Shown here piece by piece: positions 1-64,000 of a stretch of 64,000 nucleotides of DNA. Made by a program: the position numbers and the translations under genes. The notes below the pieces were generated by a model that was not told the origin of the DNA, did no database searches, and saw only the letters and a program-made list of their open reading frames with translations. Position 1 is the first letter of the stretch, and the number at the start of each line of letters is the position of its first letter. Origin of the DNA: Planctomycetaceae bacterium (GTDB taxonomy: Bacteria; Planctomycetota; Planctomycetia; Planctomycetales; Planctomycetaceae). Location of the stretch: positions 1-64,000 of the forward strand of contig JADZEF010000272.1 in the NCBI GenBank assembly GCA_020850695.1, in the 5' to 3' direction.

Positions 1-17
1 CTGTCGCGGAGACGAGG

Positions 18-146
18 GAAATCCGAAGGTCGAAAGCCAAATGTCTAAGGAAAGTACAAACTTCAAAATCTCAAAAAGGCTGCGATCGAGTCCTTTGGAT
101 TTTTGGACCTTTTGACATTTCCTACGACATTTGACTTTCGGATTTC
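18..146. repeat. Imperfect inverted repeat at the left edge
   Basis: The left arm near 18-53 and the right arm near 118-146 are reverse complements with a few mismatches; both carry the words ATCCGAA and AAATGTC. The AT-richer centre also partly folds back. It lies just downstream of the glycosyltransferase stop codon and could act as a terminator-like hairpin for that minus-strand gene. No T-run marks it as a standard intrinsic terminator. Confidence 0.6.
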
Positions 147-167
147 GACGTTCGACTCTCCCGGATT

Positions 168-1310
168 CTACGCCGCCCGCTTCAGCGAGCCAGCATAGAT
201 CGCCGCATCCAGGATGTTCGAAAACTTGTGCGTCTTCTCGCCGGGCGACTTGCGGTACGACCGCGAGGCCCGCTTCTCACACGGCCGCCGCCACCAGTAC
301 GCGGCCGATTCGGTCCAGTTCGCCGGCGACAGCATCCGCTGCCGCTGCACCAGGCTCAGGTCCTTCTCGACCCGCACCATGTCTTCCGCCGCCCCCGCCA
401 CGTTGCGGTCGGCGTACATCTTCAGTTCGTCAATCATCGTCTCGCGGAAGCGGACAGGGTCGATGCCGAAGCTCTTCGGAATGTTCAGTTCGCGGCGGGC
501 GATCTCCATCGTGTCAAAGAGCACATTCACCACGGTAAGGATGTTGGGATACGGCGTGTTGGCCAGCGTCCCCATCCACTCCGAGTGCTCTTCCATGAAC
601 TGTCGCAGGATCCCCTGGTCGCGACGCGAACCGGGGCCGTACGACTGCATGTTCTCGCCCCAGATGGCGAGCGGTCCGGTGCGGACGCCGTTCTTGCTGA
701 GGGCCAGCAGGCGGCAGCCCACGGCATAGTCCGGCGCCCAGATGCCGAACAGCCGCCCCGACTTCTGGCGGATGGCGTCGAGCATGCGGCGATGGACGGC
801 CGAGTTGAGGAGCTTCGGCATGTTGCCGTCGAGCCGCCAGAAGGCGAGCCGCAGGCTCCGCTCAAGGTCCATCCGGCGGAAGTCGTCCTTCAGTTGGGCC
901 GGCAGGCGGATGGTGCTCCCTTTGTCTTCCGACACCCCGTCGTCGTAGACGTAGGTGAAGCACTCGAACTGGATGAAGTCGGGATCGTTCGCCGCCGCCA
1001 CGATGCGGTCGAGCCGCTCGAGGCAGTTCGGCATGAGGGCATCGTCATCGCACAGGACGAGGATGCGGTCTCCCTTGGCATGGCCGAGGGCGAACTCCCA
1101 GTGGCGGGACATCGCCATCGGCTCGTGCGGGCGGATGACGCGACACCGGTCGGTCTTGTGTTCCTGGATGACGCGCTGCGTGTGGTCGGTCGAGCAGTTG
1201 TCGCTGATGATGATCTCGTAATCATCGAACGACTGCCGCGTGGCGGACCGAATGGCACAGGCGAGCTTATCGGCCCGGTTCCGCGTCGGCATCACGATCG
1301 AGAATTTCAT
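168..1310 (-). CDS. Family 2 glycosyltransferase (GT-A fold)
   Basis: Predicted to transfer a sugar from an activated donor to a glycan acceptor at the cytoplasmic face of the membrane. The 380-residue protein opens with MKFSIVMPTRNRADKL, the usual first strand of GT-A enzymes, followed by a nucleotide-binding stretch (IIISDNCSTDHT, about residues 33-44) and the metal-binding acidic motif CDDDA (DDD at 88-90). No transmembrane segment is evident and the C-terminal third is not family-typical. The ATG at 1310 has GGAG seven bases upstream, so a longer reading from 1361 is unlikely. It is the last gene of the minus-strand sugar cassette, separated from the SDR gene by about 490 bp of repeat sequence. 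It is a candidate for attaching the cassette's product, but donor and acceptor are unknown. Confidence 0.85.
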   Translation of the reverse strand: MKFSIVMPTRNRADKLACAIRSATRQSFDDYEIIISDNCSTDHTQRVIQEHKTDRCRVIRPHEPMAMSRHWEFALGHAKGDRILVLCDDDALMPNCLERLDRIVAAANDPDFIQFECFTYVYDDGVSEDKGSTIRLPAQLKDDFRRMDLERSLRLAFWRLDGNMPKLLNSAVHRRMLDAIRQKSGRLFGIWAPDYAVGCRLLALSKNGVRTGPLAIWGENMQSYGPGSRRDQGILRQFMEEHSEWMGTLANTPYPNILTVVNVLFDTMEIARRELNIPKSFGIDPVRFRETMIDELKMYADRNVAGAAEDMVRVEKDLSLVQRQRMLSPANWTESAAYWWRRPCEKRASRSYRKSPGEKTHKFSNILDAAIYAGSLKRAA

Positions 1311-1351
1311 CGCTCGCTCCTTCGGTATTGACACCGGCTTCGTCTCTGCCC

Positions 1352-1380
1352 CGAGCCCCACCGGGCTTGCCCCGGTGGTG
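1352..1380. repeat. Short palindrome, CACCGGG/CCCGGTG family
   Basis: A small hairpin (CACCGGG, short loop, CCCGGTG) sits just upstream of the glycosyltransferase start. Related words (GAGCCCCACCGG..., ...GGTAGTCCCATGA) recur near 11972-12008 and 33299-33330, always between genes, so this appears to be a dispersed palindromic element. Confidence 0.45.
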
Positions 1381-1439
1381 AAATGACTGGTCAGCTACCG
1401 GTCTTGAGTTTCGACGTCCTGAGATCAATTGCAGAGATA

Positions 1440-1757
1440 TTCACCACGGAGTCGAGAATGAGGCCTTCGCCGCACTCTCAATGATGAAAATGGCATCACC
1501 TGTGCATGGCTTGGGGGCGTGACGCCTATTTTCGGAACAGACACAGAGGCACGGAGAAAGGCAGTCAGACCAGAACCAAAGGCACGAACCACGGAAAGGA
1601 CGGAAGGTACGGAAAAAGACGAGAAGCAGAAATCAGATTCGTGCAGGGCGGAGTGGGCGGCTCGATCGGATAAGGCTCTTGCCTTCTTCCGTACATTCCG
1701 TCCCTTCCGTGGTTCCTGTCTTCTGCCTTTCTCCGTGACTCCGTGTCTCCGTGGTAA
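1440..1757. repeat. One-armed copy of the 120-bp dispersed repeat with a different hairpin core
   Basis: Positions 1440-1559 match 6278-6396 almost base for base and match 6635-6751 in inverted orientation. After this shared arm the sequence diverges into its own fold-back: CCACGGAAAGGACGG near 1590 pairs with CCGTCCCTTCCGTGG near 1700-1716, and GGAGAAAGGCAG near 1553 pairs with CTGCCTTTCTCC near 1724. The distal 120-bp arm is missing. It fills the gap between the SDR and glycosyltransferase genes. No protein is supported here. Confidence 0.8.
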
Positions 1758-1797
1758 AAAAAATGCCTTCTCCCATCGTTGGACTCAATCACTCAAC

Positions 1798-2625
1798 TCA
1801 CGCCGCACCCCGCGACGATCGAACGCGTTGATATTCCTTCACCAGGCTGGGAAGCATCGCTTCCACCGCTTGCGGCTGGAAGCCGAACTCCTCAGCCACT
1901 CGCTCGATGCGAATTGGCGGGAATGTGATATTCGGAGCACCGGCCCGGACGGTCGCCCGGGCTCCGGTGGTTTGTTCGAGGACGTTGACGATCTGCTGAT
2001 TGGTCGTCTGGCGCCCCGAAGCGATGTTGTAGACGGGATAACGTCCCTCGGGTCCGAGCCGCAACAAGATCGACGCGACGTCCTCAACTGAAATGTAGTC
2101 CTTCGCCGAGTCGAGCGCGAGACCGAGTTCGACTGACCCTCGGGTCACGCAGTCGCGAAGCACGCTCATCAGGAAGTTGTCGCTGTCGAAGTCGGGGCCG
2201 ACGACGTTCGACAGCCGCGCGACCTTCACCCGCGCGCCGTGTGTGAGGGCGATACTTTCCCCCATCAGCTTCGACAGGTTGTAAAGGTCGCTGAAGTCGG
2301 TCGGCAGGACGGAAATCGGCGTCGTTTCGTCAACCGGTCCCGCACCGCACCGGGCGTAGACGCGGGTCGACGACAGATACACCAGCGAATCAAACGTCGA
2401 CCCGGTGAGGATCTCCTGCAGCCGCGTGACGTGAGCGGTGATGGTGTCGTGCGGACGCTTGCGAAAGTCGGCCGTGATGCCGATTGCATACACGACATGC
2501 CCGAGGTCGCGACCCTTTAAACATTCATTGCGTGCGGGACAGTCGACGACGTGGTCAAGCTGGCGTGCAAGCGTTGCGACGTGCGAGCCGATGAAGCCGG
2601 TCGATCCGAGAATGGTGTACTTCAT
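1798..2625 (-). CDS. NAD-dependent epimerase/dehydratase family protein (likely nucleotide-sugar reductase)
   Basis: Extended short-chain dehydrogenase of 275 residues. It has the Rossmann motif GSTGFIG (7-13), the catalytic Ser/Thr cluster SST (85-87) and YxxxK (Y115, K119), so all active-site residues are present. The start ATG at 2625 overlaps the acyltransferase stop in an ATGA arrangement, so the two are probably translationally coupled; a longer reading from 2754 would run deep into that gene. In the cassette a 4-ketoreductase is needed after dehydration, C-methylation and epimerization, and this is the only candidate in the window. Other possibilities are a 4-epimerase or an unrelated sugar dehydratase; the sequence alone does not decide. 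Confidence 0.8.
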   Translation of the reverse strand: MKYTILGSTGFIGSHVATLARQLDHVVDCPARNECLKGRDLGHVVYAIGITADFRKRPHDTITAHVTRLQEILTGSTFDSLVYLSSTRVYARCGAGPVDETTPISVLPTDFSDLYNLSKLMGESIALTHGARVKVARLSNVVGPDFDSDNFLMSVLRDCVTRGSVELGLALDSAKDYISVEDVASILLRLGPEGRYPVYNIASGRQTTNQQIVNVLEQTTGARATVRAGAPNITFPPIRIERVAEEFGFQPQAVEAMLPSLVKEYQRVRSSRGAA

Positions 2626-3110
2626 GTCCGCTCTCCGATCTTCTTGATCGGGTTGCCCGCGTAGATGCCGTACTCTTCGAGTTGCCCGCGGACGAGCGAG
2701 CAGGCGCCGATGACGACGCCGCGCGGAATCCGCGCCCCATCGAGGATCACGCACCCGGCGCCGATCCAGACGTCGTCGCCGACGACGATTCCCCCTTTTC
2801 CGGGAAGAAACCGCTGCTCGATGATCGTCCGGCCGCGTTCTCGGCAGGCGTGGTTCACCGGGGCGAACGTGCAGTTGGCGGCGACCAGGACGTCGTTCCC
2901 CATCGTCAGGCCGTTGCCCGTGTAGATAACGGTCCCGGAGTTAATGTAGCAGCCCTTGCCGATGACGACGTCCGCGGTGCCACCCGCACACTTCACGCGG
3001 ACGAAGGAGTCGATCTGCGAGCCCGGTCCGACGAGGATGCGCGTCCCCCGCGTCGACTGATCGATGTCAGCCAACGGAGAAATCTTCGCACTCGGATCGG
3101 CAACCAGCAT
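2622..3110 (-). CDS. Hexapeptide-repeat acyltransferase (left-handed beta-helix)
   Basis: A 162-residue protein with repeated hexapeptide turns (SPLADI, GKGCYI, GDDVWI, GAGCVI, PRGVVI), ending with the GNPIKKI loop typical of sugar O- or N-acetyltransferases of the CysE/LacA/WbbJ group. These are trimeric cytoplasmic enzymes using acetyl-CoA. The preferred start is the ATG at 3110, preceded by GAGAG. The in-frame reading from 3152 would translate the palindrome at 3128-3146, which is less likely. It lies 42 bp downstream of the epimerase and overlaps the SDR gene by 4 bases. Probable role: acylating the cassette's sugar or a glycan unit; substrate unknown. Confidence 0.8.
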   Translation of the reverse strand: MLVADPSAKISPLADIDQSTRGTRILVGPGSQIDSFVRVKCAGGTADVVIGKGCYINSGTVIYTGNGLTMGNDVLVAANCTFAPVNHACRERGRTIIEQRFLPGKGGIVVGDDVWIGAGCVILDGARIPRGVVIGACSLVRGQLEEYGIYAGNPIKKIGERT

Positions 3111-3127
3111 GATCTCTCGGTCCGTAG

Positions 3128-3146
3128 GACAGGCTTCCAGCCTGTC
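3128..3146. repeat. Perfect 8-bp-stem palindrome between epimerase and acyltransferase genes
   Basis: GACAGGCT, loop TCC, AGCCTGTC. It occupies the short gap between two co-directional cassette genes and could affect mRNA processing or translation of the downstream acyltransferase. It looks like a REP-type unit; no other copy was noted in this window. Confidence 0.6.
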
Positions 3147-3152
3147 AGGCAT

Positions 3153-3698
3153 TTATCTCGCGTAATCCGGCCACGCTGAATCCTTCGCCGCAATGATGCG
3201 TGACTCGCAATGCGGCCAGCGGATGTCAAAGGCTGGGTCGTCCCAGCGAACACCCGTCTGGAGGTCGCCGTAGTAAAACTCGCTCATCTGATAGAAGACT
3301 TCGGACTCTTCGGTAAGCGTCTGGAACCCGTGAGCGACCCCCTCGGGTATGTACAACATCCGGTGGTTGTCGCCCGTCAGGTCGACTCCAAACCATTTCA
3401 GGTAGCTCGGAGAATCTTTTCGCAAATCGAGGATGACGTCGTGGATCGCTCCCTTCGTCACCCGGACCAGCTTGGCCTCACCGTGCGGGGCGCGCTGAAA
3501 GTGCATCCCGCGAAGCGTTCCCGATTTGTTATTGAACGAAATGTTGCACTGAACCAGCCGCGGATTGAGGCCGTGTTCCTCGAACTCCCGCACGCACCAG
3601 CTCCGGGCGAACCATCCCCGCTCATCGGTCCGGCGCTCCGGTTCGACGATCCAGGCGCCGTTGATCGGGGTTGGAACGTAGTTCACGACCGCATCCAA
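3153..3698 (-). CDS. rfbC: NDP-4-keto-6-deoxyhexose 3,5-epimerase (RmlC/RfbC family)
   Basis: Cupin-fold epimerase of up to 181 residues, the normal family length. It shows the family opening TPINGAWIVEP, the DERGWF motif, RGMHFQ with the conserved base His66, and the later AHGFQTL and FYQMSEFY segments. RmlC enzymes epimerize C3 and C5 of 4-keto-6-deoxy sugars, giving the L-series. The usual partners are dTDP-sugars, but the neighbours here (rfbF, rfbG) make CDP-sugars, so a CDP-4-keto substrate, as for AscE in ascarylose synthesis, is inferred. No in-frame ATG exists near the N terminus: the start is either TTG at 3698 or GTG at 3686, which is unresolved. Confidence 0.85.
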   Translation of the reverse strand: MDAVVNYVPTPINGAWIVEPERRTDERGWFARSWCVREFEEHGLNPRLVQCNISFNNKSGTLRGMHFQRAPHGEAKLVRVTKGAIHDVILDLRKDSPSYLKWFGVDLTGDNHRMLYIPEGVAHGFQTLTEESEVFYQMSEFYYGDLQTGVRWDDPAFDIRWPHCESRIIAAKDSAWPDYAR

Positions 3699-3751
3699 GT
3701 AATCCGTCGCAATTCGGTGTTATTCAGTATTCGCTGTCGATCATTTCAATC

Positions 3752-3952
3752 TCTGTGCCCCAGAGGGGCAGAGGTGAATAGCCGGGGGCAACGCCCCCGG
3801 TAAAAGATTTCAGACAGGATGAGAAGCCACGAAGGGGCGATGGTGGCGTTCGAAGAGACCTTCGCCCCGTTGGGGCTTGAAGACGATTCTTATGGATTCC
3901 TTACCGGGGGCGTTGCCCCCGGCTATTCACCCTTGCCCCTCTGGGGCACAGA
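3752..3952. repeat. Element with near-perfect 52-bp inverted repeats (AATAGCCGGGGGCAACGCC type)
   Basis: Arm 3752-3803 is the reverse complement of 3901-3952 with about two mismatches. Each arm holds an inner palindrome (CCGGGGG...CCCCCGG) and the word TGAATAGCC. The ~97-bp centre includes its own fold-back around GAAGGGGCGA and TTCGCCCCGTTGGGGCTT. A related copy lies at 36735-36862. This one fills the gap between the C-methyltransferase and the epimerase, inside the cassette. No coding sequence is seen in the gap. Confidence 0.85.
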
Positions 3953-4006
3953 GTCCTTTCCCACGAATGACGCGCCTTACGCAGGTCGTCGTTCTCGCTA
4001 CTCCTG

Positions 4007-5266
4007 TTACGCCACGCGCACGTGCGGGATCGGGATGATGAACTTGCCTCCCTGGTCGCGGTACTTCTTCTGTTGCGAGAGGATCTCTTCGGCGAAGTTC
4101 CACGTCAGGAGCAGGCAGTAGTCGGGGCGGTCGTACTCGAGCCGTGACGGATCGTAGATCCGCAGCCGCGTCCCGGGCGTGTACCGTCCCTGCTTCACCG
4201 CACTCCGGTCAACGACGTAGTCGAGCAGCCGCCCGTCGATGCGGAAGAAGTTCATCAGCGTCGAGCCCTTGGCCGACGCCCCATACACCGCAATCCTTTT
4301 CCCTTCGCTCTTCAGCTGCGTGAGGAACTCCACCAGCTTGTCGCGCAGGTCGATCACCCGCTGGCCGAAGTCGGCGTACGTGGCGGGCTTCAGGGCCCAC
4401 GTCGCTTCCTGGGCCAGCAGCGACTTCACCGCATCGGAGATCGTCTCGGCCCCGGCCAGGCAGGCGAAGATCCGCAGCGAACCACCGTGAATGGGCAGGC
4501 GTTCGACATCGAAGATCTCCAGCCCGTGACGGCGGAAGAGCTTGTCCAAAGCCGTCAGCGAGAAGTAGCAGAGGTGCTCGTGATAGATCGTGTCGAACTC
4601 GACATGATCCAGGAGGTCCTTGAGGTACGGAGCCTCGACGACCACGATCCCCCGTGGCTTCAGCATCGTCTGGAAGCCCGCCACGACGCCGTTGAGGTCC
4701 GGCACGTGAGCCAGCACGTTGTTCGCATGAATGACATCGGCCCGCTCGCCCGCAGCGGCCAGCTGGCTGGCGATGTCGCGGCCGAAGAACTCCGCAATCG
4801 TGCGGACGCCGCGCTTCTCGACGGCCACTTTCGCAATATTCAGCGCCGGCTCGATCCCCAGCACCGGGACGTCCTGCTTGTGATACCACTGGAGCAGGTA
4901 GCCGTCGTTGCTGGCGATTTCCGCCACGAGGCTGTTCGGCCCGAGCTTTCGTTTCTCGATGAGCCGCTCGGCGATGTTCCGGGCGTGGGCGACCATCGTG
5001 TCGCTGTACGACGAGAAGTACGCGTACTCGCGGAACATGCTTTCCGGCGGCACCGTCTCGGTGATCTGCGCGAGCGAGCACTCCGGACACCAGACGAGCT
5101 CGAGCGGCCACGTCGGTTCCGGTTCTGCCAGCTCCTCCTCGCGCAGCAGCGAGTTCGCCAGCGGCGTGCTGCCGAGAGAGAGAATCTCTTTCAGGCCGCC
5201 CGCACCGCAGCTGCGGCAGGGGAGGTCGGAGCGTTCGAGGCCGGCTGATGGAATCGGGTGTACCAT
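4007..5266 (-). CDS. SAM-dependent sugar C-methyltransferase (zinc-finger, TylC3/TcaB9-like)
   Basis: A 419-residue protein with the three-part layout of sugar C-3 methyltransferases. The N-terminal zinc-binding domain has Cys17-x2-Cys20 and Cys60-x2-Cys63. A central SAM domain follows, with motif [11 protein letters not shown] (about 114-123), and then a C-terminal Methyltransf_14-type domain. The signature YHEH (228-231) corresponds to the catalytic Tyr/His/Glu cluster of the 3-C-methyltransferase family, so the enzyme should be active on a 4-keto-6-deoxy sugar nucleotide. The ATG at 5266 is the only start that includes the zinc ligands; it places the first 76 bases inside the end of rfbG. 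It sits directly after the CDP-glucose dehydratase, which would supply its 4-keto substrate. The carbon methylated (C3 or C5) is inferred, not shown. Confidence 0.88.
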
Positions 5267-6225
5267 GCGATTGTCCTGCGCAGGCCTTCTTCGAGGGTGA
5301 ACAACGGCTGCCAGCCCAGCGTGGTCCGGGCTTTCTCGGCACTCAGGACCTGGTGCGGGATCTCGTGACACGCTTCGCCCAGGATCTGCGGCTCCAGCGT
5401 GCTTCCCATCACCGCACGGATGCGATCGACGATGTCGACCACCGACAGCGGGATCTCGGTCGAGAGGTTGTAGGCCTCGCCGGCGAGGGCCGGGTTCTTC
5501 GCCAGCTGCTCGGCGAGGAACATGTAGGCCGCCGCCCCGTCTTCGACGTAGAAGTAATCGCGGACGAACGTCCCGTCGGAGCGGATGATCGGCCGCTGAC
5601 CGCGGAGAATCGAGCGGACCGTCCCCGGGATGATGCGGTTCCAGTTGAGGTCGCCGCCGCCGTAGAAGTTCCCGCACCGCGTGATGATCACCGGCAGCTT
5701 GTACGTCGTCGCGTACGTCTGGGCGATGAGGTCGCTGCACGACTTGCTGACGTCGTACGGGTGCTGGCCGTTGAGCGGAGTGTCTTCGCAGTACGGCAGC
5801 TGCTTTGCTTCGCCGTACGCCTTGTCCGACGACGCGACGATGATCTGCTTGACGGTCGGCGAGCGGCGGCAGGCTTCGAGAAGCTTCCACGTCCCGCCGA
5901 TGTTGGCTTCGAACGTCGAGACCGGGTTGCGGTTGGCGATGCCGACGATCGTCTGCGCCCCGAGGTGCATGACGGTGTTGACTTCGAACTCGCCGAGGGC
6001 CCGCTCAAGCGTCTCCTGGTCGCACAGGTCGCCGCGCACCACGGACACTTTGTCGAGCAGCCCGCTGGTGAAGAGTTCAGACTTGGGCACCCAGTCGCGG
6101 ACGAGGCACACGACGTCGGCCTGCGCTTCGAGCAGGCGACGGACGAGCCATCCGCCGACGAGTCCGGTGGCCCCGGTCACGAAGACGCGGCGATCGCGCC
6201 AGAATTCGATGTTCGCAACGGTCAT
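5191..6225 (-). CDS. rfbG: CDP-glucose 4,6-dehydratase
   Basis: Extended SDR of 344 residues converting CDP-glucose to CDP-4-keto-6-deoxyglucose with tightly bound NAD. Visible motifs are GATGLVG (18-24) for cofactor binding, the SSDK active-site segment (132-135, with the dehydratase Asp-Lys pair in place of the Asp-Glu of dTDP enzymes) and YxxxK (Y157, K161). The ATG at 6225 has GGAAGGA just upstream; the longer reading from 6285 is not needed. It is followed by the C-methyltransferase with a 76-base overlap and preceded by a 573-bp gap filled by a nested inverted repeat, beyond which lies rfbF. The pairing with rfbF makes the CDP assignment firm relative to the GDP-mannose dehydratase alternative. 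Confidence 0.9.
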
Positions 6226-6277
6226 GTCGTCCTTCCCTGGAGCGATCGACTCAGACTTTGATTCCGAAAGGCAGTTT

Positions 6278-6751
6278 TTCACCACGGAGTCGAGAATGAG
6301 GCCTTCGCCGCACTCTCAATGATGAAAATGGCATCACCTGTGCATGGCTTGGGGCGTGACGCCTATTTTCGGAACAGACACAGAGGCACGGAGAAATGCA
6401 GGAAGACGAGCAGTACAGAGAGAGCCGAAGACTTGTGCTTCTCTCTGCTTGTTTTTTCTCTGCTCCCTCTGCTTGCTCCTGTTAAATGTCTTTCTGATTC
6501 TTCGAATGCGCATCCGGGTCGATGCGGTGTCTCGTCAGACTCGAACAAAGGCAAAGGCATTCAACAGGAGCAAGCAGAGGGAGCAGAGGAAAGGCATCAG
6601 CAGAGAAAGAGGAGCATCTTGATTCCTCTGCCTGTCTCCGTGTCTCTGTGTCTGTTCCGAAAATAGGCGTCACGCCCCAAGCCATGCACAGGTGATGCCA
6701 TTTTCATCATTGAGAGTGCGGCGAAGGCCTCATTCTCGACTCCGTGGTGAA
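6278..6751. repeat. 474-bp nested inverted-repeat element (MITE-like) inside the sugar cassette
   Basis: Outer arms of about 118 bp (6278-6396 and 6635-6751) are near-perfect reverse complements. An inner pair also folds: GCTCCCTCTGCTTGCTCCTGTT around 6461-6483 with AACAGGAGCAAGCAGAGGGAGC around 6561-6583. About 75 bp at the centre is unpaired. The outer arm recurs at 1440-1559. No transposase or plausible protein is present. It separates rfbF from rfbG, so any cassette-wide transcript must read through a very long hairpin. Confidence 0.9.
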
Positions 6752-6798
6752 TCAATGCCTTTGATGCTTCCTCAGCAACCTCTTCTTCGAATGAACGT

Positions 6799-7608
6799 TC
6801 AAGCCGCCTTTCGCGATTCGAGCTTCACTGAGACCGGGCTGTCCCAGACGCGCCACGGGGCGGTCCCTTCGGCCCAGAGCTTTTCGAGGTAGTTCTTCTC
6901 TCGAATGGTATCCATGCACTGCCAGAAGTCCGGGTGGCACCACGCCGCCAGCTCGCCCTCGCGAGAAAGCCGCTGGAGCAGATCGACTTCCAGCACGCAC
7001 TCGTCGCCCGTCAGGTATTCGAAGATCCCCGGCTCGAGCACCATGAACCCGCCGTTGATCCACCCTTCGCCCGAGAGGGGCTTTTCGGTGAACTCTTCGA
7101 CGCTGCCGTCCTTGATGACCAGGCCGCCGAAGCGGGCCGGCGGACGCACCGCCGTCACCGTCGCCAGCTTGCCGTGCGAGCGGTGGAAATCCAGGAGGGC
7201 CTGGAGATCGACGTTGCTGACGCCGTCCCCGTAGGTGAGCATGAACGTCGAATCGAACAGGTGCCGGCGCAGACGCTGCACGCGGCCGCCGGTCATCGTT
7301 TTCGCGCCGGTGTCGACGAGGTTGACCCGCCACCGCTCGTGTTCGACGTCGCTCCGCTGCACGCTGCGGCGGGCGAAGTCGATCGTCAGGTTCCCGCTGT
7401 GGTTATAGCAGTCGAGGAAGTAGCCCTTGATGAAGTCGCCGAGATACCCGAGGGCGACGTAGAAGTCGTCGAACCCGTAGTGGGCATAGTGCTTCATGAT
7501 GTGCAGGAGAATCGGCTTGCCGCCGATCTCGACCATCGGCTTGGGCCGCGCGACGGTCTCTTCCTGCAGCCGGGTTCCCATGCCGCCGGCGAGAATCACA
7601 ACTTTCAT
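6799..7608 (-). CDS. rfbF: Glucose-1-phosphate cytidylyltransferase
   Basis: Nucleotidyltransferase of 269 residues (family usually about 257) making CDP-glucose from CTP and glucose-1-phosphate. The N terminus MKVVILAGGMGTRL carries the GGxGTR nucleotide loop (8-13), followed by RPKPMVEIGGKP with the conserved Lys23. The middle has TYGDGVSNVDL with the metal-binding Asp, and the CDP-specific WINGGFMVLEP segment is present. The ATG at 7608 has GGAG six bases upstream and fits the family start exactly. It is the first gene of the minus-strand cassette and commits glucose-1-phosphate to the CDP branch. Confidence 0.92.
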   Translation of the reverse strand: MKVVILAGGMGTRLQEETVARPKPMVEIGGKPILLHIMKHYAHYGFDDFYVALGYLGDFIKGYFLDCYNHSGNLTIDFARRSVQRSDVEHERWRVNLVDTGAKTMTGGRVQRLRRHLFDSTFMLTYGDGVSNVDLQALLDFHRSHGKLATVTAVRPPARFGGLVIKDGSVEEFTEKPLSGEGWINGGFMVLEPGIFEYLTGDECVLEVDLLQRLSREGELAAWCHPDFWQCMDTIREKNYLEKLWAEGTAPWRVWDSPVSVKLESRKAA

Positions 7609-7680
7609 AAGGGGCTCCGGGCATCCTTGCAGGAGCAATCGATCGGTGCGGGGCGTTCGCTCCGCTCTCTCAAGCCGGGG

Positions 7681-7709
7681 ACTCTAGTGCCCCCCGGCAA
7701 ACGCGGCAA
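7681..7709 (-). promoter_or_regulatory. Candidate sigma70-type promoter for rfbF
   Basis: On the minus strand, TTGCCG (7709-7704) and TAGAGT (7686-7681) are separated by 17 bases; each matches four of six consensus positions. They lie about 75 bp upstream of the rfbF ATG with no other gene between. Planctomycete promoters are poorly defined, so this remains a suggestion. Confidence 0.35.
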
Positions 7710-7739
7710 GACGAGTCTTGCAACTTTTGCAAAAGGTTC

Positions 7740-7872
7740 GCACCCCGGCTGCGGCTATGAGCAGCCGGGGTGCCGAAGCAGGAGACGACCTATCAAACAA
7801 CCGCTTCGCAATCCACGAACGCACACGACGTTTGTACGGCACCCAGGGTGCTGAAGCCCGCACCCTGGGTGC
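7740..7872. repeat. Double-hairpin REP-like element, copy 1
   Basis: Two perfect hairpins: GCACCCCGGCTGC/GCAGCCGGGGTGC (7740-7752 with 7761-7773) and GCACCCAGGGTGC/GCACCCTGGGTGC (7839-7851 with 7860-7872). The same pair in the same order occurs at 32135-32283, and a single hairpin at 35573-35606. It sits upstream of rfbF in the divergent gap 7609-8081, which has no gene. Confidence 0.85.
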
Positions 7873-8081
7873 GAACGGCGCGGGTGCGAGTTCGCCGTTT
7901 CGCCGTTCGAGACTGATCGTCACGATCGCTGGCAAACCTTGCGGGTTTTTCCTTCTTTACGGTCACTCACGGTGGCCGTCTGGGAAGGTTGGGGGAAATG
8001 TTCTGCGAATTCTGGTCCGTGCGAGCGGATTTTGTGGGTCATACCGGGCAGCGATGTCGATGCGAAGAGCGAGGCTCTGTC

Positions 8082-8519
8082 ATGCGTCCTCTCTGGAAAT
8101 GGCACATCCTGGCGGCGGGACTGGCGATCGCGGCTTCGGGCTGCTGGTCGCATATCGACGCGTTGCCCTGGATGGACATTCCTCCCTACCGCGATCCGCC
8201 GCCGGGGTTCTCCAGCACGTATCACCGCTACCTCTACGGTCCGCGGTTTCGGCGGGTGTCTCCTGAAGCGGTCGGCCCGATGGATTCCGCACAGCGGGGA
8301 ACTCCGCGGACGGCAGAGCAGGGGGGAGTGCGTCAGCTCCAGCACACCGCCCCCGCGCGTTCGCCCGCGAACGTTGCCCCTCAACCGCCAGGGGTTGCGT
8401 CCGAAGCGGAAGCCTCGGAAAAGAAAGAGAAGGAACAATCCGCCGAGCCGGTGAAGCGTGCCCCGTTCCGAGCGACCTACGACTTCCTCATGCGTCCGGC
8501 CGAGCCCCTCCGTTTTTGA
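8082..8519 (+). CDS. Small secreted lipoprotein, function unknown
   Basis: A 145-residue protein with a lipoprotein signal: Lys-containing n-region, hydrophobic stretch ILAAGLAIA and lipobox ending in ASG-Cys21. The mature part is Pro-rich (IPPYRDPPPGFSS), then low-complexity with Ala/Glu/Lys (about 95-130), ending in a short conserved-looking tail (FRATYDFLMRPAEPLRF). The ATG at 8082 has GAGG seven bases upstream and gives a proper signal peptide; a reading from 7989 would bury the signal. It converges on the DUF1549/DUF1553 gene eight bases away. I do not recognise a family; anchoring to a membrane is the only supported role. Confidence 0.65.
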   Translation: MRPLWKWHILAAGLAIAASGCWSHIDALPWMDIPPYRDPPPGFSSTYHRYLYGPRFRRVSPEAVGPMDSAQRGTPRTAEQGGVRQLQHTAPARSPANVAPQPPGVASEAEASEKKEKEQSAEPVKRAPFRATYDFLMRPAEPLRF

Positions 8520-8527
8520 GTGCTCTG

Positions 8528-11500
8528 TCACTCCGGTGAAACCGTCGCATCGAGATTGAGGATCGTTGTGGAGACGATCGTCCAGGCCGCGAGTTCGGGT
8601 TCCGAGAGGCGAGCATCGCGCGGTGAGGCGCCCACCGCGAGCAGCTTGGCCGCTGCTCCAGGATCCGCCTCGAACTGCTTGCGGGCGGATTGAAGAAGCG
8701 ACGCCAGTTCGTCCCGTTCCATCCCATCGGGCGTGCGGCCGATGGCCAATCGGAAGGCGAGCGAGATTCGGCCTTCGGCGTCCGCTGCGTCGTGCATCAC
8801 CCGTTCGGCCAGCTTGCGGGCGGCTTCGATGTAGGTCGGGTCGTTCAGCAGGACGAGCGCCTGCAGGGGCGTGTTGGTCCGCGCCCGGCGAATGACGCAG
8901 GTCTCGCGGGTGGGAGCATCGAACGTGCTGAGGGCCGGCGGCGGGCAGGTCCGCTTCCAGAACGTGTACATCGACCGCCGATAGAGTCCGTCGCCGGTGT
9001 CGGGAACGTACTTGTAGCGCCGTTCGACCGAGACATCTTCCCACAGCCCTTCCGGCTGATACGGCTTCACGCTCGGCCCCCCTGCCCTCTCGACCAGCAG
9101 CCCGCTGATGGCCAGCGCGTTGTCCCGCACTCCCTCGGCCGAGAGCCGCTGCCGCGGTCCGCGCGACAGAAGCTGATTCCTGGGATCTCGCTCTCGAACA
9201 TTCGCCGGCGCGTCCGACGCCTGACGATACGTCGCCGACGTGACGATCAGCCGCATCAGGTTCCGGATGTCCCACGGGAGCGTCGAAAGACCAGGGTCGC
9301 CGGTCGAGGGAGAAGCAGGGCCACGGTTCGATTCTGTCACTCGACCCCCGTCCCTCGACCCTCGCCCCTCCACAAACTCGACCGCCAGCCAATCCAGAAG
9401 CTCGGGATGCGTGGGGAGCGCTCCCGTGATGCCGAAGTCTTCACTCGTTTCGACAAGGCCGGCGCCAAACAGCATCTCCCAATAGCGATTGACGGCAACC
9501 CGTGCCGTCAGCGGATGCGAGGGAGAGACGAGCCACCGCGCCAGTCCCAGACGGTTCGCGGGGGCATCACCGGCGATCGGCGGCAGCACGGCCGGCACGC
9601 CCGGCGTCACTTCGTCGGCCGGTTGATCGTATTGCCCGCGTTTCAGCAGTCTGGTGATTCGTTTGGCGGTGTCTTCCATCACCATCACCGCTGGAACCGC
9701 CATTTCGATTGCTGTGCGCCGGGCGGGGAGCATCCCTTGCTCGGCCTTCCAGCGCTGCGAATCGGCATCGACCCGGTCGAGGTAGTACCGCTGGATCTCG
9801 GCGGTCTGCTCGGCTGAGCGTTTATCGGCGGGAATCGCAAGCAGGTCGGCCATCCGGGAGACCGCTTCCCCTTTCGCGAGCCGCCCCGCATCATCCGCGG
9901 TCAGCACCCCGGCGAAGATCTGCAGGTCGTCGAGACGACCGATGAAGGGAACCGAAGACTGCCGTTTGCCGAGATGGAACGGTTTGTCCGTCTTGAGCGT
10001 TCCGGTCAACTTGTCCGACAAGGTCTCGATCGGTTGAGGTTTTCCGTCGACGTAGATGGAAACGCCGGCGGCCTTCCGCGAGCCGTCGTACGAGACGACG
10101 AGGTGCCGCCATTCATTGAGCGGGAGCGGATCGCGCGTGATGACTTTGAGGCCGTTGTCGGGCCAGCGGTCGACGAGATGCATCGCAACCTTCGCTCCTT
10201 CGAGGATCACGTCATAGCCTCGGAACGCCGCCGCGTCGTCCATCCGCGAGAGAACGGTGATCGGAGCGGTCGAACCCGGCCGCACCCACACGGCGAACGC
10301 GAACCGATCCGCAGCGTCGAATCCGCCGATCGAGCCAAGCTCGGCATGCGTCTGCCCGTCGAATTCGAGTCCGCCCGCCATCTTTCCTTCGACGTGAGCG
10401 ACCTTCCCGCGGATTGTTCCCCTGCGATCCGGGTTCACCGCATCGGCGATCGCGTCGCCGGAGGATTCGTCGAGACGGAAGTGATGGGCGGCGCCGGCCG
10501 TCGCAATCCGCTGCCGGTCCTCGACCGTGAGGCCGGCTTCCCACTTCGCGACGACGGGGCCGATCGCAGCAGACCGGTCGGCGATGAGGCGATCGAGTTC
10601 GGTCGCGCGGCGTTCGATTGCGGCGAGTTGCTCGGCCTGCTCGGGGCGCGGGGCTTTGACGAACGGCGGCGAGAAGCCTCCCTTGTTGTAGCCCACGCCG
10701 GTGTCGGGGAGCTGATTGAAGTAGGCGAACAGGCGGTAGAACTCGCGCTGCGTGATCGGGTCGTACTTGTGGTCGTGGCAGCGGGCGCACTGCATCGAGA
10801 GGCCGAGGAACACCGTCGACGTCGTGTGGACGCGGTCGGCGACGTACTCGACGCGGTACTCTTCCTCGATGATCCCCCCTTCGGTCGTCAGGACGTGGTT
10901 GCGATTGAACGCCGTCGCAATCCGCTGGTCGAGCGTCGCGTTCGGCAGCAGGTCTCCCGCCAGTTGCTCGACGACGAACTGGTCGTACGGCATGTTTTTT
11001 CGGAAAGCGTTGATGACCCAGTCGCGCCAGGGCCACATCGTGCGTTCTTCGTCGTTGTTGTAGCCGTTCGTGTCGGCGTAGCGGGCGACGTCGAGCCACT
11101 GGGCGGCCATCCGCTCAGCATGCCGCGGCGACATGAGCAAGCGATCGACGGCGCGCTCGTAGGCGTCGGGCCGGGTGTCGGTGAGGAATGAATCCAGGTC
11201 TTCGAGCGACGGCGGGAGGCCGGTCAAGTCGAGCGTCACTCGGCGAAGCAGCGTCTCGCGCGGGGCTTCGTCACGCGGCTTGAGGCCTTCCGCTTCGAGC
11301 CGTTGCAGGACGAACCGGTCGATGGGATTGCGGACCCAGGTTGCATTGTGCGGGGAAGGAAGCGGCGCGCGACGCGGGGTGATGAAGGCCCAGTGCGGGG
11401 CGTATTCGGCCCCCTCTTCGATCCAGTCTCGCAGGAGCCGCTTCTGTGCCTCCGAGAGAGGTTTGCGGCTCGACGGCGGAGGCATCACCTCGTCCGCGTC

Positions 11501-11860
11501 GGTCGACGTGATGCGTGCCATGACGGCGCTGGCGTCGGGCTTTCGCGGAACGATGGCGGGAGGAGAGGTTCCGACGGGAGTCGTGGCGGCTTCGCGGCGG
11601 TCGAGACGGAGGCCCGACGCGCGGGACTTTTCGTCGGCTCCGTGACAGCTCCAGCAGTGGTTCTGAAGAATCGGCCGGATGTCGCGGGCGAAATCGATGC
11701 GGGGCTTGGCGTAGGCGGGCTCATCACTGAATGCTGATAACGCGGCGGCCAGGACAATCGTCAAAGCGGGCAGGCATCGGCATCGCCAAGACAAGCAGGG
11801 AAAGGCGATGAAGCCGCACGTGAGGTGATGTCGTCGCACACGGATCTCCACACTCGGCAT
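8528..11860 (-). CDS. Secreted planctomycete cytochrome c (PSCyt1) / DUF1549 / LamG-like / DUF1553 protein
   Basis: An 1110-residue exported protein. After a signal-like segment (about 28-50) comes a PSCyt1 domain with haem motif CWSCH (69-73). DUF1549 follows ([29 protein letters not shown]), with a second haem-type motif, [13 protein letters not shown], in its typical place. A concanavalin-like/LamG domain is inserted next (about 455-640: [30 protein letters not shown]). DUF1553 closes the protein ([41 protein letters not shown]). This architecture is a hallmark of Planctomycetes and related phyla. It often pairs with DUF1501 proteins and is thought to act in polysaccharide handling, but its biochemistry is unsettled. 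Here no DUF1501 gene is adjacent. Confidence 0.9.
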
Positions 11861-12094
11861 GTCGGGCCTGATTCGTTAAGGCGCTTCGCCGCGACGCTGC
11901 GGATAGGTGCGTCGCGACGGATCCATCATAGTGACCGATCTTGGCAACAGGCACTCGCGAGGGGGCACCGATTCGAGCCCCACCGGACTCGCCCGGGGTA
12001 GTCCCATGACGGAATGGCCGATCGACGGACCGTCGCCGGCGAGTCATTTGACCATCGGGGTCACCGCGGCGGGGATCGGGCATGTGGAAATGGC
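11861..12094. other. Intergenic, with one CCACCGG-type palindrome
   Basis: The gap upstream of the DUF1549/DUF1553 gene contains the recurring GAGCCCCACCGG palindromic word near 11972-12000. I see no gene or clear promoter. Confidence 0.4.
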
Positions 12095-12278
12095 CTACGG
12101 CATCACGCGCACCACGCCGTCAACGAGGAACTTCAGAACCGTCAACTTGATGCGGCCTTCGGCCTGCTCGAACGGAACCGCGACGGCCTCCATCGATTCG
12201 GGAGTGAGGAACTCGACCCGCTTCGCTGTGAAGTCCTTCGGCAGCGCGACGTCGGCCTGGATGCCTTCGACGGCAACA
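12095..12278 (-). pseudogene. Duplicated 3' fragment of the neighbouring glycosidase-like gene
   Basis: Read on the minus strand this encodes 60 residues ending at a TAG (12097-12095). They match the last 60 residues of the intact gene at 12796-14682 at 48 of 60 positions, counted by eye; both include TAKRVEFLTPE and AVAVPFEQA. There is no start codon, and an in-frame TGA lies just upstream near 12300, so it is a remnant. The homology begins abruptly near 12275, beside the stop codon of the pilin-like gene, so the two copies flank that gene as direct repeats of about 180 bp. Confidence 0.85.
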
Positions 12279-12291
12279 TGACCTTGTTGAA

Positions 12292-12762
12292 TTATTTCGA
12301 TTCAACCGCACTGGGCCTCGCCTTACGTCGATTCTCGCGAAGCCATGCCAGGAAGAACACGATCCACAACCCGCCCGCGATGAGAACAGCACGGTTCAAT
12401 TCTTTGGCTCGGCGCAGGTGAAAAGGAGTGAGGGGTGAAACGACCATGTCCGAGTAGACGTCGTCGTCGTCCGGGCCATCTGCGGTGGTCTTCTCGTTGG
12501 CTCCCGTGGACAGTACGCGGATCGATCCGTCCGCGAGAGCTTTCTCCAGATACGGTTGTCCCCAGGGATCTTTCTCCGGCAGGTCTGCTTTCGCGGATGG
12601 ATTGTCCAGTGCTTTGCGGATCTGCCGGACATTCGCCCAAGCCACTTGAATTCGTGTTTCCTGCCGAGACTCCTCGATATTGGGCATCAGCAGGGCGAAC
12701 AGGGTGAGAGAGATCGCCGTCACGACCGCGAGTTCCACGAGACGTCCGAACCAGAAGAGCAT
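12292..12762 (-). CDS. Pseudopilin-like protein (GspG/T2SSG-type core) with C-terminal membrane segment
   Basis: A 156-residue protein. Its N terminus, FGRLVELAVVTAISLTLFAL, resembles the type IV pilin/pseudopilin helix, but Glu10 is only four residues after Gly6 instead of five, so processing by prepilin peptidase is doubtful. The middle has DPWGQPY (65-71) and STGANEKTTADGPDDDDVYS (85-104), which match the DPWG and Ca-binding loop pattern of major pseudopilin GspG. A second hydrophobic segment (about 124-140) follows, with a basic tail, which normal pseudopilins lack. The ATG at 12762 has GAGGAG upstream. It lies 33 bp after the glycosidase-like gene on the same strand. Possibly a pseudopilin derivative that stays in the membrane at both ends. 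Confidence 0.65.
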   Translation of the reverse strand: MLFWFGRLVELAVVTAISLTLFALLMPNIEESRQETRIQVAWANVRQIRKALDNPSAKADLPEKDPWGQPYLEKALADGSIRVLSTGANEKTTADGPDDDDVYSDMVVSPLTPFHLRRAKELNRAVLIAGGLWIVFFLAWLRENRRKARPSAVESK

Positions 12763-12795
12763 CGCCGTTCTCCTCTCCGCCTCACGATCGACCCG

Positions 12796-14682
12796 CTACG
12801 GAATGACTCGCACCACGCCGTAGACGAGGAACTTGGGAACGGTGAGCTTCAGGCGGCCGTTGGCTTGCTCGAACGGGACCGCGACGGCGTCCGTCAATTC
12901 GGGAGTGAGGAACTCGACCCGCTTCGCCGTGAAGCCCTGCGGCAGCGCGACGTCGGCATTGATGCCTTCGACGGCGATCGGCTTCTCGTCCTTGATGCCG
13001 CCGCCAGCCGACTTCGGCTCCTTCGGCTCTTCGCGATTGTAGTTCACGAAGTGGAGCGTGAGTTCATTCCCTTTCACCGGGCGACTGGCTGAGACGCGAA
13101 CAGACTGCGGGGCCTCGATCTTGCTCCATCGGGTGTCGGCGATCACTTCATCGCGGCGCTTCACTTCGTTCTCAGAAGTGTCGTTAGCACGATCGATGAC
13201 GGTGATGTAGCGTTGACGGACTTCCGGAGTGACTCGGTCCGATGGAACGACGTCGAACAGGCGATGATTATCAAGCAATCTCTTTCCGGATTGCTTAAAG
13301 GTTTCGACCGAGACGACGTTCCCCTGATGCACTGCATCCCGCGGGTAGATCAACAGTGTCTCGGCGTAAGGCTGGTTGGCCCGGTACAAGTCGTCGTGCT
13401 TTTTGAGGAACTGGTAGTAGCGGGCGATTTCCTTGCGGGCCTCGGGGTCTTTGAAGCGGGCGTAGAAGCCGATCGGGGCGCCGCCGTTGGCGGCCAGTTC
13501 GGCGATGTAGCAGCGGGTGCGGGTGTTCTCGTACTTGCCGAGCGTGAAGGGCTTGTCGTCGAAGGCTCCGCGGATGTAGCGGGCCTGGAGCGTCCCCTCG
13601 CCGAGGAAGCCGGCCTTGAGGTCGGTGTAGAAGGCGGCTCCGCCGGTGCTGTACCAGAGATAGGTTTCGTCCTTGCCCCACAGGTCGCCCGGCATCAGGC
13701 AGCGCTCGTCGCCGTTGATCTGGTTGAAGTCGCCGAGGTGGTTCCACTGGGCGGTGATGAGGTCGGGCTTCAGCGAGCGGCCGTACTGGTGGAAGACTTC
13801 GTCGAAGCATTCTTTGTTTGAGACCTGCGACCAGCGGAGCATTTCGCGGCGGAGCGGGGTTGATTCCTTCGGGTCGTGCCAACTGACGATTTCGGGGAAG
13901 GTGTGTGTGTCGAGGTCGTCGATGGCGAACTTCGCCTTGATTTCCTCGGGCTTGTAGCGGGCCTTGAGGTTCTTCTTGAAGCCCGCGACGCAGTGCGGGC
14001 AGTGGCAGTCGTGGCGGTAGAAGTAGTTGGCGACGAAGCCGTCGCAGCCCTGCTCGATGCCGTGCTTCGTCCAGGCCTTGAGAACCTTCCGCCAGTTGGG
14101 ATTGTTGAGGCAGGCCCAGTATTCCTTCATGCCGCCGATGCCGTAGTTGTTGATCGAGATCGGCTTGCCGTCCTTGTCTTTCTCAAGCAGGTCGATCGGG
14201 TCGGCGACGGGCTTCGGGCCGAGAATCTTTTCGTCCCAGAGGTTCTTGTAGAAGTGGAAGAAGCCGCGCGGCCCCTCGGGGCCTTCGGGGTCGCCGACGA
14301 GGAACTTGACGTTCATGTGGCCGACGACCTTCGCCCCGCGCTTGTGGACCTCGGCGTTGCGGGTCTTGAACCAGTCGCGGCACTCGTTGATGCCGCGGAC
14401 CGGGAAGTGGGCGGGGTATCCGGCGAATTCCTTCGTGTGGACGAGGCTCCAGAAGTGGGCTCCGTAGAATCCGAGCTGGCAGACCTCGGGCTGGGCCTCT
14501 TCCACGAACTGGAGATAATCGTCGTCGCCGTAGCCGTCCCAGTGGGCGATCATCCGCGTGAATTCGAATCGCGGGTGGTCGGCGGCGAATGTCGGTCCTT
14601 CAATACCGGCAGCAAGCGTGACGAAAGCGAGTGCTGTCGCGGCGAGGTGCGAGGGAACCCAGCGACACTTGGCGAGCGGCAT
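12796..14682 (-). CDS. Secreted glycoside-hydrolase-like protein (TIM-barrel type), family not identified
   Basis: A 628-residue protein with a signal peptide (SHLAATALAFVTLAAGIEG, then FAADHP). The following 420 residues read like an alpha/beta barrel of the polysaccharide-hydrolase/beta-galactosidase-like superfamily (MIAHWDGYGDDDYLQF, VGHMNVKFLVG, GCDGFVANYFYRHDCHCPHC, DLITAQWNHLGDFNQ, YLWYSTGG), and the end is a beta-sandwich-like tail (TLHFVNYNREE...VAVPFEQANGRLKLTVP). The CHCPHC cluster may bind a metal. The ATG at 14682 with GAGGA upstream gives the natural signal peptide. A partial duplicate of its 3' end lies at 12095-12278. No specific substrate can be named; a role in polysaccharide breakdown outside the cytoplasm is inferred. 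Confidence 0.65.
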   Translation of the reverse strand: MPLAKCRWVPSHLAATALAFVTLAAGIEGPTFAADHPRFEFTRMIAHWDGYGDDDYLQFVEEAQPEVCQLGFYGAHFWSLVHTKEFAGYPAHFPVRGINECRDWFKTRNAEVHKRGAKVVGHMNVKFLVGDPEGPEGPRGFFHFYKNLWDEKILGPKPVADPIDLLEKDKDGKPISINNYGIGGMKEYWACLNNPNWRKVLKAWTKHGIEQGCDGFVANYFYRHDCHCPHCVAGFKKNLKARYKPEEIKAKFAIDDLDTHTFPEIVSWHDPKESTPLRREMLRWSQVSNKECFDEVFHQYGRSLKPDLITAQWNHLGDFNQINGDERCLMPGDLWGKDETYLWYSTGGAAFYTDLKAGFLGEGTLQARYIRGAFDDKPFTLGKYENTRTRCYIAELAANGGAPIGFYARFKDPEARKEIARYYQFLKKHDDLYRANQPYAETLLIYPRDAVHQGNVVSVETFKQSGKRLLDNHRLFDVVPSDRVTPEVRQRYITVIDRANDTSENEVKRRDEVIADTRWSKIEAPQSVRVSASRPVKGNELTLHFVNYNREEPKEPKSAGGGIKDEKPIAVEGINADVALPQGFTAKRVEFLTPELTDAVAVPFEQANGRLKLTVPKFLVYGVVRVIP

Positions 14683-14802
14683 CGGACGTTCCTCGGAAAG
14701 GGCGTTCGGTAGGGTGACACGGGGGGTTGTGATCGCTCGACAGTCTATCCATGAGGTTGAACAATTCTCCACTCGTCCCCTGATCGCTATCGAGACCTGT
14801 CG

Positions 14803-15516
14803 ATGATCCGCTGGATTGCCTTTGACGCCGTCGGAACGCTGATCGAGCCGCATCCCTCGGTGGCCGTCGCGTACCACGCCATCGGCGAACGATACGGTTC
14901 GCGGCTCGGCGTGGAAGACGTGCGTCGCCGCTTTCGAGCGGCGTTTTCCCGCTCAGAGGACGAGGACGCCGTAGCGATGAACGGCGAGACCCTGGCCTAT
15001 GCGACGAGCGAAGTCCGGGAGCGGCGGCGGTGGGAGCGGATCGTGGCGGAGGTCCTTGACGACTGTGCGGAGTTGGAACCCTGCTTTCGCGAACTCTGGA
15101 ATCACTTCGCCGATCCGGCCAGCTGGCGGTGCTTTGAAGATGTGGCGCCGTCGCTCGCTCGCCTGGCGACGGAGGGCGTGCGGTTCGCGATCGCCTCCAA
15201 CTTCGACTCGCGGCTGCACGCGGTGTGCGACGGACTACCGGAGCTCGCGGGCATTCGGACGCGGGTCGTTTCCTCGGAAGTGGGTCATCGCAAGCCGGGA
15301 GCGGGGTTCTTCAAGGCGCTCCAGGTGCGGCTCGGCTGTGCGGCTGAGGAGTTGCTGGTCGTGGGAGACGACTGGAAGAACGACGTGTGCGGAGCTTTGG
15401 AGATCGGGATGCAGGCTGTGTTTCTCGAGCGAGGTCGCGACGCCTCCGTCCGAGAGAGTTCTCTGAGACCGGGTGTGATGACGGTGAGAACGCTTGCGGA
15501 TCTGCGGCTCACGTGA
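14803..15516 (+). CDS. HAD-superfamily hydrolase, subfamily IA (DREG-2-like)
   Basis: A 237-residue haloacid-dehalogenase-like hydrolase. Motif I is FDAVGTL with nucleophile Asp8; the second Asp of the common DxD is Val, as in dehalogenase-type and DREG-2-type members. Motif II is ASNF (Ser), motif III the Lys of GHRKPGAGFF, and motif IV VVGDDWKNDV with the metal-binding Asp pair. A helical cap lies at about 20-110. The ATG at 14803 has GAG about eight bases upstream. It is transcribed divergently from the glycosidase-like gene. Likely a cytoplasmic phosphatase or dehalogenase; the substrate is unknown. Confidence 0.85.
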   Translation: MIRWIAFDAVGTLIEPHPSVAVAYHAIGERYGSRLGVEDVRRRFRAAFSRSEDEDAVAMNGETLAYATSEVRERRRWERIVAEVLDDCAELEPCFRELWNHFADPASWRCFEDVAPSLARLATEGVRFAIASNFDSRLHAVCDGLPELAGIRTRVVSSEVGHRKPGAGFFKALQVRLGCAAEELLVVGDDWKNDVCGALEIGMQAVFLERGRDASVRESSLRPGVMTVRTLADLRLT

Positions 15517-15535
15517 AAGAGATGTTGCAGAGGTT

Positions 15536-15684
15536 GCCCGCGAATGGCGCGAATCAGCGCGAATCAAGGCAGAATTCAAATGAAAGCAATCGGCGGGCCA
15601 GGGCCTTGAAATCTCCGCGCGTCGTGTGCGGCCGGCGAAATCCGACGTTTTCTTCATTCGCGTGAATTCGCGCTCTTCGCGGGC
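15536..15684. repeat. Inverted repeat, GCCCGCGAA...GCGCGAAT family
   Basis: Arms 15536-15564 and 15656-15684 are reverse complements at 24 of 29 positions, with about 90 bp between. The element lies between the HAD and TPR genes, both plus strand, in a 323-bp gap with no other visible feature, and may end transcription or be a dispersed palindrome. Confidence 0.75.
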
Positions 15685-15839
15685 CGTCTGCTCCCTTTCT
15701 CCAAAACGGACGATGCGGCGCCAGATGGACATGATACCGTGCTTGCCGCTGTGGCGCGGCGACGATTACGATGACTGAACAGGAAGTGCCTGGAGGGGTG
15801 ACGGTGCGCCCCGCGTCACTGCCGTCAGAGGCCAGCGGA

Positions 15840-18800
15840 ATGCGGAAGTTCTTGTCGTTCTCAACTCGCTCGCCTTCCAAGCGCTTGTGCGGCGGCGCCT
15901 TGCGGTCCATGCTGGCGGGGACGTGCATTGCCCTCGCACTGCTGGCGATCATGCCGGAGGTCGCTCGGGCGGACGCGGCACTCGATGCCTACAACACGGC
16001 GGTGGGTCTTCAACGGGAAAAGCGGTGGGACCTCGCCGCGGACGCCTATCGCAAGTTCATCAAGGACTACCCGCAAAATGAGAAGACGCCCTTTGCCGAG
16101 CTGTATCTGGGCCTGACGCTGATCAGCCAGGAGAAATACGCCGACGCCCGGACGGTGCTGCGGCAGTTCATCAAGACGTACCCGCTCAGCAAAAACCTGC
16201 CGGACGCGATGTATCGCGTCGGCGAGTGCGGGTACATGCTGAATGAACATGCGGCCGCGGAAACGGACCTGACCGCCTACGTTACACAGTTTCCGAAGCA
16301 CGAACTGGTGGAGTGGGCGCTTCCCTACCTCGGGGATGCCCAGCTGCGGCAGAAGAAGTTCGACGCGGCGGCGAAGTCATTCGGGGCAGCGATTGAGAAG
16401 TTTCCCAAGGGGCGGATGGCCGATGAGGCCCGGATCGGCCTCGCCCGCAGCTATGACGGCTTGAAAAAGGACGCCGAGGCGCTGGCGGTCTATCAGCAGA
16501 TTGCCGCCGACAAGGACAGCCCCCGCGCCCCGCAAGCGCAGATGCAGATCGGCACACGGCTGTATGAGGCGGGCAAGTATGCGGAATCGGCGGCGGCGTT
16601 CGGCAAGCTCGAACAGCAGTTCCCCGAAAGTCCGCTGGTGTCTTCGGCGCGGCTGAATGCCGGCTATGCGTTCTACCAGCAGAATCAATTCGCGGAGGCG
16701 ATCAAGCGGTTTGAGCAGGCAGCCGCGGATCCGAAGCAGAAGGCGGCGGCGGACTACTGGATCGGGGTCAGCCAGCAGGGACTCGGCAAGCCGGCCGATG
16801 CGGCGGCGCGATTCCAGGCGATTCTGACCGCGGAGCCGATGGGGGCGTATGCGGACAAGGCGCTCTTCCAACTGGCGGAAATTGATCTGCGCGGTGGAAA
16901 GGGAGACGTAGCTCGGGAGCGGTATCTCGATCTGATCAAGCGGTTCCCGCAGAGCGAGTATGTCCCCGACAGCCTGCACTCGGCGGCTGAAGCGTCGTTG
17001 CGGAGCGGGAAGATCGATGAGGCGCAGCAACTGCTGGATCGATTCGCGAAGGAGTTTCCCAACCATCGACTGCAGTACCAGCAGGACCTGCTGCTGGGTC
17101 GAGTGCTCGATTCTCGCGGTGATGCGGACAGTCGATCGAAAGCGATCGCCCGCTATGAAGCGGTGATGAAGTCGCCGAATCCTGCGGCACAAGGTCTCGC
17201 GCGGCTCTACCTGGCCCGCACGCTGCAGAAGTCGGGTGACCATGCCCGCACGCTGGAAGTGCTCAAGCCGCTGGTCGAAACTTCGATCAAGCCCGATGCG
17301 GTCGATCCCTCGGCGGATGCGGTGGTACTGGCCGCCAACAGTGAACTGGCGTTGAAACACCTCGAACGGACGATCGAACTGGCGACACCTCTCATTGAAC
17401 GTCCGGCGTTTTCGGCGGTGAAGGACCAGGGGTTGGCTCTCCGTGCGACGGCTCGGGCCCGCAGCGGGAAGTTCAATGACGCGCTGGCTGATCTCAATGC
17501 ACTCGAGAAGGAATTCACGGCGAGCCCTGTATTCGCACAGACGCTCATCGATATCGGCGAGGCGGCGTATGCGGGGAAGGACTACACATCGTCTGCCTTG
17601 ATCTTCGAGAAGGGGGCGAAGCGCGAGGCGACATTTCCCCACCATGCCGCGGCGCAGTCGGGCTTGGCGTGGTCGGAGTACGAAGTGGGACGATACGTCG
17701 AGGCGGCCGGGCACTTCGCGGACCTCGTGAAGGCGCATCCCGATGATGTCGCCCGCTCGTCCGAAGCCGCATTTATGCAGGGACTTGCCTTCCAGAAGTC
17801 AAACCAGCTGGAAAAGGCCGCCGCGGCGTATGCAGCGGCGTGGGATCAACTGGCTCCCAAAGAGCCGGCAGCTGCCGACAGCGAACTCGACGGACAGAAG
17901 CATCACTACGCTTTTCGCAGCGGGTGGAAAGCGGCCCAGGTCGCGGGGCGGTTGAAGCAGACGGCTCAGGCCGACCGTCTGTACGAAGGCGTCGTGCGGC
18001 TCTTTCCGCAGGCGAAAGAGCGTGACCGCGTGCTGGACGACTGGGCGTTGCTCCACTACGAGGCGGAGGACTTTGCCCGGTCGGACGAATTGTTTCGTCG
18101 GTTGATCAAGGACTATCCGACGAGCGATCGTGCGGATGACGCTCGGTTGAACCTGGCCGAGAGTGATTACGTCAGCCGGAAGACCGAAGTGGCGCGGAAA
18201 GAATTCATCGCTCTGGCATCCAGCCCGACGTCGGACGCCAATGTGCAACGGCGTTCGCTCTACAACCTGACCAAGATTGGTGCGGAACTCCGCGACTGGA
18301 AGGACGTGCTGGCGACCGCCACGAAATATCTCGCGCGGCCCGATGCGGCGAACGATCCGGACCGGTTGCACGTCGAAGCACTGATGGCAGAGGCCCATCT
18401 CAATTTGAACGACGCCAGGGCGGCGCGCGATCTGCTTCAGAAACTCTACGCCCGCAAGGCCGAGTTTGCGAAGGATGCCACGTGGTTTCCACAGGTCCGC
18501 GTGCTGCTCGCCGAGGCTCAGTTGCAGCTCAAGGAATACGATGCGGTGGTGGCGACCGTGGACGAGTTCCGCAGAGACGACCCGCAATCGAAGGTGCTGC
18601 ACCGGGCGGAAGAAGTGCTGGGGCGGGCGTACAAGAATCAGGCGAAATTCGAGGAAGCCCGCACCCACTTCAACCGCGTGATTGCCGACGAGAACGCATT
18701 CCGCACCGAGACCGCGGCGAAATGCCAGTTCATGATCGGCGAAACGTACCTTCTGCAGAAGGATTACCGTGCCGCCCAGATCAACTACTTCAAGGTGGAG

Positions 18801-18992
18801 CAGCTCTACAAGTTTCCCGAGTGGCAGGGCTATGCCCTTTACCAGGTCGCGAAATGCGACGAGGCGCTCAACCAGTGGAGGGAAGCCGTGAGGGCGTATG
18901 AAGACATTCTGAAGAAGTATCCGGAAACGCCGGCCGCCGCCAAAGCCAAGGTCGACCTGCAGACCGCTCGGAAGAAGGTGGCGGGAGCGTAA
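15840..18992 (+). CDS. Large secreted tetratricopeptide-repeat protein
   Basis: About 1050 residues with an N-terminal export signal (MLAGTCIALALLAIMPEVARADA), then TPR units for nearly the whole length (for example AYRKFIKDYPQNEKTPFAELYLG, split over two helices). Many carry the outer-membrane-lipoprotein-like motif F(P/Q)xSxxxxxA that is also seen in BamD/YbgF/CpoB-type repeats (KRFPQSEYVPDSL, KDYPTSDRADDARL). There is no catalytic domain. The ATG at 15840 has GAGG upstream; the ATG at 15771 lacks a ribosome site and would place 23 extra residues before the basic n-region. Likely a periplasmic or envelope scaffold. It ends 33 bp before the convergent VWA gene. Confidence 0.8.
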   Translation: MRKFLSFSTRSPSKRLCGGALRSMLAGTCIALALLAIMPEVARADAALDAYNTAVGLQREKRWDLAADAYRKFIKDYPQNEKTPFAELYLGLTLISQEKYADARTVLRQFIKTYPLSKNLPDAMYRVGECGYMLNEHAAAETDLTAYVTQFPKHELVEWALPYLGDAQLRQKKFDAAAKSFGAAIEKFPKGRMADEARIGLARSYDGLKKDAEALAVYQQIAADKDSPRAPQAQMQIGTRLYEAGKYAESAAAFGKLEQQFPESPLVSSARLNAGYAFYQQNQFAEAIKRFEQAAADPKQKAAADYWIGVSQQGLGKPADAAARFQAILTAEPMGAYADKALFQLAEIDLRGGKGDVARERYLDLIKRFPQSEYVPDSLHSAAEASLRSGKIDEAQQLLDRFAKEFPNHRLQYQQDLLLGRVLDSRGDADSRSKAIARYEAVMKSPNPAAQGLARLYLARTLQKSGDHARTLEVLKPLVETSIKPDAVDPSADAVVLAANSELALKHLERTIELATPLIERPAFSAVKDQGLALRATARARSGKFNDALADLNALEKEFTASPVFAQTLIDIGEAAYAGKDYTSSALIFEKGAKREATFPHHAAAQSGLAWSEYEVGRYVEAAGHFADLVKAHPDDVARSSEAAFMQGLAFQKSNQLEKAAAAYAAAWDQLAPKEPAAADSELDGQKHHYAFRSGWKAAQVAGRLKQTAQADRLYEGVVRLFPQAKERDRVLDDWALLHYEAEDFARSDELFRRLIKDYPTSDRADDARLNLAESDYVSRKTEVARKEFIALASSPTSDANVQRRSLYNLTKIGAELRDWKDVLATATKYLARPDAANDPDRLHVEALMAEAHLNLNDARAARDLLQKLYARKAEFAKDATWFPQVRVLLAEAQLQLKEYDAVVATVDEFRRDDPQSKVLHRAEEVLGRAYKNQAKFEEARTHFNRVIADENAFRTETAAKCQFMIGETYLLQKDYRAAQINYFKVEQLYKFPEWQGYALYQVAKCDEALNQWREAVRAYEDILKKYPETPAAAKAKVDLQTARKKVAGA

Positions 18993-19025
18993 GTCGCCCT
19001 CTCGGAAATGACGAACACCGGGGCG

Positions 19026-20852
19026 CTACGTCGCCTTCCCACGCAGCACGCGCCAGTCGGCCAGGGCGGCGGCGACGATCAGAACGATGCCGAGCAGCAA
19101 CACCCACGAGTAGGGGTTGTCGATTTCGTAGTCGATGTTTGAAACCAGTTGCACCGCGTCCCGCGTGCCGGAATCGAGCGCGGCCAGGTTCGACTCGGCG
19201 GTGTCGAAGAAGTTGACCGCAAACCGTCCGAAGACACGGTCGCCGTCGCGGACCTCGTAGACGCCGACGTCGTCGAGTTGCGGGACGTCGACGACGGCGC
19301 TCCGCGCCAGCGGCCGCGACTCGCCGTTGTGCCACAACGTCAACGTCTGATCTTCCGTCGGGTCATTCGTCCCCTCGAACAGCCTAAAGCGAATCTGCTC
19401 GTTAAGGCGATAGTTCCACTGTCGCAGGCCCGGCAGGGCATCGCGGCGGAGCTCGATCAGGTTGCTCAGGAAGATCGGCCAGTCCGGACTCTCCGGGAGA
19501 TTCGACCGGGCCAGATCGATATTCATGAGATAAGCCGTCGTCTGCGTCCCCGCCGGCTGAACAAGGAGGCGATGCGAGCCGGACGAGATGAGCGGGACGC
19601 CGTCGACGTCGAGCGGCTGCACGCCTCCCCAAACGATTCCCGACAGCGTCACGCCGTTGAGCAGTGGATGCCGCTTGTCGAGGAGATAGGGCGTGCGGTC
19701 GGCGAGATCGACTGCTTTCTTCTTCGCCTCGTCCGAGCGGTCGAGCGGACCCATCCCCAGCCACCACAGGTCGCGACGCGAGGCAGGCAGCTCACCGCCG
19801 GGGCTGACGACCAGTGAAGCCGTTTCGAGTTCTGCCGCCTGCACGTCGGGAAGCGCCTTGATGACCCGATTCAACGGGGCGATGGCCGGATCTTCGGCAG
19901 GGAGATCGATCGCGACCGTCACCGTGCGGACCTGCGGCTCGATCAGCGAGATGCGGCTGTCGAGTTCGAGACCGTCGAGCGGCGCCGACGCCGTGACAAG
20001 GAGCTGCCCTAGCCCTCCCGGTACTTCCGACTCGAGCGGGACAGAGCCATTGGCCGCGACAGGCACCGTCTTTCGAAAGACTTCGCGATCGCCCGAGCGG
20101 CCGGTCACCACCACATCGGCCGGCTTCGCACCGCGATTTTCGATCCGCACGAAGACGTTCCCGCGGGCGCGGACGCTGTCGAAGTTCCAGCGTGCGGAGG
20201 AGACCGAAATGTTGCCGAGCGGCCGTCCGACCGCCACGCACTCCATCGCCTGCGGGACCACCGATTCCTTATCGGGTACCCGATCGGTCAGGAAGAGGAG
20301 GCCGGTGGCTTTTTCGGCGAGTTGGGCAGCGAGATCCCACGTCGGACCGAACTCGTGTCGCGGGAGTCGCGGCTGCCACGATTCGAGCTTCCGCTTCGCC
20401 TCGTCCCACGGAACCGCCGGACCGACCAGCATCGTGGGACGCGGTCCTGTCAGCAGGATGGTGATGGCCCCGCGACGACCGATAGCGTCCATTCGCCGGT
20501 CGATGACATCGATCGCCGCATTGCGAAAGGACGAATCTCCCGCGGGAAGGGCCGACATCGAGGCCGAGTTGTCCAGCACCACCACGAGATGCTGGACCCC
20601 GGTGGCCGAACCGAATTGCGGACGGGACAACACGAGCGTGAGAAGCAGCGCCGCGAGGAGTTCGAGCAGGAGCGACGGCGTGACGGGCAGACGCTCGCGG
20701 GTGCGGCCGGCCGAGCGAACCTTCGTCTCGACGCCCCATAAATGAAGGCCTGCCACCGGCAGCACTGGAAACCGCCGGTGATACAGGTGGATGATGACGA
20801 TGGCGGGGAGGGCCAGAAGGCCGAGCAACCCCCAGGGATTGGCGAACGTCAC
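19026..20852 (-). CDS. BatA-type membrane protein with VWA domain
   Basis: A 608-residue protein starting at GTG 20852. The first 26 residues (FANPWGLLGLLALPAIVIIHLYHRR) match the BatA N-terminal domain: membrane helix then basic cluster. A second helix (about 60-77) precedes a VWA domain with MIDAS motif D94-x-S96-x-S98 (VVLDNSASM). The long periplasm-facing part (about 200-570) has beta-rich segments such as NVFVRIENRGAKPADVVV, and a final helix lies near 583-600. In the classic Bat/MoxR operon a MoxR ATPase and DUF58 protein accompany it; none is present here. Probably an envelope scaffold binding divalent metal; the role is inferred. Confidence 0.85.
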   Translation of the reverse strand: MTFANPWGLLGLLALPAIVIIHLYHRRFPVLPVAGLHLWGVETKVRSAGRTRERLPVTPSLLLELLAALLLTLVLSRPQFGSATGVQHLVVVLDNSASMSALPAGDSSFRNAAIDVIDRRMDAIGRRGAITILLTGPRPTMLVGPAVPWDEAKRKLESWQPRLPRHEFGPTWDLAAQLAEKATGLLFLTDRVPDKESVVPQAMECVAVGRPLGNISVSSARWNFDSVRARGNVFVRIENRGAKPADVVVTGRSGDREVFRKTVPVAANGSVPLESEVPGGLGQLLVTASAPLDGLELDSRISLIEPQVRTVTVAIDLPAEDPAIAPLNRVIKALPDVQAAELETASLVVSPGGELPASRRDLWWLGMGPLDRSDEAKKKAVDLADRTPYLLDKRHPLLNGVTLSGIVWGGVQPLDVDGVPLISSGSHRLLVQPAGTQTTAYLMNIDLARSNLPESPDWPIFLSNLIELRRDALPGLRQWNYRLNEQIRFRLFEGTNDPTEDQTLTLWHNGESRPLARSAVVDVPQLDDVGVYEVRDGDRVFGRFAVNFFDTAESNLAALDSGTRDAVQLVSNIDYEIDNPYSWVLLLGIVLIVAAALADWRVLRGKAT

Positions 20853-20964
20853 GGGGTGGAATTGCAGGCGTTAAGGGCGTGTCGGTCGGCGGATTCTATT
20901 CTGACTGGAAATCGCCAGCGTAACGACGGCACTCCGCGCACGAAAGCAGCCGTTTCAGGGAACG

Positions 20965-21825
20965 TCAGCCCAACTCGCTGCCGATCGCGTAGATGGCCTC
21001 GGTGTCGAGGACCAGATCATTCGCGGTGAAGAGCTTCTTCAGCGCTGCTTTGTGGATCTTCATCTTCGTCCCACCGACGCCGATTGCGCCATAGCAGAGA
21101 ACGCCGTTCCGCTCGACCGCCTTGTCCATCACCTCGACGCCGGCGATTCCCGCGGGCGGCACCGCGTTGAGATCGATAGCCACCTTCAGTGCGGACATCC
21201 CCTTCACCTGCTCCGCCGAAAGCAGTTCGACTCCCGCCGCTCCCGCTGCAATCACGACGGCAACCCCTTCGCACGCCTTTTCAAGTTCCGCCGAAGAGGT
21301 CGATTGCACCGGCGTCAGCTCGGCGCCCGGCACCGCCGCGACAATCGCGTCGCACGTCTGTCGGGCGCGGTCGACCGATCGCGACGCCACGCGAACTCGC
21401 GCTCCTTCCTTCGCCAGCAACTGCGAGGCCCGTTGTCCCACCGGGCCGGTACCTGCCAGAACCAGCGCGTCCGCGCCCTTCAGTGTGACATGCTTCCGCG
21501 CCGCCAGCACCGCGGCTGCCGCCGTGGTATTGGAGCCATTCGAATCCATCATGACCGACACCCGCATCGGTCCGAAAAAGATCTTCTTCACCCGCTTCAG
21601 CAGGGCTTCGCCGTCGGCCACCTGGCTGCCGCCGAGAAAGATCGCCGTGCTCTTCAGATCGGGCACGCCGCGCGTGAACATCGCCCCGTGCACCAGCGTC
21701 TCGACATTCCCCGCATTCACGCCGCCGTAGCTGAAAAGCTCGTCGACTCCGGCGTCCACGGCCACCACCCGGTCGAACGTGCTCGGAAGGGAATCGGTAT
21801 CAAGCTGGATGAGAATCGTCTTCAT
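20965..21825 (-). CDS. mtdC: NAD(P)-dependent methylene-tetrahydromethanopterin dehydrogenase (MtdC type)
   Basis: A 286-residue cytoplasmic enzyme oxidizing methylene-H4MPT to methenyl-H4MPT in formaldehyde oxidation. It has the two-domain MtdA/MtdB/MtdC layout: an N-terminal pterin domain (ILIQLDTDSLPSTFDRVVAVDAGVD, split over strand and helix; MMDSNGSNTTAAA with the catalytic region) and a Rossmann domain with VLAGTGPVGQRASQLLA and the ribose-phosphate-contacting RVASRS. MtdC is the form described from planctomycetes. The ATG at 21825 fits the family N terminus; there is no strong ribosome site. It lies 125 bp after fae on the same strand with a likely terminator between. Naming MtdC rather than MtdB rests on the organism type, not on residues I can verify. 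Confidence 0.85.
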   Translation of the reverse strand: MKTILIQLDTDSLPSTFDRVVAVDAGVDELFSYGGVNAGNVETLVHGAMFTRGVPDLKSTAIFLGGSQVADGEALLKRVKKIFFGPMRVSVMMDSNGSNTTAAAAVLAARKHVTLKGADALVLAGTGPVGQRASQLLAKEGARVRVASRSVDRARQTCDAIVAAVPGAELTPVQSTSSAELEKACEGVAVVIAAGAAGVELLSAEQVKGMSALKVAIDLNAVPPAGIAGVEVMDKAVERNGVLCYGAIGVGGTKMKIHKAALKKLFTANDLVLDTEAIYAIGSELG

Positions 21826-21889
21826 GGGTGAAAGGTCGTCGTTTTCCGGATGAGTGTGATCGAGACGCCGTCCCCGGTACGGGGGAACG

Positions 21890-21918
21890 AAAAGACCCTC
21901 GCCAGGACGACGAGGGTC
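21890..21918 (-). terminator. Intrinsic terminator between fae and mtdC
   Basis: On the minus strand an 8-bp perfect stem, GACCCTCG/CGAGGGTC (21918-21911 with 21901-21894), is followed immediately by TTTTCGTT. It lies 33 bp after the fae stop codon and about 65 bp before mtdC. It should end or reduce transcription from fae, so mtdC may depend on read-through. Confidence 0.75.
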
Positions 21919-21950
21919 TCGTTGATCCGCGAACTCTGCCCACAAGAGAA

Positions 21951-22448
21951 TCACTTGGGCGAGAACGGATGCTTCGCCGAGTCCTTCTTCGCGACGACTT
22001 CCGAAACCTTCGGTTCGCCCTTCATGGCCCGCTCGATCGAGAGCTTCGTCGCTTCGTAGTTGTACTCATAGATCTTGGTGTCGTCCGAGGCCTGCCAGTG
22101 GATGAACACCCCGCACACGATGACGAGGTCTTCGGCCTGGTCCTTCGGAATGACGCCGGAGGCGACGCAATCGGCGACCGCCTTCGCCACGGCGGCCTGG
22201 GCGGGGCCGAACATCTGCACGGCCTGCTTCGCCCCCTTGATGGTCACCTTCGTGATCAGCACGGTGGCGGGCTTCACGGCCAGGTTCGGCGTCAGCACGG
22301 CCAGCAGGTTGCTGTGGCCGGCCTTCTGATCGGCCAGGGCGTTCGCGAACGCCACGCCCACCGGGCCGGACTTGCTGCCGATCAGCAGGTCGATATGGGC
22401 CACTTCATTTCCTTCGCCGACCAGCGCTTCACCAATGTACATCGACAT
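21951..22448 (-). CDS. fae: Formaldehyde-activating enzyme (5,6,7,8-tetrahydromethanopterin hydro-lyase)
   Basis: A 165-residue enzyme condensing formaldehyde with tetrahydromethanopterin to methylene-H4MPT, the substrate of the neighbouring dehydrogenase. The length and N terminus ([22 protein letters not shown]) match the Fae family, with the catalytic His at position 18 (EVAHIDL). Further conserved stretches are [25 protein letters not shown] (two parts) and [26 protein letters not shown]. The ATG at 22448 has GGGAG upstream; an ATG two codons later is possible. The protein is soluble and cytoplasmic. The rest of the C1 pathway (mch, formyltransferase complex, pterin synthesis) is not in this window. 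Confidence 0.93.
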
Positions 22449-22693
22449 GTCATTGACTCCCGAGTGGGTGCACCAGGTTGATCACCACCTTGCGGCAAGC
22501 CGAACACACTCTGGCAGGCCTGCCGCAATCGGACGTTGTGTGCGCTGGCCGAGGCCGGTCCGGGGAATCCAGCACGCCGGATGCGGCAATGGCCGCCGCC
22601 ACTCGACAGACGCAGTCGTCCTGACAGCGGCATGTCATAACGCACTACGGTGCTGAAATCCAGCAACCGACGCCCACCGCCGTGCGGGAACGT

Positions 22694-24070
22694 CTATCGG
22701 AACAGCGGACGCGGCCCGGATCCGGTAAGGGCCCGCTCACGGGTGCGGATTTCGGGCATCGCCGGAGCGTGGGAGGGTGGGGTCACGACGCTCGCTTCCA
22801 CGGCCACCTCCGGCTGCGGGCGCCCCAGGTGATTCAGCCGCGGGCGGAATACTGCCATGAGGATCATCGGCAGGTACCAGAGGACATACACACTCCCCTT
22901 CTGGGGATACCAGAACTGCGTGCCGATGACGATGGCGGCCGAATGGGCCAGCAGGTCTTCGAGCGTCTTGGTCCGCGGCCAGATCGTCAGGACAACCACC
23001 ATCACCGCAAATGCCGCGAACAGAGGGATGCGGTAGGCGGGATCGTAGAGGCTCCAAAATCCGGACGGGTCGGCATCACGGAATTCCAGGAGGGTCCATT
23101 CGATCGAGCCGAGCGTCTGCTGCACGAAGGATGAGCGATCGGCCGATGTCAGGGCGAGCGTGCCCAGCAGCACCGCCGCCACGATGCCAAGCGCCAGCCC
23201 GAATCGCACCGCCCCGCGACGCCCGTAGAACGACCCCCACAGCGGAAGCAGGAACACCGGATAGAAGACGGTCCCGCACGCCAGTCCCAGCAATCCCCCC
23301 GCCACCATCGGTCGTCGGTACGCCACGAAAGCCCAAGCAACCAGTGCCGCGGGAAGCACGTGGTTGACCTTGCCGATATCGTATGCGGTGCAGGGAAGAA
23401 GCAGGTAGAGCGTCGCCATGGCGACGCCCGCGGAGCGATCGCCGAAGTGGATCTGCCCGGCGACCAGCAATGCCGCCAGGACCGCAATGTGGGCGAGGAT
23501 CACCATGATGCGGGCCGCCACGATCTCGACCATGCCATGATCGGCCTTCTCGGCCTCCCGATCGGTGGCGACCGCATTCTTCACGACCGCACTCGAGATG
23601 GGCACCACGGGCGCTGCCAGCAGAGACGTCGCCGGCCCCGCTTCCACGGAGTTCTGGAGCTCCGACGCATCTTTGCGGTGGATGAGCTTGTCGGCCCGGC
23701 GGACAGTATCGACAGTCGATTGCGGTGGCGGACTCGCCGCGACGATCGCCATCAGAAAAGCGAACGCCGAGATGCCGAGAAATCCCATCCCGGCCGCATT
23801 CAGATTCGATTCCAGTTGCGGGCGGCGGGTCAACAACCCATCACACAGAACACGAACGAGCATCAGCCCTGCAACGCCGAACATCCAGACGTCCCCCAGC
23901 GTCTGTCCCTGCTTGAGGAACACAAACCCGGGCGACATGGCAAGCAGCAACGCGAGATCTAGGTTCCTGAGCGACCAGATCCGTCCAAAGCGGAAGAAGA
24001 CGGAGACGATCAGCAGGAACGACAGGTAAAACCACGTTGCGGCATTGACTTCGAATCCGACTGATTCCAT
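22694..24070 (-). CDS. Polytopic membrane protein, unknown function
   Basis: A 458-residue integral membrane protein with roughly ten hydrophobic segments, including YLSFLLIVSVFFRFG near the N terminus, AFAFLMAIVAAS, ILAHIAVLAALLVAG, LGLALGIVAAVLLGTLAL and LFAAFAVMVVVLTIWP. A loop of about 65 residues after the third or fourth helix contains Lys/Asp/Arg-rich sequence. The residues RRPxLxSNL and a conserved-looking FWYPQKGSVYVLWYLPM segment near the end may be functional. GGGAG precedes the ATG at 24070. Topology recalls GT-C or O-antigen-polymerase-like proteins, but no diagnostic motif is visible. It lies 245 bp upstream of fae on the same strand. Confidence 0.65.
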   Translation of the reverse strand: MESVGFEVNAATWFYLSFLLIVSVFFRFGRIWSLRNLDLALLLAMSPGFVFLKQGQTLGDVWMFGVAGLMLVRVLCDGLLTRRPQLESNLNAAGMGFLGISAFAFLMAIVAASPPPQSTVDTVRRADKLIHRKDASELQNSVEAGPATSLLAAPVVPISSAVVKNAVATDREAEKADHGMVEIVAARIMVILAHIAVLAALLVAGQIHFGDRSAGVAMATLYLLLPCTAYDIGKVNHVLPAALVAWAFVAYRRPMVAGGLLGLACGTVFYPVFLLPLWGSFYGRRGAVRFGLALGIVAAVLLGTLALTSADRSSFVQQTLGSIEWTLLEFRDADPSGFWSLYDPAYRIPLFAAFAVMVVVLTIWPRTKTLEDLLAHSAAIVIGTQFWYPQKGSVYVLWYLPMILMAVFRPRLNHLGRPQPEVAVEASVVTPPSHAPAMPEIRTRERALTGSGPRPLFR

Positions 24071-24488
24071 ACCGCACTCCCTCGAGAGCGGCCGGGCCCC
24101 AATTTGACGCCATCTTGAGAGGGTCGGCGCCGGTTGGCCGACGGGGCTCGGCAGCGTGCATCCTTCCTTGAATTGCGCGAAGTCGCCCCGCTGTCAGGGC
24201 AGGTTGATTCCCCACCACGTCGTAGTGACGTGTCGCCGCCGCAGGCCGGAACGCACCCCCTCAAACGGCAATCCAGGCTGCGAGAACAGCTTGGATTCGG
24301 GATCAACGGCGGGGATCCTGTCCGGGTAAACGCGATTCGGACAGATGTTCCGTACCCCACTCAACGCCCCCAGTTTAGGAATCCCCGTCCGGCATTCCAA
24401 GTAATTTCATCGGGAAATGTCCAAACTTTTTGCTCCGCATGATATGCGGACTCACGTGTGACTTCATTTCTGCCGCGGTGTGGCATGC
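24071..24488. other. Intergenic region without a recognised feature
   Basis: 418 bp between two minus-strand genes. Short open frames here lack codon bias and family features. I see no hairpin, promoter or repeat that stands out. Confidence 0.5.
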
Positions 24489-25556
24489 TCAACCTGCGCT
24501 AAAACCACCGGACCAGCGTTGGCGCAGCATGTCGCTTCGTGAAAGGACGCTTTCGGCGCCCAGTGCTTCCCAGCGGGTTTTCCAGTGCTCGGCAGCCGCG
24601 TAGTCCTCGTCCACGAATCCGGTGCGCCGGGCCTCGGCATTCCAGCCCCGCAGGACGTCGAGCGTTTCGAACAGAAAGAGGGCCGACCGGTATGTCTCGC
24701 CGCGCGATTCTATGGTCTGGCCGGAGACGTCCAGTCGATCGAACCAGCTATCGATTCGAGGACCTTCCCGCAGCGTGCGGTCCGCCGCCGTCACGATCCA
24801 CAGCGTCAGGTCGCGTCGGCCGGCGGCGTTGGCAGCACGGAAATAGGCATCAAGCAATCGCCGTTCGCACTCCACCAATCGGGATGAGTCGGCCGGCTCG
24901 CCCTGACGATGGCGGGCGGCGCGGTCGAGAAAACTTCCGACAAGCCGGTCCTGCCAGGCCTCCAGAATCCACTGCGTTTCGGGGGCGAACCAGGGGCTGA
25001 AGTCGACCCGCAACGCCGTGACTTTAGACAACTCCCCCCATAGCAGACGAACCATGCCGTCGTTCGACCAGGGGGCGACTCCGGTCAATTGCCCCGCCAC
25101 CGGACTCTTGCGCAATGCGTTCCAGGCAAGGCAGGCGAATACACGATCGCCCGTCGTCAGGCGCTCGGACGCCTCCCAGCCCTTCAGAGGCTCCCGCGCG
25201 TTGTCTGAGGAGGCCAGCCAGAAGAGAAGGTCGACGACGAATGGCGAGAAATGGAGGCGGAGAGCCTCGGGACGATGTCGCTCCCAGAGCCGACCGGACC
25301 GCGACTGGTCATTGTGAAAGAAGTCGGTGCGCTTCCAGCCGTCGCGGGCCAGTTGCGAGACGAGCCCGCGACGCAACCGCTGTTGAATCAGTTCGACTGC
25401 GGAGCGGCGCAGCGTCAAGGGGGCTTTGGCACGCGGCAAAGGGGTGAGCCCCAAGGCGGCGGGGGAAGTCCGGCCCAGCAGCGCATCCAGGAGCATCAAC
25501 ACGCGCTGCTCGAACGGAGAGATGCGGCGTGTGTCGGAACTGTGGTTCAGGGACAT
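24489..25556 (-). CDS. Conserved-looking cytoplasmic protein, unknown function
   Basis: A 355-residue, Arg- and Trp-rich, mostly helical protein without signal peptide or membrane helix. The N-terminal part (FEQRVLMLLDALLGR) and the central RLHFSPFVVDLLFWLASS and FACLAWNALRKSPVAG look like a folded helical domain, and the C-terminal half carries LFLFETLDVLRGWNAEARRTGF. No catalytic motif is evident. It is divergent from the plus-strand membrane protein at 25765 and stands alone. It could belong to a planctomycete-specific family; no function is assigned. Confidence 0.6.
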   Translation of the reverse strand: MSLNHSSDTRRISPFEQRVLMLLDALLGRTSPAALGLTPLPRAKAPLTLRRSAVELIQQRLRRGLVSQLARDGWKRTDFFHNDQSRSGRLWERHRPEALRLHFSPFVVDLLFWLASSDNAREPLKGWEASERLTTGDRVFACLAWNALRKSPVAGQLTGVAPWSNDGMVRLLWGELSKVTALRVDFSPWFAPETQWILEAWQDRLVGSFLDRAARHRQGEPADSSRLVECERRLLDAYFRAANAAGRRDLTLWIVTAADRTLREGPRIDSWFDRLDVSGQTIESRGETYRSALFLFETLDVLRGWNAEARRTGFVDEDYAAAEHWKTRWEALGAESVLSRSDMLRQRWSGGFSAG

Positions 25557-25764
25557 GGACGTTCCGGACGATTCGGCGAGAGTCCTGCTATCAGGCAGCG
25601 TGTTCGATCACGCCTCTTGCGACACAGGTCATTTCACAACTTGTCCTGAATCGTATGGTCCGGCCGATCGTGATGAACAGCCGACGCCCCACCCAATCAA
25701 AGATGCTCCCCTCGACGGCGCGACTACAATCCCCGGATTCCCCGCCACGACAAACCACTTTGCG

Positions 25765-26235
25765 ATGTCATCCATGCCAAAACCCATGCCCCCAGCAAGA
25801 GTGAAGAACTTCTCGCCGGCTCCGTCATGGATGCGTTGGCTTCTTCTCCTCGCCGGGATCTACAACCTGGCCTGGGGCGCGGCGGTGATCGCCTTCCCTG
25901 TTGCGTCGTATCGGTGGTGCGGCTTCCCGGACTCGCAGGCGTCGATGCCGCTTTGGCAGTGCCTCGGGATGATTGTCGGCGTCTACGGAATCGGCTACGC
26001 GATCGCCGCCTTCGATCCCGTCCGTCACTGGCCGATCGTGCTTGTGGGATTGCTTGGCAAGGTCTTCGGTCCGATCGGGATGGCGCACGCCATTTGGAAC
26101 GGAACACTTCCGTTGTCTGCCGGACGGACCTGTTTGTCCAACGACCTGATCTGGTGGATTCCGTTTACGGCGATTTTGGCTTACGCGAGGAGGATCGAAC
26201 GCTCCGCGAATGACACGCTGTCGAGTGCCTCGTGA
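25765..26235 (+). CDS. Small four-helix membrane protein of a conserved uncharacterised family
   Basis: A 156-residue protein with four hydrophobic helices: WLLLLAGIYNLAWGAAVI, CLGMIVGVYGIGYAIAA, WPIVLVGLLGKVFGPIG and LIWWIPFTAILAYA. The conserved-looking words YNLAWG, WQCLGMIVG, DPVRHWPIVLVGLLGKVFGPIG and NDLIWW suggest a family that is widespread but uncharacterised. The start is uncertain: ATG at 25765, 25774 or 25786 are all in frame and none has a good ribosome site. It lies in its own transcription unit between a divergent and a convergent neighbour. Confidence 0.6.
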   Translation: MSSMPKPMPPARVKNFSPAPSWMRWLLLLAGIYNLAWGAAVIAFPVASYRWCGFPDSQASMPLWQCLGMIVGVYGIGYAIAAFDPVRHWPIVLVGLLGKVFGPIGMAHAIWNGTLPLSAGRTCLSNDLIWWIPFTAILAYARRIERSANDTLSSAS

Positions 26236-26262
26236 TTGCGGTCCGACTCAAAGCGCAAAAGG

Positions 26263-26344
26263 CAGGCCACGGAAACGACGGAGAGAACGGATCGTCACCG
26301 ACCATCCCGGGCCGTTCCATCGAATCTACCGTTTCCGTGGCCTG
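26263..26344. repeat. Perfect 15-bp inverted repeat, CCACGGAAA family
   Basis: CAGGCCACGGAAACG (26263-26277) and its exact complement at 26330-26344 flank about 50 bp. Related CCACGGAAA fold-backs occur at 1587-1716 and 40731-40822. Here it lies between convergent genes and may act as a bidirectional transcription end. Confidence 0.7.
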
Positions 26345-26385
26345 TGAACTGCGAGCACATCACCGAGCGAGACGTCGGTCGCACC

Positions 26386-29300
26386 TCACTCGAGATTCGT
26401 CGCTTCTTCCATCGCCTCGGCCGCCTCTTTCGCTTTGCGCTCCAGCGTCATGAGGTGCGGAAGGAGTTGACTGCGGTAGGTTCGAAGTGGCCGGACGAGT
26501 CCTCGCTCGAGGACGGTGCGGCGGGCCTGCCAGTCGGCGTCGGCAATCCCCATTTCGGGGGCCAGAGTCTCCATCACCGCGAAGGATCGCTCGATCGCCG
26601 AGATGCTCTTCTCGACGTCGATGAGCATCACCTGAGTCGAACCCGATGGCTTCTGCCCGCGGTTCTCCCAACGGACAAGGAGAAGCTGCAGGAGTCCGTT
26701 CATCTGGTCCCAGCGGGTCGCTGTCTCGACGTTGGGGATGTTGCCCTCGTTCAGCAGTTCGAGACTGCGGACGACGGGGCGGATCGACTGATCGCGCGGA
26801 TCGGAGAACCAGGAGAGATGCAGGCGATGCTCGAGTTCCGCCGCACGGTCCGGCGCGCTCCGCATCGAGTGGAGTTCGGCCGCCTCGTGGTGCATGAAGT
26901 AGCTGACGAGCGGGTCGTACGGAGACGCATATTCCTCCAGCCGCACGACGTCATTGAGGTCCGGATCTCTCTGTTTGACGCACTTCCCCAGCGCCAGAAG
27001 GTATTCGGCTCGATGCTGGTCGACCGGGTGCAACTGCTTGTTGTCCTCACTCTCCAGCATGGCGATCTGCCGAATGGGGGACGTCTTGTTCTTTTGAAGC
27101 TGGTCCTTGAGCAACTTGCGATAGGCTTGCGGCTGATCGGAGTACGTGGCCATGACGTTCCGCAGTCCGACGTTTTCGGCCAGGCGCGTCAGGATGTCGG
27201 GGTTGTTTCCGTCGATCACCTTCCAGGCGGCGAGCCGCGTCGACTTCGGGCCGACGTCGGCGATGATTTCCTGCAGTTTCGATGACCACCGCATCAACTC
27301 TTGCGGCAGCCGGAAGGCGAACCGCCCATTGGCGGCGGTGTTGGGGCTGGCCGACGCGGCCAGGTCGGTCAGGGCTGCGTGATCCCAGCCCACCATCGTC
27401 AGCGGGACAGCCCAGTCCCAGCCCCCTTCGGCGAGGGCCTGCCGGACGTGCGACGACTGCAGCCGCTCGACAACCCCTTCACGAATCAGCCCCAGTTCAG
27501 AGTTCGTTCCGAACAGCAGCAATTCGCCCGGCGATGACTCGAAGATTGAGACTTCCTTGAAGGCCGTCAGCAGGGTGCGTGCGACCGTGCGGAACGCCTG
27601 CGGTCCGTAATCGATCGAGGAGAATCGCTGGCAGAAGAGGCCGTCTTCGTTCAGGCGCGCGGAGGCCGCGCGATAAAACTCGCGCGTGTATTCGCCCGCG
27701 GCGTCGGCCACGGAGGATTGACGCGGGTTGCTGATGATCACATCGTAGAGCTCAGGGTCGGCGGCCAGGGCCAGCGGCGTTTCCAGGCTGACGAACTGCA
27801 TGCGGCTGTCGATCTTCGGGCTGCGATCACCCTGCGGCCAGGCATGGGCGGCGAGGATGTCGATGAGCCTTCGCTCGGGCTCGACACACATCACTTCGTG
27901 CACGGGGAACGCCTGGGTCATCCGCACCGCCAGACCGGTTCCCGCTCCCAGGAGCATCACCCGCCGCGGTGACTGGTGGAGTGTCAGCGGCATCGTTGCG
28001 AGCATCAGATCGGCGGTGGGGTGCGGGTTCACCGCGGGCAGCGTGCTGGCGAAGCCGCGGGGCACGCCGTTCTCGCGCAACTGGATCTGGGCCCCTCGGC
28101 TGTTCCACAGCGTGACGAGCCCGCGGTCCCCATCGACAGCGGTGACGAGCCGCGTGTCGTCGAGTTGGAGCACGAGGCCCCGTTCGATGCCGACCTTGCG
28201 AGCCAGGACGGAGTTGGTGTTGAACAGCAGTCGTGCAGCGACGGCGGGTTGATAGAGGCGCGAGGTGAGCGGCGAGAGCGCGGCGACCAGCACTACGGCG
28301 GCGACCGCGGCCGGCATTTGCCACTGCGCACGGCTCCATCCGCCCGTAAACCGGGCCCGCAGCACGACGACCCACATCAGCACCGCGACGACGCTCGAAC
28401 CGGCCAGGACGGCCCGCACCGGTCCATGATCGGGAATGAGGAGACATTGGGAGAAGGCGATGCCCGCCGCAACGAGAGTCGCCGGCAGCGGAGCAGCGAC
28501 GCGGTCTGAGGAAGTTCGGGGGGAAAACATCATGCCGAGGGCGACGCCCATCGGAAGAACGATCAAGGCGGCGAGGAGAGAGCGGGCCGACACTAGCAGG
28601 AGCGGCCACGAGAGCAGCGCGGTCATCCAGAGGGAGAGTTCGATGAGGGCCGGGAAAGCGGCGAGCACCACGACCGCCCAACTTCCCGCCAACAGGAGCG
28701 CCATGGGGCGCGGCCCTTCGAATGACGGGCGGCGAGCCGACCATCGCATGCCCAAAAGGCATCCCGCGATGATGGCCAGCCATTCGGCTTGACCAAGGTA
28801 CGCGGCGGCCAGCATGAGCTGATCCATCACGCGGAGAATGGCCGCCATGCTGCACCCGACCGCGACCGCGGCCGTGCAGGCGATCCCGTATGCAAATTGC
28901 GACGGGACAGAGGAGCTGACCCCAAAGTCGTCGCGGGCGTCCCCCGTGGAGACATCGGTCGCGGTCGAGTTATCTGCGCGGCGTTCGAACCATGCCACAA
29001 TCCTCCAGGCGGCCAGGGCCGCCGCACACAACGAAGCGGTGGTATGCACACCGACCCACGGAAAGAGGGCAAGGACCGAGATAGCCCCGCCAAGGATGAC
29101 GCCACTCCAGAGAGCGGAGGGTGAGACCGAAGCGGTTGCTTGCGCCGACGAAGTCGAAGACTGCACGAGCCAGCCGATGAGGACCGCCGGCAAGGCGAGC
29201 GCGGCGAAGGACGCTGCCAGTGGGAAGAGGGCGCGGCCGGTGGTCGAGGTCAGCGATTCGATCGAGAGCCAGCGCGCCGAGGCGACGACCCCATCGAGAA

Positions 29301-29601
29301 CCGCCGGCAGGCAGGCGATCCAGACAGCGAGCATGACAGACGCAACGACCGCGGCGAGTCGTGCGGGGAAGGACGAAGAGGTTCGACGATGGAGGCGGGC
29401 CCCCAGATCGAAGCCTGCGGCGAGCGTCACGAGAGCGCAGGCCACGGCAGCGGACGACGCGCCAAGCCGCGCGAGAAAGGCGTGCCAGAGGACCATCACC
29501 GTCGGCGCCAGCAACATTCCCGCCACGCGCTGCGGGTGAGAGCCCCAGGTTCCAACGCTCGCGGCACCGCGAAACGCAATCCGTCGCAATGAAGTCAACA
29601 T
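26386..29601 (-). CDS. Membrane-anchored spermidine-synthase-like (class I SAM-fold) fusion protein
   Basis: About 1071 residues. The first 470 contain many hydrophobic helices (for example PTVMVLWHAFLARLG, LAAVVASVMLAVWIACLPAV, LCAAALAAWRIVAWF). A spermidine-synthase-like domain follows: motif I RVMLLGAGTGLAVRM, the acidic strand HEVMCVEPERRLIDIL, and YDVIISNPRQSS then FYRAASARLNEDGLFCQRF. The last 300 residues are helical and charged, with no TPR I can firmly define. Polytopic proteins with such domains are common in Planctomycetes and Proteobacteria, and most are not proven aminopropyltransferases. The ATG at 29601 has AAGGA upstream; a reading from 29694 adds an unlikely Arg-rich leader. 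Substrate unknown. Confidence 0.75.
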   Translation of the reverse strand: MLTSLRRIAFRGAASVGTWGSHPQRVAGMLLAPTVMVLWHAFLARLGASSAAVACALVTLAAGFDLGARLHRRTSSSFPARLAAVVASVMLAVWIACLPAVLDGVVASARWLSIESLTSTTGRALFPLAASFAALALPAVLIGWLVQSSTSSAQATASVSPSALWSGVILGGAISVLALFPWVGVHTTASLCAAALAAWRIVAWFERRADNSTATDVSTGDARDDFGVSSSVPSQFAYGIACTAAVAVGCSMAAILRVMDQLMLAAAYLGQAEWLAIIAGCLLGMRWSARRPSFEGPRPMALLLAGSWAVVVLAAFPALIELSLWMTALLSWPLLLVSARSLLAALIVLPMGVALGMMFSPRTSSDRVAAPLPATLVAAGIAFSQCLLIPDHGPVRAVLAGSSVVAVLMWVVVLRARFTGGWSRAQWQMPAAVAAVVLVAALSPLTSRLYQPAVAARLLFNTNSVLARKVGIERGLVLQLDDTRLVTAVDGDRGLVTLWNSRGAQIQLRENGVPRGFASTLPAVNPHPTADLMLATMPLTLHQSPRRVMLLGAGTGLAVRMTQAFPVHEVMCVEPERRLIDILAAHAWPQGDRSPKIDSRMQFVSLETPLALAADPELYDVIISNPRQSSVADAAGEYTREFYRAASARLNEDGLFCQRFSSIDYGPQAFRTVARTLLTAFKEVSIFESSPGELLLFGTNSELGLIREGVVERLQSSHVRQALAEGGWDWAVPLTMVGWDHAALTDLAASASPNTAANGRFAFRLPQELMRWSSKLQEIIADVGPKSTRLAAWKVIDGNNPDILTRLAENVGLRNVMATYSDQPQAYRKLLKDQLQKNKTSPIRQIAMLESEDNKQLHPVDQHRAEYLLALGKCVKQRDPDLNDVVRLEEYASPYDPLVSYFMHHEAAELHSMRSAPDRAAELEHRLHLSWFSDPRDQSIRPVVRSLELLNEGNIPNVETATRWDQMNGLLQLLLVRWENRGQKPSGSTQVMLIDVEKSISAIERSFAVMETLAPEMGIADADWQARRTVLERGLVRPLRTYRSQLLPHLMTLERKAKEAAEAMEEATNLE

Positions 29602-29705
29602 GGCATCCTTGCCCGAAAACGACTGCTTGTCGTGCGTATTCAAGGCGTTGCGATGACTCCGGCCGGCCCTTCCAGGACTCGGCGCAGAGCGCAACTCCTC
29701 AATGC

Positions 29706-29741
29706 TGCGGGGTTTTTACCGGACACCGGTAAAACCCCGCA
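29706..29741. repeat. 16-bp-stem palindrome in a divergent intergenic region
   Basis: TGCGGGGTTTTTACCGG, loop ACA, CCGGTAAAACCCCGCA: sixteen pairs with one bulged T. It lies in the 306-bp gap between the divergent spermidine-synthase-like and cupin genes, 104 bp upstream of the former's start. Because both genes read away from it, it is not a terminator; operator or dispersed palindrome are the options. Confidence 0.7.
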
Positions 29742-29907
29742 AGGCGGATGTCCAGCGAAGGAAGGGGAGAGGCTGCGGTGATTGCGCCTCGTCTCCCGTC
29801 GAACGTTCGGCGCGCAAAGGGACGGGGGCGAGGAACTGGGTAAACTGTGACTCGCAGCCTCAACGTAATCCCGCTCCCCATGTCCCCCTGCACTCCGAGG
29901 AATCACG

Positions 29908-30237
29908 ATGCCCGGCTCCTTTGTCGATAAGTCCGAATGTACGCACCGCACCATTTTTCCGGGCGTTGACATCCACACCGCCGCCGGGCGGGAAATGATG
30001 CTCAGCTTCGTCGAGTTCGAGCCCGGAGCGATCGTCGAAGCCCATTCCCACCCGCACGAGCAGGCGGGAATCGTCGTCTCGGGGCGCGGTCGGTTCATCG
30101 TCGGCGGCGTCGAGAAAGACCTCGGCCCCGGCGACATGTACATCATTCCCGGGGGCGTGGTGCACCGCGTCATCGCGTCTCCCGAAGGGTTGAAGGCGCT
30201 CGACGTCTTCCACCCCATCCGCGAGGACTATCTCTGA
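29908..30237 (+). CDS. Cupin-domain protein
   Basis: A 109-residue single-domain cupin. Motif 1 is AHSHPHEQAGIVVSGRGRF, with two His and a Glu as metal ligands, and motif 2 is LGPGDMYIIPGGVVHRV with the final His, so the metal site is complete. Such small cupins are typically metal-binding isomerases, dioxygenases or sensors; nothing here names the ligand. GAGGA precedes the ATG at 29908. It is followed 19 bp later by a lipoprotein gene on the same strand, so the two may be cotranscribed. Confidence 0.85.
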   Translation: MPGSFVDKSECTHRTIFPGVDIHTAAGREMMLSFVEFEPGAIVEAHSHPHEQAGIVVSGRGRFIVGGVEKDLGPGDMYIIPGGVVHRVIASPEGLKALDVFHPIREDYL

Positions 30238-30256
30238 CGTGTCGCTCTCTCTTCGA

Positions 30257-31306
30257 ATGACCTTCCGGACGCCGCTCCTGGTCGCAGGCCTTCTGGCCCT
30301 GCTGCCAGGATGCCACTCCGTCGGGAAAGTCAACTTCGACGAGAACTGCCAGATCGAGGCGGAGCGGATCGAGATCCACTATGTCCTCGACGGATATCGC
30401 GGCGGCTATTGGAGCCGCGCGTTGATGCTCAACCCGCCTTCGGAAGGAGGCGGGATCAACGAGATGCCTGAGGCCAACCCGGCGACGACCTGCCAACGGG
30501 CCGAGCTGCATGTGATGTGGCCGCACCCCGAGTGTCAGCCGGGAATGGCCCGCGCCATCATCCGCCTGTGGCACCGCGGGCAGCCCGAGCCGGTCCACCG
30601 GCCGAAGCTCGCCATGGGTCGCTCTTACGGCAAGTTTCTGCATGCGATGGATCGCCGCGTGGTCATCCCCGAGGAGATGCCCGAACGCTGTGAGCAGAAG
30701 CCTCAGGCGATTGCGCCTTCGATTTACACACTCGATTTCGCCCGATCCGAGCTGGATCTGATCCTGCCGGACCTGGTGTGTGCGGGATATTTCACGGACC
30801 AGTGGCGTCCCAACGGCGGAACCCGCCTGATCATCCAGATCGATGACAAGCGGTACCAGAAGGAATGGACGTGCGAGCCGCGTCTGGACGATCTCCTGAC
30901 CCGTGTCTCGGAAGATGGCCGCCGCTTCCTGCCGGCCGATCCGTCATCAAAGCCGGACACCGAGCTCGCCCCGCCGCCGAGCCCGGCGGAAGAACCTGGC
31001 CGCTCGAAGCTGGACGACGTTCCGTCCGACCTTTCCTTGCCCCCCTCGCCCGACGATCCGAATGAACCGGACTTTGGTCCGCGTCGGTCGAAGAGTCCGC
31101 CAAGCCCGGTCCGCAAGGATCCCGAGGCGCGACCGATCCCGCTGCCCCCCGAGCCCACGCCCGCCGCGCCGGAACCGGATCCCGAACCGTCGGTGCCGCC
31201 GTTCGAAGACGCTCCGGTGGACGACGCGCTGCCGCCTCCGCTGCAGTCCGAACTCGATCCGCGTCCTCGTGCCGCCGCGGCGAAGCCGATGTTCGACGAA
31301 GAGTAG
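30257..31306 (+). CDS. Lipoprotein with Pro/Asp/Glu-rich C-terminal tail
   Basis: About 349 residues. The lipoprotein signal is MTFRTPLLVAGLLALLPGC with Cys19. A globular portion (about 20-215) has several cysteines (DENCQIEAERIEIHYVL, TTCQRAELHVMWPHPECQPG, RCEQKPQAI, DLVCAGYF, EWTCEPRLDD) that may form disulfides. The last 130 residues are low-complexity Pro/Asp/Glu/Arg, likely a flexible spacer. The start is either GTG 30239 or ATG 30257; the ATG gives a compact signal peptide. The stop codon lies inside a palindromic repeat. Family not recognised. Confidence 0.65.
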   Translation: MTFRTPLLVAGLLALLPGCHSVGKVNFDENCQIEAERIEIHYVLDGYRGGYWSRALMLNPPSEGGGINEMPEANPATTCQRAELHVMWPHPECQPGMARAIIRLWHRGQPEPVHRPKLAMGRSYGKFLHAMDRRVVIPEEMPERCEQKPQAIAPSIYTLDFARSELDLILPDLVCAGYFTDQWRPNGGTRLIIQIDDKRYQKEWTCEPRLDDLLTRVSEDGRRFLPADPSSKPDTELAPPPSPAEEPGRSKLDDVPSDLSLPPSPDDPNEPDFGPRRSKSPPSPVRKDPEARPIPLPPEPTPAAPEPDPEPSVPPFEDAPVDDALPPPLQSELDPRPRAAAAKPMFDEE

Positions 31307-31476
31307 CCCTCACGCTCTGCATGAGGCTATTCTAACCCTTTGCGGCGTGTGGTCTGCTCTATCGAACCGCTGCGGACGTCATGGGCGACTGTCGTGTGGG
31401 CGTCCCGCGCAATGTCGAACCAGACTTCGAAGGCTCTCTCTCTGACGGCTTAACCTCATGCGGAGCATGAGGGCTA
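31304..31476. repeat. Inverted repeat TAGCCCTCA(C/T)GCTC(T/C)GCATGAGG
   Basis: Arms 31304-31326 and 31454-31476 are reverse complements with two mismatches, and each arm is itself palindromic (CCTCATGC...GCATGAGG). The left arm includes the stop codon of the lipoprotein gene. Confidence 0.75.
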
Positions 31477-31557
31477 CTTTCGGACCGAAGCCTCGGGGAG
31501 TTGCCCGCGACCGTTTCGCTTTGTCCGAATGGCTTCCTTGAACATCGACGCGTATCA

Positions 31558-31682
31558 CCGTCGCGTTTTCCGGCCCAACGACTCACGGGGTGGCCGGGTC
31601 TGACCGAAGGGAAGGCCCGGAACGAGCCCGCAAACCGGGCCTTCGCAAAGCCTCAGACCCGGCCACCCGGAAAACGCGACGG
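31558..31682. repeat. Two-part inverted repeat with inner CCCGG hairpin
   Basis: CCGTCGCGTTTTCCGG (31558-31573) pairs with the end of the element at 31667-31682, and GGGTGGCCGGGTCTGA (31588-31603) with 31653-31668. About 14 unpaired bases interrupt the left arm. An inner hairpin (AAGGCCCGG...CCGGGCCTT, 31612-31643) fills the centre. It lies between convergent genes; the stretch 31307-31759 has no gene. Confidence 0.8.
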
Positions 31683-31701
31683 CGATGCGCTCTAACGAAA
31701 G

Positions 31702-31733
31702 AAGCCACAAGCGAAACCGCTTGTGGCTTTGAT
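31702..31733. terminator. Bidirectional intrinsic terminator
   Basis: A perfect 12-bp stem, AAGCCACAAGCG/CGCTTGTGGCTT (31702-31713 with 31718-31729), loop AAAC. On the minus strand it is followed by a T-rich run (TTCTTTCGTT); on the plus strand by TTTGATT. It lies 27 bp after the small minus-strand gene at 31760 and after the plus-strand lipoprotein gene, so it can serve both. Confidence 0.75.
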
Positions 31734-31759
31734 TGATCATCAGATTCTGCGGTGGTTCA

Positions 31760-31990
31760 TCAGGCGACTCGCGTCCGCTGCTGGAGCACCGGCACGACCT
31801 GGGCCAGGACCCGGCGCATATCAGCGACGACACCCTCTTCGAGTTCGGCGGTCGAGATTCCCTCGCAGGCGTCGACGCAGGCGTGAATCCGCCGCACGAT
31901 CTCGCGGTTCTCCGGCGTGTCTTCGCCGTGCAGCGTTCCTTCGTGCGAAATGACGAAATACGGCGTCCGTGGGCGGGCAGCGTCGCTCAT
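31760..31990 (-). CDS. Small conserved-looking acidic protein
   Basis: A 76-residue protein with no signal or membrane helix. It shows a short beta-like opening (TPYFVISHEGTLHGED) and then a helical part with two cysteines (IHACVDACEGIS) and a hydrophobic helix (VADMRRVLAQVVPVLQQ). A strong ribosome site (GGAGG, seven bases before the ATG) supports it as real, as does a good terminator just downstream. No function can be read. Confidence 0.65.
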   Translation of the reverse strand: MSDAARPRTPYFVISHEGTLHGEDTPENREIVRRIHACVDACEGISTAELEEGVVADMRRVLAQVVPVLQQRTRVA

Positions 31991-32134
31991 CGCGGGCCTC
32001 CAGTGTTGACCGCGCGATTCCTTCGTGCCGCGGCTGTCTGGGTCATCGACCGGTCCGCACGGCCTCCATCACTTCCTCGCGCCTCTACGGACTGACCGAC
32101 ATAACCGGCAATCTTTCCGCGGCGGGACAGGTTC

Positions 32135-32283
32135 GCACCCCGGCTGCGGCTCTGAGCAGCCGGGGTGCCGAAGCAACCGATTCCCTTCTCAACGAGCGGC
32201 AACCACGAAGAACATCGCCAGCGAGCGCATTCGGGCGTCGATCGATCCGGCACCCAGGGTGCTCCAAGCCGCGCCCTGGGTGC
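32135..32283. repeat. Double-hairpin REP-like element, copy 2
   Basis: Hairpins GCACCCCGGCTGC/GCAGCCGGGGTGC (32135-32168) and GCACCCAGGGTGC/GCGCCCTGGGTGC (32250-32283) repeat the arrangement at 7740-7872, with the same spacing of about 80 bp but a diverged spacer. The second hairpin abuts the stop codon of the gene at 32283 and could end its transcription. Confidence 0.85.
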
Positions 32284-33254
32284 TAAGCACAGCCCGCGTC
32301 GGCGTAGGTCTGCTTAGTCAAGAGCAGCATCTCGGCCCGCTGGATCTGCCGCGCGGCGCGCCCGAGTTCGCTTTCCTCATCACGGGCCACTGCTTCACAC
32401 AAGTCAACGAAAGTGAAGGCATCCCAACGACCGCCGGCGCAGAGACGTTTCTGCCAGGTTCGTGCCGCTTCGGCCGGGCATCCTTCGAGAAGTCGCGAGG
32501 CCAGCGGTGCGATTTGCTCGAACACCGGATGCCGACCGACGGCACGGAACCAATACTTGCTGTTGCCGTAGTCGGGCTCGCGACGATGCATGATCGCGTG
32601 CCAGTAATCGGCGTTGCGATTCGTCCCTTCCCCCTCAACGGTCTGCGAGCGGCGGTGGCTCTGATCGAGAGCATCGTGCCACAGAAGCAGCCCCGCCTGC
32701 ATGGCCACCCGCTCGGGCGTCAGAGGGCGGAACCGTGTCGCATCATCCAGCCACGCCGTGACGGCGGATGCAACCTTGGACGGCAACCGCACGGGAAATG
32801 ACGGAGCGAGAGGCGCGAGACGTGCGACGGGTGACTCGTGGACGTCGGCATTGTCCCCGGCGAACGAAACTTCGATCGTCCCTGATTCCATCAGCCCGAG
32901 AGTCTGTTCCCAGAGGGCGTCTTGACTCGCGGCATTCAGCAGATCGCTGTCGCGACGGACGCAAAGCCAACCGACGTCGGACGGTGCCGCGAACAGGACG
33001 GCGGCCTCCGGGCTCAGTGCTCGCCACAAACCGGCGAGCGTCCCGGATGCGCCAACTGGCAGCACGAGAACGGCGGCCGTCGAGGCATCAGCGAGTGAGC
33101 GGCAAGCCTCGGCCAATGAAGCGTCCGCAGGAATGTCTCGTCGTTCGCTCAGCACGGCGAAACCGACGTCCGCGTGAAGGCTCTTTGTCGCTTCGCCCGA
33201 GGCGACATGTTGCAGGCGGATTCCATCGGCGAGAACGGTGATCCGAGTGGACAT
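32283..33254 (-). CDS. Conserved hypothetical protein with an NADYWHAIMHRREPDYGN-type motif
   Basis: A 323-residue cytoplasmic protein. The C-terminal half includes WHDALDQSHRRSQ, NADYWHAIMHRREPDYGNSK, YWFRAVGRHPVF and WDAFTFVDLCEAV, His- and Trp-rich stretches that I associate with an uncharacterised family found in several phyla. The N-terminal half looks alpha/beta (AVLVLPVGASGTLAGLWRAL, AVLFAAPSDVGWLCVRRD). The ATG at 33254 has GAGGGGAA about ten bases upstream. The downstream end is marked by a REP hairpin. The His/Tyr/Arg cluster suggests a catalytic or ligand site, but no reaction is known to me. Confidence 0.65.
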   Translation of the reverse strand: MSTRITVLADGIRLQHVASGEATKSLHADVGFAVLSERRDIPADASLAEACRSLADASTAAVLVLPVGASGTLAGLWRALSPEAAVLFAAPSDVGWLCVRRDSDLLNAASQDALWEQTLGLMESGTIEVSFAGDNADVHESPVARLAPLAPSFPVRLPSKVASAVTAWLDDATRFRPLTPERVAMQAGLLLWHDALDQSHRRSQTVEGEGTNRNADYWHAIMHRREPDYGNSKYWFRAVGRHPVFEQIAPLASRLLEGCPAEAARTWQKRLCAGGRWDAFTFVDLCEAVARDEESELGRAARQIQRAEMLLLTKQTYADAGCA

Positions 33255-33409
33255 CGTGCGGTTCCCCTCGATCAAAGTGCGGCAAGCGAACGCGAAGAGC
33301 CGCACCGGGGTTGCCCGGGTGGTCCCATGAACGAAAATCTGCCAGCGACGATCGGGCCGCTGACAGTCATTTCACCACGTTGACAACCCCGATGGGGCTG
33401 GGAGTGCGG

Positions 33410-33886
33410 CTACTTTTCGCGACTCGCCACCGTCCGAGCGGGGCGGCAGAGGATGACGCAGGCCACGAGCGCTATTCCAACGTGGGCGAGATTCACATAC
33501 TTCGACAACTGGTGGTAGCGTTCGAACTCGGAGGAGACCGCACGATCGGACGGCGTGACGATGGCCGCCAGCGGCTCATAGACCCAGTGATAATCGATGG
33601 CCATGACGGCGAGCGAGGCGGCGGTCAGTCCGAACACCACCCACCGCGCGAAGCCGGCGAGATCGGCATGATGACGGGCGAAATGCCCTGCGACCAGAGT
33701 TCCCCCCAGCAGCGTGAAGCCGAACCGGTAATACCAGGGAAAGCGGATCAGCGCAAGCTGGTTCTTGGTCGCCTGGCTGAATCCGGGAAACTTCTGCTCG
33801 GCGATGCTGGTGACGACGAACAGGATCGCCCCTCCCACCCAGAGAGACAGGAAGAGTCGAGCGAGAGTCAGACAGAGGCGGGACAT
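33410..33886 (-). CDS. DUF4149-like small membrane protein
   Basis: A 158-residue integral membrane protein with four helices: LARLFLSLWVGGAILFVVTS, FGFTLLGGTLVAGHFA, WVVFGLTAASLAVMAID and LAHVGIALVACVILC. The opening LxLWVGGAxxFV is typical of the DUF4149 group. A periplasmic or cytosolic loop with EFERYHQLSKYVN lies between helices 3 and 4. It is preceded 54 bp upstream by the DUF1501 gene on the same strand. Function unknown. Confidence 0.7.
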   Translation of the reverse strand: MSRLCLTLARLFLSLWVGGAILFVVTSIAEQKFPGFSQATKNQLALIRFPWYYRFGFTLLGGTLVAGHFARHHADLAGFARWVVFGLTAASLAVMAIDYHWVYEPLAAIVTPSDRAVSSEFERYHQLSKYVNLAHVGIALVACVILCRPARTVASREK

Positions 33887-33940
33887 ACGAAGCTTTCAAC
33901 CGCGAGCGGCAGCAGGAGCGACGGGCGTCATCCAGAACTG

Positions 33941-35365
33941 CTAGGCAAGGATGTCGTGGACGGGCTCGCCGTAGCTCAGCGGGAAGGGGCGGCCTTGCAG
34001 ATCGTGCATGTGCTGCTTGTGATCGATCCCCAGCAGGTGGAACATCGTCGCCGAGAGATCGTCGGGGCGGACGGGGAGCGTCTCGGGATAGCCGCCGTCT
34101 TTTGTGCTCGTGCCGTAGACCAGGCCGCGCTGGACTCCGCCGCCGGCCAGCCCGACCGACTGGCAGAAGCCCCAGTGCTCGCGGCCGACGTTACGGTTGA
34201 TCTTCGGCGTGCGGCCGAACTCGCCCCACCAGGTGACGAGCGTTTCGTCGAGGAGTCCGCGGTCCTGCATGTCGTCGAGGAATGCCGAGAGAGCCTTGTC
34301 GAACGGCGGCAGAAGGTGATCGCGCATCCGGACGTGCTGGTTGTTGTGGGTGTCCCAGCTCTGGTTGTCGGTGTTGCGGGGGGCGTTCCAGTAGACCGTC
34401 ACATAAGGGACGCCGGCTTCGACGAGCCGCCGCGCCATCAGCAGGCTTTGGGCGAAGTGGTGGTAGCCATATCGCTCGCGGAGTGCCTGGGGCTCGCGAG
34501 CGAGATCGAAGGCTGCAGCGGTGCGAGAGGAGCCGAGGAGGTCGAGCGCCCGCAGCCACGAGGCGTCGGCGGCCTGGACGGCGGACGTCTGGTCGAGATG
34601 TTCGGCGCGGGCCGCGATGATCCGCTGCAGGTCGCGGCGGTCGTCGAGCCGCTGCCGGGTGACTCCGTCCTGAAGCGTGAGCGACGGGACGCGGAAATTC
34701 TTCTGCGTCAGGTCGCCGAGGACGGCGAACGGCTCATAACGGTCACCCAGGAGCCCTGCCCCCTGGCCGGGAACGGGCAGTCCGTCGCCGTCATTGACGA
34801 TCGAAGGGAGATGCACGCAAGCGGGGAGATCGGTGGGATGCTTCAGAAATCGCGAGGCGCTCGCGCCGAGGTTCGGCACATCACTCTTCTCGGGGTGCCG
34901 CAACGTGCCGGGCGTGCGGTGCACATGCCCGGTCAGCATGTGATAGGAACTGGTTCCGTGGTTGACCCCGTCGTGGGTCTGGCTGCGGATGATCGTGTAC
35001 TGGTGGGCGCGGCGAGCGAGTTGCGGGAGATGCTCGCTGAACTGCACGCCCGGCAGGCTTGTGGCGATGGCCTGGAACTCACCGCGATTCTCGACGGGGG
35101 CCTCGGGCTTTGGGTCCCAGGTTTCCTGAGCGCCCGGCCCGCCCCAGAGGAAAAGTTGAATGCAGGCCTTGGCCTTGGGAGCCCCCATCACCCCAGGAGA
35201 TGTGGACTCTGACCTCGCCGTTGCGTTCTTCGTTTCGGCAGCGGCCCGCTGAGCGAAGAGTTGCGGGAGACTGAACCCGAGCGACCCGATCCCTCCGACC
35301 CGAAGCCACTCGCGGCGGGACAGACCGTCGCACAACCGCGAACCTTGATGCAGAAATCGCAACAT
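33941..35365 (-). CDS. DUF1501 sulfatase-like secreted protein with Tat-like signal
   Basis: A 474-residue protein starting at the ATG at 35365. The leader SRREWLRVGGIGSLGFSLPQLFA resembles a twin-arginine signal. The body has DUF1501 marks: CIQLFLWGGPGAQETWDPKP, TIIRSQTHDGVNHGTSSYHMLTG (in parts), TLVTWWGEFGRTPKIN and a C-terminal DLSATMFHLLGIDH. The fold is related to alkaline phosphatase/sulfatases, but metal chemistry is unproven. These proteins usually sit beside DUF1549/DUF1553 genes in Planctomycetes; here the two such genes of the window are far away (8528 and 49155). A longer reading from 35533 adds a non-signal leader and is unlikely. Confidence 0.88.
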   Translation of the reverse strand: MLRFLHQGSRLCDGLSRREWLRVGGIGSLGFSLPQLFAQRAAAETKNATARSESTSPGVMGAPKAKACIQLFLWGGPGAQETWDPKPEAPVENRGEFQAIATSLPGVQFSEHLPQLARRAHQYTIIRSQTHDGVNHGTSSYHMLTGHVHRTPGTLRHPEKSDVPNLGASASRFLKHPTDLPACVHLPSIVNDGDGLPVPGQGAGLLGDRYEPFAVLGDLTQKNFRVPSLTLQDGVTRQRLDDRRDLQRIIAARAEHLDQTSAVQAADASWLRALDLLGSSRTAAAFDLAREPQALRERYGYHHFAQSLLMARRLVEAGVPYVTVYWNAPRNTDNQSWDTHNNQHVRMRDHLLPPFDKALSAFLDDMQDRGLLDETLVTWWGEFGRTPKINRNVGREHWGFCQSVGLAGGGVQRGLVYGTSTKDGGYPETLPVRPDDLSATMFHLLGIDHKQHMHDLQGRPFPLSYGEPVHDILA

Positions 35366-35471
35366 CGGTGAGGTCGCCGGAGAGTTCAGGTGGGATAGAC
35401 GGGGGAACGCGGAGCGGACTCCAGATCGGCACCGCAACGGGCAAGCGACTCTGGAGTATACTCGGCCCTGG

Positions 35472-35640
35472 CCGGGGGGATCAATTCGGCGATCGGCGCG
35501 ATTTGGAGAGGGAACGGATAGCAGCCTGGGCACCGAAGCAGACGACTTCCTCCGCGTGAAGTGTTTGCTCCGGCACCCCGGCTGCTCAAAGCCGCAGCCG
35601 GGGTGCTGACTTTCCGGGGGGTATCAATTCGGCGATCGGC
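35472..35640. repeat. 26-bp direct repeats flanking a REP hairpin
   Basis: 35472-35497 and 35614-35640 share CCGGGGGG(T)ATCAATTCGGCGATCGGC with one inserted base. Between them lies a single GCACCCCGGCTGC hairpin (35573-35606) of the REP family. The whole stands in the divergent gap between the DUF1501 gene and the alpha/beta hydrolase, 40 bp before the latter's start, as if a segment bearing the hairpin were inserted with duplication of flanking sequence. Confidence 0.75.
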
Positions 35641-35679
35641 CCGAACCCCGCACGAACTTGATCGAAGAGTGTGGTCTCA

Positions 35680-36708
35680 ATGACCGAATCGACGGATCGT
35701 CCGATGCTCACCGCTCCAACCCGACGTCCCGCGGGACGGGGGCTCTGGGCGTGGATCGTCCCATTGCCGCCCCCGGAACATCGCCGGCCGGCGCAGGTGT
35801 TGCAGTGGTTTGCCTTTCGTGTATTGCTCGCCTTCGGAGGTCTGTGCGTCTTGATTGCCGCGTTTCAGCGATCGCTCATCTACCATCCCTTCCAAGTGGC
35901 GGCGCTGCCCGCGGCCGAGGCCGCGCTTCCGTCGGGTTCGGTGCACGATGTCACGCTGGAATCGAACGTCGGCACGCTGCACGGGTGGCATACATTGCCC
36001 CAGGGCGAGCGGGCCGAGACGCGTGCGGAGATCGATGAACGGCTGGCGGTTGCGCGATTTGTCGTCCTCTACTTTTCCGGAAACGCCGCCCACCGTGGAT
36101 ACCGCAGCGAAGAGATGCGGCTGCTGGGGCGCGCTGGGGCTCACACGTTTCTATTCGACTATCGCGGGTATGCGGAGAACCCGGGATCGCCCAGCGAATG
36201 GGGGATCAACGAGGACGCGCATGCGGCGTGGAAATATCTGACGCAGGAGCGCGGCGTACCCGCAGCGAAGATCGTGCTGTGCGGGGAGTCGCTGGGGGGC
36301 GGGGTGGCGACGCGGCTTGCGGGGGAGTTGTGTGCGGCGGGGACGCCTCCGGGAGGATTGATCCTGCGATCGACTTTCTCATCGCTTCTTGACGCCGCGG
36401 GCTATCACTTTCCCTGGCTGCCGGTACGGCTGGTGCTGATCGATCGCTTTCGCTCGGACCGTTGGATCACGCAGGTGACGTGCCCGATTCTCAGCATTCA
36501 CGGGGCGCTGGACACGATTGTTCCGATGCGGCTGGGACAGAAGCTGTTCTCGCTCGCTCCGGCCGTATCTTCGAGCGGTGTTGCCAAGCGGTTCGTTGAG
36601 CTTCCGCGGACCGACCACAATGACGTTTTGGGGACGGCGTTTGGGCGCGTCGAGTTGTCGGTGACGGAGTTTTTCGAGTCGATCGAAGCGGCGTCGCAAC
36701 GCGAGTAG
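35680..36708 (+). CDS. Membrane-anchored alpha/beta hydrolase (ABHD13/17-like serine hydrolase)
   Basis: A 342-residue protein. An N-terminal membrane helix (VLLAFGGLCVLIAAFQ, about 47-63) precedes the family phrase SLIYHPF. The hydrolase core has the oxyanion region LYFSGNAAHRGY, the nucleophile elbow GESLGG (Ser), the acid Asp in IHGALDTIVP and the His in PRTDHNDVLG, so the catalytic triad is complete. The catalytic domain is probably outside or at the membrane face. The ATG at 35680 is preferred over GTG 35671. A likely esterase or thioesterase; substrate unknown. Confidence 0.85.
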   Translation: MTESTDRPMLTAPTRRPAGRGLWAWIVPLPPPEHRRPAQVLQWFAFRVLLAFGGLCVLIAAFQRSLIYHPFQVAALPAAEAALPSGSVHDVTLESNVGTLHGWHTLPQGERAETRAEIDERLAVARFVVLYFSGNAAHRGYRSEEMRLLGRAGAHTFLFDYRGYAENPGSPSEWGINEDAHAAWKYLTQERGVPAAKIVLCGESLGGGVATRLAGELCAAGTPPGGLILRSTFSSLLDAAGYHFPWLPVRLVLIDRFRSDRWITQVTCPILSIHGALDTIVPMRLGQKLFSLAPAVSSSGVAKRFVELPRTDHNDVLGTAFGRVELSVTEFFESIEAASQRE

Positions 36709-36734
36709 GGTCGATCGCGACGGCTTGCTTCTAA

Positions 36735-36862
36735 GCCCCGCAGGGGCGGAGATGAATAGCCGGGGGCAACGCCCCCGGTGAAGTCGCATGAGAAACCGGA
36801 AGCCCCGACAGGGGCGAGGGTGAGTTGAGGAGCAAAGCGTCCTTCGCCCCGCTGGGGCTTTC
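36735..36862. repeat. Diverged copy of the AATAGCCGGGGGCAACGCC element
   Basis: GCAGGGGCGGAGATGAATAGCC, split from the inner CCGGGGGCAACGCCCCCGG palindrome, and the later CCTTCGCCCCGCTGGGGCTT closely follow the left arm and centre of the element at 3752-3952. The distal arm is absent. It lies between an alpha/beta hydrolase gene and a convergent hypothetical gene. Confidence 0.75.
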
Positions 36863-36890
36863 GAACGAACTTGAGATCGGGTTTCCCCAA

Positions 36891-37391
36891 CTACATTATG
36901 TTCGGCGCGTCCGCCAGAAAGCGTCTGAACCCGGAGAGAAATGGCCGAAGAAAACTCTGGTCGGTCATCAGCCCATCAAAGGTGACCCGCACTCCTCCCG
37001 AGTTGCCTTCGATCCTCGGCTTCAGGAAATCACACGCACACCGAGCATCGGAAAGGACATTCGGCGTCGCAATCGTGCCTCCAAGAACAAAATGACCCGC
37101 AGATCCCAACGAAGAGATGCAGAGAAACGGCGGTTCGCCGACCCGTGTCTGAAGGATGGCGGATCCGGTCAAACGATCGTAGACGTCAGCGAGTTTTGCG
37201 ACAAACTGCAAGATGGCCCCAAGGGACAGAAGCGGACGTCCCGTCCATGTTCGATCGCCGATCTTCAGTGTCGCTTCGCAAAGGAACCCATCGGATTCAC
37301 CGTCAAATCGCTCGAACGACAGGCTGAGAGATGAGGAGACCTCATCCGCAAAGCATTCCAACAAGACGGGAGAAGAGTCGGTGACGAACAT
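36891..37391 (-). CDS. Hypothetical protein, weakly similar in pattern to contact-system immunity proteins
   Basis: A 166-residue soluble protein, beta-rich then helical, with pattern LSLSFERFD...CEATLKIGDRTWTGRPLLSLGAILQFVAKLADVY and an ending VRVTFDGLMTDQSFLRPFLSGFRRFL. The layout (short beta sheet, then a phrase like GxVRVxFDGLxTDxSFLxxFLxxF) is reminiscent of small immunity-type families such as WapI or DUF6228, but I cannot verify this and no toxin gene is adjacent. The gene is flanked by repeat elements, which fits an acquired single gene. Start ATG 37391 has no clear ribosome site. Confidence 0.55.
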   Translation of the reverse strand: MFVTDSSPVLLECFADEVSSSLSLSFERFDGESDGFLCEATLKIGDRTWTGRPLLSLGAILQFVAKLADVYDRLTGSAILQTRVGEPPFLCISSLGSAGHFVLGGTIATPNVLSDARCACDFLKPRIEGNSGGVRVTFDGLMTDQSFLRPFLSGFRRFLADAPNIM

Positions 37392-37435
37392 CGATAGGAT
37401 TGATCCAAACGTGTTATCTGTCTCGAAGAGGATTG

Positions 37436-37522
37436 TAGTACCCCGTTGGGGTACTTGCGGAATGCGATCGACGCCCCAGGGTGCGCTCGCAAAGCCTCGC
37501 GACCCTGGGCTACTACGTACAA
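37436..37522. repeat. Two short palindromes downstream of mutL
   Basis: GTACCCCGTTGGGGTAC (37438-37454) and CCCAGGGTGCG...CGACCCTGGG (about 37474-37507) are fold-backs related in style to the other dispersed palindromes. The stretch 37392-37605 contains no gene. Confidence 0.6.
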
Positions 37523-37605
37523 CGCCTTCGGCGTAAAGACTTCATCGACGACTGCGGCGTGTCCCCGTCCTCACAGTACGCCATCAAGGTACGATCCACC
37601 ACCCC

Positions 37606-39753
<2,148 letters not shown>

Positions 39754-39804
39754 GGGGGACCAGTGGACTCCGTTCGGGACGTTCCGATGTCGAAGTCCAG
39801 ATTA

Positions 39805-40647
39805 TCACTCGGTCCGCACCGTCTCCGCAACTCCCCGTGCGGGGGGGCGGCCACCGTCGTCGTCCGAACGTCCGAGATGCGTCAGCAGGCCCGGCGGAAG
39901 CGGTATTTCGTCGCTATCGTGCGGGGCTCCCCCGATCTCCGGGATCATGCCAATCGGATCTTCCGAGATCGGCGTTGCGGCCGCTTTCTCCCCTTCCAGA
40001 TGGAACTCTCGGATCAGCTGTTCGCGACGTTCTTCGACGCGGCGGTCGAACTGCACGAGGACGTCGAGCGCCCGGTCGCGGGAGGTGACCAGGCCGATCG
40101 CGAGGTATTGCGCGATGGCGAGACCGTAGCAGATCCAGCCCACCGTCCCCGGGACGATGGCCGCCATGATGGCGAAGACGGGGGACGAGCGGTTGATGTG
40201 CTGGCAGAGGACGCCTTTGCAGAAGGGCCACACGTGCCTGCGGATCTGCGGCCAGCGGCGTTGGCCGGGGATGAGCGTCAGCCGGGGGGGGCCGGGGTGG
40301 ATGATGGCGAACAGGTCCTGGTCGGGCATCGCCTCGACGACGCTGACCGCCATCAGCAGTCGGAAGCCCATCGTGACCCAGCCGTCCTCGCCGGCGAGCT
40401 TGAGGGGAACCCAGCCGAAGAGCTGCTCTTCGAGATTGCGGGTGGCGGCCAGAAGCAGGAGCGACCCGCGGAACCACTGCTCGATGTCTTTTTCGAGTTC
40501 GGGATCGAGCTGATCGATGCCGAGCACCCGCCGCCGGAAGAGGCGGAAGAGCGGGACGGCGGTCGCCCCGACCATCACGCGCGTCAGCGAGCGGATGAGT
40601 CCGCCGACGACGGGGAGGTGCAGGATGAACTGGATCAGGTTTCCCAT
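39805..40647 (-). CDS. Membrane-associated protein of unknown function
   Basis: A 280-residue protein. The opening MGNLIQFILHLPVVGGLIRSLTRVMVGATAVPLF may be a membrane-associated hairpin. The middle holds GEDGWVTMGFRLLMAVSVVEAMPDQDLFAI and a two-helix stretch (VFAIMAAIVPGTVGWICYGLAIAQYLAIGLV), and a charged tail follows (EERREQLIREFHLEGEK). No enzyme motif is visible. It lies 51 bp upstream of mutL on the same strand, but no functional link to repair is evident. Confidence 0.6.
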   Translation of the reverse strand: MGNLIQFILHLPVVGGLIRSLTRVMVGATAVPLFRLFRRRVLGIDQLDPELEKDIEQWFRGSLLLLAATRNLEEQLFGWVPLKLAGEDGWVTMGFRLLMAVSVVEAMPDQDLFAIIHPGPPRLTLIPGQRRWPQIRRHVWPFCKGVLCQHINRSSPVFAIMAAIVPGTVGWICYGLAIAQYLAIGLVTSRDRALDVLVQFDRRVEERREQLIREFHLEGEKAAATPISEDPIGMIPEIGGAPHDSDEIPLPPGLLTHLGRSDDDGGRPPARGVAETVRTE

Positions 40648-40730
40648 GCCCGAAATTGTAGAAGAACGGGCAAAGGGCGCGAATTGGGAGTTCGGCCGTG
40701 CACGTTAGCGAGCAAATCGGCGGTCAGAGG

Positions 40731-40822
40731 GGCCACGGAAATGGCGGATGAGACGGAGCCTACGGAAGGAGACTTGGCGCGGGGACTGGACGACTCCGTT
40801 CGATCCGTCGTTTCCGTGGTCC
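40731..40822. repeat. CCACGGAAA-family fold-back
   Basis: GGCCACGGAAATGGCGG (40731-40747) partly pairs with CCGTCGTTTCCGTGGTCC (40805-40822), with further GACGGAG/CTCCGTT pairing inside. It lies between two minus-strand genes, in the same position type as the copies at 1587-1716 and 26263-26344. Confidence 0.6.
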
Positions 40823-40833
40823 TGAATCTCCGC

Positions 40834-42663
40834 TCATGGCGGATTGCGGAGCGGGGCCGGGCTGGCGGCTGGAAGCCCCAGCTTTTCCGCCACCTTGAGT
40901 TCGACGAAGACCGCCGCCGCCGGGTCGGCATACACCATTCGCCAGCCGGGGGTCATCATCAGTCCGTTGATGTGCTGGCGCGACCAGCGGCTGTCGAAGA
41001 CCAGCACCGGAAGGTTCCCCTCCGAGTCGCGCAGGGCGGGTTCCCACGCGCGGTTTCCCACGGCCATCATCGTCGTGATGGCAATGTAGTTCTTGAACGT
41101 CTCTTTCGTGATGACTTCCAGCCGCGGATCCGTGAAGACCCGATGATCCGTGGCGTGATAGAACTCATACACGCCGGCGAGCCCGACGTGCCCGAGGATG
41201 GCCCGCTTCGGCAATCCCTCGCGTCCCGCAAACTGGCACGCCTCGTGGCCGAACCACCAAGGCTGCTCTCCCAGGCCGAACTTGCGGCCCCCGTCCGCCA
41301 CGTAGCTCCACGGACCGCAGACCACAGCTAATCCCCAGGCGATCAGCAGCACGCCCGCAATGACGTTTGGCGAAGCGACGAGGCGATCGCGCCAGTCCTT
41401 CGCCGGCCGCCGCACGACAACCGGTTGCGACTGTCGACGCAGGAGCGCCGCTTCGGCGTAGTTCGCCAGTGCGACCACGGCCATCGCAAACGCGAAGATA
41501 TTGACGTTTCGCGTGGCTTTCCAACCGAGATGCGCGAATCCCATGAAGACCAGCAGCCGGAAGGGGCTCCAACGCTTCTGGAGACCCAGCACGACAAAGC
41601 TCGCGATCGTGATCAGCGCCAGAGCCGTCTGCGCCACGAACGAACTGTTGACCAGCCCCTTCCACACAAATTCGGAACCGCTCTCCGTCGGCCGCCACAG
41701 GATGTCGAAAGGACGCTGAAACTCGCCGATTCCCGCTTCGACGCGCCAGAAGTGTTCGTCGACCGAGAACTTCTTATAAAGCTCCAGCGGGAAGAGCGCT
41801 CCCTCTTCGAAGTAGGGATTGCACAGGGCGGCCACCCCGCACAGCACTCCGCACCATAGCACGCCGCGAAGCGTCGGCGTATCGGGCGCCGGCGCAAGTC
41901 CGAACCGCCCTCCGAAGAACTCTCTCAGCAGGCGATCGACTCCGTAACACGCCCCCACCACCAGCCCCAGCACCGAGAGGGCATGGCAGTTGATCCATGC
42001 CACCTGCATCAGCGGCAGCCCCCAGAGCAGCCACTTCAGCCCCGGCCGCTCTTCAATGTGGAGCGCCGCCCACAGCCATATTACGAGACCCAGCTGCGAC
42101 AGAACCTCGGGACGCTCGTAGGCGCGTCCCGTGATGCAGATGATCGCCGGGATCCACACCAGCACGCGTTGCCACGTCGGCAGGCCCTGTCCCGAGGCTC
42201 GCCAGCCGACGGCTACCGCCACGGTCAGCACCGCCGCCTTCACCAACTGAATCAGGGTCGTCCCGCCCAGGCAGTACAAGCCCCACACCATCAACTGGAA
42301 GCCCCAGTGAAGGTCGACCCACGGCCGTTCGAAGTCGGTAAACAGGTATCGGTCGACCTGCGGAATCGCCTTTTCTTCCCAGATCAGCCGCCCCGTCCGC
42401 AAGTGCCACCACAGGTCGTGGTCCAGCATCGGGAACAGACACAGCAGAAACATGCAGATCAGCAGCAGTCCCGGAACAAAACGCTCGACCAGAGGGTCGA
42501 GAGGTGTGTGATCGCTGGGCGCTTCAGACGGATCGTAATCTGGACGGATCGGGCTGACGGCGTCCGCGCCGGACGGAGTTGTTCGATCCTGCTGCTTCCC
42601 GTCCGATCGGCCGCCGGAGCCGGATTTGCGCTTCGAAGAGCGTCGGGAAGGAGAGGCAGCCAT
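40834..42663 (-). CDS. Polytopic membrane protein, putative GT-C-like glycosyltransferase
   Basis: A 609-residue protein with about ten to twelve membrane helices. After a Ser/Lys/Arg-rich cytoplasmic leader and first helix (LLLICMFLLCLFPML) comes the motif DHDLWWHLRTGRLI...IPQVDRYLFTDFERPWVDLHWGFQ. The Asp pair in the first luminal loop and the PWVxLHW phrase recall GT-C transferases that use lipid-linked sugars. A soluble C-terminal part of about 150 residues follows (PVLVFDSRWSRQHINGLM). It is paralogous to the protein at 43623-46673. The ATG at 42663 is chosen; TTG 42720 is possible. Donor and acceptor are unknown. Confidence 0.65.
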   Translation of the reverse strand: MAASPSRRSSKRKSGSGGRSDGKQQDRTTPSGADAVSPIRPDYDPSEAPSDHTPLDPLVERFVPGLLLICMFLLCLFPMLDHDLWWHLRTGRLIWEEKAIPQVDRYLFTDFERPWVDLHWGFQLMVWGLYCLGGTTLIQLVKAAVLTVAVAVGWRASGQGLPTWQRVLVWIPAIICITGRAYERPEVLSQLGLVIWLWAALHIEERPGLKWLLWGLPLMQVAWINCHALSVLGLVVGACYGVDRLLREFFGGRFGLAPAPDTPTLRGVLWCGVLCGVAALCNPYFEEGALFPLELYKKFSVDEHFWRVEAGIGEFQRPFDILWRPTESGSEFVWKGLVNSSFVAQTALALITIASFVVLGLQKRWSPFRLLVFMGFAHLGWKATRNVNIFAFAMAVVALANYAEAALLRRQSQPVVVRRPAKDWRDRLVASPNVIAGVLLIAWGLAVVCGPWSYVADGGRKFGLGEQPWWFGHEACQFAGREGLPKRAILGHVGLAGVYEFYHATDHRVFTDPRLEVITKETFKNYIAITTMMAVGNRAWEPALRDSEGNLPVLVFDSRWSRQHINGLMMTPGWRMVYADPAAAVFVELKVAEKLGLPAASPAPLRNPP

Positions 42664-42711
42664 GCGCGGGGAACTTCGACGAGGAGAGCGGGGAGAGACA
42701 CAAAGCAGATT

Positions 42712-42846
42712 CTGACGCAAAGCCGCGAAGAGCGCAAGGTTTTCGCAAAGAAAGGCCAGTCGCGAAAGACGGATGCGACCAAACTCGTCGAGTTTGAGTT
42801 CTCTTTGAGTGCAGTTCTTTGCGGTCTCTGCGCCCTGGCGTCAGAC
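42712..42846. repeat. Inverted repeat rich in GACGCAAAG/CTTTGCG words
   Basis: CTGACGCAAAGCCGCGAAGAGCGCAAGG near 42712-42739 (given here in two runs: CTGACGCAAAGC and CGCGAAGAGCGCAAGG) is roughly complementary to CTTTGCGGTCTCTGCGCCC and GGCGTCAG near 42815-42846. The gap lies between two minus-strand membrane-protein genes. Confidence 0.5.
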
Positions 42847-42866
42847 GCCGTTCGCTTCCTGGTGCA

Positions 42867-43310
42867 TCATCTCAGCCGCGCCACGATGATCGCCAGCACC
42901 GGGACGAGGAAGGCGCTGACGACGAGCAGCTTGCATACCAGGAGAAACTTCTTCTCGACCGCCAGGTAGACGTCGCGGAACCAGGACGCCTTGTACCAGA
43001 TATACACCACCACCAGCACAAAGAAGGCGAAGGCGGTCTCGAACAGGATCTTCCCCGCAATCCGGAAACCCTGCGGCGCCTTTTCTTCCACCGCGGTGAG
43101 AATAATGAACATCAGGGCCATCACCAGCACCGCGACGAGAATCGTGGCGATGGTCAGGCCGACCTGCTGAGACAGGGACTTCGGGTCATCCAGACCGAGC
43201 CGGCTGCGGCGCGTGTCGACCGGATCGTGCATCCACCAGTCGGCGGGACGATCGTCTTCGACCGTGAACCGTTCGTCGTCATCGGCGGTAGGATCTTTGA
43301 AATACGGCAT
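42867..43310 (-). CDS. Small three-helix membrane protein
   Basis: A 147-residue protein. A charged N-terminal part of about 45 residues (DPTADDDERFTVEDDRPADWW) is followed by three hydrophobic segments: VGLTIATILVAVLVMALMFII, ILFETAFAFFVLVVVYIWY and VCKLLVVSAFLVPVLAIIVA. It lies between the two paralogous polytopic proteins and may work with them, but no family or motif was recognised. Confidence 0.65.
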   Translation of the reverse strand: MPYFKDPTADDDERFTVEDDRPADWWMHDPVDTRRSRLGLDDPKSLSQQVGLTIATILVAVLVMALMFIILTAVEEKAPQGFRIAGKILFETAFAFFVLVVVYIWYKASWFRDVYLAVEKKFLLVCKLLVVSAFLVPVLAIIVARLR

Positions 43311-43622
43311 GGCGCGTCGAGATGATTTCTCCGTCAGGTCGAGCGTCCTCCGCGGGCGAGTGACCGCACGCCTTACCGGATGAAAACCTCTCTATGGTAC
43401 CTCCCTCTGGAGGAGCGGCAAGGCGTGGCGTCCGACGCACGGACCGGCTTTACAGCCGTCGGATGGCGGGACAGAATCGAATCGCGACGATTCATGCCGA
43501 ATTCCTCAGGCGAACGTCAGGAAATGATCGTAACCTGCGACGGTGATTTCTCGCTCCGTCTCGACCGTCGCGGCCGTCACCCTGCGTTCCCTCGACCTTT
43601 TCCTTTTCCAGTCTGTCTCCCC
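43311..43622. other. Divergent intergenic region without a recognised site
   Basis: About 312 bp between the small membrane protein (minus) and the TPR membrane protein (plus). The plus frame is open upstream of 43623, but the sequence there is Arg/Pro-rich and unlike the family, so I treat it as untranslated. No clear promoter or palindrome seen. Confidence 0.4.
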
Positions 43623-46600
43623 ATGTCCTCCGCCCAGCCCGCGGATCCGGTTTCGCCGAATAATCCCCTGACTCCTGTTCCGTCCCCTCCGGGCGACCTC
43701 CCCGAGGCCGAGGAATTGACGCCGGAGCTTCTGGAAGATGAAGCGCAACGGAACGACAACTGGATCCGCGGAGCGGTCATCCTCCTCGCGTTCCTGCTGG
43801 GTTGCACGGAGATCGGCGAGACGCAGACGCTCGTGCATGTGAAGACGGGTCAGTACCTCCTGTCGCACGGCGTCCTTCCGCCGCGGGTCGATGTCTTCTC
43901 CTACACGGCCGAGGGGCGTCCGTGGGTCAACCTCTCGTGGTTGTTCGATCTCGTGCTCGCGGGGGTGTTCGCCATCGGAGGGGCGATCGGCCTGACGATT
44001 TTCAAGGCGATTCTGTCGGCAACGGCCTTCGGCTTCCTGGTGAACATCAACCTCAGAGGAGTTTCGACCTGGTGGAGCTCGGTTGTGGCGGGGCTGGCGC
44101 TCCTCGTCTGTCACAGCCAGTTCAATGCGCTTCCCGAGGTCGTCACGCTGCTCGGACTCGCCCTCGTCTTCTGGACGATCCAGCGCTGGCTCAATAACCC
44201 CGCAACGACCACCCTCTGGCTGCTCCCCGTGATCTTCGCCGTCTGGGCGAACCTCGACCCGCGCGCGTTCCTCGGGCTCCTGTTCCTGCTGCTGTACGCG
44301 GCGGGCGAAGCGATCGGCTCGTGGACAGGGCATGCGAGCATCTCCACGAACGACCATCGACGGCATCTCGGAATTGCGGTCGCCAGCAGCTTCGCCGCCA
44401 TGCTGATCAATCCCTTCGGCTGGCATGCGTGGATCTCGGCGCTGTCGCTCTACCGCGTCGAGTATCCGGCGCTGCGGCAGATCTACACGTCGGTCGGCTC
44501 TTTCGCCGAGTTGCAGTATCGCCCCATCACCGATATGGCCTTCTGGCGGGGCGCGGGACACGCGGCCATCGCATGGCTGGTCGTCCTTTCGTCGGCCCTC
44601 GTCTCCCTCATCCTGAACTTCCGCCGCCTCGACTGGGGTCACACGTTTCTGTTCCTGGGAACGTTAACCGTCGCCGCGGCCTCGGCTCACGAACTCCCCG
44701 CCACGGCCGTCGTGCTGACGGTCATTGCCGCGCTGAACGCCGAGGCCTGGTACCGCTCGTGTTTCCGGCAGACCTATTCGGTCGCCACGAGCGAGATCTT
44801 TTTCTCGCGCGGCGGCCGGGCGCTCACCGTCCTTTCGCTCTTCGGGCTCGCAGGGCTCGCCATCAGCGGCCGCCTGCCGATGCCATTCAACGCCCGCATC
44901 GGCGTCGGCTGGATTCCGCCCCTCAAGTCGGCCATCGACAGCCTCAAGGAAGAACTCGCCGATTCGTTCGACGATCGCCCCTACACCTTCCGGCTTCAAC
45001 AGGGGGACCTGCTGATCTGGATCGGCCGAAAGGTCTTCATCGACCATCGGCTCCCCGTGTATGCGGGGACCGGCGAGGACGACCTCATCGGCATTCACGA
45101 CCGCACCCGCCGAGCCCTACGCCGCAAGAGCGCGTCCGATCCCGAATCGGGCAATCGTGAAACCTGGCTCGAGACCTTTCGCCGCTTCCAGCTCACTCAG
45201 GCCGTCGTCCCCCTGGGCGGGGCCGCGCCCGACTACCCGCAGATGCTCGACCTCCTCGCCTCGCGCGACTTCCAGCTCAACCGCATCGGCAGCAGCGCGG
45301 CGATCTTCTACCGCAACGATCCGACTAACGCCGACCTGAAAGCATACCTCGCCGCCCACCCGCTCAATTTCATTACCCAGGCGTTTCGAACTCCCCCCGA
45401 AGGTAAGGAGAAAGATCTCGGGACATTCCAGCGCGACTGGCCGGCGGCCACCGGAGCCTATGAAGCGGTGCTGGTGAAGCAGCGGACGATCACTCCGCCG
45501 TCGGTCCGCGAAGCGCAGCACTATCAGATGCTGCTCGAAGAGGCGAGCGGCGGCCGGCTGTCGCTCGCCCCGGATGTCGCGTGCGCGTTCGCCCACCTGG
45601 TCATTCGCAAGGCCAACGAGGGGCTGAACCAGAACCCGAACGTCGCCGCGGCTTACCGCATGCTGGGAACAGCCTACTTTTATCTCGGGATGCTGGAGAA
45701 CGGCATCGCGACCCCCTCGGGTGGTGTGTCGCCGGATACGCGGCGGTACATGCAATCGGCGCTGGCTTATCAATCGTCTCTGGTGCTTCAGCCAGACCAG
45801 CCGCTGCTCCATCTGCGACTGGGAGAGCTCTACGCCCGCAACGGCAAGGCCGACCTCGCCGTTCGTCACCTGGAGGCCGCGCGGGAAGGTTTCAACAAGC
45901 CCATCGTCGCCGATGACGAAGATGTTCAGCGGATCGTCGAGCAGATCGACCGCATGCTCGAACGCCCGCGGCGCACCGTGGAAAACGTCGCCGCCGAGCT
46001 CGACAAGTCGCAAGGCAAATCCGACGCGCCTCCCGTCGCCGCGCAGGCACAGTTCGCGTATTCCAACGGCTGCGTATTGAAGGCGCTGGAACTCGCGACC
46101 GCAGCCCCCATCGACTTCGAATCGCTCCCCGGTCAGGTCTTCAAGGCCCAACTCCTCATTGAAGCGGGACGCCCGTGGGACGCCGACCCGATTCTCGAAC
46201 GGGTGAAAAATGTCCTCGGAAAGCAGCCGGGGCTCGACTGGCGCTCGATCGCGGCTCTCCTCTCCCTGGGACGCGGCGACCAGTCGCAGGCCATCGACCT
46301 CTGGTCGACGGAGTACACCAACGCCCGCTTCCAGCAACTCCTGACGCTGGCGGAGACCATGCCCCTCGTCGTGCGGCCGGAGTTGTGGCCGACCTATCAG
46401 ACGCAGCAGGTGGTGGGGGCCTTCGACCGCTACCCGCACCAGGTCGCCGACATCCGCTTCCAGATCGCTCTCTCGTATCTTGAAGGGGGCCGCAGCGACG
46501 AGGCGACCCGCACGCTGAAAGCGATTCTTGAAGAAAGCCCCGAAACAAGGCTCCGCCCCTTGATCCGCTTCTACCTCGCGCAGGTCACTGGAAAAGTGGT

Positions 46601-46673
46601 CGACATCGAGCCCCCCTCCAACCGCATCCCGATCGAGGCCGACATGTTCGCCCCGGAGAATCCCGAAAAGTAA
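43623..46673 (+). CDS. Polytopic membrane protein with C-terminal TPR region, paralog of the 40834-42663 product
   Basis: About 1016 residues. After a Pro-rich cytoplasmic leader (about 60 residues) the first helix (AVILLAFLLGCTE) leads into TQTLVHVKTGQYLLSHGVLPPRVDVFSYTAEGRPWVNLSWLF (in parts), which aligns with DHDLWWHLRTG...PWVDLHWGF of the neighbour, but the Asp pair is replaced by ETQT. About ten helices follow, then a soluble half with TPR-like helices (NPNVAAAYRMLGTAYFYLGML, LLHLRLGELYARNGKADLAVRHLEAA). The chosen start is ATG 43623, although the frame is open to 43380. The lost acidic residues suggest a non-catalytic or altered role. It converges on the next gene with two bases between. 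Confidence 0.65.
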   Translation: MSSAQPADPVSPNNPLTPVPSPPGDLPEAEELTPELLEDEAQRNDNWIRGAVILLAFLLGCTEIGETQTLVHVKTGQYLLSHGVLPPRVDVFSYTAEGRPWVNLSWLFDLVLAGVFAIGGAIGLTIFKAILSATAFGFLVNINLRGVSTWWSSVVAGLALLVCHSQFNALPEVVTLLGLALVFWTIQRWLNNPATTTLWLLPVIFAVWANLDPRAFLGLLFLLLYAAGEAIGSWTGHASISTNDHRRHLGIAVASSFAAMLINPFGWHAWISALSLYRVEYPALRQIYTSVGSFAELQYRPITDMAFWRGAGHAAIAWLVVLSSALVSLILNFRRLDWGHTFLFLGTLTVAAASAHELPATAVVLTVIAALNAEAWYRSCFRQTYSVATSEIFFSRGGRALTVLSLFGLAGLAISGRLPMPFNARIGVGWIPPLKSAIDSLKEELADSFDDRPYTFRLQQGDLLIWIGRKVFIDHRLPVYAGTGEDDLIGIHDRTRRALRRKSASDPESGNRETWLETFRRFQLTQAVVPLGGAAPDYPQMLDLLASRDFQLNRIGSSAAIFYRNDPTNADLKAYLAAHPLNFITQAFRTPPEGKEKDLGTFQRDWPAATGAYEAVLVKQRTITPPSVREAQHYQMLLEEASGGRLSLAPDVACAFAHLVIRKANEGLNQNPNVAAAYRMLGTAYFYLGMLENGIATPSGGVSPDTRRYMQSALAYQSSLVLQPDQPLLHLRLGELYARNGKADLAVRHLEAAREGFNKPIVADDEDVQRIVEQIDRMLERPRRTVENVAAELDKSQGKSDAPPVAAQAQFAYSNGCVLKALELATAAPIDFESLPGQVFKAQLLIEAGRPWDADPILERVKNVLGKQPGLDWRSIAALLSLGRGDQSQAIDLWSTEYTNARFQQLLTLAETMPLVVRPELWPTYQTQQVVGAFDRYPHQVADIRFQIALSYLEGGRSDEATRTLKAILEESPETRLRPLIRFYLAQVTGKVVDIEPPSNRIPIEADMFAPENPEK

Positions 46674-46675
46674 CT

Positions 46676-48454
46676 TCACCGGGCGACGAACGTCGCATCC
46701 GCGCTATGGGACGTTCCGACTTCGTTGCTCGCCACCAGCCGATAGTGATAGGTCTCGCCCGGCTTGAGATCCTTCAGTTCCGCGAACGCGATCCGCGGCG
46801 TGATCTGCAACCCGCCGTATTGGCCAGGGGTCCGCTGACCGTACTGATTCGTCGTCCCGTATTCGAACCAGAATTCGGTCCGCTTGCCGAGCGGGTTGAG
46901 GCGGCCGTCGACGCGGGCCGTTCCCGCTGCGATCCGGGTCGCTTCGCCTGCCACCACGTGCGGGCGGGCGTCTCGGGGGATCTGAAACTGCTGGCCGGTC
47001 CCGGTCACAGTCCCCGCATCGTTCTTTGCGACGAGACGGTAATGGACAGTATCTCCCGGGTTGAGATTCGGCAGATCGAGCGTCACGTGGAACCAGTCGT
47101 CGTCGGTCGCGTACCTTGCCCCTTGTCCGAAGATTTCGATCTCCCCCAATCCCCAGTGCTCGGGCTTATAACCCGAAAGGACGCGGACACGCGCCTGTCT
47201 GGCCACGGCATGGAATCCACGCTGGAGAAGGAACGCATAGTTGGGGCCCGACTCGGTGGTCGCCGGGATTTCCCCTTTGGCCAGAGGCTTCCACTCTTTT
47301 CCGTCCTCTGACACCAGTACTTCGACGGCCTTCGCCGGCCACTCGGGGTGCTGGTGGATCTGGACGGTGTCGATGGTCACCGGACGGGCGAATTCGTACG
47401 TGAATTCGAGAGGAGCCGACGGAGACGGTGCGCTCTTCCACACATGACCGGCTCCATGCCGCCATCCATCCGTAAGCAGGGCGGGGTCCTCCTTCGATCC
47501 GGAGGGAGACTGGATCAGCCGCGCTCCGTGAGCGGGATAAACCAGCGAGTAGTTGCGGTAGAACACCTCGAATTCGTCGAAGTCAATTGCTCCGGTCGGA
47601 CGATTCGCCGGATTGACGAAGCAGACCATGTGAAAGAAGTCGAGATTCAGGTGCCGCTGCACGCTGTCGATCGGCCAGTAGGCGTCGTAGCGGGGTTCCC
47701 CCTTGTTGTTCCCGCAATAGCTCCACTGCGTCGTGTCGTTCAGCAGGCGGTATTCGGCCCGCTCCCATTTCCCGGTCTTCAGCAGCGGAGTGAGAGCGTG
47801 GCCGGTATAGCACCAGTTGGGGTGCTTGTAGTTTGGCCCAAGCGTCTGGTCGTTGGGGTTGATCTCGATGTTGCTCTGACACTGGGACCACCACATCAAC
47901 TCGGTCCCGTTGGGCTTCCAGTCGATGCCGCGGACGGCCACGCGAATGATGGCGTCCCGGAAGTCCGGATCGCCTGCGCCGAGGTAGGCTCCGGGAATCG
48001 GATTGAACCGCCCGGGATACATGTACTTGGCGAGGTGAACCGTTCCGATCCCGTCGTCATGGTTATGGTCGTCCCGCGACAGCGATTCGTATCGGATGTG
48101 ACCGCGTGCGGCTCCCCCTTCCTTGAAATGGAGCAACCGGGCGTCCCAACTCCGCCACCCGTTCCAGCCCTCGTCCCAGGTCTCGTGGTAGTACGCCCCG
48201 CGAATCGGTGGAACCTCTCGTGGTGCGGTCTTTGCGCCGTAGGCGGTCGTCGGCCCATACTCGAAGTAGTAACTCGTCGGTCGCGCATGCGGATGAACCT
48301 TGCCGTTCACCGAGAGCGAGTTCAGGCCAAGCAGGGTCGCCCCGCGGGTCTCCGCTTCGATTGCCGGGTTCTCCGCCGCAACGGAACTGGGGAAAGCGAG
48401 AGACGCGATCGCCAAGGGAAGAAGGAGCCGATAATCCGACTTGAGCAGGTTCAT
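46676..48454 (-). CDS. Secreted protein with fibronectin-III-like and discoidin (F5/8 C) modules
   Basis: A 592-residue exported protein. Signal peptide LLLPLAIASLAFPSSVAAENP. An Fn3-like module follows (about 38-75, VNGKVHPHARPTSYYFEYGPTTAYG). The middle is a beta-rich region with many Trp and His (YHETWDEGWNGWRSW, AYLGAGDPDFRDAIIRV), then a discoidin-type module (DTVQIHQHPEWPAKAVEVLVSEDGKEW) and two more Fn3-like modules with the repeated phrase FWFEYGTTNQYG and YHYRLVASNEVG. This suggests carbohydrate or surface binding outside the cell. The ATG at 48454 gives the signal peptide; the open frame to 48826 is not used. No catalytic residue is recognised. Confidence 0.75.
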   Translation of the reverse strand: MNLLKSDYRLLLPLAIASLAFPSSVAAENPAIEAETRGATLLGLNSLSVNGKVHPHARPTSYYFEYGPTTAYGAKTAPREVPPIRGAYYHETWDEGWNGWRSWDARLLHFKEGGAARGHIRYESLSRDDHNHDDGIGTVHLAKYMYPGRFNPIPGAYLGAGDPDFRDAIIRVAVRGIDWKPNGTELMWWSQCQSNIEINPNDQTLGPNYKHPNWCYTGHALTPLLKTGKWERAEYRLLNDTTQWSYCGNNKGEPRYDAYWPIDSVQRHLNLDFFHMVCFVNPANRPTGAIDFDEFEVFYRNYSLVYPAHGARLIQSPSGSKEDPALLTDGWRHGAGHVWKSAPSPSAPLEFTYEFARPVTIDTVQIHQHPEWPAKAVEVLVSEDGKEWKPLAKGEIPATTESGPNYAFLLQRGFHAVARQARVRVLSGYKPEHWGLGEIEIFGQGARYATDDDWFHVTLDLPNLNPGDTVHYRLVAKNDAGTVTGTGQQFQIPRDARPHVVAGEATRIAAGTARVDGRLNPLGKRTEFWFEYGTTNQYGQRTPGQYGGLQITPRIAFAELKDLKPGETYHYRLVASNEVGTSHSADATFVAR

Positions 48455-48716
48455 CGAACAGGCTCGGCAAGAGGAACGTGGTGACTCCCGGATCCGCACG
48501 TCGCATTGAGCATAGCGAGCCTGGAACGCGGACCCCACTGTGCCGTCGGACGTCTTGAGCGATCCAGGCGAACCCAGTTGCCTTTCGTTCCCCCGGGATC
48601 CGTCATGAGGTGCGCGTGTTTGTTCGCAAGACGATTCCTCCGGGCATGGAAGAATCCGCGGCGGAACGCCGCCCCTTTTGCATAACCGCCCAATCGAGTT
48701 TCCGAGAGCGACCGGT

Positions 48717-49151
48717 GTGACGAACTCCATCGACAAATCGAGGTTGGCGCTCGGCATTCGCCAACCCTGGGCGGAACTGATTGTCCGGGGCGTGAAGACG
48801 ATCGAGGTGCGCAAGTTCGATGTCAACGTGCGCGGGCGAATCTACGTCTACGCATCGCGTCAGGTCTCGGACCATCCCGCCGCGGCCGTCGCGGCCACCG
48901 GGCACCAGCTCGATCTCGAAACTCTTCCCCGAGGTGTCGTCGTGGGAAGCGTCGAACTCGTCGAAACCCGTGTTATGACGTCCGACGATGCGGCCGCCGC
49001 ATGCCTCCGCGAGGACGATTTGCGAGCGCATCGCTTTATCGGATGGCGGCTCGCCAATCCCGAGCGATACGAAGAGCCGCTTCCCATCCGGTTCATGCCG
49101 TATGGAATCTGGTTCTACCCCTTCCGGCCGCGGTCCCGCCAGGACTCGTAG
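48717..49151 (+). CDS. ASCH-domain protein
   Basis: About 144 residues. The core LALGIRQPWAELIVRGVKTIEVRK and GRIYVYASRQV (in parts) is the typical first strand, helix and conserved Lys/Glu of ASCH domains, a PUA-like fold that binds RNA or nucleotides. The remaining part ends in PIRFMPYGIWFYPF. No ATG is near the N terminus: GTG 48717 with GAGAG upstream is preferred, TTG 48678 is the alternative. It ends four bases from the convergent DUF1549/DUF1553 gene. Probable RNA-related regulatory role, by family only. Confidence 0.75.
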   Translation: MTNSIDKSRLALGIRQPWAELIVRGVKTIEVRKFDVNVRGRIYVYASRQVSDHPAAAVAATGHQLDLETLPRGVVVGSVELVETRVMTSDDAAAACLREDDLRAHRFIGWRLANPERYEEPLPIRFMPYGIWFYPFRPRSRQDS

Positions 49152-49154
49152 CCG

Positions 49155-51632
49155 TCAGTTGACGTAGATGAACTCGTTCGATGCCAGCAGCGTCTGTGCG
49201 AGGACTTCCCAGGCTCGCTGCCGCCGCTTCGCCGCGTCCGTCTCCGATGCTGATGTCGCCTGCTCGATCGCGGCCAGGAACTCTCGGGCCGTGGCCGCCT
49301 CGGCATCGGATGGATTCCGGCCGAACGACAGCGTGTAGAGCAACTGCAGGCGTCGCGCTTCGTCCGTCGGCATTTCGCGAGCCACCCGGCCCGCAAGCTC
49401 TGCGCTGCACGTCGACACAAGGTCGCTGTTCATCATCAGCAGTGCTTGCGGAGCGACGGTCGTGCTGGCTCGGCTGCCGGTCGGAACGGCCGGATCGGGG
49501 AAGTCGAGCAGTTGGAACACGTCGTAGACATTGTTTCGGACGATCGGAAGGTAAACCGATCGCCGCCATGTCGTGTAGTCGGTCAGGTCCTTCGAGGTGT
49601 GGTCGAAGAAGTAACCGCGATTCTTAACGTGCGACAGGAGCGTCCCGCCGAAGGTCCGGTCGAGGCGCCCACCCACGGCCATCAGAGCGTCGCGGACTTC
49701 TTCCGCTTCGAGGCGGCGGACATCGGCCCGGCCGTAGAGCCGGTTCTCCGGATCCTTCGCCATCGAACCTTCGGGCGCCGCACTCGACTGCTGGTAGGTC
49801 GCCGAGAGGAGAATCAAGCGATGCAGCCGCTTCATCGACCACGCGCCCGGCGACCGCTTTTCGTCGCCCGCGGCCCCCTTCCCCTGCACTTCCATCGCCA
49901 GCCAATCCAGCAGTTCGGGATGCGTCGGCTTCTCGCCCAGCAGTCCGAAGTTGTCGACCGACGGCACGATTCCCTTGCCGAAGTGCCACCGCCAGACACG
50001 GTTCACCAGGACGCGCGCCGTCAGCGGGTTGTTCGGGCTGGTGAGCCAGCGGGCCAGTTCGAGGCGGCCGCTGCTGGCTTTCGGAAACTCTGTCGGACGC
50101 GCCGGGAAGACTTCCGGGACGCGCCGCGCGACGACCTCTCCCAGCTTGAGGTGGCTGCCGCGGACGTGGATCGGCAGATCGACCCCCGCCAGGTCGGTTA
50201 CACCCAGGGCGGAGCGGGGCTCGGGAGCGGTCTTCTCAAAAGCCGCCAGTTCGTCCCGCAACTTCTTCAGTTGGGCCTTCGCCGCGTCAGGATATTTTTC
50301 CTCGGGCTTTTCGGGAAGTGCGGCATTCGATGACGCGGCTTTGAGAGCCGCATTCGCCTCGTCTACCACCTTCTGAATCGCGGCCTTCCGTTCGGCCAGC
50401 TTCGCCTGGTAGGCGGCCTTCACGGCCTCGCTTTCGGGCGTCGGAATCTCGTTCTCGTGCCACTTGGCCACCTTGATGAAGTTCTCCATCGTCTTCGTGC
50501 TCTTGAAGACACCCGCCAGCCCGTAATAGTCGGCCGTCGAGATCGGATCGAACTTGTGATCGTGGCACCGGGCGCAGCCGAAGGTCATGCCCAGGAAGGT
50601 CCGGCCGATGGATTCCACCTGCTCGTCGATGATGTCCATTTCCATTTTTTTGGCATCGACTTCGGCCAGCACTTTGGCCCCCAGCGCGAGGAACCCGGTG
50701 GCCGTCAGCCGTTCGTTTCGCGTCGGCTGGTCGTCGGTCGGCAGCAGGTCGCCGGCGAGCTGCTCCGTCAGAAACTGGTCGAAGGGGACGTCGGAATTGA
50801 AGGCGTTCACGACCCAGTCGCGATACCGCCAGGCATTCCCGAAGCAGACATTCTCATCGAGACCGTTCGAGTCCGCGTACCGCGCCACGTCGAGCCAGTG
50901 CCGGCCCCACCGTTCGCCGTAGCTCGGAGAATCGAGCAGCCGGTCGACGACGCGGGCGAACGCATCCGGACGCTCATCCGACAGGAATGCTTCGATCTCT
51001 TCCGGTGTCGGAGGGAGTCCCGTCAGGTCGAACGTCACCCGCCGCAGCAGGGTCCGCCGGTCGGCGGGAGCGGCGGGTGCGAGCCCGGCCGCTTCGAGCC
51101 GGGCCAGGACGAACCGATCGATGGGCGACTGAGTCCAGGCGGCGTTCTTGACCGATGGCAGGTCGACGGAAACCGGGGGGCGGAACGACCAGTGGTTTGG
51201 ATCGCGGGTCCGGACGTTGGCGGACTTCACCTCATCCGCGGGGAAAACGGCTCCTTCCTTCACCCAGCGGGTCAGGTCGGCCACCTGCCGTGCAGTCAGC
51301 CGCGCCTTCGGCTGGGGCGGCATCCGAAGATTGTCGTCCGTCTGGCTGACCGCCTGAATCAACAGGCTTTCCTTGGGCTTCCCCGGAACGATTACCGCTC
51401 CGGAATCTCCCCCCTTGAGGATTGATTCCCGCGAGTCGAGCCGCAGGCTCCCCCACTGCTTCTTCGCCCCATGGCATTCGCTGCAATGTTCGACGAACAG
51501 CGGGCGTATCGACGTCTCGAAGAACTTCAGCTTCTCTGGCGAAGGGGTCGCCGGTTCGGCGGCGCGGGCCGCGCTCGACACGACAGACATCGCCAGTGAA
51601 TACAGCGCCAGATTCCGAATCACCCATTTCAT
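49155..51632 (-). CDS. Secreted planctomycete cytochrome c (PSCyt1) / DUF1549 / DUF1553 protein, second copy
   Basis: An 825-residue exported protein with signal peptide (NLALYSLAMSVVSSAARAAEP). The PSCyt1 domain has haem motif C50-SE-CH (SECHGAKK). DUF1549 (DLTGLPPTPEEIEAFLSDERPDAFARVVD, in parts; YADSNGLDENVCFGNAWRYRDWV) contains the second motif [14 protein letters not shown] helical, Ala/Glu/Lys-rich linker follows, then DUF1553 (NPLTARVLVNRVWRWHFGKGIV, LQLLYTLSFGRNPSDAE). Unlike the copy at 8528-11860 it has no LamG-like insert. The ATG at 51632 is supported by the signal peptide; the open frame to 51791 adds an unsuitable leader. Role as for that copy; no DUF1501 gene is adjacent. Confidence 0.9.
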   Translation of the reverse strand: MKWVIRNLALYSLAMSVVSSAARAAEPATPSPEKLKFFETSIRPLFVEHCSECHGAKKQWGSLRLDSRESILKGGDSGAVIVPGKPKESLLIQAVSQTDDNLRMPPQPKARLTARQVADLTRWVKEGAVFPADEVKSANVRTRDPNHWSFRPPVSVDLPSVKNAAWTQSPIDRFVLARLEAAGLAPAAPADRRTLLRRVTFDLTGLPPTPEEIEAFLSDERPDAFARVVDRLLDSPSYGERWGRHWLDVARYADSNGLDENVCFGNAWRYRDWVVNAFNSDVPFDQFLTEQLAGDLLPTDDQPTRNERLTATGFLALGAKVLAEVDAKKMEMDIIDEQVESIGRTFLGMTFGCARCHDHKFDPISTADYYGLAGVFKSTKTMENFIKVAKWHENEIPTPESEAVKAAYQAKLAERKAAIQKVVDEANAALKAASSNAALPEKPEEKYPDAAKAQLKKLRDELAAFEKTAPEPRSALGVTDLAGVDLPIHVRGSHLKLGEVVARRVPEVFPARPTEFPKASSGRLELARWLTSPNNPLTARVLVNRVWRWHFGKGIVPSVDNFGLLGEKPTHPELLDWLAMEVQGKGAAGDEKRSPGAWSMKRLHRLILLSATYQQSSAAPEGSMAKDPENRLYGRADVRRLEAEEVRDALMAVGGRLDRTFGGTLLSHVKNRGYFFDHTSKDLTDYTTWRRSVYLPIVRNNVYDVFQLLDFPDPAVPTGSRASTTVAPQALLMMNSDLVSTCSAELAGRVAREMPTDEARRLQLLYTLSFGRNPSDAEAATAREFLAAIEQATSASETDAAKRRQRAWEVLAQTLLASNEFIYVN

Positions 51633-51829
51633 CGGCCGTGGCCTCCTCAAGTCTGCAATAAGCATCCCTTGAGGATGGGCGATCAGGCCGCCCGTTGCAA
51701 CTGACCTTTCGCACCGTGCCCTGCGGCACCGAGCAGCCGCCCCACCAGGAACACCTGATTCGCCGCCGCCTTTGAAAGCGACGGGAACCACGACCCGGGT
51801 CGGGGACTGCGTCGCGGAGTGACGGCTTC

Positions 51830-52930
51830 TCAGGCCGCAATGCTGGACTTCTCGTCGGCTCGCGACAGGCTGAGGACGATCGAGAGCGAGACGACGCTGA
51901 CCACGAGATTGCTGCCGCCATAACTGAGTAACGGATGCGGAATCCCTTTCGGGGGGACCATGGCCGTGACGACCGCCACGTTGAGTGCCGCCTGAAGCGC
52001 GATCTGCGTGAGCAGCGTGAAGGCGGCGATCCGCTCGAACCCGGTTTCATCGAGGCGACGGAGCAGCCGAAGCCCGGTGATGTAAAGACCGATCCAGACC
52101 GAGGCGAGCCCGAAAGTGCCGAGCAGACCCAGCTCTTCGCCGACAACGGCGAAGACGAAGTCGGTGTTGGCCTCGGGCAGGAAACTGAGCTTCTGCCAGC
52201 CGCGGCCGATTCCGACGCCCAACGGTCCCCCCGATCCCAGAGAAACAAGCGACTGCTGCAGCTGGTACGGCGCTTCGTTGAGGTCGGTCCATGCCGCCAG
52301 GAATCCGGTGATCCGCCGCATCTGGTAGGGACGGATCGTGACGAGGAACAGGGCCGCGGGGACCCCGGCCAGCGCACCGAGGACGAAGTTGCGGATCGGC
52401 CAGCCCCCGGCGAAGAGTGCGATGGCGGCCCCCGCGCCGAGGAAAACGGCCGTCCCCAGGTCGGGTTCGATGGCGACGAGCGGCGCCGCCACCAGCACCG
52501 GAAAGAGGATCGGCAGTGTTCCCGAGAAAAGGCCGCCCAGTTCGTCGCGCCGCGACGTCATCAGCCGGGCAATCATCAGCGGGACGGCGATCTTCGCGAG
52601 TTCCGAAGGCTGCATCGAGAACCCGCTGTGCCGCAGCCAGCGCTGGGCCCCGTTGACCCGCGATCCGACCCCGGGAAGGAGTACGGCGACGAGGAGACCG
52701 ATCGTCCCCCAGAAAAACCACGGCGCGATCGTATACCAGAAGCGTGCGGGAAGGGCGGCGCTGAAGACGCCGGCGGCCACGGCCACCGAGAGAAACATCA
52801 GGTGGCGAGAGAGGTAAACCTGTTCAAACTCGGTGGGCCAGGACGTAATGCTGGCGCTGTGCACCATGAGGACGCCGAACCCCACGAGCACGCTCAGCAG
52901 GCACAGAAAAAGTCCTCGTTCCTGCTCCAC
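51830..52930 (-). CDS. ftsW: SEDS-family peptidoglycan polymerase (FtsW/RodA/SpoVE type)
   Basis: A polytopic protein of about 366 residues with ten hydrophobic segments and the SEDS signatures VNGAQRWLRHSGFSMQPSELAKI (in parts), AIEPDLGTAVFLG, and GIPHPLLSYGGSNLV near the end. SEDS proteins polymerize glycan strands from lipid II together with a class B PBP. The start is not an ATG: GTG at 52930 gives a normal FtsW length, while the open frame reaches TTG 53068 with an Arg-rich leader. It stands alone, outside any division or cell wall cluster. The symbol follows closest resemblance; RodA cannot be excluded by eye. Confidence 0.85.
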   Translation of the reverse strand: MEQERGLFLCLLSVLVGFGVLMVHSASITSWPTEFEQVYLSRHLMFLSVAVAAGVFSAALPARFWYTIAPWFFWGTIGLLVAVLLPGVGSRVNGAQRWLRHSGFSMQPSELAKIAVPLMIARLMTSRRDELGGLFSGTLPILFPVLVAAPLVAIEPDLGTAVFLGAGAAIALFAGGWPIRNFVLGALAGVPAALFLVTIRPYQMRRITGFLAAWTDLNEAPYQLQQSLVSLGSGGPLGVGIGRGWQKLSFLPEANTDFVFAVVGEELGLLGTFGLASVWIGLYITGLRLLRRLDETGFERIAAFTLLTQIALQAALNVAVVTAMVPPKGIPHPLLSYGGSNLVVSVVSLSIVLSLSRADEKSSIAA

Positions 52931-53168
52931 GGATCGAATAGAGCCTGAGCCGCGAAATCGGTCCCAACCGCATCTCCCCCGCGACCTCACGTCGCGTATC
53001 GCCTGGTATCGACCGGCCGGGCCGACCTGGCAACAGCCCCACCCCGGGCGACGCCAACCTTCGCCCAAAAACGCAATTCCAAATATTCGATTGCACGGAA
53101 TGCGCCGCGTCTGCGGAGTCGAGAGGAGCCATCTCGCGGGAGAGCCGCCCAGCGGGTTCCGATTGCAA

Positions 53169-53729
53169 TCACTCCCCGGTCGCCGACTCCAGCAGCATCT
53201 TCAGGTACGAGCGGCGTTCGGGCTGGTCGAGCCCCAGTCGGGCCGCGAGGCCAAGAACGGCGGCCCGTCGAACGTTGCGCGTGGCGTCATCGGCCAGCGT
53301 TTCGATCTCGACGAATGTCCCCAGCCCTTCGACGTTGTCCACGGCCAGCTCCATCGGAGCGCCATCCCACTCCAGATGAAACGGCTCTCGCACCTTGACC
53401 ACCGTGCGGACAGGGCGAAAGCCCAGGAGAGTCAGCATCTCGGCGAACTCGTCTCCCTCCGCGGACGACTGGCCGATGGGAAGCTCGATCTCGCGCCGCG
53501 TTTTCACTTCGCGATCGAGGACCGGACCCTTGTAGGTGACGACGCACCGGTCTCCGAGCGACCGGACCCGCAGGGCCTCGTTCGACTGCGCGAAGTCCCT
53601 GGCCGGATGGTTGAAGTAACGGTCGGTCTGCGGGACAGGGTCGGCCGCGCGCCCTCCGAGTCGGACGATCTCCCTCCGGATGCGGTCGGGGTCGTCCACC
53701 CGGAACTTCAGTTCGATTTCGTACGACAT
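53169..53729 (-). CDS. CYTH-domain protein (class IV adenylate cyclase / triphosphatase type)
   Basis: A 186-residue protein starting MSYEIELKFRV with the ExExK signature of the CYTH tunnel. Other basic and acidic strand residues are seen in TDRYFNHPARDF, ALRVRSLGDRCVVTYKGP, REIELPI and FVEIETL. The fold binds triphosphates with divalent metal and includes ThTPases, tripolyphosphatases and CyaB-type cyclases. The start codon overlaps the stop of the DUF4159 gene by one base (TGATG), which indicates translational coupling. No neighbouring CHAD domain is present. Activity beyond triphosphate chemistry cannot be called. Confidence 0.85.
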   Translation of the reverse strand: MSYEIELKFRVDDPDRIRREIVRLGGRAADPVPQTDRYFNHPARDFAQSNEALRVRSLGDRCVVTYKGPVLDREVKTRREIELPIGQSSAEGDEFAEMLTLLGFRPVRTVVKVREPFHLEWDGAPMELAVDNVEGLGTFVEIETLADDATRNVRRAAVLGLAARLGLDQPERRSYLKMLLESATGE

Positions 53730-54502
53730 CAGTGGGTCAAGGCGTAGGCGAGCAGATTTACATTGATTAGCCGGGCATTCCGGATCTCGTTGCCGCCGCA
53801 GCAGCAGCACGACTTGCTCCCCGCGTTCGCCGTGTCATTCAGGCCGTCCGACGAAAAAACCAGCACAATGCGGCCGTCAATCTCGAGCCCTTCCAGCATC
53901 GTGTTCTTCTCGTGCCGGCATTCCAGCCGCGTGATGTGATGCACGGTATGGAAGAGTGGGTGGGTGAAGTCGATGCGATTGAGCCGGATTTCTGGAAACG
54001 TCGCACTGATCTCGCGCCGGCAGCTGTCGATCCATTCCGGGCTGCTGCATCCCGCCGAAGCCACGATGAACCCCCCGTTGGTCAGATAATTCCGTAGATT
54101 CGTCCGCTGTTCCGGCGTCAAAGCAAACCCACCTTCTCCGGTCCAGACCGCGAACGGATATTGGTAGAGCCGGGACGACTCCAGCTTCACGGGCGAGAAC
54201 CGGCTCTGCGTGACGATATTCGTCTGCTTGCCGACATCGGCCAGGAATTGCGGGCTGTAGCAGACCGACGTCTTGCCGGAACCGTAAACCAGGTTGGCAC
54301 AGGCCACCGTGCCTGGCTTCAGTTCCTCTTCGTCCATGTCCGCGACCACGGCGGCCGGTTGCGGCTTCTCAGCGGGCGGATCGACGTAAGCCACCGCGAG
54401 TCTGCAGAGCGCCAGCACCGCCCCGCAGAAAACGATGCGGGTGGCCAACGTGTTGCCGACGATCCGAGAAATCATGAACGACATTCGATTCCGACCTGCC
54501 AT
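53729..54502 (-). CDS. Secreted DUF4159-domain protein
   Basis: A 257-residue protein with an N-terminal export or membrane segment (IVFCGAVLALCRLAVAYVDPP). The DUF4159 core includes LKPGTVACANLVYGSG, QYPFAVWTGEGGFALTPEQRTNLRNYLTNGGFIVASAGCSS (in parts), DFTHPLFH and INVNLLAYALTH. These resemble glutamine-amidotransferase-like (flavodoxin-type) folds. An unusual SKSCCCCGGNE cysteine run (four in a row) near residue 235 could bind metal. The ATG at 54502 has GGAG upstream; ATGs at 54484 and 54475 are alternatives. It is coupled to the CYTH gene by a one-base overlap. Role unknown. Confidence 0.75.
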   Translation of the reverse strand: MAGRNRMSFMISRIVGNTLATRIVFCGAVLALCRLAVAYVDPPAEKPQPAAVVADMDEEELKPGTVACANLVYGSGKTSVCYSPQFLADVGKQTNIVTQSRFSPVKLESSRLYQYPFAVWTGEGGFALTPEQRTNLRNYLTNGGFIVASAGCSSPEWIDSCRREISATFPEIRLNRIDFTHPLFHTVHHITRLECRHEKNTMLEGLEIDGRIVLVFSSDGLNDTANAGSKSCCCCGGNEIRNARLINVNLLAYALTH

Positions 54503-54661
54503 GGCAGGGCTCCAGGGATCCGTCGAGGAGTCGAATTGCAGCGCAACTTGCGCCGAACACCTTGAGCCTAACCGGCGATCGCATTCTCACCAAGGGGGCA
54601 GGGCGGAAATGTGATGTCTTCGTTTCTCGAACCACTCAGCGCGCTGAGTCCATGCCAGAGG

Positions 54662-55525
54662 TCAGAGCGGCGCGTGCGTCAGAAACCCTCGGACCGCGTT
54701 GAAATAGGCCTCGGGCTCGTCGCCCGAAATGCTGTGGCTGCTTTGAGGAAAAATCTTCAGTTGCGCCCTCGGGATCTTCTCCGCGATGATTCGCGAGTGA
54801 TTGGGGGGGCAGATCCAGTCATGTGCCCCGGCCATAACAAGCGTGGGGCACGTGATGCGGTGGAGATCCGGAATGAAATCGTAGGTTCGCAGGAACCCGC
54901 TGAAGCCGATGTTGAGCTGATCGTAATTTCGCAGGCTGCGGCGATTCGCTTCCTCAACTTTGGCCGCATCGTATTTGACCGAGTAGAGCGGCGCCATCAC
55001 GGCGTAATACTCCACCAGCTGGTCGAGCGATTCAAACGTTCCGCTCCACAGCCGCTCGCACACCCGCACCTGCTCGGAGGTGCCGCGCGCCGCCAGAATC
55101 CGCTTCGCGTCGTCCATAAAACGGTGGCTGGGCGCCGTGGCGACGAGGATGAGGTTCGAAACGCGGTTCGGATAGCGGATGGCGTACCCCTGGGCCACCA
55201 TTCCGCCATAGGAAGATCCCAGCACCGCAATGCGTTCCAGCCCGAGGTAATCGCGGAGGGCATCCAGATCGTCGATGTTCTCGTCCAGCGTGTACGTCGA
55301 GCGATCTGCCGGACTGCTTCGTCCGGAACCGCGGTGGTCGACGTATATCAACTGCGCCACGTCCCGCAGCACGCCGTGCTGCGTCTTGAACGAGCTGTGT
55401 TCCCCGCCAGGACCCCCGTGCAGCAGGAAAAGGACAGGACGCTCGACCATCCGTGGCCCTTCCGGCACAAACTGGGCTCCATCGACGTCGAAGAAGATCT
55501 CCGTCCCGCGAACTCGAGCCCGCAT
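54662..55525 (-). CDS. Proline-iminopeptidase-like alpha/beta hydrolase
   Basis: A 287-residue hydrolase of peptidase family S33 type. The signature HGGPG (36-40) forms the oxyanion site. YVDHRGSGRSSP is typical of prolyl aminopeptidases. The nucleophile elbow is LGSSYGGM, the acid Asp is in AGAHDWICPP and the His is in PQSSHSISGDEP, so the triad is complete. A helical cap lies at about 125-225. No signal peptide, so cytoplasmic. GAGAG precedes the ATG at 55525. Substrate could be an N-terminal proline peptide or a small ester. Confidence 0.88.
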   Translation of the reverse strand: MRARVRGTEIFFDVDGAQFVPEGPRMVERPVLFLLHGGPGGEHSSFKTQHGVLRDVAQLIYVDHRGSGRSSPADRSTYTLDENIDDLDALRDYLGLERIAVLGSSYGGMVAQGYAIRYPNRVSNLILVATAPSHRFMDDAKRILAARGTSEQVRVCERLWSGTFESLDQLVEYYAVMAPLYSVKYDAAKVEEANRRSLRNYDQLNIGFSGFLRTYDFIPDLHRITCPTLVMAGAHDWICPPNHSRIIAEKIPRAQLKIFPQSSHSISGDEPEAYFNAVRGFLTHAPL

Positions 55526-55816
55526 AAGTCTCTCTTTCGGTTTCTGTCGGATTTCGCCGAGGATCGGTCATTCCGCCCGCACATTCGGCATACGCCACGG
55601 TATCGACTGAGCGACCTTGCCGGCAAACCACGGGATAGAGCTTTGCCGGCGCTCGTTCCTGTCGTGAGGCGACTGAGCATTGCGACGACTGTGTCGCCCG
55701 ATAGGTGTCGACTCACCGGCTATGCCTCGTTCGCCGATGTAATAGAGATTGTGGCGACGACCTTTCGTTGTCGCCAGAGCGCCCGGCGATTGGGCGCCGC
55801 GCCAGGGAAAGGTGCC

Positions 55817-56431
55817 ATGAAGTTAAAATCTGCCGGTGTGTTCTCGCTCACGATCGCCCTCCTGGCGGCCACCGCCGCGGCCGGCGGTCATTGCCCCACG
55901 TGCGGGAATAGTTGGACCGGTGGCAAGCCAAAGCACGTGATCCTCGGCCCCGCCGAGATGCCGTGCCGTCTTGAGGGCCAGTGGAAGGTTTCGCTCTGCA
56001 TCTATACCAAGTGCGGCGATACCGGACATACTTGGCTCCGATACCAGAATGTCGAAACGGGTGAGGTTCACACCGTCGGCCGCTATCAGAAGGATCATGG
56101 CGGAACCAAGAACCCCGACACCGGCGAATGGGTCTATCCCCCCGCACCCATTTCCGGAGTGATCTTTGACCTCGACCTGAAGCGGGAAAAGCTCTTGCGG
56201 TCCGGCGAGGCCCATGCGATCAGCTGCTACGTGAACAACCCGATCGTCTTCAAGGGAGCCAACGGGGGCTACGGGCACGGCGGCCATCGAGACAACTGCG
56301 TCACACACGCCCGCGACGGGTGGCGGTACTTCACCGGGGAGTACTACGATCTGGGAGTTTTGTTTCAGACTCCCACGGAACTGCAGCGGGCCGTGGTGCG
56401 CCGACATCCTGAGTTCCTGGGCGGCCGTTGA
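55817..56431 (+). CDS. Small secreted protein of unknown family
   Basis: A 204-residue exported protein. Signal peptide AGVFSLTIALLAATAAAGG, then an early Cys pair (HCPTCGNSW) and further Cys in PCRLEGQ, CIYTKCGDTGHTWLRY and ISCYVNNP. A His/Gly-rich segment (GGYGHGGHRDNCVTHARDGWRYFTGEYYDLGV) may bind metal. The ATG at 55817 has AAAGGTG upstream and fits the signal; an open frame reaching much further upstream is antisense to the hydrolase gene. No family recognised, though the pattern TGHTWLRY... recalls NlpC-like or transglutaminase-like envelope proteins only weakly. Confidence 0.6.
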   Translation: MKLKSAGVFSLTIALLAATAAAGGHCPTCGNSWTGGKPKHVILGPAEMPCRLEGQWKVSLCIYTKCGDTGHTWLRYQNVETGEVHTVGRYQKDHGGTKNPDTGEWVYPPAPISGVIFDLDLKREKLLRSGEAHAISCYVNNPIVFKGANGGYGHGGHRDNCVTHARDGWRYFTGEYYDLGVLFQTPTELQRAVVRRHPEFLGGR

Positions 56432-57063
56432 CGCCTCGTGTCGCGTCAGGACATCAAGCATCAAGGACGCCGCGCGGATTCTTGCATTTCCCGCCGTGGT
56501 CCTGCTCAACCGTGGTCCTGCGGTGACTCAACGCAGTTCAACTGCGAACACGACATCCGCGATGATTAATATTGGTCGTTGCGGCACTCCATGCTCCGTG
56601 GATAGGAGGATTAGGCTCCTTCGGAGAACGGCGTTGGAGCGTCGTAGAGTCCTCAGAGTCTGTCCGAAAGGCGGATTCAAGAGCGCTCTTTCACTCGGAA
56701 GGCGTCACCGACTTTCGCAGCAATTCGCCGCGTCGCGACCTGACGGATTTGAGAAGAGCGCTTCGAGTGCATTCGTCGCGAAATGGACGGGGAAAAGAAA
56801 CCGAGAATGGTCAATTCAACGTTTCAACGTTAAGTCCCCGGCAGTGAACATAAGCCGACATGCGACATGGCCCAATTAGCCGTGTCCTCACAATGATTGG
56901 CTCTTGATTGGTCTTATGTACGTCTGTGGCATGCGGGCGGTTTCGCTTATGGGCTTCCGCGTGGCCCTATCATCTGGATAGTCCAAGCGACGATTCCACA
57001 TCATGAGAAAGCGAAGGCAAGACTATTTTTGCCAACAATTTGCCATAAGCCGGATCCTATTTC
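56432..57063. other. Long gene-poor region of lower GC content
   Basis: About 630 bp where open frames of up to 127 codons show no family features and poor codon bias. The words CCGTGGTCCTGC occur twice within 30 bp near 56495-56525. The base composition is more AT-rich toward 57000. I find no RNA gene I can support. Confidence 0.4.
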
Positions 57064-57092
57064 TTGACAAACTAATCGGCCGATGTTTGGAT
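57064..57092 (+). promoter_or_regulatory. Candidate sigma70-type promoter for the small basic protein gene
   Basis: TTGACA (57064-57069), 17-base spacer, TTGGAT (57087-57092). The -35 box is perfect, the -10 weak (three of six). It lies in a locally AT-rich stretch 39 bp before the GTG start. Confidence 0.35.
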
Positions 57093-57130
57093 CATGCCAG
57101 TTGTCATCTAATCACACTGGAGGATCAGAC

Positions 57131-57511
57131 GTGGCCAAGAAAAAGTCGTCGGACAGCATCAACATGGCGGAAGAGATTCGCGCCGTGCTGACGGAGAATC
57201 CGAGTTTCTCGGGGCGAGAAGTCATGGAGGCGCTGACCGCCAAGCACCCCGGGCTGAAGATCAATAAGGCCAGCGCCGGCGTCGCGTTCTCGAATGCCCG
57301 CAAGAAGCTGGGCATCGTCAAAGGCACGACGAAACGGCGCGGCGGGGCCCGTGTCGTCCGCAAGCGGGTGCCGACATCGACGACTGGTCGCCGTCCCGCA
57401 TTGGACATTGCGACGCTCCAGGCCGCTGTGAAGTTCGTTTCGCAGATCGGCAATGCCGAGACCGCGATCGAAGCGGTACGACAGGTGGTCGCGCTTCAGA
57501 TCAGCAAGTGA
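57131..57511 (+). CDS. Small basic protein with a winged-helix-like N-terminal part
   Basis: A 126-residue, Lys/Arg-rich protein starting at GTG 57131, with a very strong ribosome site GGAGG seven bases upstream. Residues about 12-55 (AEEIRAVLTENPSFSGREVMEALTAKHPGLKINKASAGV, in parts) look like a helix-turn-helix region. A basic linker of about 30 residues follows (KGTTKRRGGARVVRKRV), then a hydrophobic helix pair (IATLQAAVKFVSQIGNAETAIEAVRQVV). The charge and layout fit a nucleic-acid-binding protein; the acidic-poor linker could contact DNA. Family not recognised, stands alone on the plus strand. Confidence 0.75.
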   Translation: MAKKKSSDSINMAEEIRAVLTENPSFSGREVMEALTAKHPGLKINKASAGVAFSNARKKLGIVKGTTKRRGGARVVRKRVPTSTTGRRPALDIATLQAAVKFVSQIGNAETAIEAVRQVVALQISK

Positions 57512-57710
57512 CCGGCGCCGGACGGCGGTGATTCATCGGCAATCGATCCATGAATCGCCGCAGGCCTGAAAGTGTGATTCGTCCAGGATTCGGGCCCGTC
57601 CTCATTCTGCTGCGGATTCTCCGTGACGTCGCTTCGGCATCGCGTTAGAGTCGAAGGCGATGTGCGGGCCTTTCCGTCCACTCTCATCCGGGGAACCAAT
57701 CGAGGGTCCG

Positions 57711-58076
57711 ATGCCGGAGACTTACACACTCACGCTCAACGATCTAATCTTTGTCGCGTTCGGCAAAAATGTTGTGGCGCTCGATCGTGAGAACGGGTCC
57801 AAAGTGTGGCAATGGAAACCGCCGAAGGGAACGGGGTGGATCGCGTTGCTGCTGGATGGCGATCGTCTCATCGTTTCGGCCCACGGCTACATGTACTGCC
57901 TCGACCCCATGACCGGTGAGCAACTTTGGCGGAACGATCTGAAAGGCATGGGGACCGGCGTCCCCTGCATCGCGTCGGTCAACGGGCACACCAATCCGAT
58001 GGCCCTGTTCGCTGCCATGCAGCAACAGCAGCAGGCGGCCGCTGCGGGAGCGGCCGGAGCGGGCGGCGGCGTTTGA
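57711..58076 (+). CDS. Short PQQ-like propeller fragment protein with Gln/Ala/Gly tail
   Basis: A 121-residue protein with two PQQ-type blade motifs, VVALDRENGSKVWQWK (22-37) and MYCLDPMTGEQLWRNDL (61-77), each with the Ala/Cys-Leu-Asp...Gly...Trp signature. A complete propeller needs seven or eight blades, so this is a fragment or an oligomerizing half-unit. The last 20 residues are Gln and Ala/Gly homopolymer-like. There is no signal peptide, unlike most PQQ-repeat proteins. GAGGG precedes the ATG at 57711. Its stop abuts the stop of the convergent transporter gene with no gap. Confidence 0.75.
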   Translation: MPETYTLTLNDLIFVAFGKNVVALDRENGSKVWQWKPPKGTGWIALLLDGDRLIVSAHGYMYCLDPMTGEQLWRNDLKGMGTGVPCIASVNGHTNPMALFAAMQQQQQAAAAGAAGAGGGV

Positions 58077-59954
58077 TCAGAACGGGAACGCGAAGGGCGC
58101 CAGCGCGACCGTGATGATCATCATCAGAACATCCAGCGGAATGCCGATTCGTAGATAATCGGAGAATCGATAGCCACCGGGACCATAGACCATCAGGTTG
58201 GTCTGGTAGCCGAACGGTGTCGCAAACCCGCACGATGCCGCAATCATCACGGCGACCACGAAGGGCTTGTGGTTGACTCCGAGCCGTTCCACCGTCGCCA
58301 GTGCCAGCGGCAGCATCAGCACGGCGGCCGTATTGTTTGTGACCAGCTCGGTCAGCACCAGGGTCAGAAGGTAAACCAGGCCAAGCTGGACCCACGCGCT
58401 GTCGCCCGCCAGCCCAATCATCGACTCGGAACTCGCCCGTGCGGCGCCGCTCATCTCGATCGCCCGCCCCAGCGCCAGCGACGCCCCGATGGTGATCAGC
58501 ACCGAGAGATCGATGCTCTGGCGACCCTCCGCGGCGGTGCAGCAGCGCGTGACGATCATCAGCACCGCAGCGCCCATGGACGCGGGCAGCATGTATTCGC
58601 CATCTCCGAGCGACGCGAAGGCAACCATTCCCGCCAGCGTCGTGAGGGCGATCCACGACTTGTTATGCCGCACGGGCGCCGAGTTCTCGACGTGACTCAC
58701 CAGGAAGAAGTCGCTTGAATTGCGCTGCTGCTGCACAAAGGCGGTATGGGCCTCCACCAGCAATGTATCGCCGGCCTGAAGCACGATGTCACCGATCTTC
58801 CCCGGGATCCGCTTTCCGCCGCGGGCAACGCCGAGGACTGCCGCATTGTAGTGCGTGCGGAACCGCCCCTCGCGGATCGACATGCCGACCAGCGGGCAGC
58901 GTTCGGACACGACCGCTTCGATCAGCGTGCGGTCGGTGTCGGGAGTGTCGATCTTGAAGACCTGGTCGGTCGCCGGCAGCAGGCCGCGCATCTTGCGCAG
59001 GTCGACGACGGACTCGACGATCCCGACGAACACCAGTCGATCGTTCGCCTGAAGTTTTTCCTTGGAACTGACGGCGGGAAGAACTTCATTCCCCCGTTCG
59101 ATCTCGACAAGAAACAATCCCGGAAGATGACGAAGCCCGGCCTTTTCCACCGAGCGTCCCACCAGCGGCCCGCCCGCTTCGACAATCATCTCGGTGGTGT
59201 ATTGCCGCGGATCGTCCGACAGGCTGAGCGCCGGCTTGCGATCGGGAAGCAGCCAGCCGCTGCATCCAATGAGATAGAGGAGTCCGCCGACCGCGCACGG
59301 CAGCCCGACCCAGCTGAGCTCGAACAGGGCCAGCTTCTGATCCTCCGGCAGCTTGTCGTTCACGATGATGTTAGTGCTCGTTCCGATCACGGTGCAGACG
59401 CCGCCCAACGTCGCCGCATAAGCCATCGGCAGGAAGAGCTTCGACGGGCTGATGCCTGTCCTCTTACAAACGTCGCCGACAATCGGCATGAACATCGCGA
59501 CGATCGGCGTGTTATTGAGAAAACCGCTGGCGGCAGCAACAGGTGTCAGTAGACGAACCTGTGCGGTCAGAAGGTTCTTGGGGCGTCCCAGCAGAGGGCC
59601 TGTCAGAATCGACATCGCGCCGGTTTGCACAAGGCCGGCGACGACCACGAACAGCAGTCCGACCGTGATCAGTCCGGTGTTCCCGAACTCTCGGATCGCC
59701 GAGCCTGCGGTCGGAAGTTTGACGTATTTCGAGATCAGCTTTTCGCGTTCTTGCGGAGTGGCCGGCGCGGCGACTTCGCCCTCGGCGATTCGCACGTCAA
59801 GCTGCGCCGATTCGCGATAGCGCTGAACTTCGGCGACGGCGACCACGGCAAACAAGGCCATCATGCAGACCAGGTCGGCCGGCGCCCATTCGAGCGCCAG
59901 CACCGCCAGCTTGGCCGAAACGACCGCCACCACAAACCACGCTTCCCATCCCAT
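58077..59954 (-). CDS. DASS/SLC13-family anion transporter with two RCK_C domains
   Basis: A 625-residue inner-membrane transporter. The two half-repeats carry the family SNT/NNT motifs: GFLNNTPIVAMFMP (first) and LVTNNTAAVLMLP (second), plus the conserved GTSTNIIVN and GYQTNLMVYGPGGY loops after each. Between the helical halves are two RCK_C (TrkA-C) domains (about 235-390; IERGNEVLPA, DRLVFVG, QAGDTLLVEA), which bind small regulators. It probably moves sulfate, dicarboxylate or another anion with sodium. GGAGG lies nine bases before the ATG at 59954. No neighbour names the substrate. Confidence 0.9.
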   Translation of the reverse strand: MGWEAWFVVAVVSAKLAVLALEWAPADLVCMMALFAVVAVAEVQRYRESAQLDVRIAEGEVAAPATPQEREKLISKYVKLPTAGSAIREFGNTGLITVGLLFVVVAGLVQTGAMSILTGPLLGRPKNLLTAQVRLLTPVAAASGFLNNTPIVAMFMPIVGDVCKRTGISPSKLFLPMAYAATLGGVCTVIGTSTNIIVNDKLPEDQKLALFELSWVGLPCAVGGLLYLIGCSGWLLPDRKPALSLSDDPRQYTTEMIVEAGGPLVGRSVEKAGLRHLPGLFLVEIERGNEVLPAVSSKEKLQANDRLVFVGIVESVVDLRKMRGLLPATDQVFKIDTPDTDRTLIEAVVSERCPLVGMSIREGRFRTHYNAAVLGVARGGKRIPGKIGDIVLQAGDTLLVEAHTAFVQQQRNSSDFFLVSHVENSAPVRHNKSWIALTTLAGMVAFASLGDGEYMLPASMGAAVLMIVTRCCTAAEGRQSIDLSVLITIGASLALGRAIEMSGAARASSESMIGLAGDSAWVQLGLVYLLTLVLTELVTNNTAAVLMLPLALATVERLGVNHKPFVVAVMIAASCGFATPFGYQTNLMVYGPGGYRFSDYLRIGIPLDVLMMIITVALAPFAFPF

Positions 59955-60186
59955 CGCTGCAGCCTCCCGTGGCCGGGTCGGATGTTGCGGCCGAATCGAG
60001 CCCCGCAGGCAGACTTCGGCGGGCGACCGGATTTTTGCGGGAAGGGAATTCCTCCGCGGGCTGCGCCGTGAAGCGGACTGCGACGGTTGCGGATCTTAGG
60101 GATTCGCCCCTCCCCGTCAACCCGCGTGCCGCGTTCAGTCCCATCTGACGACGTGCCGAGGGCCGAGGATCTCACCCTCGCGGGCG

Positions 60187-61026
60187 CTACATCCAGAGGT
60201 GCACGCGGCCCTGCAGCTCAGAGGGCAGCCGCTTCTCGAGAGCCTTTCGGACCTGACTGTCGTGATACCGGGTGCTGAAGTGCCCGAGGATGATCAGCTC
60301 GTTCTTGAAGCGATCCTTCCGCTCGATCAGATCGTCGAGGTGGGTATGGCCGAACTTGTGAATCTTTTCCTTCCGGTGCTCCGGGCGGAAGAATGTCATT
60401 TCCGTAATCAGCACCTGTGATTGATACACGGCAGGATCATTATCGAGCCCCGCCGGTGCGGTGTCACCGCAGTAACAGATGACAGGACAGCGCATTTCCT
60501 GGGTCACTTCGGTCCCTGCCAGCCGCAGATCGCGGATCTGGTTGCCCGAGAGTCCCTGGTACTCGGTCTTCAGTTTCTTGCGGCGCTCCCAGACGATATA
60601 TCCCACGGACGGGACGGTATGTACGGTCCGGAAGACCGTCACGACGTGCTCGCGTGAGAGTTCCAGTTCATCCCCGGGTTTGACGCCGACGAGGTTGCAG
60701 ACCTGCCGGCCGCGATCGAGCCGTTGCCAGGCCATCAGCAGCCGTTGCGTGTTCTCGACGATCTCTTCCGGGAGGTAGATCGTCGGCGGGTCCATCTTCA
60801 TCATGCGGCGGCGTGCCACATACACCGGCAACCCCGCAAGGTGGTCGAGATGCGGGTGGGTGACGAAGAAGGTCTGCGTCCCCATGAACGACCAGGGGCT
60901 GGCGCCGAGGTCGAAGCCGAGCTTGAGCTCGGGAATTCGCCAGTAGCTCTGGACGGCGGCTCGCGACCACCCCTCAATGGTCAGACCCTTGAATTGAAGC
61001 GACTGGACCGGCAGGTTTTCGACCAT
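60187..61026 (-). CDS. RNase Z-like MBL-fold metallo-hydrolase
   Basis: A 279-residue hydrolase of the metallo-beta-lactamase fold. The zinc motif THPHLDHL has His57, His59, Asp61 and His62; a later Asp is in [10 protein letters not shown], and the final His is in GHFSTRYHD. The acidic motif CxGDT and the GHTHLDDL segment match RNase Z-like proteins. True tRNase Z has a longer flexible arm, so this is the arm-less branch often annotated as RNase Z homolog. Cytoplasmic. It is transcribed next to the oxidoreductase gene, 37 bp downstream of it, probably in one unit. Confidence 0.85.
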
Positions 61027-61063
61027 TGGAAACGCGGGACGCGACTCGATCTGCGGGGGATGT

Positions 61064-62113
61064 TCAGGCGATGGGGGTCAACTGGCCGGACGCAATACTC
61101 TGGGCCTCGGCGAAGCAGACCTTGAGGGCATCGCGCGCGAGATCACCGGAGAGCACCGGAGAGGGTGTTCCCGACGTCACCGAGTCGACCGCCGCCTGGA
61201 GTTCCGCTGTGAACCCCGCACACCAGGTCGTGCCGCCGCTGAGGATGGGCGTCGTCGCGTGACCATCATTGGTGATGACCGTCAGCGGCCGGTTGACCGT
61301 CCATTGACCGGCCAGGGTACAGGCGTCGAACAGAATCGTCGCATCCTCAAAGTAGGCTTCGAAAGCATGACCGAAGGCTAGTCCCTTCGCGGCGATTCCG
61401 CCGCTCACACAGCTGACCGACGGGCCGCCCTCTCCGAAGACATATTGAGTCTGCACATGGTTCACCAGTCCGTCCTGCAGTAACCCGCGCGAAAAGACTG
61501 CTTTCGGCACCCCGCACGACAGGCAGATGAAGTGGTTGTCGTGGATATGGAGGTCAATTCCCCATCCGCCGAGTTTCCGGAAGTCCGACATGTCGGAAGA
61601 CCAGTCGGGCCGGCTGATGACGCGGCGAAAATGGGCCGCGTGCAGCGTTCCGTACTTCTTCGTGCGGATGACTTCGTTGAGGAACCCGAATTCTGGGAAG
61701 AAGGGCAGCACCTGGCCGACGAGGAGAAGTTTTCCGGCCTTTCGGGCTGCGGCCACCATCCGGTCGGCCGCCGGAAGATCGACCGAAAGGGGCTTCTCCA
61801 CCAGCGTATGTTTTCCCGCCGCCAGGGAATCGAGCACGACCCGTTCGTGCAGATCGGTGGGGAGGCAGATATCGACGAGGTCGATGTCGGGGTCGGCGAG
61901 GAGTTCGCGGTAGTCGCGGAATTTGCGGACTGCGGAAAGATCGACGTGTCCGCCGCGGGGGCCGAAGTTGCCTTGAATGCTGGTCCAGTCGCCCGCGAGC
62001 TTTTTTTCGTCTCGGGTGGCGATGGCCGTGACGGCTGCACCGCGCAGGTCGCGTGCCCCCTCAAAATGTGTGTACCCCATGAACCCGATGCCGATGATGC
62101 CAATGCGGGTCAT
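61064..62113 (-). CDS. Gfo/Idh/MocA family oxidoreductase
   Basis: A 349-residue NAD(P)-dependent enzyme. Rossmann opening [17 protein letters not shown], the EKPLSVD motif with the catalytic Lys, and a C-terminal alpha/beta domain with [20 protein letters not shown] carrying the conserved Asp/His pair. These enzymes oxidize or epimerize sugars, inositols or biliverdin. No signal peptide, so cytoplasmic; many planctomycete relatives have Tat signals, but this one does not. AGGGA precedes the ATG at 62113. Substrate unknown. Confidence 0.88.
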
Positions 62114-62640
62114 CGCGAACTGTCCCTGGAAGAAAAGGAACGCGGCGTCAGGCGATAAGGAAATCGAAGCGTGACGGAGCGATGCCGTTCTACTTCAATT
62201 TCCGTGGACTCGCCACTCAAGCTCATAATATCGGCTGGCGCTCTGCGATCCGACCTCGCACGTCGATTCCGTGAGGTCGAGAGCGGATATGACGGGTCGT
62301 TACAGCGCCTGAAATGAAACGCATGCTCAGGTTGCTCGAGTTTTAGGCGATCGCCCATTTCGGGAAGCCAGTTCGCTGCTGCTGGCAAATCTAAATTCTT
62401 GAGGGGTTTGTGACGACATTGGCCGGGTGCGGGATTGAGGCCTGACGCGAGTGCTGAAGATGTTGGCACTCACCCAGATAGGAGACATTGGGCCAGCACC
62501 CTTGCCCGGAGAAAGTAAGAGACATAGGGGGAGTGGGAAGTTCTGGTTGTTTTGAAAATTCCAATCCTGGCGTCTGGATTTTTTGGCTTCGGGTGTGTTA
62601 TCCTGCTGATGACGTGGTCAACTTGACGACACTCTGGCTC
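62114..62640. other. Intergenic region upstream of csrA, no gene recognised
   Basis: About 530 bp with no supportable reading frame. A TGn-extended -10-like word, TGTTATCCT, lies at 62596-62604, 108 bp before csrA, with only a weak -35 (TGGATT, 62575-62580). It might be the csrA promoter. Confidence 0.35.
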
Positions 62641-62659
62641 GCTTCTTTTGAGGTACTGC

Positions 62660-62711
62660 TGGAGAAAACGAGGGATGCCTGCGGATGCAGGCCTTTGCAG
62701 GAGTTGGACTC
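62660..62711 (+). promoter_or_regulatory. csrA leader with a CsrA-type hairpin and repeated GGA motifs
   Basis: Within about 50 bases before the csrA ATG there are five GGA triplets: GGAG (62661), GGGAT (62672), CGGAT (62682), AGGAG at the ribosome site (62699) and TTGGACTC. The central one is the loop of a perfect six-base-pair hairpin: GCCTGC (62677-62682), loop GGAT (62683-62686), GCAGGC (62687-62692). GGA in a hairpin loop and overlapping the Shine-Dalgarno is the known CsrA/RsmE target pattern, so autoregulation is inferred. Confidence 0.65.
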
Positions 62712-62918
62712 ATGCTGGTTCTGTCGCGGAAGACCGGCGAGCGCATCATGATCGGCGACCAGGTCACGATCACCGTGGTGCGAATCGGCCCGAACAACGT
62801 TCGCATTGGGATCGAAGCTCCCCGGGACATGAATATCGTCCGGGAAGAGTTGGTTCCCCCGGCCGAGGGAACCCCGGCGGCTGTCAAAACGCCCGAGACG
62901 GCGACGGCGGGACACTGA
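62712..62918 (+). CDS. csrA: Carbon storage regulator CsrA
   Basis: A 68-residue RNA-binding dimer, MLVLSRKTGERIMIGDQVTI then VVRIGPNNVRIGIEAP and IVREEL, the full CsrA core including the conserved Leu4, Arg6 and Arg44-region residues. The C-terminal tail after about residue 48 (PPAEGTPAAVKTPETATAGH) is a Pro/Ala/Thr extension that is short and disordered. CsrA binds GGA motifs near ribosome sites and changes translation and mRNA stability. AGGAG lies eight bases before the ATG at 62712; the open frame from 62685 is not used. It stands alone, not by a flagellar or fliW gene. Confidence 0.93.
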   Translation: MLVLSRKTGERIMIGDQVTITVVRIGPNNVRIGIEAPRDMNIVREELVPPAEGTPAAVKTPETATAGH

Positions 62919-63069
62919 TCCTGCCCGGAACGGAGTCGGAAGGGTGTGCCACAGGAAAGGCCATAAGTCTCACTCGCCGTTGACGTTCTGTCCGGCTGCG
63001 TGAAATGTGCGCCCACCGTTCTTTCACGGTTGTGGCGATAAGAAGTGAACTCGTACGACCGGGTTTTGG

Positions 63070-63819
63070 ATGCCGTCCAATCCCCGACACCAGTGCCCCT
63101 CACTGCTCTTCGAAGAGACGCTCAGCCAGTCGGGGATCGTTGCCAGCAACCGGATGAACCGCGAACGCCGGTTTGTTGGAGAGAACAGCTACTCGAAGGA
63201 CCTGCGACTCGACTTGGAGGCCTTCCTGTCTGAGCGGCTCGCGCGGAATTCGGCGTCGGTCGACGAGCCTAAGTCGGATGCCGAATCTGTGTTGTGGCTC
63301 GATCTCTGCTGTGGACAAGGCTTTGCGCTCCGCCAAGCCGTGCAGATGTTCGCGGCGCAGCCGGGCCGAAGGTCGCTGCAAATCGTCGGTGTCGATCTTG
63401 TCGTGGACGTCCGCAATCGAGATCCACATCCCCAATTGCGAATTGTCGAGGCGTCTCTCCCGAGCTGGCGGCCTGACCGCCACTTCGACCTGATCACCTG
63501 TGTACACGGCCTGCATTATCTCGGCGATAAGCTGGACGTGATCGCGTTGGCGGTCGGGTCTCTGAAACCCGACGGACTTCTGGCGGCACACCTGGACCCG
63601 GCGAATCTTCGACATCCGGCAGATTCCCATTTCGGTTCCCGGGTCGTTCGCTGGCTGAAGCGGTCCGGCTTCGAGTATCACGCCCGGTTTCGTCGAATCG
63701 TCTGCCGCGGACCACGACGGCTGGAGATTCCGTGGCGATACCTTGGGGCGGATGACACCGCAGGCCCCAACTTCACGGGCCAGCCCGCCGTCGATTCGTG
63801 GTATGGAGACCCTGAGTGA
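63070..63819 (+). CDS. Class I SAM-dependent methyltransferase
   Basis: A 249-residue protein with a Rossmann-type methyltransferase core: motif I WLDLCCGQGFALRQ, the acidic strand VVGVDLVVDV, motif II-like FDLITCVHGLHYLG and a post-motif LKPDGLLAAHLDP. The first 70 residues include CPSLLFEETLSQSG and RRFVGENSYSKDL; the latter is seen in small methyltransferases acting on small molecules. ATG 63070 has no strong ribosome site; ATG 63154 is possible. It follows csrA by 151 bp on the same strand. Substrate unknown. Confidence 0.75.
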   Translation: MPSNPRHQCPSLLFEETLSQSGIVASNRMNRERRFVGENSYSKDLRLDLEAFLSERLARNSASVDEPKSDAESVLWLDLCCGQGFALRQAVQMFAAQPGRRSLQIVGVDLVVDVRNRDPHPQLRIVEASLPSWRPDRHFDLITCVHGLHYLGDKLDVIALAVGSLKPDGLLAAHLDPANLRHPADSHFGSRVVRWLKRSGFEYHARFRRIVCRGPRRLEIPWRYLGADDTAGPNFTGQPAVDSWYGDPE

Positions 63820-64000
63820 ATCACCCGCCCGTTGCCGCGTGCGCGATCGACGACTACGATCGACCGCCACGGCGCTCGCTCGGTGCGACGAATCATTCCC
63901 CCTGCGGACGATCACCAGTCGGTCTCCCATGAGACATGATCCCGACGTGCAGCGAGCCGCCAGCTCGTACCGTCTTGGACTCCCCCGATTCCCGGTGACC

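Follow-up and report, generated by a model that had tools for sequence, protein, structure and literature searches.

Comparative evidence gives good support to the view that a CsrA-family protein acts on the leader of a csrA-like gene in at least 25 genera, pointing to a conserved CsrA-type site upstream of the Shine-Dalgarno (SD) sequence. The gene lies in a 64,000-nt stretch of Planctomycetaceae bacterium DNA (contig JADZEF010000272.1, here called the window), whose features are collected in Table 1. A promoter search upstream of the same gene revealed a 36-bp dyad, absent from the original prediction, which is the most novel part of the control region.

Table 1. Features of the csrA control region and its surroundings, in positions of the window
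Feature	Position	Strand	Basis
Gfo/Idh/MocA oxidoreductase, divergent, frequent neighbour of csrA orthologues	61064-62113	-	Pfam GFO_IDH_MocA
36-bp dyad TGTTATCnTTnTGAYGnCGTnnTCRnnnTGAYGACA, proposed promoter and operator	62596-62631	+	PWM, pattern search
-10-like hexamer TATCCT, TG two bases 5' (TGT TATCCT)	62599-62604	+	Conserved T, A, T at hexamer positions 1, 2, 6 and TGn
Predicted 5' untranslated leader, about 101 nt	62611-62711	+	Predicted from the -10-like element
GAGGGATG, window counterpart of the conserved upstream CsrA-type site; GGA at -39 (62673)	62670-62677	+	Position near that of orthologues; PWM 6.25
Perfect 6-bp hairpin: GCCTGC 62677-62682, loop GGAT 62683-62686, GCAGGC 62687-62692	62677-62692	+	Sequence
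Window-specific hairpin GCAGGAGTTGGACTCATGC, pairing SD and start codon	62697-62715	+	Minimum-free-energy fold of 62611-62730
CAGGAG, SD with overlapping GGA (62700), candidate second CsrA site	62698-62703	+	Sequence; orthologue GGA peak -15 to -6
csrA-like ORF	62712-62918	+	CsrA-family protein, 68 aa; Pfam CsrA 82.2 bits

A CsrA-type site is conserved in the leaders of csrA orthologues

The leaders of 129 orthologues from 48 genera were compared, a set made up of 29 loci and 100 added ones from which some matches at E 1e-15, mostly from one densely represented genus, were left out. Two further sets served for comparison: 121 control leaders of other genes from the same loci, with mechanical start calls, and 95 CsrA paralogues from 10 genomes, among which the start of one (L317) is uncertain. 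Orthologue leaders contained on average 2.68 GGA motifs in their last 60 nt, relative to 1.30 in the control leaders, and these motifs peaked at two places, between -40 and -31 and at the SD (-15 to -6). The pattern CA.GGA occurred between -60 and -18 in 83 of the 129 orthologues; it was seen in 2 of the 121 control leaders and, in stretches taken farther upstream, in 1-2 of 129. The longer form CANGGANG was found in 82/129 orthologues representing 25 genera, some 35 nt ahead of the start codon, and was rare elsewhere (6/95 CsrA paralogues, Fisher p 8e-20; 1/121 control leaders; 1/48 outgroup csrA-like loci). The site is thus conserved in sequence, in the gene that it precedes and in position (median -35, interquartile range -37 to -33), and it stands 11-40 nt from the SD GGA (median 23, n=74).

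CANGGANG matches the consensus selected in vitro (SELEX) with Escherichia coli CsrA, RUACARGGAUGU as given in PMC7652899. This agreement extends to columns that played no part in the selection of sites, which were chosen by CA.GGA alone: G at +4 had a frequency of 1.0 (mean over 25 genera) and R at -1 was present in 78%, while further unselected columns showed A or T at +3 in 74% and A at -4 in 56%. The consensus of the upstream site in relatives reads ACARGGAWG, and its canonical form is ACAGGGAAG (for example, the L021 type). Furthermore, the GGAs of the upstream sites had a predicted unpaired fraction of 0.56 versus 0.35-0.37 for control GGAs. Forty-six of the 129 orthologues, the window among them, had no CA.GGA between -60 and -18, and the upstream site was missing in 4 of 8 orthologues from closed genomes.

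Other conceivable roles of an upstream GGA are as a standby site for the ribosome, as a second SD serving an earlier start codon, or within a leader-peptide signal. The window offers some material for such a reading, as GAGGGA is followed at a distance of 9 nt by an ATG at 62685, in frame with csrA, from which the protein would be nine residues longer. The family-wide data make such a role very improbable. The base after GGA was G in none of the 83 upstream sites, as opposed to 89 of 118 leaders at the real SD; an ATG followed shortly 3' of the site in only 9 of 82 orthologues, below the 17% expected; and pairing with the ribosome as an SD requires neither the preceding CA nor the G at +4. For the family, a second SD or an upstream ORF was therefore rejected.

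GGA motifs and folding of the window leader

The original prediction had described five GGA motifs in about 50 bases before csrA, and all five are present, with their first bases at 62661, 62673, 62683, 62700 and 62706. At least five GGAs per 52 nt occurred with a frequency of 0.006 in dinucleotide-shuffled upstream DNA, and a GGA in the loop of a perfect stem of at least 6 bp in 31 of 5,000 shuffles of the 60-nt leader, both being chance tests on features picked after the fact; at least five GGAs in the last 60 nt were counted in 4 of 129 orthologue leaders. The GGA said to overlie the SD was likewise found there (GCAGGAG, with the GGA 12 nt before the ATG). The motif at the conserved position is the GGA at 62673, which the original prediction had not singled out.

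Instead, it had placed the high-affinity CsrA site in the GGAT tetraloop of the hairpin at 62677-62692, a reading that we now regard as distinctly unlikely. The hairpin exists and is perfect, a structure improbable by chance in the shuffles described above, and its loop GGA was predicted to be unpaired in three fold windows (1.0, 0.84 and 1.0). Against this reading, conservation of the loop GGA, on which the prediction had been staked beforehand, failed, since a comparable GGA-loop hairpin was present in just 2 of 129 orthologue leaders, those of the window and L022. In the loop, the A expected two bases 5' of GGA (ANGGA) is missing, and the loop GGA scores 2.42 bits with the position weight matrix (PWM), a value reached by 30-37% of random GGAs. 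In addition, the hairpin joins a G+C-rich stem of 6 bp to a loop of 4 nt, unlike the 6-nt ANGGAN loop and unlike the SELEX hairpins described in PMC7652899, most of which have at most four contiguous pairs. The proposal that the leader is built for CsrA control thus gained comparative support across at least 25 genera, but the hairpin-loop GGA did not hold as the main site.

In the window, the conserved upstream site corresponds to GAGGGATG, which lacks the CA of CANGGANG. Its PWM score of 6.25 compares with an orthologue median of 10.3 and a lower quartile of 8.03, and is reached by 6-8% of random GGAs when the matrix is built without the window, whose genus is represented by one genome in the sets searched. 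Because the sequence is weaker and the assignment draws mainly on position and family membership, we hold the window's own upstream site with lower confidence than the site of the family.

A further possibility is that the main control in the window is exerted by the hairpin GCAGGAGTTGGACTCATGC, which may hide the SD and the start codon and which CsrA would stabilize or open in the manner of pslA or ymdA, with no bridging between sites. This hairpin appears in both the minimum-free-energy and the centroid fold, with GGA partly in its loop. We consider this unlikely as the main control, as the fold energy of the whole leader (62611-62730) has a z of only -1.52 and visual inspection of other orthologue leaders showed nothing resembling GCAGGAGTTGGACTCATGC.

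Two broader searches were also conducted. Scanning the organism's own genome for the consensus site together with an SD (ACAGGGANG plus AGGAG), a search that bears on the original suggestion of a global regulator, yielded 5 matches versus 8 in the reversed control and hence no excess. Among the curated RNA families of Rfam, the sole match to positions 61000-64000 was to a snoRNA, at chance level (15.3 bits relative to a gathering threshold of 39), and no sRNA of the CsrB/RsmX/RsmZ type was matched.

The window gene belongs to a large CsrA family

The protein encoded by the window gene clears the Pfam CsrA cut-off of 27 bits by a wide margin (Table 1), and its relatives in the PDB are CsrA/RsmE (chains 1y00, 2bti, 5z38 and 2jpp). 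Alignment with these structures showed that L4, R6 and R44, which we take to be the RNA-contact residues of CsrA, are retained. The protein falls below the NCBIfam cut-offs for the CsrA equivalog (NF002469, 67.4 of 73; TIGR00202, 63.8 of 70.1), and is for this reason filed as a CsrA-family paralogue outside the equivalog. The name csrA is hence justified by the Pfam domain but needs qualification, both by these cut-offs and by the presence of 11 CsrA-family genes in the genome.

The isolation of the gene from flagellar genes, as originally described, was borne out as far as tested: both flagellin matches of the genome lie on other contigs (C24 and C222), and the neighbours are non-flagellar, comprising the Gfo/Idh oxidoreductase, a metallo-beta-lactamase-fold protein, a transporter and a methyltransferase. 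Of the 29 orthologue loci compared, 17 have an ORF homologous to the Gfo/Idh/MocA oxidoreductase with the same location and direction.

In the organism's own genome (G000; 8.6 Mb in 440 contigs, with an estimated contamination of 4.92%), ten CsrA-family genes were counted besides the window gene, and each of nine closed genomes of the same family carried 9-13. Orthologues of the window csrA, defined by a cut-off of E 1e-15, were detected in 141 of 170 family genomes, and the titles of named relatives that have them include Planctomycetaceae, Schlesneria and Fuerstiella. The orthologue group forms one side of a branch with support of 92/90, in a tree that has few columns and an unsettled bootstrap and from which L317 was omitted.

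With so many paralogues, another family member (for example, one of the canonical L001-L003 type) could bind the leader, which would then link paralogues with no self-loop. Several observations speak for such cross-regulation: the number of CsrA-family genes in this genome and its closed relatives, the fact that the paralogue L002 passes the NCBIfam CsrA cut-offs that the window protein misses, and the fit of the upstream site to the consensus of a canonical CsrA. On the other side, the site is tied to the window-csrA orthologue group and seldom precedes paralogues, as a self-loop would lead one to expect, although this is no proof of one. Cross-regulation accordingly ranks as a somewhat doubtful, but serious, alternative.

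The survey of paralogues brought several further observations. A CsrA domain is fused to a response-regulator receiver domain (Pfam Response_reg) in proteins of 246-269 aa, encoded at L008:841-1647 (-) in the same genome and at L306:301-1053 (+) and L311:301-1038 (+) in two relatives; CsrA in these fusions may be switchable by phosphorylation. Two divergent paralogues of the genome (L007:1501-1731 and L011:3005-3232) have a common C-terminal tail, NVSPxCQPLxYxLxDLF...RGTV, which suggests a recent duplication. One genome has a canonical csrA paralogue at a distance of about 650 bp from a window-csrA orthologue, with both genes in the same orientation (G120:C1:7503769-7504716), and G059, G165 and G174 contain two or three copies of the orthologue group each. 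The own paralogue L010 and L314-L316 are without the R44-type arginine, the stretch reading PYQEQ, PYWEE, AYWEE or PYRIE; since this arginine presumably has a role in RNA binding, RNA binding by these proteins is probably altered.

No FliW was detected in the organism's genome or in any of the 170 family genomes, with Bacillus subtilis and Thermotoga maritima detected as control genomes. The suggestion in PMC4682653 that Planctomycetes possibly use FliW does not hold for this planctomycete family, because FliW is absent from all 170 genomes.

A 36-bp dyad and a promoter-like element precede csrA

Scores above 12 with the PWM of the dyad were obtained for 100 of the 129 orthologues, in 36 of the 48 genera, and for none of the 95 paralogues or the 129 reversed sequences; as this matrix was built from the same orthologues that it scored, weight is placed on the reversed controls and on a pattern search. 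When up to three mismatches were allowed, 11 of 14 genomes had the pattern, each at a single place, where in some cases it was read on both strands, being a palindrome. When up to two were allowed, 55 of the 397 class genomes had it, all of them in the window's family, and none had the reversed pattern. For 53 of these 55 matches, a csrA orthologue follows at 30-175 bp on the same strand, and the remaining two precede csrA copies cut by a contig end. The dyad is also the sole high-scoring site in the window. Like the upstream CsrA-type site, it is conserved in sequence and position and specific to this gene.

The dyad is symmetric about a CG centre. Its arms displayed no compensatory change, their complementarity was close to what independent columns would give, and one pair had A-C mismatches at 42%. 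An RNA hairpin was rejected as an explanation since the arms do not covary, and the dyad is for the same reason likelier a DNA element than an RNA stem. We propose that it is an operator for a DNA-binding protein dedicated to the csrA group.

The conserved TGnTATCnT of the dyad fits an extended -10 element, and transcription is on this ground predicted to start near 62611, inside the dyad. A simple sigma-70 scan called no promoter at the dyad. A sigma-54 promoter has been reported for csrA in Pirellula (PMC12316311), and none was seen by eye upstream of the window csrA. The occurrence of the CsrA site varied with the distance from dyad to start codon, the site being present in 69 of 86 orthologues at distances of at least 100 nt and in 0 of 14 at shorter ones; orthologues with no dyad had it in 13 of 29 cases.

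Discussion

The reading that we favour, and consider probable, is that a CsrA-family protein controls the leader through two sites, in the manner of E. coli csrA or glgC, and that transcription is set separately by the extended -10 and the dyad. One face of a CsrA-family dimer would occupy the upstream site (the GGA at 62673 in the window) and the other the SD GGA; the bridged dimer would bar the 30S subunit, and translation of csrA would fall when the protein is plentiful. The upstream site would be weaker in the window's lineage, and the extended -10 overlapped by the dyad would determine how much csrA is transcribed, under its dedicated DNA-binding protein. We infer binding, repression and the choice among the 11 paralogues, as well as the start of transcription, from the comparison of sequences.

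Two-site SD occlusion and csrA autoregulation are already known in E. coli (PMC7652899). The E. coli csrA leader is autoregulated, with four CsrA sites and five promoters (Yakhnin 2011, reviewed in PMC7652899). The planctomycete leader resembles it in having several GGAs, one of them over the SD, so that a block of translation would be expected here as well, and differs in phylum and in having two conserved positions and one conserved promoter element. As in glgC (PMC7652899), where the upstream site is the high-affinity one, a site upstream and a site at the SD would be bridged by one dimer; in glgC, however, the upstream site lies in a hairpin loop, whereas here it is predicted to be less paired, with no conserved hairpin. 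The Bacillus CsrA-FliW-Hag system (PMC7652899) likewise involves translational repression by a CsrA-family protein, as is proposed for the present leader, but the family has no FliW and flagellin is not a neighbour of the window csrA. Legionella and Pseudomonas also have several CsrA paralogues per genome, and according to PMC7366521 most inspected genomes have one CsrA and Legionella has the highest average; against this background stand the 9-13 per closed genome in the window's family. The original prediction considered planctomycete CsrA targets to be undescribed, and we found none described in the open-access literature searched.

CsrA biology is based on gamma-proteobacteria, Bacillus and Campylobacter. 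The leader type of the window csrA provides a concrete candidate for a planctomycete CsrA target, present in 25 genera and written in the letters that E. coli CsrA selects in vitro, in organisms with many CsrA-family genes and no FliW. How CsrA is restrained where FliW or CsrB is lacking becomes a question that can be tested with one RNA probe and one DNA probe, and the dyad should permit a pull-down of its binder. This csrA group probably controls its own production and answers to a DNA-binding regulator. More tentatively, the once-per-genome operator with its gene-dedicated regulator and the pair of CsrA sites in the leader might form a two-layer loop on one CsrA group; if so, this loop would set the CsrA level in place of FliW and CsrB-type RNAs, in a planctomycete family with about ten CsrA-family proteins per genome.
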